Below are positions 1 to 34,629 of a stretch of DNA of 34,629 nucleotides, piece by piece. The notes under the pieces were generated by a model. It did not search any database and had not been told where the DNA came from. It saw nothing but the letters and a program-made list of their open reading frames with translations. How positions within the stretch are numbered: the stretch's first letter is position 1; the number at the start of each line of letters is the position of its first letter. The position numbers and the translations under genes were made by a program. Where the stretch lies: assembly GCA_024695565.1 (NCBI GenBank), contig JAILHX010000109.1, forward strand, positions 1-34,629, in the 5' to 3' direction. Origin of the DNA: Saccharofermentans sp. Lineage in GTDB: Bacteria > Bacillota_A > Clostridia > Saccharofermentanales > Saccharofermentanaceae.

Positions 1-1251
1 GGATACAGATTCATGGAGATTCGGAACCATATATTCATCTTCAAGACCGATCTTTGCAGAGTTGATGGAGCTCTCGAGAAGTTCTCCGTCCTGATGGCAG
101 CTGAACATCTTGAAGACATAGTATGTAGGTGTCTTGATCATCTTATCGCCTTCAGTCAGGATAACAGCCTGAAGAACGTTTACAAGCTGCGCGATATTTG
201 CCATCTTGACGCGCTTGCAGTGCTTGTTAAAGATATTGAGGTTAATGCAGGCGATAAGCGCATCCCTGATCGTATTCTGCTGATAGAGGAAGCCGGGGTT
301 GGTTCCTTCTTCAACGTCATACCATGTGCCCCACTCGTCTACCATGAGACCGATCCTGCAGTCAGGGTCATATCTGTCCATGATGGCAGAATGCTTCTCG
401 ATGAATTCTTCCATGCAGAAGGTCTTGGCAAGAGTCATGTACCATTCTTTGTCATTGAATCCTGTGGCACTTCCCTTGTGATCCCAATCGTAAGGAAGCG
501 TGTAGTAATGGAGTGTGAGTCCATCCATGTAACCGAAGTTCTGAGGGAATGAACCCTGCTGTCTGAAGCACTCGTGAAGCATCGTCTCAGTCCAGTTATA
601 GTCCTTATCCGTAGGACCTACCGCAATCTTCTTGATCTTCTTGTCGGGATTGTACTGCTTTACAAAAGACTGATAGTGCTTATAGAGGTTTGCGTAGTAC
701 TCAGGAACCATGTTGCCTCCGCAGCCCCATGTCTCGTTGCCTACTGCGAAGTAATCTACTGTCCAGGGCTTCTCCCTGCCGTTAGCTCTTCTTAAGTCAG
801 CCATGGGTGACACGCCGTCGAAGGTCATATACTCGACCCACTCGCTCATCTCTCTGACAGTACCGCTTCCGACATTACCGTTTACGTATGTCTTGCAGCC
901 AAGCTGTTCTGCAAGTTCCATGAACTCGTGTGTACCGAAGCTGTTATCTTCGGTAACGCCGCCCCAGTTGGTGTTGATCATCTTCTTTCTGGATTCCTTG
1001 GGACCGATGCCGTCCTTCCAGTGATACTCATCAGCAAAGCATCCGCCCGGCCAGCGGAGAACCGGTATCTTCATCTCCTTCAAGGCTTCAACAACGTCGT
1101 TACGCATTCCGTTCGTATTGGGGATATCGGAATTCTCGCCAACGTAAACACCTTCATAAATGCATCTTCCGAGATGCTCAGAGAAGTGTCCCTGGATCTC
1201 AGGATTGATGTGACCTAATTCCTTACCGGTATTGATGAACAGATTGTACAT
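1..1251 (-). CDS. Alpha-L-arabinofuranosidase, GH51 (3' end beyond window)
   Basis: Glycoside hydrolase that removes terminal arabinofuranosyl residues from arabinoxylan, arabinan or their oligosaccharides. 417 codons are visible in one open frame; the C-terminus lies off the left edge (family members are about 500 residues). The catalytic acid/base is E173 in a GNETWG motif and the likely nucleophile is E306 in MVDEWG, both typical of GH51. The N-terminus starts directly with the catalytic barrel ([13 protein letters not shown]) and has no signal peptide, so the enzyme is probably cytoplasmic and acts on imported oligosaccharides. The ATG is preceded by a GAGGT ribosome binding site that overlaps the end of the upstream gene, which stops 11 bp before, so the two are probably co-transcribed. 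Confidence 0.93.
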
Positions 1252-1262
1252 ATTGACCTCGC

Positions 1263-2594
1263 TTATTCTTTATTCTCAGGATTATCATTTTCGGGTCCTG
1301 CATAGACAGGAACATCTCCCATTATAACAACAGGATCGTTATTAGTATCTATGGGAGACACCTTTTTCTTTCTTTTCGACAGGATAACAAAAACGACTAT
1401 TGCTATCACGAACAAAACAACGAAAACGCATGTAATAACAACAGCACGCAGGATACGGTGAGCATTCTGCACGGGTGTTCCCGTAACGCCCTCATCCTTA
1501 TTGTCGAAAACTATCTCCACAACGTCTTTTACGAACTGCTTTCTGACAAGAGGATCAACATCGTTGGCAATAATAACGGCATTGCTGGTTTCTTCATCAG
1601 CAATACATATAATGACTATCTGGTCTTCAGATACAAAATACCTGTAGTAACCGGAGATTTCATAAGCATCGGTATATGTGTAATACTTTCCGAGCAGAGC
1701 ATTAATAGAGTCTTCTTCCAAGAAAATGCTCGGGTTGCCTGCTCTGGCTGGAGATATAAAGCCAAGAGCAATATAGAGCTCAGATGTAAAAGTCTTCCGG
1801 TCAGGATCATATATGTGGATATAAGGGGAATTATATTCTTCAAGCAACAGTTTTTTGAGAGATGTGCCTGTCTCATCCTTGATCAGGTCCAACATCTTAT
1901 CATAGTTATTCGTAAGATCCTTCTCGCTTATATCGCCTTCCTCGTAAAGCTCGTACATTATGGCTTCACCAAGTATCTGATAGTAAATATCTTCGTCATA
2001 ACAATCTTCATAGGAATACAGCTGTTCCATGCTGTCACCATAGAAGAACTGATCTGCCATATTTTCAGATATATTTCCATAAAAACTGCCAGATGTAACA
2101 CCATAAGTGTCAAACGTCGTCTGAAGCGACCTGTTTACAACATAGGCATCATCATCATCCATGAGGATCTGGGTACTCCATATCAACTGCCAGCAAGGCA
2201 AAGTGTATACATTGCTAAAGATGACATCATATTGTTTAGCCTTCTTATCGTCAGGATACTTTATCTCGATCATCGTTTGGGCAACAGAAGAACCATCAAC
2301 TTCTTTGATATAGCCCATGTCTTCACATATCTCAAAGTTTTCAGGATTTATGCACGCTAATCTCAAAAACTCTCCATAGGTGATCTCAATTTCATCAGTA
2401 GAAGTCTCGAGATAATATTTGCCCTTATCTTCATATACCATTCTTTGCGGCTTATCGCGGTCAGGACCATACATCGCCAGATATTCAGGTACGGGAAACT
2501 GGGGCTTATTCGGTGCCACAGTAAAAATCCCGACGAGCATGGAAGCAACGTATGCCACAACCAATCCAAGTACGACAAACAATTTTACTTTCAT
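1263..2594 (-). CDS. Orphan protein with two membrane segments and a large outer domain
   Basis: I do not recognise this 443-residue protein. A hydrophobic segment at about residues 4-26 looks like an uncleaved signal anchor. A second segment at about 383-405 is followed by a basic SKRKKK stop-transfer motif and an acidic, Asn/Pro-rich tail. Between them is a domain of about 355 residues, rich in Tyr, Asp and Glu, that should lie outside the cell. The ATG has a good AAGGGGAG ribosome binding site and its own extended -10 promoter upstream. It sits between a lipoprotein gene and the GH51 gene on the same strand. A role in binding or sensing at the cell surface is possible but is only inferred from position. 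Confidence 0.8.
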
Positions 2595-2630
2595 AATAAT
2601 CTCCCCTTATACTGATTCAATTAAAAATCA

Positions 2631-2639
2631 ATTATATCA
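2631..2639 (-). promoter_or_regulatory. Extended -10 promoter (TGATATAAT) of the orphan membrane protein gene
   Basis: A perfect TATAAT (2631-2636) with an upstream TG at the extended -10 position lies in the AT-rich gap between the lipoprotein stop and the start at 2594. I see no good -35. Transcription would begin near 2624, leaving a leader of about 30 nt that carries the ribosome binding site. Confidence 0.5.
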
Positions 2640-2676
2640 GAGATTTATGAATTAACTGAATAGCAAATCCCAATAA

Positions 2677-3909
2677 TTACCTGTAACCGTAGTAAAGTTC
2701 AGGAGAAGTATAAGGGGCCTTGATCTTGCCATAGGCAATTACATTGCCTGCATTGCCGCTTGCAGAAACATTCAGGAAATCAGCCTTTGTACTGATGTCG
2801 CCCGTTGACTGGTCCAAAGCATATTCCAGTTCATTCGGAGTTTCCTTCAGTGCAATTATGCAGACCTCAAAGTCATGTGTTCCCGGCGGATAAGGTCCGA
2901 CGTAATCTTCTGCATCGGTATAAGCTCCGTAATCCAAGTGGGTGACATCGACTATCTCATACCAGAAAAGCCAGTTATTGGTTGACACATCCATCATAAT
3001 TACCGCATAGCAGCTGGCGCCATCAACAGCCGCCCAGGTAAGCTCAGGGGAGTTATTTCCTTCCATATAGCCGATCTCAGTAATCCATTCTCCGTCAACT
3101 ATGCTCTCGGATGTGATGTCAATTGCGGGAAGACTGTCCAGATAGACCTTGGTCCCGTCTATCTCTGCGCCCATTGCTACATCGTAGTCAAGTTCAGGAA
3201 TCTGCACTGCATCCATACCAAAGCATATCGTAATGGCCTCACCTGCCGCGTCAAAATCAAAATACAGTTTGCCTGAATCCGTAACGGCGCCGCCTGTAAT
3301 GTTGAGTTTTTTATCTGTTATTTCGGATCCGTTTACCAATGAGAGCTTTGCTGAAGTCCCCGCCATTACAAAGCGGCGTTCTGTTGAGGTGTAGTCACCA
3401 TTTTCGAGATTAAATGAGAAAAGGCCCATATTCTTAAGGATCTTGATATAGAGCGTTCCTGAAGAAGCCTCTTCTCCCATCAGCTTATTTATTGTCTCCT
3501 GGTCAAGTGAATCGCACTTCCAGCAAGTGCCTCTGATTATCGTGTTGTCCACTTCGCAAGCAGTTATAGTATCTTCAAGAAGATCCCACGCTCCGGTCTC
3601 CCTGTTAAAGTAATAGACCGAATTCTTGGATACAGTCTGGGGAAGCACACCGTCCAGATCACCTGCCTGATAATTGAGACTTACTGTATCTCTTGCGATG
3701 TACTGTCCGCCAAACTCAGAATCTGTAACAGATTCGAAGTTATGTGATGTTATCTGTACGCCTGTAGCGCCTTGAGCGGTCAATGCTTCAATGATCCTGC
3801 TGTCTTCTATTCCCGTCTCAGGGGCCTTTGCCTGCGTAGTACAGCCGGTCATTATTCCGAGCAAAACACTGACTGTTATAAGTCCTGATATAAGCCGTTT
3901 ATTAAGCAT
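2677..3909 (-). CDS. Lipoprotein with C-terminal PEBP-like (YbhB/YbcL) domain
   Basis: 410 residues. The N-terminus has a lysine/arginine start, a hydrophobic core and a lipobox ending in MTGC with C23 as the lipidated cysteine, so the protein should be anchored on the outer face of the membrane. The last 150 or so residues carry hallmarks of the phosphatidylethanolamine-binding protein / Raf kinase inhibitor-like fold: a SPELTWAAV segment, a W-x-W type segment and the GPYPPGTHDFEV loop, which matches the family's GPxPPxGTH motif. Residues about 30-255 are not recognised. The usual DPDxP ligand motif is altered to a MDVST-like sequence, so ligand binding may differ. The gene follows an araC-type regulator and precedes a membrane protein and a GH51 gene. 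The fold call rests on motif reading only. Confidence 0.75.
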   Translation of the reverse strand: MLNKRLISGLITVSVLLGIMTGCTTQAKAPETGIEDSRIIEALTAQGATGVQITSHNFESVTDSEFGGQYIARDTVSLNYQAGDLDGVLPQTVSKNSVYYFNRETGAWDLLEDTITACEVDNTIIRGTCWKCDSLDQETINKLMGEEASSGTLYIKILKNMGLFSFNLENGDYTSTERRFVMAGTSAKLSLVNGSEITDKKLNITGGAVTDSGKLYFDFDAAGEAITICFGMDAVQIPELDYDVAMGAEIDGTKVYLDSLPAIDITSESIVDGEWITEIGYMEGNNSPELTWAAVDGASCYAVIMMDVSTNNWLFWYEIVDVTHLDYGAYTDAEDYVGPYPPGTHDFEVCIIALKETPNELEYALDQSTGDISTKADFLNVSASGNAGNVIAYGKIKAPYTSPELYYGYR

Positions 3910-3914
3910 AATAA

Positions 3915-3963
3915 AACCTCCCTAGAAGCAGACTATCCTGATTTAAGTCTACTTCGGGAGGTT
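3915..3963 (-). promoter_or_regulatory. Hairpin that covers the ribosome binding site of the PEBP-like lipoprotein gene
   Basis: An inverted repeat AACCTCCC / GGGAGGTT (3956-3963 and 3915-3922) forms the base of a stem that continues inward with GAAG-AGACT / AGTCT-CTTC. The 3' arm contains the GGGAGG ribosome binding site of the gene starting at 3909. It is followed by TTTTATTAT, so it can also be read as an intrinsic terminator for the upstream araC-type gene. The same element could therefore limit both read-through and translation. Confidence 0.65.
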
Positions 3964-4012
3964 AATTCAGGTTAGAAATATACTCATCGATAATAGTAAT
4001 ATCTGCACAACG

Positions 4013-4906
4013 TCAGGATTTTCTGTACCTGGAAGGAGTTATTCCGACGTTCTCTTTGAAGACCTTGGTAAAGTAATTAGGATCCGGATATCCGACCCTG
4101 TCTCCGATCTCGCCTATAGGGAGTTCCGTCTTAGTAAGCAGGATCTTTGCCAGATCAAGCCTTAAGTTAAGAAGATACCCCAGGCACGTCATTGAAGTCT
4201 GCTTCATGAAGATATCATTCAGCTTGTTTCTATTGATCGCAAACTCTTTGGTAATCGTTGCGAGAGAGATGCTCTCACCCAAATGAAGTTCAAGATATTC
4301 AGCAATCTTCGAGAACTGTTCCTTATCAGAATCTTCAGAGTATTCATCTTCCGGATCGACGAGGTAATAGGAATAAACAATAATATGAAGGATCTCCATC
4401 AGGAAAGACCTGCTTCTGCAAGGCCAGAATCCGTCTCTCTGCGCTTTAAGCTGATTGTCCATTGAGTTAAAGAGAAGCTTTATCTGCTTAAGCGCATTTG
4501 CAGGAAGAGGAATCACGCACTTGTTCTCGTCGCTCAAAAAGACTCTGATGAGAAAGTAATCCTGATATATTACCTGTCCGACAGTCTCATCGAATTCTCC
4601 GGAATCGATCCTCTCATACGTGAATTCGTCTCTGATAGCCGAGGGTTTGAAGAAGATGATGTCTGCCTTAACGGATTTGACGGTCTTATAGCAGATATTG
4701 TCTTTCTGACTCAGCATTATAAGCGCCGGCGCCTTGACTTCACCCTCATAAAGGTCAGTCTTCACATCAAGAACACCCTTCTCAAGGATAATTATCTTAT
4801 AAGTAGTCTCATCATTTATATATTCAGGCAGAGAATCGTAAGCAGAACTGTAAATGTCTACTATCCTGTCCCAGCCATCCCAATGGCACTCAGTGCAGAG
4901 CTTCAT
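4013..4906 (-). CDS. AraC-family transcriptional regulator
   Basis: 297-residue regulator. The N-terminal part (about 1-180) resembles a cupin-like sensing domain. The C-terminal 100 residues form the two helix-turn-helix AraC DNA-binding domain, with a first helix-turn-helix near SLATITKEFAINRNKL and the conserved second one in IGEIGDRVGYPDPNYFTKVF followed by GITPSRYR. Regulators of this kind commonly control sugar use genes. Here the downstream lipoprotein, membrane protein and GH51 genes on the same strand are candidate targets, though that is inference. A GAGGT ribosome binding site precedes the ATG. A consensus-like promoter upstream overlaps a perfect inverted repeat, which suggests self-regulation. 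Confidence 0.93.
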   Translation of the reverse strand: MKLCTECHWDGWDRIVDIYSSAYDSLPEYINDETTYKIIILEKGVLDVKTDLYEGEVKAPALIMLSQKDNICYKTVKSVKADIIFFKPSAIRDEFTYERIDSGEFDETVGQVIYQDYFLIRVFLSDENKCVIPLPANALKQIKLLFNSMDNQLKAQRDGFWPCRSRSFLMEILHIIVYSYYLVDPEDEYSEDSDKEQFSKIAEYLELHLGESISLATITKEFAINRNKLNDIFMKQTSMTCLGYLLNLRLDLAKILLTKTELPIGEIGDRVGYPDPNYFTKVFKENVGITPSRYRKS

Positions 4907-4918
4907 CTGAATTACCTC

Positions 4919-4967
4919 ATAATTAGTATTCTGTGCTAATTATCCTATTAACGTCTATCTATGGCAA
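4919..4967 (-). promoter_or_regulatory. Promoter of the araC-type gene with overlapping 8-bp inverted repeat operator
   Basis: A -35 TTGCCA (4962-4967), 17-bp spacer and -10 GATAAT (4939-4944) predict a start near 4932. A perfect inverted repeat ATAATTAG / CTAATTAT with a 9-bp spacer (4919-4926 and 4936-4943) overlaps the -10 and the start site. One arm lies upstream of the predicted transcript, so it cannot be an RNA hairpin and is better explained as a protein-binding operator. Confidence 0.55.
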
Positions 4968-4984
4968 ATTGCTCAAGACAATGT

Positions 4985-5078
4985 TTCTGTATTAAATCGC
5001 GAAAAAAGTATGCAAAAAATACAGAAAAACGGGAATCTCTGTATTTTTCGAGGCGGTTTTCGCGAAAAAAATACAGAA
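4985..5078. repeat. 94-bp structured dispersed repeat, copy 1
   Basis: Bounded by perfect 9-bp terminal inverted repeats TTCTGTATT and AATACAGAA. It contains four alternating complementary blocks: CTGTATT (4987-4993), AATACAG (5018-5024), CTGTATT (5039-5045) and AATACAG (5070-5076). An inner stem of 11 bp (AAAAATACAGA / TCTGTATTTTT) is perfect. A second copy of exactly the same length lies at 33646-33739 in the same orientation. Each copy sits just past the terminator of a minus-strand gene. Confidence 0.85.
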
Positions 5079-5085
5079 GCAAATA

Positions 5086-5114
5086 TAAACCCTGCTGCAT
5101 AAAACAACAGGGTT
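5086..5114 (-). terminator. Terminator-like hairpin downstream of tRNA-Leu
   Basis: Inverted repeat AACCCTG / CAGGGTT, extended by imperfect CTG/CAG pairing, lies 13 bp past the tRNA 3' end. On the minus strand it is followed by a short TA-rich tract. The tail is weak for an intrinsic terminator, but the position fits. Confidence 0.55.
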
Positions 5115-5126
5115 CATCAAGATAAT

Positions 5127-5213
5127 TGGTGCAGATGGCGGGACTTGAACCCGCACGAGATTGCTCCCACTAGCACCTGAAGCTAGCGCGTCTGCCAATT
5201 CCACCACATCTGC
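5127..5213 (-). tRNA. tRNA-Leu (anticodon CAG)
   Basis: The 7-bp acceptor stem GCAGATG / CATCTGC pairs perfectly, with discriminator A and an encoded CCA at 5127-5129. The anticodon arm is CTAGC-TTCAGGT-GCTAG, giving anticodon CAG (reads CUG). The long variable arm and the TGG-AATTGGCAGACGC D-arm are typical of a class II leucine tRNA. The T-arm GTTCAAGTC is present. Confidence 0.96.
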
Positions 5214-5224
5214 GTGCGGGTTAA

Positions 5225-5253
5225 ATTTTATAACAAGCGCTTTGATTTTTCAA
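5225..5253 (-). promoter_or_regulatory. Promoter of tRNA-Leu
   Basis: -35 TTGAAA (5248-5253), exactly 17 bp, then -10 TAAAAT (5225-5230). The predicted start is near 5218, about 5 nt before the mature tRNA 5' end. Confidence 0.6.
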
Positions 5254-5278
5254 TAACTGCCGAAGGTCATAATGTCCT

Positions 5279-5306
5279 TTGAAGTAAAGCACACTAATAT
5301 TATAAT
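5279..5306 (+). promoter_or_regulatory. Promoter of the helicase gene, predicted leaderless transcript
   Basis: -35 TTGAAG (5279-5284), 16-bp spacer and a perfect TATAAT (5301-5306). The start predicted 7 nt after the -10 is position 5313, the A of the ATG. No ribosome binding site lies between the -10 and the ATG. Confidence 0.55.
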
Positions 5307-5312
5307 CGTCCT

Positions 5313-7682
5313 ATGAACAGTATCAGTGTCTCCGTTACAGATCTCGCCTCATATGTATCACGCCGTGGCAACCTCGCCGGCGGTTCTTACGGGTCTGTGT
5401 CCGGTGCCGAAGGAACGAAGCTCCATCAGAGGGTTTTCGCAGACCTGAAGAAGGCATACGGTGACATTGTCATCACTGAAGAGGCGCTTATCTACGATTA
5501 CATATCTGAATCAGGCCTGGTCCTGTCTGTCAACGGCAGGTTTGATGCCATGATGCTAAGGCCCGGCAAGGCGCCCATGCTGTTTGAGATCAAGTCGTTT
5601 AACTCGACCAAGGAGAGCTTTGAGGCGCTCGTCCGCCCTGAACACGTTACACAGCTTAAGCTCTATGGATCTATGTATCTGCTTACCAATTCCGATGTCC
5701 TTGATATCAGTCTGACACTGCGCTATGTGTCGATAACGTCACTCGAGAGCTTCGAGAACACTTATTCGATGTCCTACGAAGAGGCTGAGAAATACTGGGA
5801 AGAGATCTGCTCTGAGTACTGTACCTTCGCGCAGACCCTTCTGGACTACCATAACAGCCTTATGGATACTGTATCGCTGATCAGGTTCCCGTTCGAATCG
5901 ATAAGACCCGGTCAGAAGGAATTCATGAAGAAGGCTTTGCTGGCGCTCAATTCACAGGAAGCTTTCTTTGTTGAGGCGCCTACGGGAATCGGCAAGACAG
6001 TATCAGTCCTCTATCCTGCCGTTAAGGGCCTTGTTAAGAACAGATACGACAAGATCTTCTATCTGACGGCTAAGGAAGCTACAAGAGGCGTTGCCGAAGC
6101 CACTCTGAATGCCATGAGAAGATCGGGACTTATCATCAGATCAATCACTTTGAGATCAAAAGAGAAGATGTGTCCTTACGGCACTGAGTGTGATGCCAAG
6201 TTCTGCCCGCTCGCCAAAGACTACTACGGCAAGCTCAAGGCTGCCCTGACAGAATCACTTGTTCTCGATGAGATAACTCCTGAGAAGATAACAGAGATCG
6301 CACTAAGACACGGCATCTGCCCTCACGAGTTCATGATAGACACGATGAATTACTGTACGGTCATCATTGGCGATTACAATCACGTCTTCAGTCCGAGAGT
6401 GTCGCTCATAGAGAAAGAACCCGGCAATCAGAGGATCGCGGTCCTTGTCGATGAGGCCCACAACATGATAGACAGAGGGCGTGAGATGTTCTCTGCTTCG
6501 TTCTCCCTAAGTCTAATAAACGAGATGATCAATGATTTCAAAGGGCGCGACACGAAGATAGAGACGATGATCCACCAGCTGCGCAATTACTTCGTTAACA
6601 TCGGCACGTGTTTTGATTCATCCAGTTCCTGCTTTAAGCTCATGGAAGAAGCAGACGAGCGCAAGGTCTTAATGACCGAGAACTGGGAAGCCATGAAGCA
6701 GCCTCCGAGGCAGCTCTACGCCAAACTGTGGTATACGATCAGAAGGCTCTCGCCTATCATCGATAATCTTGAGCAGGGTCAATGCAGGAAGACTGCGGTC
6801 AAGTTCTTCTTCGAAGCCAGGTATTTCCTGACGGTATTGGAGCACTATTTTGACAGCGCTTACATCACAACGGCTTCACGTGAGAACGGGGATATAACGC
6901 TGACATTAGACTGCCTCGACTGCGCATCCAAACTGGATTCGATAATCAAGGACAGAATGTCGGTCATATTCTTCTCTGCTACATTTACGCCTTACGAGTA
7001 TTACCGCAACTGCCTGGTCGGACCTGACTGTGATTATTCCTCATTCTTAAGACTGCCCTCGCCCTTCCCGCCCGAGAATCTCGAGATCATGATCGACTCT
7101 GATATATCGACGACATATAAGAACCGTTCAATGACCCAGAACGAACTCGCTGAGAAGATATTTGAATGTCTCAAGGATATAAAGGGCAACCACATGGTAT
7201 TCTTCCCTTCTTTTGAGTACATGAACCAGATAATGCCGAAGATCAAACAGGAACTTGATGCTTACGGCAGAAAAGACTATAAGATCATCTCCCAGATCGC
7301 AGAGATGAACAGTATAGAGAAGGAAGATTACCTAAGCGCGTTTACCGAACCTTATGACGGCCTTCTAATCGGCGCCGCTGTACTGGGCGGACACTTCGGA
7401 GAAGGAATAGACCTCGTAGGAGACAGGCTTACAGGCGTTGTTATCGTTGGCGTAGGTCTTCCCAAGATCACGCCGGAACGTCAGATCTTAAGCAACTATT
7501 ACTCAGAGAAATTCGGTGACGGTTTTGCATTCGCATACAGATTCCCGGGCTGGCAGAAGGTCCTTCAGGCCGTCGGAAGAGTTATCCGCACAGAAACAGA
7601 CACAGGTTTTGCGCTCCTCATAGATGAGAGGCTGGCAAAACCTGAGTATATAATGCTGTATCCTGATCACTGGAAGATCTGA
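5313..7682 (+). CDS. PD-(D/E)XK nuclease fused to DinG/XPD-like Fe-S helicase
   Basis: 789-residue superfamily 2 helicase for DNA repair or processing. The N-terminal 140 residues carry PD-(D/E)XK nuclease motifs: H38, D78 in GRFDAM, E92-x-K94 in FEIKS, and a RecB-like QLKLYG motif. The helicase core has Walker A at 221-229 (EAPTGIGKT), DEAH at 380-383 and a C-terminal QAVGRVIR motif VI. Four cysteines (C287, C293, C298, C336) between Walker A and the DEAH box fit the Fe-S cluster site of DinG/XPD/Rad3 helicases. This nuclease-helicase architecture is known in Firmicutes, but the exact substrate is unclear. The gene is monocistronic and overlaps the convergent xylanase gene by 16 bp. It has no visible ribosome binding site. 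Confidence 0.92.
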   Translation: MNSISVSVTDLASYVSRRGNLAGGSYGSVSGAEGTKLHQRVFADLKKAYGDIVITEEALIYDYISESGLVLSVNGRFDAMMLRPGKAPMLFEIKSFNSTKESFEALVRPEHVTQLKLYGSMYLLTNSDVLDISLTLRYVSITSLESFENTYSMSYEEAEKYWEEICSEYCTFAQTLLDYHNSLMDTVSLIRFPFESIRPGQKEFMKKALLALNSQEAFFVEAPTGIGKTVSVLYPAVKGLVKNRYDKIFYLTAKEATRGVAEATLNAMRRSGLIIRSITLRSKEKMCPYGTECDAKFCPLAKDYYGKLKAALTESLVLDEITPEKITEIALRHGICPHEFMIDTMNYCTVIIGDYNHVFSPRVSLIEKEPGNQRIAVLVDEAHNMIDRGREMFSASFSLSLINEMINDFKGRDTKIETMIHQLRNYFVNIGTCFDSSSSCFKLMEEADERKVLMTENWEAMKQPPRQLYAKLWYTIRRLSPIIDNLEQGQCRKTAVKFFFEARYFLTVLEHYFDSAYITTASRENGDITLTLDCLDCASKLDSIIKDRMSVIFFSATFTPYEYYRNCLVGPDCDYSSFLRLPSPFPPENLEIMIDSDISTTYKNRSMTQNELAEKIFECLKDIKGNHMVFFPSFEYMNQIMPKIKQELDAYGRKDYKIISQIAEMNSIEKEDYLSAFTEPYDGLLIGAAVLGGHFGEGIDLVGDRLTGVVIVGVGLPKITPERQILSNYYSEKFGDGFAFAYRFPGWQKVLQAVGRVIRTETDTGFALLIDERLAKPEYIMLYPDHWKI

Positions 7683-8878
7683 ACTGTTTTATTTGAAGGC
7701 TCATCTCCGAGAGTGATAACACCTTCAGCTCCTGCTATCTCATAAGTACCCTTTGTACCCTTAACGGCAACGATACCGTCTTCATTGGTACGGATGACTT
7801 CACCTTCAGTCCACCATTCGCCCTTAACAAGGCTCTTAAGCTTGTTATAGGCAGGCTTGCATCTGTTATCGGCAGTTACAAGACCGCTGGGCGCATTAAG
7901 CCATGCTCCGTCAGCAAAATCCCAACCGGTGATCGCCTTGATATTAGGATCAGCAAACAAGATCCTGTACATTTCTTCCCATTCTTTTGCTTGTCTGGCT
8001 TCGCCTTCAGGTGTAGTAGGCCACTCATCGACCTGCCAGTCGTTAAGATCTTCGATATAAGCCGGCATGATCTCACCGGATATGAGAGTATTCTCGGTAA
8101 AGTGGATGGGGATCCCGAATCTTCCGAATCTCTTCAATACGTCTCTTAACTTCTCTTCGCCCCAGTAACCCTGGTGCTGGTGAGACTGTATGCCGATCGC
8201 GGAGATCTCGACGCCTGCTTCAAGGCACTCTTCAATGAGCTTCTCGTATTGAGGTGAAGTATTAAAGTCGTTGATCAGGAACATTCCGTCCGGATTTGCT
8301 GCTTTTGCGGCAGCGAAAACCTCCTTAACGAGATTGACCCTGCCGTATCTTTTACAAAGTCTCGTGACTGCATTATCGTACTTATCGAAAACCGGCATGA
8401 TGACAACTTCGTTTATTACATCCCAGATATCGATAACACCCTTAAAGGCAGTTACTTCCCTGTTGATCCTCGCAAGCTGCTTATCCATGATGACTTCGTC
8501 AGGATACTGCATAAGCCAGTCAGCGCATACTGTGTGCCAGCAAAGCGGATGTCCCTTTATCGTAACGTTATTGGCGCGCAGGATCTTTGCAGCCTCCATG
8601 CGGCTCTCAAATTCGGGATAACCTTCCTGAGGTTCATATCTTCCCCAATAGAAAGGCAGGGTTCCGTAGTTAAGGAGCGCAAGCCACCTCTCAAGTCTTT
8701 CCGGATCGCCCTTCTTGCCTTCATATTCAAGGAAATCAAAAGCACCGGAACCGAAGAGGAACTGATGGGATTTCTGGTTTAATACGAGTTCTTTATTGGC
8801 AACGGGATTGCCGTTCTTATCTATAACTTTAACAAGGCTCTCACCTATACGGTGTGAAGGGGTAGTTGAAATATTCAT
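7667..8878 (-). CDS. Endo-1,4-beta-xylanase, GH10
   Basis: 403-residue GH10 enzyme that cleaves xylan or xylo-oligosaccharide backbones. The acid/base is E157 in WDVINEVV and the nucleophile is E262 in HFTENT; the substrate-binding GHPLCWH segment lies before them. A short beta-rich segment at the N-terminus precedes the barrel, and a small beta-rich tail follows it. There is no signal peptide or carbohydrate-binding module, which suggests an intracellular enzyme acting on imported xylo-oligosaccharides. The ATG has an AAAGGA ribosome binding site. The gene begins 38 bp after recO on the same strand, an odd place for a catabolic gene; a TATAAT at the end of recO could be its own promoter, but I see no convincing -35. 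Confidence 0.94.
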   Translation of the reverse strand: MNISTTPSHRIGESLVKVIDKNGNPVANKELVLNQKSHQFLFGSGAFDFLEYEGKKGDPERLERWLALLNYGTLPFYWGRYEPQEGYPEFESRMEAAKILRANNVTIKGHPLCWHTVCADWLMQYPDEVIMDKQLARINREVTAFKGVIDIWDVINEVVIMPVFDKYDNAVTRLCKRYGRVNLVKEVFAAAKAANPDGMFLINDFNTSPQYEKLIEECLEAGVEISAIGIQSHQHQGYWGEEKLRDVLKRFGRFGIPIHFTENTLISGEIMPAYIEDLNDWQVDEWPTTPEGEARQAKEWEEMYRILFADPNIKAITGWDFADGAWLNAPSGLVTADNRCKPAYNKLKSLVKGEWWTEGEVIRTNEDGIVAVKGTKGTYEIAGAEGVITLGDEPSNKTVQIFQ

Positions 8879-8916
8879 GCTCCAAGATCCTTTCGAATTT
8901 TCTATTATCGGTTAGA

Positions 8917-9657
8917 TTATAGATTATTCAGGATCGAGAGCGTGTCATATATCTTATCAAAATGTATTGAAAGATAGTCTGTTGTAAAATCTTTTAAATC
9001 TTTTTCGGTCTTCTTGTCGGCACTTGATGTAAAAAGCCTCTTCATATCGCATGTGGCAAAGAAGTTCAGTGCCCTTACAGAAGGCTCATCAAGAAGTCTG
9101 TTAAAAGACCTGTTCTGATTGCCCGATGAACTTCCGCCTGAGATATTGATCATGTACTTTCCCTGCTTGTCACCGGTAGACTTATACAGCGGATCGTCAA
9201 GATCGTAGAGGATCGTAAAACCTGCAATGGTAAGAAGCCTCCAGTTAAAAGCAGAATATATAAGAAGATATTTATCCTTATTATTTGCGAGCATGTAGTA
9301 GGCATAAACAGCAAGCTCATATGCTTCCTTAGCATTCTCACTCTGGAGCGTGCAGTCCATAAGACAGGACGAGATGTGAGCAGCAACTGTCATCTGCTCA
9401 AGGCTCTCCATGATCTTCGAATTGCTCTCAATGATCGAAGCATCCTTGAGATAGTAGTAACCGTGAGAAACGGAAACGACAAAATCGCAGAGCATATATG
9501 GCATCGAGAAGCTTCCGAATGAGCTGCCGGGTTTGGCAACTCCCTTGGCACAGATGGTAATAAGACCCCTGTCTGCCGTAAGCACAGCTAAGAGTCTGTC
9601 CTTTTCCTTATACTCGTCGGATTTGATTATTAGCCCGCGGCAATTGAAGGGATCCAT
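8917..9657 (-). CDS. recO: DNA repair protein RecO
   Basis: 246-residue mediator of RecF-pathway recombination; it helps load RecA onto SSB-coated DNA. The N-terminal OB-fold region is recognisable (GLIIKSDEYKEKDRLLAVLT, followed by GLITICAKGV). Many Gram-positive RecO proteins have a four-cysteine zinc ribbon near residues 150-180. Here there is no cysteine between residues 103 and 202, and the matching region reads LDDPLYKSTG and GGSSSGN, so the zinc site appears lost. The ATG overlaps the TAA of ybeY-era by one base (TAATG), so translation is probably coupled. Confidence 0.93.
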   Translation of the reverse strand: MDPFNCRGLIIKSDEYKEKDRLLAVLTADRGLITICAKGVAKPGSSFGSFSMPYMLCDFVVSVSHGYYYLKDASIIESNSKIMESLEQMTVAAHISSCLMDCTLQSENAKEAYELAVYAYYMLANNKDKYLLIYSAFNWRLLTIAGFTILYDLDDPLYKSTGDKQGKYMINISGGSSSGNQNRSFNRLLDEPSVRALNFFATCDMKRLFTSSADKKTEKDLKDFTTDYLSIHFDKIYDTLSILNNL

Positions 9658-11195
9658 TATTCGTCAATATCTTTGCTAAGACCGGTTGAACCGAGCATAG
9701 CGTCATTGTTCTGCCAGTCGTTCCTGACCTTAACATAAAGATCGAGATATACTTTGCAGTCTAACATCTTCTCGATGTTTCTTCTGGCAGCCGTGCCGAT
9801 GCGCTTGATCATCTGCCCGTCCCTGCCGATGATGATGGCCTTGTGGGAATCCCTGTTGCAGATGATATCTGCCTTAATGACTGTCACGGTACGGTCATCA
9901 CCAGAAGTAATCTCGCCGTCATCATTCTTCTCTTTGAACTCGTTGATGATAACGGCTGTTCCGTGAGGGATCTCCTGGTCAGTATAATGAAGCACCTGCT
10001 CACGGATAAGCTCAGCGGCAATGACGCGCTCTGTCTGATCGGTCATGTACTCACTGTCAAAGAGCCTCGGGCCTGCAGGAAGCATCTTGGTAATGACGGA
10101 AAGAAGAAGATCTACGTTCTTGCCTGTTTTCGCGCTTATAGGAACAACATCTTCGAAGTTATAGAGCTCTGAATACTTCTGCGTAAGCGGCAGGAGCTTT
10201 TCCTGGCCTGCTTCATCGTATTTATTGATCGCAAGGATAACCTTCTTGTTGCTCTGCTTAAGAAGGTCCATAAGTTTCTTCTCAACTGCGCCGGGTTCAG
10301 GGAATCTTCCGTCAGCAATAAGAACTACGCAGTCAGCACCGAGAGCAGCCTTGTAAGATCTGTCGACCATGAACTCGCCCATCTTGGAAGTCGGCTTATG
10401 GATACCCGGAGTGTCCGTGAATATGATCTGTGTATCTTCAGTGTTGTAGATAGTTCTGATATTAGTTCTTGTCGTCTGCGGCTTGTGGGATACGATTGCT
10501 ATCTTCATTCCGGTAATGTAATTCAGAAGCGTTGATTTGCCGACATTAGGGCGACCGAGCAAAGCTACCGTTCCGCAGTGCTCACAAGGAGACCCTGCAG
10601 GGATCAGGCCTTCAGACTGAACCTGATCTCTATGGTTGTCCATCTCATAGATGTCTTTTATCTCGTCATCGAAAGCAAGATCTAACGCCTTCATTAGTCT
10701 CTTCTGACGATCGATCATTATTTTCTCATCAGTAGGATCAATGTGGTCATATCCGATCAGGTGAAGAAGAGAATGGGCAATGAGGAACATCGCCTCGCGC
10801 TCAAATGAATGACCGTAGCTCTCAGATTGAGTCTTACATGCCTCGGGATTAATGAGGATATCTCCAAAACAAAGGACCTGATTGCCGTCCTCATCAGTCT
10901 CGAAGTCTCCGCTGTCCGGGATCTCAGCGAACTCTCCTTCTCTTAATTCGAGCATAGGGAATGAGAGACAGTCAGTCTCTTTATCAATATCACGCTGTTC
11001 CCTGTTGATCTCGCGGATCTCACCGGGAGTTACATATGTCAGTGTCGCATAGCCGTCTCTGAGAGATCTGGCTACCTGAGGTGAACAGTAGTCTTCACCT
11101 GTTATCTCTTCACTGAGCCTGATGATAAGGTCATCTAATGAATTCAGAGTATCTTCCGGAAATCCTTCCGCATTGTTAACTACATCAATCCTCAT
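9657..11195 (-). CDS. YbeY endoribonuclease fused to GTPase Era
   Basis: 512 residues in one frame. Residues 1-170 are YbeY, the metal-dependent endoribonuclease of 16S rRNA 3'-end maturation and ribosome quality control; the HxxxHxxxxxH zinc site is H141, H145, H151 (AHSLLHLIGYDH). A linker (about 171-205) with a CEHC motif leads to Era, the GTPase that binds the 3' end of 16S rRNA: P-loop GRPNVGKS at 214-221, DTPG, NKYD, SAK and a C-terminal KH domain with IGRDGQMIKRIG. The only methionine near the junction (M185) has no ribosome binding site before it. The ATG overlaps the pgpH stop as ATGA. In many relatives ybeY and era are separate, with dgkA and cdd between; those two are absent here. 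Confidence 0.95.
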   Translation of the reverse strand: MRIDVVNNAEGFPEDTLNSLDDLIIRLSEEITGEDYCSPQVARSLRDGYATLTYVTPGEIREINREQRDIDKETDCLSFPMLELREGEFAEIPDSGDFETDEDGNQVLCFGDILINPEACKTQSESYGHSFEREAMFLIAHSLLHLIGYDHIDPTDEKIMIDRQKRLMKALDLAFDDEIKDIYEMDNHRDQVQSEGLIPAGSPCEHCGTVALLGRPNVGKSTLLNYITGMKIAIVSHKPQTTRTNIRTIYNTEDTQIIFTDTPGIHKPTSKMGEFMVDRSYKAALGADCVVLIADGRFPEPGAVEKKLMDLLKQSNKKVILAINKYDEAGQEKLLPLTQKYSELYNFEDVVPISAKTGKNVDLLLSVITKMLPAGPRLFDSEYMTDQTERVIAAELIREQVLHYTDQEIPHGTAVIINEFKEKNDDGEITSGDDRTVTVIKADIICNRDSHKAIIIGRDGQMIKRIGTAARRNIEKMLDCKVYLDLYVKVRNDWQNNDAMLGSTGLSKDIDE

Positions 11196-13264
11196 TCAGG
11201 GTACTTGATCCTTTCGTGGAAGACGCCTGCATAAACCTGCTTGAACGCTATGACGATGTTTTCGAGGTCATCGAAAGAAAGACCTGAATTAATAAGCTGA
11301 TCCTGATCGATCTTATCCTTGATAAGCGCACGGATAAGCTGTTCTGCGCTCTGAACGTCTGTTGTCTTCATTGATCTTACAGCTGCCTCGCAAGTATCTG
11401 CGAGCATAACGATAGCCGATTCCTTGGAAGACGGAATATGTCCTCTGTATCTGAAGTTGTTGATATCCGGCGGTTCCAATCCCTTGGCCTTGGCATCGTC
11501 AACAGCCTTGCGGTAGAAATACGAAGGATATGTCGTGCCGTGATGTTCATCGATGATCTTGATGATTGCGTTGGGCAGTCTCTCCTTCTTGGCAAGCTTA
11601 ACACCGTCTTCCGGGTGCTTTGTGATTATCTGGACGCTCTCCATAACAGTGAGCCTGTCATGGGGATTGATGCCGTCATGCTGGTTCTCTGTGAAGTATT
11701 CGGGATTCTCGAGCTTACCGATATCGTGATAGTATGCCGCTACCTTACAAAGAAGTGCGTCAGCTCCGATAGCTTCAGCTGCAGAGTCTGCGAGGTTAGC
11801 TACCATCATGGAGTGGGAATGTGTACCGGAAGCTTCAAGGAACAGTCTCTTGAGCAGATACTGACCGGGCTGGCTCAGGCTGATGAGCTTAACAGGTGAA
11901 GCAGCATTGCTTACGAGTTCATAGATAGGAGACAGACCGATAGCTGCTACGAGCGAAGCGATACAGCTTACGAATGTATAGATGAATGAACTTAAGTATT
12001 CCGTTCTGGCATTACCGATAAAGAAATTGAAAGTAAGGCTCGCAGCAATGGTTGCAAGCGTCGGGAAGAAGATCAGGGCAGCATTGTTGATGATCTTGTC
12101 CGTTCTTCCCGCAAAGATCGAGCAGAGGATGATCCCAACGAGACTTACGAAGAACATCTCGGGATCAAATCCGTACATCGGCCAGATAAACAGAAGGTTT
12201 ACGACTGACAGGATGATACCGTCCTGTGTGCCGAGATATGTCGCACAAACAGCCGTAAAGAAGATTACGATGCTCAGGAGCGGAGATATGCTCGACAGAT
12301 AAACCGATGCTCCGACCGGAATAAGGAACGTAACGATGAGCATGTAGAATACCGGCAGGCTGATCTTAAGCTTCTTACGTTCGATATTAAGATAAACGAG
12401 CGCGCATGCAGAGATTACCGCAACATACAAAACAGCTCTTAAGAAGATGACTATGTCAAAAGTTGATTCTCTGATGAGCTCAAGTTCAACGAGATTGCTG
12501 TAAACGTGCTCGTCAATTATCGCTCCGGCCTCAACAAGTCTTGAACCCTTATCGATCATGACAGGATCGTTGATAACTGCAATATAAGCATTGTTAGCAG
12601 AATCCGCAGTTGCCTTCTCATCGTAGATAGTATTAGGTTCGAGGATCGTAGTAAGAACTATCCTCATGCAGTCTGCATACTTCTCATATGAAGGATTCGA
12701 TTCAATGAAGCCCGTGATCTGCTCATCGATCTTATCAGCAAGGACCACCTCATTAACATCACCGAGCATAATGAGCTCTGCCTGGGAAGTCGTCTTCTCT
12801 CTGATATATGTGAATGTATGATTGGACATCTCGAAAAGAACAAGGAGGTCGTCTTTATTGATAGATACCTTCAAGGTCTGCTCAACGCTGAAAGAAAGCT
12901 GTGTGGCAGCCTCACCGGGAGTGATGAGATTCGGCGTGTTCCTCGCCTGTGTGTAGGTCTGTCTCTCCTGCTCGGCAAGGTCAAAGAAGTCATCTACTCT
13001 GTCAATGCAGTCCTGTGACTGTTTATCCGATCTTACGAAAATGCTCTCAACGGTGTTTCTCGCATTGATAGCTCTTCTCTCAGTCTCATATGTGTCAGCG
13101 AAAGTTCTCGGAGCATAAATATCCTGATTTGCTATTGAACCTACTTCGTAGTCATAACTGACAGGAAGTGATCCGTAGAATACCAGGAAAACAATAGTAA
13201 GTGCAGCAAGCACCAATGATATTATCTGATGGAACTTAGGTTTTGCGGACTTGGTATTACTCAT
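11192..13264 (-). CDS. pgpH: 7TM-HD cyclic-di-AMP phosphodiesterase PgpH-like (YqfF)
   Basis: 690-residue membrane protein. A first membrane segment (about 17-36) is followed by an extracytoplasmic 7TMR-HDED domain, then about seven membrane segments (290-460) and a cytoplasmic HD domain. The HD signature H513-D514 lies in YYHDIGKLENP, with HSMMVANLAD before it. In Listeria and Bacillus this family hydrolyses cyclic-di-AMP and so affects potassium balance, cell wall and stress responses. Its start overlaps the phoH stop as ATGA and its stop overlaps the ybeY-era start as ATGA, so the three are tightly coupled. Confidence 0.93.
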   Translation of the reverse strand: MSNTKSAKPKFHQIISLVLAALTIVFLVFYGSLPVSYDYEVGSIANQDIYAPRTFADTYETERRAINARNTVESIFVRSDKQSQDCIDRVDDFFDLAEQERQTYTQARNTPNLITPGEAATQLSFSVEQTLKVSINKDDLLVLFEMSNHTFTYIREKTTSQAELIMLGDVNEVVLADKIDEQITGFIESNPSYEKYADCMRIVLTTILEPNTIYDEKATADSANNAYIAVINDPVMIDKGSRLVEAGAIIDEHVYSNLVELELIRESTFDIVIFLRAVLYVAVISACALVYLNIERKKLKISLPVFYMLIVTFLIPVGASVYLSSISPLLSIVIFFTAVCATYLGTQDGIILSVVNLLFIWPMYGFDPEMFFVSLVGIILCSIFAGRTDKIINNAALIFFPTLATIAASLTFNFFIGNARTEYLSSFIYTFVSCIASLVAAIGLSPIYELVSNAASPVKLISLSQPGQYLLKRLFLEASGTHSHSMMVANLADSAAEAIGADALLCKVAAYYHDIGKLENPEYFTENQHDGINPHDRLTVMESVQIITKHPEDGVKLAKKERLPNAIIKIIDEHHGTTYPSYFYRKAVDDAKAKGLEPPDINNFRYRGHIPSSKESAIVMLADTCEAAVRSMKTTDVQSAEQLIRALIKDKIDQDQLINSGLSFDDLENIVIAFKQVYAGVFHERIKYPE

Positions 13265-14205
13265 AATTCGCCTTTGCTCCTCTTCGCTTCCTCATAGGCT
13301 TTAACGATCCTTGCAACAAGGCTGTTTCTTACGATATCGGAATCATTGAGACTTACGATCTTAATGCCTTCAACATTAGGCAGTACGGTGATCGCATCCT
13401 TAAGACCGCTCTCGATTCCTCTTGGCAGGTCGATCTGCGTAAAGTCACCGCAGACACAGGCTCTGCAGTTTACTCCGAGTCTTGTAAGGAACATCTTCAT
13501 CTGTTCAGGAGTTGTATTCTGAGCTTCATCAAGAAGCACAAAACAATCGTCCAAGTTTCTGCCTCTCATAAATGCCAGAGGGGATACTTCGATAACGCCC
13601 TTGTCGTAGTAGCGCTCGAACATCTCCTGCCCCAAGAGCGCCGAGAGAGCATCATAGATAGGACGCATATAGGGATTGACCTTCTCCTCGATATCACCGG
13701 GCAGAAATCCCAAACGCTCGCCTGCTTCGATCGCAGGTCTTGTTAATATGATCCTTGATACTTCCCTTGCCTTAAGAGCCTTAACCGCCATCGCAACTCC
13801 GAGGAACGTTTTACCGGTTCCTGCAGGACCAGCGCAGATAACTAATTCAGACTGCTTGAGGGAATCAACATAAAGTCTCTGCCCAAGTGTTCTTGCCTTA
13901 ATGGCTCTGCCTGAAGGAGTCATGTAGAAGACTTCATCAGAAGTCTTAAGGAACTCTTCAAGTCTTCCTTCCTTGGAAAGATTCATGATATAGAGGATAT
14001 CCGTCTCATCAATGGCGGAATCATCAGCGAGCTTATCGAGAGCCAAAAGAGCATCCTTCGCACAAACGACATTCTCGGAATCGCCCGTAATAACAAAGCC
14101 CTTGCCGTCATGCTCGATATCGACATCAAAAAAGCCGGCTATTCTTGCTGTATAGACACTTGCCGTCTGGGTTGAATTACTAAGATGTTCGATTCTCTCT
14201 TCCAA
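13261..14205 (-). CDS. PhoH-like ATPase
   Basis: 314-residue PhoH family protein, a RecA-fold ATPase linked to RNA handling and usually encoded next to ybeY. Walker A is GPAGTGKT at residues 126-133, Walker B is VLLDEAQN, and the conserved ILTRPAIEAGERLGFLPGD stretch is present. An N-terminal region of about 100 residues resembles the small domain of this family. I chose the TTG start at 14205 because an AGGAGAG ribosome binding site lies 6-7 nt before it. This is the first gene of the phoH-pgpH-ybeY/era-recO operon and has its own promoter just upstream. Confidence 0.93.
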   Translation of the reverse strand: MEERIEHLSNSTQTASVYTARIAGFFDVDIEHDGKGFVITGDSENVVCAKDALLALDKLADDSAIDETDILYIMNLSKEGRLEEFLKTSDEVFYMTPSGRAIKARTLGQRLYVDSLKQSELVICAGPAGTGKTFLGVAMAVKALKAREVSRIILTRPAIEAGERLGFLPGDIEEKVNPYMRPIYDALSALLGQEMFERYYDKGVIEVSPLAFMRGRNLDDCFVLLDEAQNTTPEQMKMFLTRLGVNCRACVCGDFTQIDLPRGIESGLKDAITVLPNVEGIKIVSLNDSDIVRNSLVARIVKAYEEAKRSKGEL

Positions 14206-14226
14206 ATATGCTCTCCTATAAAAAGA

Positions 14227-14255
14227 ATTATTATGCTAATTAATTATCCCGTCAA
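14227..14255 (-). promoter_or_regulatory. Promoter of the phoH-pgpH-ybeY/era-recO operon
   Basis: -35 TTGACG (14250-14255), 17-bp spacer and -10 AATAAT (14227-14232) lie between the rluD stop and the TTG start of phoH. The predicted start near 14220 leaves a leader of about 15 nt that is mostly the ribosome binding site. Confidence 0.5.
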
Positions 14256-14260
14256 CCGAT

Positions 14261-15175
14261 TCAGCCCTTAAAGCTCCTAAGCAGAGCCTCATAGTAATCG
14301 GGAAGATCAACTTCAAAATGCATGGTCTCTCCGGTCCTCGGATGAACGAAAGTGATAGCCTGGCTGTGAAGTGCCTGGCCTGCCAGTCCGTAGTTCTTGC
14401 GTCTGGGTGCATAAACAGGATCACCTACTACCGGGTGACCTATATAAGCCATATGAACTCTGATCTGATGCGTTCTGCCGGTCTCAAGGATAAGCTTGAG
14501 ATCTGATACTTCGCCCAGTCTGTCCAGGACTTCGAAGTGCGTAACCGCGTTCTTGCCGTCCTTGATAACAGCCATCTTGCGTCTGTCATTGGCAGATCTT
14601 CCGATCGGAGCATCGACCATTCCCCTGTCTTCCTTGACATAGCCGTAAACTAGAGCCCTGTACTCTCTGACGATCTCATGGCGCGAGAGCATATCTGCAA
14701 GTTTCAGATGAGTGTAGTTATTCTTGCAGGCAAGCATCAGGCCTGATGTGTCCTTATCGATCCTGTGAACGATACCGGGTCTTACAACACCGTTGATATC
14801 GGAGAGTTCATCCTTGCAATGAGAAAGCAGCGCATTAACCAGGGTCCCTTCGCTGTGACCTGCAGCAGGATGAACGACCATACCCTGAGGCTTGTTGATA
14901 ACAAGCAGATCCGAATCTTCATAAACGATATCAAGCGGAATATCCTGAGCAACGAAGGAATCGTCTTCCTTTGGTTCGGGAATATCTGCTTCGACAATGT
15001 CTCCTGATGCGAGTTTGGTTCCTGCCTTCGTGATCACCTTACCGTTTACGGAGACCTTGCCGTCGTCGATCAGGCGCTTATAAAACGACCTGGAATATGT
15101 CGAATCAAAAGCCCCGGTCACGAAGCTGTCCAATCTGATTCCGTCCTGATCACAAGCCTTACTTACTACCGGCAT
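14261..15175 (-). CDS. rluD: 23S rRNA pseudouridine synthase, RluD type
   Basis: 304 residues. It has an N-terminal S4 RNA-binding domain (IRLDSFVTGAFDSTYSRSF onward) and a RluA-family catalytic domain with D140 in HRIDKDTSG. It probably modifies helix 69 positions of 23S rRNA, as RluD does; substrate choice is inferred. The frame is open further upstream, but I start at the ATG at 15175, which has a strong AAGGAG ribosome binding site and gives a normal S4 N-terminus; the longer version would add 15 arginine-rich residues read from lspA. The start overlaps the lspA stop by 17 bp. Confidence 0.92.
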   Translation of the reverse strand: MPVVSKACDQDGIRLDSFVTGAFDSTYSRSFYKRLIDDGKVSVNGKVITKAGTKLASGDIVEADIPEPKEDDSFVAQDIPLDIVYEDSDLLVINKPQGMVVHPAAGHSEGTLVNALLSHCKDELSDINGVVRPGIVHRIDKDTSGLMLACKNNYTHLKLADMLSRHEIVREYRALVYGYVKEDRGMVDAPIGRSANDRRKMAVIKDGKNAVTHFEVLDRLGEVSDLKLILETGRTHQIRVHMAYIGHPVVGDPVYAPRRKNYGLAGQALHSQAITFVHPRTGETMHFEVDLPDYYEALLRSFKG

Positions 15176-15728
15176 CGCGCTTCTCCTTCTTCTTGAACAG
15201 GATATTCCAGAAGGATTCAAAATACTTGGAACCGAATACGATGATGCAGATAAGAAGGATCGTACCGACTACGGCACACATATCTGCAAAGTTGAAGATC
15301 GGGAATGTATACGTACCGAAATCGAATCTCAAATAGTCTACAACATATCTGAGCCGGATCCTGTCTATAAGGTTTCCGATGGCACCTGACGTCAGAAGGC
15401 AGAAAGCTAATGAGAGCAGCTTCATGGAGTGCCTTGATGATATGAGCATCAGGATATAGATAACAAGTCCTAAGACAATGGAGATACCTGTCAGAAAGTA
15501 GATACCCCATGCCTGATTGGCAAACAGGGAAAACGCGCTGCCTGTATTCTGGGCATAGTAGATTGAGAAGAACTTATCGATAACCACAAGGCTTCCATAA
15601 AGCTCAAAATTGTTAACTATGATCTGCTTTATAAACTGATCGGCAGTTACAAGCAGGATAGAAAGAAACACAAATACTACACAGATGTCATAACCCTTGG
15701 CTGACTTCTTGTTAAACTTCTCACTCAT
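15159..15728 (-). CDS. lspA: Signal peptidase II (lipoprotein)
   Basis: 189-residue membrane aspartyl protease that removes the signal peptide of prolipoproteins after lipidation. Four hydrophobic segments are visible, and the two catalytic aspartates lie in GNLIDR and FNFADMC. I start at the ATG at 15728, which overlaps the ymdB stop by 8 bp and gives a typical length; an upstream in-frame extension of 39 residues has no membrane signal and lies inside ymdB. The ribosome binding site is weak, so coupling to ymdB translation is likely. The lipoprotein at 2677-3909 would be a substrate. Confidence 0.93.
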   Translation of the reverse strand: MSEKFNKKSAKGYDICVVFVFLSILLVTADQFIKQIIVNNFELYGSLVVIDKFFSIYYAQNTGSAFSLFANQAWGIYFLTGISIVLGLVIYILMLISSRHSMKLLSLAFCLLTSGAIGNLIDRIRLRYVVDYLRFDFGTYTFPIFNFADMCAVVGTILLICIIVFGSKYFESFWNILFKKKEKRDAGSK

Positions 15729-16503
15729 ATTCGCAGAACCGTTTAATATCGGTACACCTTCCGTTTTTATCGGTCTCAAAGATAATACCACATACAAAAC
15801 CGGGACCGTCAGCCGGTTCATACTTGGCAGGAAGCTTATAAGCAAGCCTCTTTATCGATGTATTTACATCCATACCGAGGACGGATTCTTTTGCTCCTGT
15901 CATGCCGCAGTCAGTGATGTAACCCGTGCCCTGAGGCAGGATCGTCTCATCTGCAGTCTGTACATGTGTATGTGTTCCTGCGACAACGGATACCTTACCG
16001 TCAAGGTAATAACCCATAGCGCACTTCTCTGAAGTTGCGTCGCAGTGGAAATCAAGAACTATGGTATTGCACTCCTCTACCCTCTTAAGCCTGTCAACGA
16101 GCTTGTCAGCATAGGAAAAAGGATTGTCGGGAAGCACATTTGCATAAACCTGTCCTAACAGATTAAATACGCCGATCTTCTCGCCATTCTTCTCGAAAAC
16201 ACAGAAATCATTGCCTGGCCATGACGGACTGAAGTTGGCAGGTCTTGCCACATTCGGAACCTTGGATATCTGGCTGATGAATTCCCTGTTAGAGAAAGTG
16301 TGATTGCCCATCGTAAACAGATCAGCACCGTAATTCTCGAGTTCCCTCAAGATATTGATCGATGCGCCGAGACCGTGAACGCTGTTCTCAGCGTTGACGA
16401 TACAGCAATCTATTTCATTGTTCCTGAGAAATCCGGGCATTACTTCGCGAAAAGCACGGCGGCCTGCATAACCGACTATATCGCCTACAAAGCAAACTCT
16501 CAA
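15721..16503 (-). CDS. YmdB-family metallophosphoesterase
   Basis: 260-residue calcineurin-like phosphoesterase of the YmdB (TIGR00282) type. Metal ligands are visible in VGDIVG at the N-terminus, NAENS, GNHTF, DFHCDATSEK and the late GTHTHVQTAD. In Bacillus subtilis YmdB hydrolyses 2',3'-cyclic nucleotides, affects biofilm versus motility decisions and is encoded near rny, as here. The start is TTG at 16503 with a GGGGG ribosome binding site 7 nt before. It heads a ymdB-lspA-rluD operon. Confidence 0.92.
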   Translation of the reverse strand: MRVCFVGDIVGYAGRRAFREVMPGFLRNNEIDCCIVNAENSVHGLGASINILRELENYGADLFTMGNHTFSNREFISQISKVPNVARPANFSPSWPGNDFCVFEKNGEKIGVFNLLGQVYANVLPDNPFSYADKLVDRLKRVEECNTIVLDFHCDATSEKCAMGYYLDGKVSVVAGTHTHVQTADETILPQGTGYITDCGMTGAKESVLGMDVNTSIKRLAYKLPAKYEPADGPGFVCGIIFETDKNGRCTDIKRFCEYE

Positions 16504-16534
16504 AGCAATACCCCCAATCTTTTTATTCTTTTAA

Positions 16535-16543
16535 ATTATAACA
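16535..16543 (-). promoter_or_regulatory. Extended -10 promoter (TGTTATAAT) of ymdB-lspA-rluD
   Basis: A perfect TATAAT (16535-16540) with an upstream TG lies 32 bp before the TTG start. No good -35 is seen. It lies after the rny terminator, so ymdB has its own start of transcription. Confidence 0.5.
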
Positions 16544-16590
16544 GATTGCGATGAAAATACTAAAGACTGAACAGTCACTTCTTAAGTCTC

Positions 16591-16649
16591 GCAACAAAAA
16601 AGGACCTTCGGTCAGATATCAATCACTTGATAAATGACCTTGGGTCCTT
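16591..16649 (-). terminator. Intrinsic terminator of rny
   Basis: A long stem with arms AAGGACC-x3-GGTCA and TGACC-x3-GGTCCTT (16599-16649) has an internal 3x3 loop. On the minus strand it is followed by TTTTTTGTTG. The plus-strand side also has a T-rich tract, so it may stop transcription in both directions. Confidence 0.8.
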
Positions 16650-16712
16650 GATTTTTGTTTTGAACGATGAATCCTAACGCGTTAAATAAATATATATATA
16701 AGCGATAAATAG

Positions 16713-18284
16713 TTATTTAGCAACGTCAGTTGCCCTCGTCTCTCTGATGACATTTACTTTGATCTGTCCGGGATAATCGAGTTCATCCTCAATCTTCTTG
16801 CAGATATCGCGGGCTTTAAGAGTCATCTCGTCATCTGATACCTTATCAGGTGAAACGATAACACGAATCTCTCTGCCTGCCTGAATGGCGAAGCTCTTCT
16901 CTACACCTTCGAAGCTTGTTGCAATCTCTTCAAGCTTCTCGATCCTCTTGATGTATGTCTCGAGATTCTCTCTTCTTGCGCCGGGTCTTGCTGCAGAAAT
17001 AGCATCTGCAGCAGCTACTAAAACAGCTTCTGCTGTAAGAGGCTCCACATCGCCGTGATGTGCCTCTATGCAGTTAATGACAGCGGGACTCTCATGAAAT
17101 TTCTTTGCGATGTCGACACCGAGCTGGATATGTGTTCCTTCCTGCTCAAAGTCAACAGCCTTACCAATATCATGTAAAAGGCCGCCGCGCCTTGCAAGAT
17201 TACTGTCAAGTCCGAGTTCGTCCGCCATCATTGCAGCGATCCATGAAACTTCGATAGAGTGCTGCAGTACGTTCTGTCCGTACGATGTGCGGTAATGAAG
17301 ACGTCCTAAAAGCTTAACGACTTCAGGATGCAGGTTCATGACACCTGTGTCGAATGCTGCCTTCTCACCCTCGGATTTAATAGTATTGTTGAGTTCCTTC
17401 TTTGCCTTTCCTGCCATCTCTTCAATTCTGGCCGGATGGATTCTTCCGTCAGCTACAAGTCTCTCGATCGTTAATCTTGCTATCTCTCTTCTGATAGGAT
17501 CGAACGATGAGAGTACGATTGCTTCCGGAGTATCGTCGATAATAAGATCGACGCCCGTAATAGTCTCAATAGCTCTGATGTTACGTCCCTCACGGCCGAT
17601 GATTCTACCCTTCATCTCGTCGTTGGGAAGGCTTACAACAGATACAGTGACTTCAGAGACATAGTCGGATGCATAACGCTGGATCGCATTGACGATAATG
17701 TCTTTTGCAACCTTATCGGCATCCTGCTTGGTCTTCTCTTCCATCTGCTTAAGCATTAAGGCCATATCGTGTGTGTATTCACGCTTTGCTTCGTCAAGTA
17801 CTAAGCTTCTGGCATCTGCGATCGTAAGTCCTGATACTCTCTCAAGTTCAGTCTTCTTACGCTGCTCGTAATCCTTGGCTCTGGCTTCGAGTTCGGCAAC
17901 ATTCTGCTGACGTCTCTCGATCTCCTCCTGCTTGCGCTCACAATTAGCTTCAATACGATTGATATTCTCTTCTTTCTGCTCGAGCTTATTGCGCTCTTTT
18001 GCAAGCTCCTGTTTCTTCTCTCTTGCTTCACGCTCTAATTCAGAACGTACACGGGAGACTTCTTCTTTTGCCTGCAAAAGCAAATCACGTTTGTTGTTTT
18101 CTGCTTCTTTCTGTGCATTTGCAAGAAGTACATTGCTTTCCTCCTTCGATTTAGCAATGTCCTCAGCAAGTCTCTTTTGTTCGCCGGAAATACCGGATTT
18201 AAAATAAACTGCCGTTATAGCTATACCCAGAATAAGACCAACAACGCCCGCAATTATTACAAATATTAATGATACTTGTGGCAC
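16713..18284 (-). CDS. rny: Ribonuclease Y
   Basis: 523-residue membrane-anchored endoribonuclease that starts decay of many mRNAs. In order: an N-terminal membrane segment (about residues 3-25), a long charged coiled coil (about 30-190), a KH domain containing [15 protein letters not shown], and an HD domain with [12 protein letters not shown] choose the GTG at 18284, because a strong GGAGGTGA ribosome binding site ends 8 nt before it; an upstream in-frame TTG at 18302 would place that site inside the gene. The length matches the 520 residues of the Bacillus enzyme. It is monocistronic, with its own promoter and terminator. Confidence 0.95.
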
Positions 18285-18331
18285 GTTGGTACTCACCTCC
18301 AAAATTTATTTAGTTGTCAAAGAACGTATAA

Positions 18332-18351
18332 AATGGCTCTGACAAGCCATT
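18332..18351 (-). promoter_or_regulatory. Hairpin at the predicted 5' end of the rny transcript
   Basis: Perfect 7-bp inverted repeat AATGGCT / AGCCATT with a 6-nt loop. The predicted transcription start (about 18349) lies at its edge, so the mRNA would begin with a stem-loop. A 5'-terminal stem often slows decay; a link to RNase Y self-control is only inferred. Confidence 0.5.
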
Positions 18352-18355
18352 GAAT

Positions 18356-18384
18356 ATTGTAGAAATAAAACCCTAATCTGTCAA
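18356..18384 (-). promoter_or_regulatory. Promoter of rny
   Basis: Consensus -35 TTGACA (18379-18384), exactly 17 bp, then -10 TACAAT (18356-18361). This is one of the best sigma-A type matches in the window. It overlaps the region of the divergent RluA-family gene promoter. Confidence 0.75.
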
Positions 18385-18389
18385 TAATT

Positions 18390-18398
18390 TGTTAGAAT
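18390..18398 (+). promoter_or_regulatory. Extended -10 promoter (TGTTAGAAT) of the RluA-family gene, predicted leaderless
   Basis: TG at 18390-18391 and TAGAAT at 18393-18398. Seven nt after the -10 is 18405, the A of the ATG, and no ribosome binding site is present upstream. No good -35 at the usual distance. Confidence 0.45.
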
Positions 18399-18404
18399 GT
18401 ACCA

Positions 18405-19313
18405 ATGAAGATTGATTATTTTGTAGAAAGTGAATATAACGGCTGCGAGATCCAGCAGATCATGAGGCGCGAGTTCAAGATGAGCACCACCTGGGTCAAG
18501 CGCGTAAAACTGTACGGAACCGTTGAATTGAACGGGGTTCATGCCAGAGTCAAAGACCCGGTTAAGACCGGTGACAGGCTCTACTTCGAATATGAAGACA
18601 ATTCAGCTGATCTTAACTGCCCTCCGAACGTCAGCATCCTATTCGAAAATGATCACTATGCAGTGATAAACAAGCCTGCAGGCATGGTTACTCATCCTTC
18701 GCATAATCATCTGGATGATTCACTCCTTACCGCACTATCCGAAAACACCCTGCACCCGGTCATGCGTTTGGACAGAGAGACTTCAGGTCTTCTCATAGTT
18801 GCCAAGGACGGCTATTCGCACAACATGATGGCCACGGCAGATATAAAGAAATCCTATAAGGCTCTTTGCTACGGCAAGTTTGATCCCCAAGACGGAACAT
18901 TGGACCTCCCTATTGCCAGGCGCCCTGATTCGGTCATGATCAGAGACTGTGTTCCTGACGGCAAGCCTTCTGTTACTCACTATAAAACATTAGAGTATTA
19001 TGCTGATGCAGGCATCTCGCTCGTGGAGTTTGAGCTTGAGACCGGAAGATGCCACCAGATAAGGACGCACTGCTGCCATGTCGGTCATCCGCTTTTAGGC
19101 GACGGTCTCTACGGTCCCCTGTCTGATGACAACCCTAATGAGAAGCTTGCGCCTTCGGCATCGGTTTTCGACGGCAAGATAGGAAGAGTTGCACTTCACG
19201 CTTATAAGATCGAATACGAAGATCCGTTTGATAGCGGCAGAATAAAAGTCTTCGAGGCAGCTCTTCCCGAAGACATGCAGAAAGTCATATCAGAAATATC
19301 ACATGATACCTGA
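18405..19313 (+). CDS. RluA-family pseudouridine synthase
   Basis: 302 residues with an N-terminal S4-like RNA-binding part (MKIDYFVESEYNGCEIQQIM onward) and a RluA catalytic domain. The catalytic D123 lies in HPVMRLDRETSG, and the conserved ELETGRCHQIRTH segment follows. It is a second RluA-family enzyme in the window and may act on rRNA or tRNA; the target cannot be read from sequence. It is divergent from rny and overlaps the convergent membrane protein gene by 15 bp. It lacks a visible ribosome binding site. Confidence 0.92.
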   Translation: MKIDYFVESEYNGCEIQQIMRREFKMSTTWVKRVKLYGTVELNGVHARVKDPVKTGDRLYFEYEDNSADLNCPPNVSILFENDHYAVINKPAGMVTHPSHNHLDDSLLTALSENTLHPVMRLDRETSGLLIVAKDGYSHNMMATADIKKSYKALCYGKFDPQDGTLDLPIARRPDSVMIRDCVPDGKPSVTHYKTLEYYADAGISLVEFELETGRCHQIRTHCCHVGHPLLGDGLYGPLSDDNPNEKLAPSASVFDGKIGRVALHAYKIEYEDPFDSGRIKVFEAALPEDMQKVISEISHDT

Positions 19314-19868
19314 TTTGATGGTGCTGACGTCCATTACGCCCTTGCGGTCCAAGTCTTCAAAAACCTTGATCTTGCCTCCGGTCTTAACAAGGATGACGCC
19401 GTCACCGGGATTAACTCTCTCAAATACATCCTTCATGACTGCATAGCTCATGAGAGTCTGATCCTTTTCCTCGAGATAGATATCGAAAACATACTGATAA
19501 GTATAGTTTCTGTTATCCTTCTGCTCCTGGATCCTCTGCGATGCAAGGACAACGCCCTTTATTATTCCTTTGTAGCCTGCAAAAAGATCGAAAATCTGTT
19601 TGCCCGTGATGAACGCACCTGCGCCTATAACCACGAGAGCTATTATCTTAAATATCAGAATGTCTGAAGGACCCAGAAGTACAACGCCAAAGAGAAATAG
19701 GCATCCGGTAAAGGCAATGATCATGAGGATCAGGAATGCCATAGCATCTTTAATGCGCTGCTTCTTTACGCGGCTTAAGAGTTCCTTGTCGCTTTCTTTG
19801 ATGTCGTCGAAAACCAGATCGCTCGCAGGTATCGACTTCTTAAGATAATCCGAATAATGATCAGCCAT
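19299..19868 (-). CDS. Membrane protein of unknown function
   Basis: 189 residues. A charged N-terminal part (about 1-40) is followed by two adjacent hydrophobic segments (about 43-64 and 69-90) and a cytoplasmic or outer beta-rich domain with YTYQYVFDIYL and a NPGDGVILVK segment, somewhat like DUF3592-type proteins; that resemblance is weak. The ATG has a good AAGGAG ribosome binding site and lies 17 bp after the recN stop, so it is probably the last gene of the nadK-argR-recN operon. I assign no function. Confidence 0.8.
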   Translation of the reverse strand: MADHYSDYLKKSIPASDLVFDDIKESDKELLSRVKKQRIKDAMAFLILMIIAFTGCLFLFGVVLLGPSDILIFKIIALVVIGAGAFITGKQIFDLFAGYKGIIKGVVLASQRIQEQKDNRNYTYQYVFDIYLEEKDQTLMSYAVMKDVFERVNPGDGVILVKTGGKIKVFEDLDRKGVMDVSTIKSGIM

Positions 19869-19885
19869 TTTATCTCCTTATGACT

Positions 19886-21571
19886 TTAAAATGACCTGAT
19901 AAGATCTTCAGCAAGGCGCAGTGATGAATCTGAGCTGCTTCCTGACAATAGTCTTGAAACTTCTTCTATCTTGGCTTTGCCGTCCAATACCGTGCACTTG
20001 GTCTCTGTATTGCCGTCAGAAACATTCTTGGAAAGCACGAATCCCCTGTCTGATGCTGCCGCTATCTGTGCGGTATGAGTTACGCAAAGCACCTGGTGGT
20101 CAGATGCAATGGCCTTAAGCTTGTAAGCAATTGCAAGAGAAGCCTTGCCTGAAACGCCCGTATCGATCTCGTCAAAGATAAGTGTCGGGATGGTATCTAC
20201 TCTGCTCAATACGTTCTTGATAGCGAGCATGATCCTTGAAGCTTCACCGCCTGATACGATCGCTGAGAGAGCTCTTACTTCCTGACCCGGATTGGCGCTG
20301 AATCTGAATGCAATGTCATCGATACCGGACATCGAGAAGAACTTAGCCTTCTCGCGCCTTGCAAAGCTTACTTCAAATACCGCATTGGGCATCTCGAGAT
20401 CAGCCAGTTCTTTTGTGATGGCCTGCTCAAGCTTCTTGGCATATACCTTACGCTCTGAAGATAAGTCTTCTGCGATCTTAAGAAGTTCTTTCTCCTTAAC
20501 GGCGCGCTGCTTTTTAAGATCCTGAAGGATATCCTTATTCTTCTCTATGGCTTCGAGCTCTGTTTTGGAATCTACTGCGAACTTATTGATGTCACTTATA
20601 GTTGCACCGTACTTGGCCTTCAGCTCATAAAGGAGTCCTATGCGCTGCTCTGTCCTCTCCTTCAATCCTTCATCGTAATTACGGTCATTTAAGATCTTGT
20701 CCACGTCTGAAGACAAAGCATCAAGGTCAAGAGCCAAAGCCCTTGCGCGCTCAGCGATATCTTTTAAACTGTCGTCATTCTGCGAAGCCTTAAGAAGCTC
20801 GCGGCTTGCCTGCTCTACAGACTGGACGGGACTCTGATATGAATTCTCGGAAGACAGCAACCCTTGCGCATTTGTAAGGCTCTCGAAAAGAACTTCGTTC
20901 TGCGAGAGTTTCTTCTTTGTCTCGTGAAGTTCTTCCTCTTCGCCGTCCTTAAACCCAGCTGCTTCGATCTCGCTGACTGCGAACTCGAGATAATCACGGC
21001 GGCGCTCAAGATAATCGGGAGATGAAGATATCTCCTTAATACGAAGGACTAAGTCTTTAAATTCCTGAAGGCTTCTTACATAATCACGGTGAAGGCTAAT
21101 GCACTTATCACCTGCAAATCTGTCCAGAAGCTTTACGTGCGTTCCCTCATCAAAGATTGCCTGCGTGTCGTGCTGGCCGTGAATATCCACGAGTCTTGAT
21201 GAGATGTCTCTTAAAATGGCGTTAGTCACGCCAGTTCCGTTAACTCTTGCAACGGACTTGCCGCTGTCGTAGACGGTCCTGCTGATTATAAGCATTCCGT
21301 CATCTAATTCGATTCCGTTGTCAGTAAGGACAGCGTTCAGTTCATCGTCATTAAGACCAGAGCAGTCAAAGACCGCTTCGGCATATGCTGAAGGACTTCC
21401 CGTGCGGATGAGATTTCTTGACGCCTTCGCGCCTAATATGAGGCCTATGGCATCAACAATAAGGCTCTTACCGGCACCGGTCTCACCGCTTATGACGTTG
21501 AGTCCTGCCCCAGGTTCGAACACGATATTGCTTATGACCGCAAAATCCCTGATCTCAAGTCTTACGAGCAT
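19886..21571 (-). CDS. recN: DNA repair protein RecN
   Basis: 561-residue SMC-like ATPase that acts early in double-strand break repair. The Walker A motif GETGAGKS lies at residues 29-36, a coiled-coil middle region spans about 150-380, and the ABC signature LSAIVSGGEASR and Walker B LIFDEIDTGVSG follow near the C-terminus. It begins 4 bp after the argR stop, the common argR-recN order in Gram-positives. Confidence 0.96.
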   Translation of the reverse strand: MLVRLEIRDFAVISNIVFEPGAGLNVISGETGAGKSLIVDAIGLILGAKASRNLIRTGSPSAYAEAVFDCSGLNDDELNAVLTDNGIELDDGMLIISRTVYDSGKSVARVNGTGVTNAILRDISSRLVDIHGQHDTQAIFDEGTHVKLLDRFAGDKCISLHRDYVRSLQEFKDLVLRIKEISSSPDYLERRRDYLEFAVSEIEAAGFKDGEEEELHETKKKLSQNEVLFESLTNAQGLLSSENSYQSPVQSVEQASRELLKASQNDDSLKDIAERARALALDLDALSSDVDKILNDRNYDEGLKERTEQRIGLLYELKAKYGATISDINKFAVDSKTELEAIEKNKDILQDLKKQRAVKEKELLKIAEDLSSERKVYAKKLEQAITKELADLEMPNAVFEVSFARREKAKFFSMSGIDDIAFRFSANPGQEVRALSAIVSGGEASRIMLAIKNVLSRVDTIPTLIFDEIDTGVSGKASLAIAYKLKAIASDHQVLCVTHTAQIAAASDRGFVLSKNVSDGNTETKCTVLDGKAKIEEVSRLLSGSSSDSSLRLAEDLIRSF

Positions 21572-21575
21572 CAGA

Positions 21576-22040
21576 TCAGCCCTTCTCGGTCATGTCCTGG
21601 ATCGTGATGAGCAGTGCTTTTGCTTCTTCTGTTCCGGGGCATGCCGCAAAGATGGTATCATCGCCTGCGATGGTGCCGACGCACTCTTCGAGGTGCATGG
21701 AATCAAGCGCGGAAGCAGCAGCGCTCGCCATACCGGGCAGAGTCTTGATGACAATGATGTTCATCGCCTGATTTACTGAGATGATACTGTTGGAGAATAC
21801 CGCAAGAAGTCTTCCGGGAGCAGTGTCACCCGTTCTGTCCAAAACGCAGTACTTGGTTGCCCTGTTAGGCAGTGTGATCTTGATGATGCCAAGTTCCTTG
21901 ATGTCTCTTGATATCGTAGCCTGTGTGGCTTCGAATCCCGCCTGGTTGACCTTAGCAGTAAGGTCTTCCTGGGTCGATATATCGTTATCTCTGATGAGAG
22001 ATAAAATGCGTTCCTGTCTTGAGTTCTTATCGGTTTTCAT
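21576..22040 (-). CDS. argR: Arginine repressor ArgR
   Basis: 154-residue winged-helix regulator of arginine metabolism. The N-terminal DNA-binding domain has STQEDLTAKVNQAGFEATQA followed by TISRDIKELGI. The C-terminal oligomerisation and arginine-binding domain carries the GTIAGDDTIFAAC motif. I start at the ATG at 22040, which has an AGAGAGG ribosome binding site and the normal family length; a 12-residue upstream extension would lie inside nadK. It overlaps the nadK stop by 14 bp. Confidence 0.94.
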   Translation of the reverse strand: MKTDKNSRQERILSLIRDNDISTQEDLTAKVNQAGFEATQATISRDIKELGIIKITLPNRATKYCVLDRTGDTAPGRLLAVFSNSIISVNQAMNIIVIKTLPGMASAAASALDSMHLEECVGTIAGDDTIFAACPGTEEAKALLITIQDMTEKG

Positions 22041-22908
22041 AGAAGTAACCTCTCTGTACGATCTTCTTTCTGACATTACTGAAGAAGCTGTCCTTCTTCA
22101 GGCATACGGTCTTAAGGACCTTGTCATATCTTCTGATAACTATGGAATCGTAACTCTGAAGATCGACAAAATCCCTGCCGTCAGGACAGATCAGGGGTGC
22201 TGTCTCAATAGCTTCCAGACTGATCTTGATCTCGCTCTCGGATGTCGCCACATATGTGTATCCGTTCAGTGTATGAGAGCAGATCGGCGTAACGATGATA
22301 TCCTGCATGTTCGGCATGAGGATCGGTCCGCCGGCAGAAAGCGAATATGCTGATGAACCGGTTGCCGTTGCAACTACAAGGCCGTCACCTCTGAATCTCT
22401 CGATGATCTGTCCGTCTATTGAGAGAACGAGCGTTGTGATATGGGGTTTGGCGCCTCGAACGATGATTATGTCATTAAGACATACACTTGAACCCTTAAG
22501 AACGCCGTCTTGGTCAAACACATCACACTTAAGCTGGGTCCTGTCGATCGCATCGTAATTGCCTGAGACGAGCTGCGCTAAGTCTTTCTCTAAGTCTTCA
22601 TTATGTATCTCATTAAGAAATCCGATAGAGCCCAGATTAATTCCGATAAATTCGGTATTAAGGTCTCTGTACTCTGCAACTTTGGACAGGAACGTTCCGT
22701 CACCGCCGATCGATATGATCGTCTTGATGTCTATTTTCGAGAAGTCCTCGAAAACAACTCCCGGAATATTTTTAAGATCAGGGCACTCTTGATCCATGCC
22801 GGGCTCGAAAACAGGTGTTGCGCCGAGTGACGATAAGATCTTCGCAGTCTTTACCGCAGTCTCATAACCCGTATCTCTTGAACCGTTGGAACAAATTCCG
22901 TAATTCAT
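22027..22908 (-). CDS. nadK: NAD kinase
   Basis: 293-residue enzyme that phosphorylates NAD to NADP. The GGDGT motif lies at 68-72 (IISIGGDGTFLSK), followed by GINLGSIGFLNE, the NDIIIVRG substrate motif and TATGSSAYSLSAGG. The ATG has a strong AGGAGG ribosome binding site 9 nt before it. First gene of the nadK-argR-recN operon, with its own promoter in the gap after dxs. Confidence 0.95.
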   Translation of the reverse strand: MNYGICSNGSRDTGYETAVKTAKILSSLGATPVFEPGMDQECPDLKNIPGVVFEDFSKIDIKTIISIGGDGTFLSKVAEYRDLNTEFIGINLGSIGFLNEIHNEDLEKDLAQLVSGNYDAIDRTQLKCDVFDQDGVLKGSSVCLNDIIIVRGAKPHITTLVLSIDGQIIERFRGDGLVVATATGSSAYSLSAGGPILMPNMQDIIVTPICSHTLNGYTYVATSESEIKISLEAIETAPLICPDGRDFVDLQSYDSIVIRRYDKVLKTVCLKKDSFFSNVRKKIVQRGYFYENR

Positions 22909-22947
22909 GACGCTGATCCTCCTATTCGAAGTTCCATATATTTAAAC

Positions 22948-22975
22948 ATTATAATGAATAAAAATACAGAATCAA
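22948..22975 (-). promoter_or_regulatory. Promoter of nadK-argR-recN
   Basis: -35 TTGATT (22970-22975), 16-bp spacer and a perfect TATAAT (22948-22953), within the 75-bp AT-rich gap between dxs and nadK. The predicted start is near 22941. Confidence 0.6.
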
Positions 22976-22983
22976 ATTATTGT

Positions 22984-24867
22984 TTAAGAGGACAAAGCTG
23001 ATTTGATGGAAGATGCGACCGTGTCTCCGTCAAGGCCGCAGTACTTAAGCTGTTCTTTCTGGGACATTGCCCTTACAAGCGGATTTCTGACACCGAATAC
23101 GGTTACATCAGACTCAAATCCCAATATCTGCATCTCGCGCTCGAGTGCTTCTCCGAAGCCGCCGCTGATGATTCCTTCTTCAAGGCTGAAGACATGATCC
23201 ACACCTACTATGAGATCCCAGATCTCCTTTGCGGGCATGGGCTTTATCTTGGAAACATTAATATGCTTGCCCATAATGCCCTGCGCCTTAAGAAGCTCCA
23301 CTGCCCTGTCCGCTTCTTCGCAGATCTTGCCCGTCGATACGATCGCAAAATCATTGCCGTAATCTGTTACGACATGAGGAAGAACGCAGTCTGAAGGTTC
23401 TGTATAAAGCGGACCTTCCGCCTCGAAAGGCGAGCAGCCTCTTGGGTATCTCACTGCAACAGGTCCTTTAACGTTATCTATAGCGTATGTAAGGCATCTC
23501 TTAAGATCCGTATAATCTCTCGGCGAGAACACGGTCATGTTGACCATTGAATTCAGATAAGAGATATCGAGAAGACCGTGGTGCGTATGTCCGTCGTTGC
23601 CGACAAAACCCGATCTGTCTATCGCAAATACAACGTGGCTGTTCATAAAGCAGCAGTCAGTGATCATCTCGTCATATGCTCTCTGAAGGAACGAAGAATA
23701 GATGGCAACTACCGGAATAAATCCTGATACTGCCATGCCGCCTGCCATGGTAACGCAGTGTTCTTCAGCGATGCCGCAGTCAAAGAACCTTCCCGGGAAC
23801 TTCATCTGGTAGTTATCAAGACCTGTGCCCAGGGTCATTGCAGCTGATATGGCAACGATCTTGTTGTTCTTTGTGGCAAGTTCTGTGAGCGTGTTCGCAA
23901 ATACAGTCGTATAGCTGTTCTTTGCCGAAGATGAGACGCCTGTCTCCAAGTCAAAAGGTCCGACACCATGATAGTCGGAAGGATTGGATTCCGCCGGCTC
24001 GTAACCCTTGCCCTTCTGCGTAAGAACATGAATGAGAACGGGGCCTCTGATCTCTTTTGCCGCATCGAATGCTTTTATGAGATCGTCCATGTTGTGGCCG
24101 TCGATAGGTCCGTAGTAGTTAAGGCCCAAGTCTTCGAACATGGAAGGCTTCTTACGGTAGAGTAAGAATCTGAAGAAATCCTTGATAGCCAGGATGATCT
24201 TGATGAGGCCGCGTCCGACAAATCCCAGTTTGCGCAGGAACGATTCCGTTGTCTGCTTTGCGGAGATATATCCGCTCGAGATTCTGAGCCTGCTTAAATG
24301 CCTGGACAGACCTCCGACGTTCTTGTCGATACTCATCTCGTTATCGTTAAGGATGATGATCATCTTAGTCTTGCTGTGGCCTAAGTCATTGATCGCCTCA
24401 TAAGCAAGTCCTCCCGTGAGGGCGCCGTCACCGATTACCGCTACGACATTATTCTTCTTGCCTTCGAGATCTCTTGCTCTTGCAATACCCATTGCTGCAG
24501 ATATGGATGTCGAGCTGTGGCCTGTATCGAATGCATCATAAGGCGACTCGGAGATCCTCGGGAACCCTGAGATTCCCTCCTTCTGTCTTAAGGTATTGAA
24601 CCTGTCAAACCTGCCGGTCAGGAGCTTATATGAATATGACTGATGTCCGACGTCGAAAACGATCTTGTCAGACTTGTAATCGAACGAGGACAAAAGCGCT
24701 ACGGTAAGTTCAACCGTACCAAGGTTGCTTGCCAGGTGGCCGCCGTTTTTGGAAACAGTATTCAGGATCTTGTCTCTAAGCTCGGAACACAGTTCAACAC
24801 GCTCTTCAGACTTCATAGCCTTAAGAGTGTCGTAATTCATTTCCTTTCCGAGATACTTATAATCCAT
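22984..24867 (-). CDS. dxs: 1-deoxy-D-xylulose-5-phosphate synthase
   Basis: 627-residue thiamine diphosphate enzyme that joins pyruvate and glyceraldehyde 3-phosphate, the first step of the MEP isoprenoid pathway. The thiamine-binding GDGALTGG...NDN motif is visible, with GHQSY and DTGHSSTSIS before it, and the transketolase domain carries GIAEEHCVTMAGG and the RSGFVGNDGHTHHG loop. Its ATG shares one base with the ispA stop (TAATG). It ends the asp23-to-dxs gene run. Confidence 0.96.
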   Translation of the reverse strand: MDYKYLGKEMNYDTLKAMKSEERVELCSELRDKILNTVSKNGGHLASNLGTVELTVALLSSFDYKSDKIVFDVGHQSYSYKLLTGRFDRFNTLRQKEGISGFPRISESPYDAFDTGHSSTSISAAMGIARARDLEGKKNNVVAVIGDGALTGGLAYEAINDLGHSKTKMIIILNDNEMSIDKNVGGLSRHLSRLRISSGYISAKQTTESFLRKLGFVGRGLIKIILAIKDFFRFLLYRKKPSMFEDLGLNYYGPIDGHNMDDLIKAFDAAKEIRGPVLIHVLTQKGKGYEPAESNPSDYHGVGPFDLETGVSSSAKNSYTTVFANTLTELATKNNKIVAISAAMTLGTGLDNYQMKFPGRFFDCGIAEEHCVTMAGGMAVSGFIPVVAIYSSFLQRAYDEMITDCCFMNSHVVFAIDRSGFVGNDGHTHHGLLDISYLNSMVNMTVFSPRDYTDLKRCLTYAIDNVKGPVAVRYPRGCSPFEAEGPLYTEPSDCVLPHVVTDYGNDFAIVSTGKICEEADRAVELLKAQGIMGKHINVSKIKPMPAKEIWDLIVGVDHVFSLEEGIISGGFGEALEREMQILGFESDVTVFGVRNPLVRAMSQKEQLKYCGLDGDTVASSIKSALSS

Positions 24868-25790
24868 TATTTTTCCCTGTCAGCAAGATAATCCGTAAGG
24901 ATTACATAATCTTCTGTATCAAATCCCGAAGACTCGAATTTATCAAGTATATCCTTGATGTTCTTTATCTCTTCGCCAAGTCTCTTCTCTGCGCCGTCAA
25001 GGCCCAAAAGCGTTACGAACGTAGCCTTCTGGTCTCTTGCGTCTTTTCCGGTGCTCTTACCAAGCACGCTGCTGTCTGATATAACGTCCAGGATATCGTC
25101 TCTTATCTGGAACGCAAGTCCGATGTGGGATGCAAGCTTTCTAAGGTCTTTTGCTGTCTCATCAGTTATGCTCTGCTGTCTGGTCATTCTTTTCGCGACA
25201 TAGTAAGGAGTAACGACCGCAGCCTCTATAAGAGCTCCCGTCTTCTTCTCCTGAAGTTCCGTAAGGAGCTCAATCGGGATCTCCTTCTCGCTTGACGCGA
25301 TGTCGATGCTCTGGCCTCCGATCATTCCGTAAACACCTGCGTTAGCTGCCATAGCAGAAGCTGCATAAATATAACCGGGATTCTTCTCGCAGATCAGGAA
25401 CAGTCTCTCCATTGCAGAATTCAGGAGCAGGTCACCTGCCAGTGTTGCGATGCCCTCGCCATAGACCATATGGCATGTGGGCTTCCCTCTTCTCATCTCG
25501 TCATTGTCCATCGCGGGCAGATCGTCATGAATAAGAGAATACGTGTGGATCATCTCGAGTGTCGCGGCAAAATACTTAACGTCCTTGTCGATTGCAGGAT
25601 TTAGCCTCAACATCTCGGACGTAAGATGCATCATCATGGGTCTTAATCTCTTGCCGCCAGCAAAAAGGCTGTATGAAGCGGCCTTGACCGTGATGTCTTC
25701 ACTTATGTCATTGGCGAAGACACCTTCAAGTTCAGGCGTGATCCATGCTTCAGTACTGTTAAGCAGTTCCTTAATGTCCGAATGTCCCAT
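24867..25790 (-). CDS. ispA: Polyprenyl (farnesyl) diphosphate synthase
   Basis: 307-residue prenyltransferase that condenses isoprenyl diphosphates. The first aspartate-rich motif DDLPAMD lies at about 89-95 and the second is QIRDDILDV. The two residues between the last D of the first motif and its arginines, and the overall length, fit a short-chain farnesyl or geranylgeranyl enzyme. I start at the ATG at 25790, 7-8 nt after a CGGAG site; an in-frame TTG two codons earlier overlaps the xseB stop. The xseB-ispA-dxs order is common. Confidence 0.94.
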   Translation of the reverse strand: MGHSDIKELLNSTEAWITPELEGVFANDISEDITVKAASYSLFAGGKRLRPMMMHLTSEMLRLNPAIDKDVKYFAATLEMIHTYSLIHDDLPAMDNDEMRRGKPTCHMVYGEGIATLAGDLLLNSAMERLFLICEKNPGYIYAASAMAANAGVYGMIGGQSIDIASSEKEIPIELLTELQEKKTGALIEAAVVTPYYVAKRMTRQQSITDETAKDLRKLASHIGLAFQIRDDILDVISDSSVLGKSTGKDARDQKATFVTLLGLDGAEKRLGEEIKNIKDILDKFESSGFDTEDYVILTDYLADREK

Positions 25791-25792
25791 TA

Positions 25793-26035
25793 TCAAACTC
25801 CGCTCTCGCTGATATTAAGAGGATCTGTCGTGCCGTTTGCTTTGTTTACTGCCTCGATCCTTGCCGTTACTTCGTTAAGTCTCTTCTCGCAGATCGCAAC
25901 AAGCTCGATGCCTCGCTCGTATAGCTTCAATGACTCATCAAGAGTAGCCTTGCCTTCGGAGAGCTTTGCTACTGTCTGACGAAGCTCAGCCATGCAGGCT
26001 TCGTAGGTCATCTCGTTATCTTTTGATTTAGGCAT
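25793..26035 (-). CDS. xseB: Exodeoxyribonuclease VII small subunit
   Basis: 80-residue helical protein with the family segment MTYEACMAELRQTVAKLSEG followed by a LDESLKLYERGIEL helix. It binds XseA to make exonuclease VII. The ATG overlaps the xseA stop by 8 bp, with a GGAGGT ribosome binding site inside the xseA coding end. Confidence 0.94.
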   Translation of the reverse strand: MPKSKDNEMTYEACMAELRQTVAKLSEGKATLDESLKLYERGIELVAICEKRLNEVTARIEAVNKANGTTDPLNISESGV

Positions 26036-27245
26036 TTTCGCTACCTCCGTCTAGAATATCTTTTATCTCACTTAAGAGTGTTCCGTCTGACAATACGATG
26101 TTAACGTTATCTCCCCTGCTTACCTTACTGACAGATTCGACAGCATTGCCGTCCTTATCGCAGACATAAGAATATCCTCTTCTCAAAACATTGCCGGGAT
26201 TTAACGCATCGAGCCTTACCTTCACCTGATTAAGTTCAGAATAAGACTGCTCCATAGTCTTGCCCGCCAATGCTTCAAGCCTTGTCCTAAGCTCTCTTAC
26301 GACCGCCTGCTGCTCCATCGCATAGTATGCGGGAGAATGAAGCGCCTTGTGATTCTTATAAACATCCAATGCTTTGCGTCTTATATCAACGAACTGGTTG
26401 ATCGCGATATCAAGATTGATGGCAAGATTATCTATTTCTTTCTGCTGATCGTCATAAGAAGCTATAACCATCTCGCCTGCAGCAGTAGGCGTTGCGGCCC
26501 TGATGTCTGCGACATAGTCGATGATAGTATAATCGGGTTCGTGACCGATAGCAGAGATAACAGGTATCTCACTCGCATAGACAGCTCTGGCAATACCTTC
26601 ATCGTTGAAGCAGAACAGTTCTTCATATGAACCGCCGCCTCTGGCAACGATGATGACGTCAACATTTTTCTCGGTATTAAAATACTCGATTCCGCTAATA
26701 ACTTCAGGCGGACATTCCGCACCCTGAACACTGGCAGGATAAAGAAGAATGTCATAGTGAGGATTCCTCTTGCGGATCGTGTTAACGATATCGGATATGA
26801 CTTTACCTGAAGCAGACGTTACTACGCCGATCCTTCTTGGAAGTATCGGAATGCTCTTCTTGTGTTCGCTCGCGAAAAGACCTTCGTCCTGGAGTTTTTT
26901 GAACAGCTTATTGAACTGCTCATGCAGATCTCCGCACCCTAAGTCTTCTATATCCGTTGCGACGACCTGAAGTTTTCCGCCTACACTGTAGAAATCGACG
27001 CCGCCATAGACCTTGACCTTCATGCCGATCTTCGGATCGATCTTAAGAGCGCTTCTCTGCCTTGAGAAGATAACGCAGTTTATGACACACTGATCGTCCT
27101 TGATGGAGAAATACGCATGGTCTCTTGCCGAGACCGTATATTGTGAGATCTCACCCACAACAGAAAAGTCGGCCAGATAAGGATTGTCCGATAATGACTG
27201 TTTTATATAGCCGTTAAGCCGGCTTACACTATCGAAGTCGAACAT
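26028..27245 (-). CDS. xseA: Exodeoxyribonuclease VII large subunit
   Basis: 405 residues. The N-terminal OB-fold (DFSVVGEISQYTVSARDHAY) binds single-stranded DNA and the central catalytic domain contains RIGVVTSASGKVISDI, VARGGGSYEELFCFNDE and SAIGHEPDYTIIDYVAD. A coiled-coil C-terminal part contacts XseB. Slightly shorter than the 450-residue average, mainly in the coiled coil. It starts 4 bp after nusB. Confidence 0.95.
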   Translation of the reverse strand: MFDFDSVSRLNGYIKQSLSDNPYLADFSVVGEISQYTVSARDHAYFSIKDDQCVINCVIFSRQRSALKIDPKIGMKVKVYGGVDFYSVGGKLQVVATDIEDLGCGDLHEQFNKLFKKLQDEGLFASEHKKSIPILPRRIGVVTSASGKVISDIVNTIRKRNPHYDILLYPASVQGAECPPEVISGIEYFNTEKNVDVIIVARGGGSYEELFCFNDEGIARAVYASEIPVISAIGHEPDYTIIDYVADIRAATPTAAGEMVIASYDDQQKEIDNLAINLDIAINQFVDIRRKALDVYKNHKALHSPAYYAMEQQAVVRELRTRLEALAGKTMEQSYSELNQVKVRLDALNPGNVLRRGYSYVCDKDGNAVESVSKVSRGDNVNIVLSDGTLLSEIKDILDGGSENA

Positions 27246-27249
27246 GAGT

Positions 27250-27648
27250 TCAAATGCTCTTTACGAAGTTGCTCAAGACACCGTTGATATAAGAAGATGA
27301 GCTGTCCGTACCATACTTCTTTGCAAGCTTGACAGCCTCATTGATGGAAACGGAAGTAGGGATATCTTCAACTGTAAGTATCTCATATACAGCTATCTCA
27401 AGAATTATACGGTCGGTCATGGGAAGACGCTCTAATTTCCATCGTTTCAGGAAAGGAACGAACTTCTCATCAAGTTCATCTCTGCTGTTAATGACACCGT
27501 AAACGATGTCCAGAAAATAAGGTTCGTCTTCAGTAATCTCAGGATAAGCCTCTCTGAAGAGCTCAAGCTGTCCGCTGATGGGATCATTCCTGAAACCGCT
27601 CTGGAACAGGAATTCCATAGCGTGCTCACGTGTCTCAATTCTACTCAT
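27250..27648 (-). CDS. nusB: Transcription antitermination factor NusB
   Basis: 132-residue all-helical RNA-binding protein that acts with NusE (S10) in rRNA transcription. Family motifs REHAMEFLFQ at the start and SVSINEAVKLAKKYG...SYINGVL near the end are clear. The ATG overlaps the previous stop as ATGA, with GGGGAGG 6 nt before. Confidence 0.95.
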   Translation of the reverse strand: MSRIETREHAMEFLFQSGFRNDPISGQLELFREAYPEITEDEPYFLDIVYGVINSRDELDEKFVPFLKRWKLERLPMTDRIILEIAVYEILTVEDIPTSVSINEAVKLAKKYGTDSSSSYINGVLSNFVKSI

Positions 27649-27881
27649 CTAAACCTCCCCGGAGGCAAGATCCTGTCGAGGAATTTCTTAAACCTGCTCG
27701 TATCCGAGAAAAGGAACGAGCCGACAAAAAAGCCTACCAAAGTCAAAAAAATTATAAACAGGGTCTTAAAGAACCCGAATATGCAAAGCAAAAGACCTAT
27801 TATGAAAAACAGGACTGCGAAAATAACACCTGCCTTGGTGTTACGAAGTTTCTCGAAAAGCTTAGATAAAAACCTTTCCAT
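27645..27881 (-). CDS. Small DUF2273-type membrane protein
   Basis: 78 residues. Two membrane segments (about 18-36 and 38-58) lie between basic ends. Small DUF2273 proteins of this kind are encoded with amaP and asp23 in many Gram-positives; the gene order here matches. Function not known. The start follows the amaP stop by 2 bp. Confidence 0.85.
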   Translation of the reverse strand: MERFLSKLFEKLRNTKAGVIFAVLFFIIGLLLCIFGFFKTLFIIFLTLVGFFVGSFLFSDTSRFKKFLDRILPPGRFR

Positions 27882-27883
27882 TA

Positions 27884-28438
27884 TTATCTGCTCTCAACCC
27901 TTGCCTGAGCCTGCTCAACCTTAGAAACTCTGACGATTACAGACTCAACTGCGATTCCGGTGAATCTCTCGATATCCTTCTTAACTTTCTCCTGAACCTT
28001 TGCCATCGAAGCGGGAATCTCGACATTGGAATAGAGCTCGCATGAGAGCGTGATCCTTAATGTCTGATTCTTGGCAGGAGCTACGTGACATCTAGCGCTC
28101 TTGATACCGACCTGTGCAGACTTTGCAGCGTTAAGAGCAATGCTCTCGATAGCGTCAGGTCCGATATCTACTGTACCGATGTCATTCTTTCTGAGTCTAG
28201 TACGGTTAAGTCTTCCTGATGTGATGATGTTGGTAATTGAGATGATGGATGTAACGAACAAGAGAACAAGCACGCCAAGATAGATCCACTTGCTGATAGG
28301 GCCGGTAACGATCGAAGACAGAGGTGATAAGATGTCGGCAAAGATACCGTCATCGACAAGTGCATATAACAGCACGACGGAAATGACGGCTATTACAATT
28401 GAATATAAGAACATCAACGCTCTGATAAAGGAATTCAT
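27884..28438 (-). CDS. amaP: Alkaline shock response membrane anchor protein AmaP
   Basis: 184 residues from the ATG at 28438. Two membrane segments lie in the first 75 residues, and the rest is an Asp23-like soluble domain ending in a segment that resembles the partner gene's FTGIAVESVIVRV. In Staphylococcus aureus AmaP anchors Asp23 to the membrane. The start overlaps the asp23 stop (ATGA) with a GAGGAGGT site in the asp23 end; an upstream in-frame start 7 codons earlier would leave that site inside the gene. Confidence 0.9.
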   Translation of the reverse strand: MNSFIRALMFLYSIVIAVISVVLLYALVDDGIFADILSPLSSIVTGPISKWIYLGVLVLLFVTSIISITNIITSGRLNRTRLRKNDIGTVDIGPDAIESIALNAAKSAQVGIKSARCHVAPAKNQTLRITLSCELYSNVEIPASMAKVQEKVKKDIERFTGIAVESVIVRVSKVEQAQARVESR

Positions 28439-28803
28439 GAGACCTCCTCGACCCCGCAAACATAAACGTCGACACTCTCTACCGTAAGTCCGGTAAATCG
28501 TTCGACGTCTTTCTTAACTCTCTCTTGGATCATCCATGCTATCTCAGGAATGATCATTCCGTATTTGACAACAGGATAAACTGTAATGGAAACAGAGCCT
28601 TCCTGGGTATCCCCGAAAACGACTCTGACACCCTTGCCCTCATGGACAACGCCCGCCTTCTCCTTAAGTGCGACAGCAAACGAAGGAACTAATGACAAAA
28701 CACCGTCTATCTGGAGCGCTGCTTCAGATGCATATTGGGCAACAAAGCCCTGAGTCATTGAACGATCGCCTTTTATGGATTCGATGTTAGTATTGTCTTC
28801 CAT
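28435..28803 (-). CDS. Asp23/Gls24 family envelope stress protein
   Basis: 122-residue Asp23/Gls24 family protein with the core SEAALQIDGVLSLVPSFA and the ERFTGLTVESVDVYVCGV end. Family members sit at the membrane through AmaP and respond to envelope or alkaline stress. First gene of the run ending in dxs. No convincing promoter was found in the 90-bp gap upstream, most of which is the efp terminator. Confidence 0.93.
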   Translation of the reverse strand: MEDNTNIESIKGDRSMTQGFVAQYASEAALQIDGVLSLVPSFAVALKEKAGVVHEGKGVRVVFGDTQEGSVSITVYPVVKYGMIIPEIAWMIQERVKKDVERFTGLTVESVDVYVCGVEEVS

Positions 28804-28839
28804 ATCGGTTCCTTGAATGATATCTAAACTTTAAAGGTG

Positions 28840-28881
28840 CGGATAAATAACTGCCGTAAGCAGACAATCCGCTTACGGCAG
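28840..28881 (-). terminator. Intrinsic terminator of efp
   Basis: Perfect 11-bp stem CTGCCGTAAGC / GCTTACGGCAG (28851-28861 and 28871-28881) with a 9-nt loop, followed on the minus strand by TTATTTAT. Confidence 0.85.
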
Positions 28882-28894
28882 ATGAAATCAAAAC

Positions 28895-29452
28895 TTAAGC
28901 TCTCTCGAGGTATTCGCCTGTTCTGGTGTCAACCTTGATCTTCTCACCCTGGTTAACGAAGAGAGGTACCTTAACAACAGCGCCTGTCTCAAGTGTAGCG
29001 TACTTGGAAGCGTTGTTTGCCGTATCGCCCTTAACACCGGGCTCGCACTCTGTGATCTCAAGAACAACAGTGATAGGAAGCTCTACCTGGAAGATATCGC
29101 CCTTGTAAGATACAACCTTGCAAACCATCTCTTCCTTGAGGAACTTGATGCCGTCGCCGATCTTATCCTGGTGAATAGGAGTCTGCTCATAAGTCTCCTG
29201 ATCCATGAAGTAATAGAGATCGCCATCTGCATAGATGAACTGCATATCCTGTCTTGTGAGCTGAGCCTGCTCAAACTTCTCGTTAGGGTTGAAGGATCTC
29301 TCAACTACGGATCCTGTCTTAACATTCTTGTACTTGGTTCTTACGAAAGCTGCTCCCTTACCCGGCTTAACGTGCTGGAACTCAACAACCTGATAAACCT
29401 GGTCGTCCATCTCGAAACACAGACCGTTTCTGAAGTCTCCTGCGCTGATCAT
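28895..29452 (-). CDS. efp: Translation elongation factor P
   Basis: 185-residue factor that relieves ribosome stalling at polyproline. The three beta-barrel domains are recognisable, and the tip loop PGKGAAF carries K32, the residue modified in many bacteria. I start at the ATG at 29452 with AAGGAG 9 nt before, which gives the standard [11 protein letters not shown]-terminus; the 24 upstream in-frame residues are lysine-rich and untypical. Monocistronic, with its own promoter and a strong terminator. Confidence 0.96.
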
Positions 29453-29495
29453 AAAATATTTCTCCTTTTTAAATAAATATGCGTTTAACTTAGTA

Positions 29496-29524
29496 ATTTT
29501 ACTTGAAAGAGTATTTTTACGCAA
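29496..29524 (-). promoter_or_regulatory. Promoter of efp
   Basis: -35 TTGCGT (29519-29524), exactly 17 bp, then -10 TAAAAT (29496-29501). The predicted start near 29489 leaves a leader of about 37 nt with a clear AAGGAG site. Confidence 0.6.
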
Positions 29525-29550
29525 GTATCAGGACTGTTTGTCCCGGAATA

Positions 29551-30048
29551 TCAAAACTTTCCGATAAGTCTTACGAGCTTTTCGAAAGGCCTTTTGAGCA
29601 AAACATACCATATCTCGGACTTATAGAGCTTTTCCACCAGAAAAGTCCTGCAGCCCGACCTGTTGCCCGCTATAACGTCAGTAAAGACCTGGTCGCCTAC
29701 CATAACCGATTCAGCGGGCGTTGATTCCATAAGAGCGATCGCCTTGAGGACTCCTGATGTTCCGGGCTTATTGGCATAGGTAACGACAGGGATACCAAGT
29801 ACCTTTGCGATCCCGGCAGATCTTCCCGACTTTGCGTTGGATACCAGGCAGCACCTGATCCCCTTCTCTTCGATCATCTTCACACACTTGAAGCTGTATT
29901 CTTCAGGTTCAGTCGCGTGATCCCTGCCCAACGTATTGTCAAAATCGAGCAAAGCAGTCTTTATGCCTTCTGAAGCGAGCTTGTCCCACGGCATCTGGAC
30001 AACGCTCTCATATACTTTTTCCGGCTTCATTGCTTTGAATATGTTCAA
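29551..30048 (-). CDS. YqeG-family HAD phosphatase
   Basis: 165-residue HAD-IIIA phosphatase. The catalytic DxD is D35 and D37 in LLDFDNTLG; later motifs are LVSNAK and VMVGDQVFTDV. YqeG proteins are common in Gram-positives, often next to ribosome-assembly genes, and the substrate is uncertain. The start is TTG at 30048, supported by AGGAGAG 5-6 nt before. It is divergent from the aspartate kinase gene and lies upstream of efp on the same strand. Confidence 0.9.
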   Translation of the reverse strand: MNIFKAMKPEKVYESVVQMPWDKLASEGIKTALLDFDNTLGRDHATEPEEYSFKCVKMIEEKGIRCCLVSNAKSGRSAGIAKVLGIPVVTYANKPGTSGVLKAIALMESTPAESVMVGDQVFTDVIAGNRSGCRTFLVEKLYKSEIWYVLLKRPFEKLVRLIGKF

Positions 30049-30181
30049 AGTTCTCTCCTGATAATGTTCAGATGTATTACAGACTGACTAATTTTACGGG
30101 ACAATATAATTATAAATATTATATTTTCACGCTTGTGATATTATATTAAAGCAAAATGACGAGTCAAGGAGCATAAAAGCT

Positions 30182-31534
30182 ATGAAAGTTACAAAATTCG
30201 GCGGATCATCTCTTGCCAATGCATTTCAAATACAGAAGGTCTGCAGCATCTTATTGGCAGACGAAGACCGCAGGATAATGGTCGTATCCGCACCCGGCAA
30301 GCGCACCAAGGACGACACTAAGGTAACGGATCTTCTTATTGCCGTTGCCAAGGCCAGACTTGCAGGCAATTCTTATGACAATGAAGTCAACGCCGTTCTC
30401 GCACGTTATGAAGAGATTGCTGACGAACTTGGCGTCAAGGAAGTTCTCCCCGACATCGAAGGAAGACTCCTTGATATCGTTAAGGCTGATTACACAGAAG
30501 ACATCGCTTACCTTGACTCCGTTAAAGCCATGGGCGAAGACTGCTGCGCAAGACTCGTAGCCTTCTACCTCACAAATACAGGACATCCCGCCAAGTACTG
30601 CAACCCAGAAGAGTGCGGACTCTACTTGGAGCACGACGAAGCAGGCAAAGCAGTCATCCTTCCCGAGACATACGATAACCTCGCTAAACTTAAGGCTGAG
30701 ACAGACAAGATCCTTGTCTTCCCCGGTTTCTACGGCGTGTCCAAGACCGGCAAGATCATCACATTCTCAAGAGGCGGTTCCGACATCACGGGTTCCATCC
30801 TCGCAGCTTCAGTAAACGCTGACGTTTATGAGAACTGGACAGACGTAGATAACGTTTTCGCAGTTAACCCTAATCTCGTTAAGAACCCCTTCCCTATCAC
30901 GGAGATCACTTATGACGAGATGAGAGAGCTCTCATATGCAGGATTTACCGTTCTTCACGAAGAGGCTATCTATCCTGTTTTCGCACGCGGGATTCCGCTC
31001 AACATCAAGAATACGAACAACCCTTCAGCTAAGGGCACCCTGATCGTATCCAAGCGTTCTCATTACGATTCACTCGTTACAGGTATCGCAGGCGACAAGG
31101 GCTTCTGCACAGTTACTGTAAGCAAGTACATGATGAACCGTCAGGTCGGTTTCCTTGCAGCGCTCCTCAAGATCTTCTCCGATGAAGCTATCTCTATCGA
31201 CCACATTCCTTCAGGAATCGACACGGTAACGATCGTTCTCCGCAAGAAGTACTTCACCGAAGAGAAAGAAGCGATCATCGTCGACAGGATCAAGAAAGAG
31301 CTCGAGGCTGACGTCAAGGTAGACAGAGACCTCGCCATCGTAATGATCGTCGGTGAAGCTATGGCAAATTCAGTAGGTATCATGGCACGTGCAGCTTCTG
31401 CTCTGTCCAATGCCGGTATCAACCTCCGCATCGTTAACCAGGGCGCATCCGAGATCTCAATGATGTTCGGCGTATCGGAATCCTACTGCTCATACGCTGT
31501 AAGAGTACTCTATAAGGAACTCTTCCGTTACTGA
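30182..31534 (+). CDS. lysC: Aspartate kinase
   Basis: 450-residue enzyme that phosphorylates aspartate in the first step of lysine, threonine and methionine synthesis. The N-terminal KFGGSSLAN motif, the catalytic SRGGSDITGS segment and two C-terminal ACT domains are seen; the second contains GIMARAASALSNAGINLR. It is monocistronic with no homoserine dehydrogenase domain. An AAGGAG ribosome binding site lies 10 nt before the ATG. A TGATATTAT extended -10 near 30136-30144 may be the promoter. The 30-nt leader is too short for a lysine riboswitch. A strong terminator follows. Confidence 0.95.
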   Translation: MKVTKFGGSSLANAFQIQKVCSILLADEDRRIMVVSAPGKRTKDDTKVTDLLIAVAKARLAGNSYDNEVNAVLARYEEIADELGVKEVLPDIEGRLLDIVKADYTEDIAYLDSVKAMGEDCCARLVAFYLTNTGHPAKYCNPEECGLYLEHDEAGKAVILPETYDNLAKLKAETDKILVFPGFYGVSKTGKIITFSRGGSDITGSILAASVNADVYENWTDVDNVFAVNPNLVKNPFPITEITYDEMRELSYAGFTVLHEEAIYPVFARGIPLNIKNTNNPSAKGTLIVSKRSHYDSLVTGIAGDKGFCTVTVSKYMMNRQVGFLAALLKIFSDEAISIDHIPSGIDTVTIVLRKKYFTEEKEAIIVDRIKKELEADVKVDRDLAIVMIVGEAMANSVGIMARAASALSNAGINLRIVNQGASEISMMFGVSESYCSYAVRVLYKELFRY

Positions 31535-31562
31535 TAACCTCATTAACTGACTGTTCAAAATG

Positions 31563-31605
31563 AAGTCTCATAAGCGAGTTTACCGCTTGTGAGACTTTCT
31601 TTTTG
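31563..31605 (+). terminator. Intrinsic terminator of lysC
   Basis: 14-bp stem AAGTCTCATAAGCG / CGCTTGTGAGACTT (one G-T pair) with a 7-nt loop, followed by TCTTTTTG. Confidence 0.9.
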
Positions 31606-31614
31606 TCCGGTTGA

Positions 31615-31806
31615 CACACATATACACGTGTTATTCACGAAACCGTACTTTGTACATACACATGTAACGCACCGCCGTACTTTTGCTGTACATTCACCCG
31701 GAAAACCCTGCTTTGTACATACACATGTAACGCAATGCCGTACTTTTGCTGTACATTCACCCGGAAAACCCTGCTTTGTACATGCACATGTAACGCACCG
31801 CCGTAC
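31615..31806. repeat. 63-bp tandem repeat, about 2.5 clean units plus a decayed leading part
   Basis: Units start at 31652, 31715 and 31778 (the last is partial, to about 31806), with only a few base changes between units. A decayed partial unit precedes the first. Each unit begins GTACATACACATGTAAC, which contains the inverted repeat TACAT / ATGTA, and includes further GTAC sites. The period is a multiple of three, so a frame stays open across it on both strands, but I see no ribosome binding site and treat it as non-coding. The gap between lysC and the GGDEF gene (31535-31888) holds only this array and two terminators. Confidence 0.9.
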
Positions 31807-31841
31807 AAATGTGTGTACACTTCCTCACAGTGAACAGAAAA

Positions 31842-31878
31842 CGACAAAAAGAAAGAGGCTGTCTCAGTGAGACAGCCC
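31842..31878 (-). terminator. Intrinsic terminator of the GGDEF gene
   Basis: Stem GGCTGTCT / AGACAGCC with loop CAGTG (31857-31877), followed on the minus strand by TCTTTCTTTTTG. Its tail matches that of the lysC terminator in inverted orientation. Confidence 0.88.
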
Positions 31879-31888
31879 TTATAATTTA

Positions 31889-33277
31889 TTATCTGTAAGG
31901 CATATCAGGATGTTCTTCGTAGTAGTGATTCTTGTCTTCGTACATCCTTCTGTCAGCGGCGCGCATCGCCTTTAGGATATCGGGTTCATCTTTACTGTAT
32001 GATACTCCGACTGCGAAGCGGACATTGTTTGTGGCATTGGCTTTCTCAATAAGTTCAGCGACTCTCTTCTCAACTGTCTCAGGATCCATCTTGCATGCAA
32101 TTACCATGAACTCATCGCCGCCGACCCTGTAAACTTCAGCATCGTAGAAAACTTCAGCTAAAAGCGCCGCAGCATCCTTGAGCATCGAGTCACCCGCCTG
32201 GTGTCCCTTGGTGTCATTAAGTCTCTTAAGACCGTTCATGTCGGCAAAGATGATCGCAAAAGGAGTCTCCAGAACATCCTTACCTGCGATAACACGGTCA
32301 ACGCGGTTGTTCATGATATTACGGTTCAATAATCCCGTAAGCATATCGATTGAACTGAGAGTCCTCAGACGCTTCATTAGGAAGTAATTGGATATTTCAG
32401 CAGCGATAAAGAACGAAGTCAGCTCAAGGATCTCCTTGATCTTAATTGCATTTGCGGTATCAAAATTCAGCGCCCACATATAGCCTAAAGTCTCATCGCC
32501 GTGCTTTAACGGGAAGAATACCATGCTGGATATTTTCGCAACCTTAAGAGATTCATACCAAACAGGATCAACCTGGCGGATCTGATCCATATCATTATCA
32601 TCTTTAATGATTATGCAGGTGCTGCCTCTAAGCGCTTTGTCCCAGTTAACAGCGATATTATAGAAATCTCTTTCCGAGAAGTCTTCATCAGCACGCTGGA
32701 TATTTTCATTGCTTGATTCAGCAAATATTCTGCACACCTTCTCATCGTGATCAAGATGAACAATACAGCATTCATCAGAGCCGCAGATCTTACGGACGTC
32801 ATCAACTACTTCATTGATCGTCTTCTCAAAATCAGATGAACCGCGGAGCTTGATACATGTCTGCAAAACCTTGGAAGAAGTGTCTGAAGATACATCGGAC
32901 ATCTTCTCTGTATTTGCCTGAGGAGTGACATCGTATGTATAGATGCAGTATCCTACATTTTCCTTATCAGACTCCAGAGGGATCAGGAACATATTAAGCC
33001 AAAGGCCCATCTCATAAAGGTTTACATAAGAATGCATCGGCTCACCGCATATTGCAGTTCTAAAGCAGAAATCTTCAAAATTCCTGTTCTTGGGAAAGCA
33101 CATCTCATATGGACAACCGGGAACAAAAGGATGACCTGTTATTTGCAGGATATCATCACAGTGCGCCTGATTTCCGGCAACGACATTGATGGCACCGGCA
33201 TGCTGATCATCCAGTTTCTCGACAGACAAAATGCATGTCTTGGCTTTATAATTTTTCAGCAACTCATCAAATGACAT
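31889..33277 (-). CDS. Diguanylate cyclase with PAS-like and GAF-like sensor domains
   Basis: 462 residues from the ATG at 33277, which has a GGAGA site 8 nt before. The C-terminal GGDEF domain has an intact GGDEF at residues 386-390, and SSIDMLTGLLNRN marks its start. Such domains make cyclic-di-GMP from two GTP. The inhibitory RxxD site five residues before GGDEF is absent, so product inhibition there is unlikely. The N-terminal 115 residues look PAS-like with several cysteines (CPYEMC, CFRTAIC), and about 130-290 looks like a GAF domain. No membrane segment is seen, so it is cytoplasmic. The signal is unknown. Confidence 0.9.
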   Translation of the reverse strand: MSFDELLKNYKAKTCILSVEKLDDQHAGAINVVAGNQAHCDDILQITGHPFVPGCPYEMCFPKNRNFEDFCFRTAICGEPMHSYVNLYEMGLWLNMFLIPLESDKENVGYCIYTYDVTPQANTEKMSDVSSDTSSKVLQTCIKLRGSSDFEKTINEVVDDVRKICGSDECCIVHLDHDEKVCRIFAESSNENIQRADEDFSERDFYNIAVNWDKALRGSTCIIIKDDNDMDQIRQVDPVWYESLKVAKISSMVFFPLKHGDETLGYMWALNFDTANAIKIKEILELTSFFIAAEISNYFLMKRLRTLSSIDMLTGLLNRNIMNNRVDRVIAGKDVLETPFAIIFADMNGLKRLNDTKGHQAGDSMLKDAAALLAEVFYDAEVYRVGGDEFMVIACKMDPETVEKRVAELIEKANATNNVRFAVGVSYSKDEPDILKAMRAADRRMYEDKNHYYEEHPDMPYR

Positions 33278-33645
33278 ATAAGTTCTCCGGACATTCTGAT
33301 AAACCTGCGAAAACAAATGCTAAATGGCAATAATAATACTATTATATTTTTCAAAATCCTGATTTCCATACAAAACAAATTTGTTTTACAGTCTATTTAC
33401 AGAATCGTTTTACTCTTAAAATATAGAGGTTGTCCCGTAAGAACAAGCCGCTTTTGAGACGGTCTTATGGAGTCTGATTGCCTAGCCGATTAAGCATGAT
33501 ACGAAAAAGTGCACGGATGAGCTGTTTTCATGAATATTTTGTCACTGACGCTGCTCACACATATTTATCTCGGCGGAAAGCGTCTTCCTCGCATCCCTGT
33601 AAAGTTTACGCACGTTCCGGAATGCAAACCGCATGCCAATACGAG
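33278..33645. other. Gene-free stretch with a palindrome and a -10 box
   Basis: This gap holds a TATAAT on the minus strand (33342-33347), likely the -10 of the GGDEF gene but without a good -35. A perfect 16-bp palindrome AAAACAAATTTGTTTT lies at 33372-33387, about 25 bp upstream of that -10. From about 33420 to 33645 I see no gene, RNA or strong hairpin; the short open frame here has no ribosome binding site and runs into the 94-bp repeat. Confidence 0.5.
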
Positions 33646-33739
33646 TTCTGTATTAAATCGTCGAAAAAATCATAGAAAAATATAGAAAACCGCAGATTCC
33701 TGTATTTTTCCGATGAAAAAACAGGCAAAAAATACAGAA
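33646..33739. repeat. 94-bp structured dispersed repeat, copy 2
   Basis: Aligns end to end with 4985-5078, same length and strand, with the same TTCTGTATT / AATACAGAA ends. The inner stem AAAAATATAG / CTGTATTTTT differs from copy 1 by a change that keeps a G-U pair in RNA. The spacer sequences have diverged more than the complementary blocks, which suggests the structure is kept. Confidence 0.85.
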
Positions 33740-33749
33740 CTCACCCAAG

Positions 33750-33782
33750 TAAAAGGGTTGCCTCAGACCTGAGACAACCCTG
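33750..33782 (-). terminator. Intrinsic terminator of the SH3-domain protein gene
   Basis: Stem AGGGTTG-x-CTCAG / CTGAG-x-CAACCCT (33754-33766 and 33769-33781) with a one-base mismatch, followed by TTTTAC on the minus strand. Confidence 0.82.
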
Positions 33783-33809
33783 TTAATTCATTATGAAATC
33801 AGATTAAGC

Positions 33810-34629
33810 TTACTGAGCTTCTCCGCCACCAGCGTCTCCGCCATTGTCAGCGGGTGCTGCCGGAGGATCAGTGGGTGCAGGTTCAGTAGGAGCAGGTGCC
33901 TCTGTATCTGCAGGCGCTTGTGTATCAGCAGGAGCCTGTGTATCTGCAGGTGCTTGTGTATCAGCGGGAGCCTGTGTATCTTCAGGTGCAGCTGTATCAC
34001 TTGAAGAAGCAGATGTATCCGTAGGTGCAGTCTGATCGGTTTCACCGGGCTCAACAGAATTAGGATCTGTTGTTTCTTCTGTCTCAGCCGTTGTCGCCTT
34101 CGTTGTGCTCCAAATCTGGTCAGTCTGAACTGCTGTTGTTGTCATGTGAGTTGTTTCTTCTGTAACGATCTCTGATGTCGGAACAGGTGTAGGATCTGAG
34201 AGCATCTCGGATGTCTCGTCATAGTATGTGGGATCCTCTTCAAGGAGCTGAGCGCTAAGGACGTAACCGGTTACGTTATTTGCTGTAACAACCTTGGAGA
34301 ATGTACCGTCTTCGGTAAGTTCCTGAAGTGTAACCACATCACCGCGGTTCAGGTTGCCGATAACTGTAGCATCAAGAGCAGGCTGTGAGTATACGGGGAT
34401 TCCGTCACTTGCAGCATAGAGGACTGAACCTGCAGTATCAGGAAGTGTCGTTGTTGCTTCAGTGAAGCTGATGAGATCCTTCATGTTAAAGATCATGAAT
34501 GTGACACCGAAGCCCAACAGGATGCAAACAAGGAAAACTACAATAGGTATGATAATAGTCGTAATCTTTTCCTTCTTCTCGTTCACGATAGGCTCCTCTT
34601 CGGGGTCAACACCATTAGATGTCTCACCG
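33810..34629 (-). CDS. Membrane-anchored SH3-domain protein with repeat tail (N-terminus beyond window)
   Basis: The frame is open to the right edge. A GTG at 34586 (258 residues) could be a start with GAGGAG before it, but the upstream codons (GETSNGVDPEEEPI) look like a coding acidic tail, so the true start probably lies outside. After a basic KKEKI stretch comes one membrane segment, then a bacterial SH3-like domain (SDGIPVYSQPALDATVIGNL onward, with GYVLSAQLL). The last 120 residues are Thr/Pro/Ala-rich, with repeats of APADTQ that resemble a wall-spanning linker. It likely acts outside the cell, binding cell wall or another protein. No sorting signal is seen at the C-terminus. Confidence 0.85.
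   Translation of the reverse strand, partial: GETSNGVDPEEEPIVNEKKEKITTIIIPIVVFLVCILLGFGVTFMIFNMKDLISFTEATTTLPDTAGSVLYAASDGIPVYSQPALDATVIGNLNRGDVVTLQELTEDGTFSKVVTANNVTGYVLSAQLLEEDPTYYDETSEMLSDPTPVPTSEIVTEETTHMTTTAVQTDQIWSTTKATTAETEETTDPNSVEPGETDQTAPTDTSASSSDTAAPEDTQAPADTQAPADTQAPADTQAPADTEAPAPTEPAPTDPPAAPADNGGDAGGGEAQ
33887..33992 (-). repeat. 18-bp (36-bp higher-order) coding tandem repeat
   Basis: Encodes repeats of APADTQ/E in the tail of the SH3-domain protein. Base variants alternate between neighbouring 18-bp units (TCA/TCT and GCT/GCC on the plus strand), so the true duplicated unit appears to be 36 bp. Confidence 0.8.

What the first reader, a model, noticed from the sequence alone, without database searches (positions are those of the whole stretch)
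9657..11195. YbeY and Era fused in a single polypeptide
One uninterrupted 512-codon frame holds a complete YbeY (H141, H145, H151 metal site) and a complete Era GTPase with KH domain. Both act at the 3' end of 16S rRNA, and YbeY is reported to bind Era in other bacteria, so the fusion would lock together a nuclease and the factor that binds its substrate. dgkA and cdd, often between them, are missing. No ribosome binding site precedes the junction methionine M185.
Basis: partly seen in the sequence, partly recalled or inferred. Interest (0 to 1): 0.72.

Follow-up and report, generated by a model that had tools for sequence, protein, structure and literature searches.

The report
YbeY–Era fusion protein, already described
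In this Clostridia bacterium two helpers of ribosome assembly, YbeY and Era, are encoded as one protein; the joining is real and shared by many relatives, but such fusions are already in print, and what joining them achieves is still unknown.

Summary
One 512-codon frame (minus strand, 9657-11195) encodes a complete YbeY followed by a complete Era (G domain plus KH). It is not a sequencing error: 25 of the 31 loci found keep the full-length frame, two of them from records titled as strains, and the 33-residue linker is under protein-level selection (pN/pS 0.20). Internal initiation at M185 is unlikely: it has no good ribosome-binding site here, and 7 of 34 fused rows of its clade have no start codon in the junction. 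In 17 of 17 fused genomes tested the fused YbeY is the only YbeY. In its order at least 117 of 188 genomes carry the fusion. A second lineage (Anaerovibrio/Selenomonas) fused separately: one clade of all fused rows is rejected (AU p = 3e-5). The architecture is already in print (Wood 2019; Gruffaz and Smirnov 2023). Additions here: order-wide conservation, linkers from about 2 to about 90 residues, abutting unfused neighbours, and near-complete absence of dgkA in the order, which suggest fusion by stop loss.

The parts
9657..11195 (-). ybeY-era fusion gene, 512 codons
   Evidence: 25 full-length relatives at 84-90% identity
10680..11195 (-). YbeY module, residues 1-172
   Evidence: Pfam PF02130 at 51-170, TIGR00043 at 51-173; Foldseek to 7y7o, TM 0.80 by target
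10743..10775 (-). HxxxHxxxxxH metal site H141/H145/H151
   Evidence: motif present in 51 of 51 non-redundant fused proteins
10581..10679 (-). linker, residues 173-205, containing M185 (ATG 10641-10643)
   Evidence: pLDDT below 50 at residues 184-195
9681..10580 (-). Era module, residues 206-505 (G domain and KH)
   Evidence: NF000908 206-505; Foldseek to 7c1o and 3iev, TM 0.79-0.80 by target
9711..9884 (-). KH domain of Era, residues 438-495, with GRDG loop
   Evidence: PF07650, motif check
11192..13264 (-). 7TM-HD protein (PgpH-like; the name PgpH is recalled), upstream gene, overlaps the fusion start by ATGA
13261..14205 (-). PhoH/YbeZ-like ATPase gene, upstream
   Evidence: PF02562
8917..9657 (-). 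recO, downstream, start overlaps the fusion stop (TAATG)

Best explanation
A bona fide YbeY-Era fusion: YbeY is encoded as the N-terminal part of Era, joined by a probably flexible linker of about 33 residues. Shown by sequence: one conserved frame, both halves complete with their motifs intact, linker translated and under selection, no second YbeY in the relatives tested. Inferred: the fusion arose by loss of a stop codon between genes that already abutted, dgkA and cdd having left the junction. Inferred: it works as one tethered 30S-platform assembly factor, in which the Era KH domain docks on the 3' end of 16S rRNA and YbeY is delivered at 1:1 ratio to the same site, to help seat uS11 and possibly to cut the precursor 3' tail.
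For: Intact frame and both families over curated cut-offs. Of 31 loci, 25 keep one full-length fused frame. pN/pS pooled over 24 sequences (the window and 23 relatives): YbeY core 0.12, linker 0.20, Era 0.06. 7 of 34 fused rows of the window's clade have no ATG/GTG/TTG in the junction. The fused copy is the only YbeY in 17 of 17 fused genomes. Window clade of 34 rows all fused, SH-aLRT 100. 13 of 13 unfused rows sampled in the order clade have the two genes abutting, overlapping or a few dozen bases apart; two unfused rows from outside, L140 and L145, carry dgkA (L140 also cdd) in the gap; dgkA is found in only 4 of 188 genomes of the order, all four unfused. Predicted model: both domains recognisable, linker poor, pTM 0.49, so no fixed arrangement. 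Era-YbeY contact, and cooperation on uS11, are in print.
Against: No expression, proteomic or activity data. Cleavage of the protein in the linker cannot be excluded. 12 of 34 clade rows have some in-frame start with an SD-like run of 4 nt or more in the junction, at unconserved positions. The model gives no defined YbeY-Era interface. dgkA is also missing from most unfused members of the order, so its loss is not specific to fusion. The published E. coli and S. aureus contacts are weak or partial (2 of 4 two-hybrid combinations; 'quite weakly'). The role in uS11 seating is carried over from other organisms.
Confidence: 0.7

Rival explanations
1. The fusion serves 16S rRNA 3'-end cleavage: Era holds the pre-16S 3' end through its KH domain and positions it for the tethered YbeY nuclease.
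For: HxxxHxxxxxH in 51 of 51 fused rows, R68 invariant in A1. YbeY is required for 16S 3' maturation in E. coli and B. subtilis and is proposed to be guided by Era and S11 (PMC6738653 passages; PMC12320835 passages; PMC6943124 passages).
Against: The Era review argues that Era leaves before the final 3' processing (PMC10582724 passages). In human cells loss of YBEY gave no detectable 12S misprocessing (PMC7515705 passages).
Confidence: 0.3
2. The joining is neutral: two co-operonic, abutting genes lost a stop codon and the fused form is tolerated without functional gain.
For: Linkers vary from about 2 to about 90 residues among fused relatives, and relatives of both fused lineages stay unfused with abutting genes.
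Against: Fused state kept throughout the window's 34-row clade; all fused rows do not form one clade. Neither excludes neutrality.
Confidence: 0.3
3. Two products are made from this frame: full-length, plus Era alone from an internal start at M185 or by proteolysis in the linker.
For: M185 is Met in 23 of 24 sequences; 12 of 34 clade rows have some junction start with a 4-nt or longer SD-like run. For Anaerovibrio, the protein collection lists both ~490-aa fused proteins and ~297-aa Era proteins; one such pair (P0247, P0326) has the same longest-contig length.
Against: Window M185 has only a 3-nt SD-like run; L020 has Leu there; 7 of 34 clade rows have no possible start codon in the junction; 43 of 52 unfused era genes have an SD-like run of 4 nt or more before their nearest start.
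Confidence: 0.08
4. Sequencing or assembly error that removed a stop codon or frameshift.
For: None found for the window; one relative (L024/G130) has its frame broken inside Era near a contig end, and G087 has a stop in the YbeY part.
Against: Same frame in 25 of 31 loci, including two records titled as strains rather than MAGs, and linker under protein-level selection.
Confidence: 0.005

Closest known systems
YbeY-Era fusions of Clostridia, Selenomonadales and Thermoleophilum album (Gruffaz and Smirnov 2023, PMC10582724, passages; Wood et al. 2019, PMC6738653, passages; author names of the review are recalled)
   Same: Same domain order, YbeY N-terminal to Era; the review calls it by far the most frequent Era fusion and lists how complex Era proteins work as an open question.
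   Different: Nothing essential. The passages I saw give no conservation, linker or gene-context data for these fusions; those for this order come from the present calls.
Anaerovibrio/Selenomonas YbeY-Era fusion (L148; P0241-P0300)
   Same: Same architecture; one Selenomonas record is already named 'rRNA maturation RNase YbeY/GTP-binding protein Era'.
   Different: Separate origin: all 51 fused rows as one clade rejected, p 2.7e-5; a different linker and unfused near relatives.
Stand-alone Era (1ega, 3iev, 9jkp) and YbeY (1xm5, 1oz9, 7y7o)
   Same: Sequence, fold and motifs of each half.
   Different: Separate proteins; no chain among the 52 listed has a best stretch spanning both halves.

Membership tests
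YbeY endoribonuclease (UPF0054, TIGR00043) | Match above curated score | tested here: met
   TIGR00043 113.3 bits against 45; PF02130 113.8 against 25
YbeY endoribonuclease (UPF0054, TIGR00043) | HxxxHxxxxxH zinc site and the Arg before TDxLSFP (motif meanings recalled) | tested here: met
   HSLLHLIGYDH and RDIDKETDCLSFP in the window; HxxxHxxxxxH in 51 of 51 fused rows, the Arg/LSFP pattern in 48 of 51
YbeY endoribonuclease (UPF0054, TIGR00043) | Single-strand endoribonuclease activity or uS11 binding | not testable with these tools
   -
Era GTPase (TIGR00436, NF000908) | Match above curated score | tested here: met
   353 against 237 and 273 against 116 bits
Era GTPase (TIGR00436, NF000908) | G1, DTPG, NKxD and KH GxxG motifs (meanings recalled) | tested here: met
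   GRPNVGKS, DTPG, NKYD, IIGRDGQMI in the window; in 51, 50, 48 and 50 of 51 fused rows; the three without NKxD read NRED
Era GTPase (TIGR00436, NF000908) | GTP hydrolysis and binding of the 16S rRNA 3' end | not testable with these tools
   -
Known YbeY-Era fusion type | YbeY N-terminal to Era in one uninterrupted frame | tested here: met
   described in PMC10582724 and PMC6738653
Known YbeY-Era fusion type | Made as one ~57 kDa polypeptide in the cell | not testable with these tools
   indirect support only

The most novel reading that the evidence does not exclude
The tether is functional: Era and YbeY must act simultaneously and within a short distance on the nascent 30S platform. Natural fusions with linkers of only about 2-7 residues beyond the domain models (L112, L113, L114, L116) would then fix the YbeY C-terminus beside the Era G-domain N-terminus, giving a direct distance restraint on a joint YbeY-Era assembly state, and the fused organisms would be the place to capture it.
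Probability: 0.3. Interest if true: 0.6.

Novelty: already known. Interest (0 to 1): 0.3.

Why it matters
The review that describes these fusions lists how they work as an open question. If the tether matters, this order, with its natural range of linker lengths and unfused close relatives, makes the question of whether Era and YbeY act at the same time on the 30S subunit directly testable. Otherwise it is an ordinary fusion of two neighbouring genes whose products are already known to interact.

Tried and rejected
Sequencing error: rejected. Internal start at M185: disfavoured, not fully excluded. A zinc-knuckle reading of CEHC at residues 204-207 at the end of the linker: rejected, since the cysteines are replaced in many fused relatives (HVG, HSG, AKHCG). 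A hidden second YbeY: none in 17 of 17 fused genomes; the G021 match is split in two within one frame by an insertion. A second Era: other listed hits in 5 of 5 genomes are far weaker (29-40% identity, G domain only; 10 matches listed per genome). One origin for all 51 fused rows: rejected (p 2.7e-5); one origin for the 49 rows of the order: not rejected (p 0.31), so varied linkers do not prove repeated fusion inside the order. The tree is a quick one with long branches (L128 among them) and an unresolved backbone inside the order. Long Era frames outside the order in G289, G264, G201, G192 and G335 were fetched and proved unfused. A confident YbeY-Era interface in the predicted model: not obtained (pTM 0.49).

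Rows dropped: of 163 loci plus the window slice, 150 had both a YbeY and an Era hit and were classified; 14 were dropped for lacking one; 47 of the 150 were removed as near-duplicates (many loci are the same genomes fetched twice), leaving 103. Loci outside the order were chosen mostly from high-scoring, in-frame-joined hits, so abutting pairs are over-represented there; the label 'abut' also covers L130, whose genes are about 160 codons apart.

Full report
What is there. The frame lies on the minus strand, 11195 down to 9657, 512 codons with no interruption. Its ATG overlaps the stop of a 7TM-HD gene (ATGA) and its stop overlaps the start of recO (TAATG), so it sits in a tight run: RNase Y, YmdB, LspA, RluD-type synthase, PhoH, 7TM-HD, YbeY-Era, RecO. 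Both halves pass curated cut-offs and keep their motifs. In a predicted model the ten-residue blocks of residues 1-170 have pLDDT 82-96; the Era part ranges from 39 to 92, lowest at 230-247; the linker is poor (below 50 at 184-195) and pTM is 0.49, so the relative placement of the two parts is not defined. The model matches Era 7c1o/3iev and YbeY 7y7o.

It is not an error. Of 31 loci found in the species-level genome collection, 25 encode the full-length fused frame at 84-90% identity; L024 has its frame broken within Era near a contig end, L025 is cut by a contig end, L028 is a C-terminal fragment from the same genome as L024, and L029-L031 are distant GTPases. Two of the sources are titled as strains (AB4001, YAD3003). 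The best 120 of 7984 hits of the protein search all list both the YbeY and the KH Pfam domain, the window's own protein being the first. Over 24 sequences (window included) pN/pS is 0.12 for the YbeY core, 0.20 for the linker and 0.06 for Era; synonymous sites are near saturation, so these are rough, but the linker clearly evolves as translated protein.

Is it one polypeptide? Residue 185 is Met in 23 of 24 sequences and Leu in L020; further out the Met is kept in some fused relatives and lost in many. In the window it has at best a 3-nt SD-like run. In the window's clade of 34 non-redundant fused rows, 7 have no ATG, GTG or TTG in the junction, and 12 have some in-frame start with an SD-like run of 4 nt or more, at unconserved places; by comparison 43 of 52 unfused era genes have such a run at their nearest start (counts read from its table). 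The fused YbeY is the only YbeY in 17 of 17 fused genomes tested.

Distribution. In the order of AB4001 (unnamed by the tool; Saccharofermentanales is my guess from record titles) at least 117 of 188 genomes have one open frame over both halves; of the 123 rows that I tallied, 4 others have one or more stops between or within the halves and 2 are broken or cut by contig ends. In 391 genomes of the class and 398 of the phylum (lists capped; E limits 1e-60 and 1e-70), I verified fused frames outside the order clade in two genomes, G270 and G912. The G912 kind belongs with Anaerovibrio and Selenomonas, where one record is already named as YbeY/Era; JGI names some of the window's own kind so too. 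A tree of 103 rows without the linker puts the window in a wholly fused clade of 34 (SH-aLRT 100) inside an order clade of 62 rows (49 fused, 13 not). One clade of all 51 fused rows is rejected (p 2.7e-5); one clade of the 49 in the order is not (p 0.31).

How it arose. In 13 of 13 unfused rows sampled in the order clade ybeY and era abut, overlap or lie a few dozen bases apart. Of 39 unfused rows from outside, 12 have them 105-559 codons apart and 27 fall in the abutting classes, a sample biased towards in-frame neighbours. In L140 the gap holds dgkA and cdd, in L145 a dgkA-PAP2 gene. In the order dgkA (PF01219) is found in 4 of 188 genomes, G182-G185, on another contig than era; G182 and G184 were verified as unfused from their DNA, G183 and G185 by the match ranges. 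Most unfused members of the order lack dgkA as well, so its loss comes before or apart from fusion. Removal of the intervening genes, then stop loss, is the simplest path; this is inference from distribution. Linkers are 20-42 residues in the window's clade, about 2-7 in L112-L114 and L116, 18-46 in most other fused rows, and 86-92 in L084 and L111; the 141 computed for L115 includes part of its interrupted YbeY.

What it does. Era-YbeY contact is in print for E. coli (PMC5101352, passages; positive in two of four two-hybrid combinations) and S. aureus (PMC6738653, passages; described as weak), and uS11 and ERAL1 contact for human YBEY (PMC7515705, passages). The Era review proposes that the two may cooperate in installing uS11 and argues that Era is gone before final 3' processing (PMC10582724, passages). 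I therefore favour a tethered platform-assembly factor over a dedicated 3'-end processing machine, without direct evidence in this organism.

Novelty. Wood et al. [quoted passage not shown] Paper searches made. The finding is therefore already known in kind; the order-wide survey, linker selection, linker range and dgkA distribution are additions that I did not see in the passages read.

Noticed in passing
order of G001, 188 genomes; relatives G001-G005: Prokaryotic diacylglycerol kinase (PF01219, dgkA) is found in only 4 of 188 genomes of the order, G182-G185; completeness of the genomes was not told.
   Followed up: partly
L112, L113, L114, L116: Fused YbeY-Era with linkers of only about 2-7 residues beyond the domain models, natural near-zero-linker fusions.
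   Followed up: partly
L115 (G021): Fused protein of 621 aa with a repetitive Lys/Gln/Ala-rich insertion that splits the YbeY domain before the metal site, and a long acidic linker.
   Followed up: no
L070, L071, L073, L074, L077, L082, L099, L104, L131, L132, L136: ybeY and era lie in the same frame with a stop and a short spacer between them in these unfused relatives.
   Followed up: partly
P0247/P0326 and P0307/P0324 (Anaerovibrio): A fused and an Era-only protein (first pair), and two lengths of Era (second pair), share the same longest-contig length, which suggests that annotation may trim some fusions to Era alone; not verified on the DNA.
   Followed up: no
L125 (G087): A TAA stop lies in the N-terminal YbeY part of an otherwise fused frame; not examined further.
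   Followed up: no
L058, L059, L060: The Era NKxD motif reads NRED in these three fused relatives.
   Followed up: no
L145:3904-4605: dgkA is itself fused to a PAP2-like domain in this unfused relative.
   Followed up: no
window 5130-5213: Only Rfam hit in the window at gathering score: a tRNA on the minus strand.
   Followed up: no
window 13-552, 1263-2594 and 19299-19868: Frames of 179, 443 and 189 aa without a Pfam match at E 0.001.
   Followed up: no
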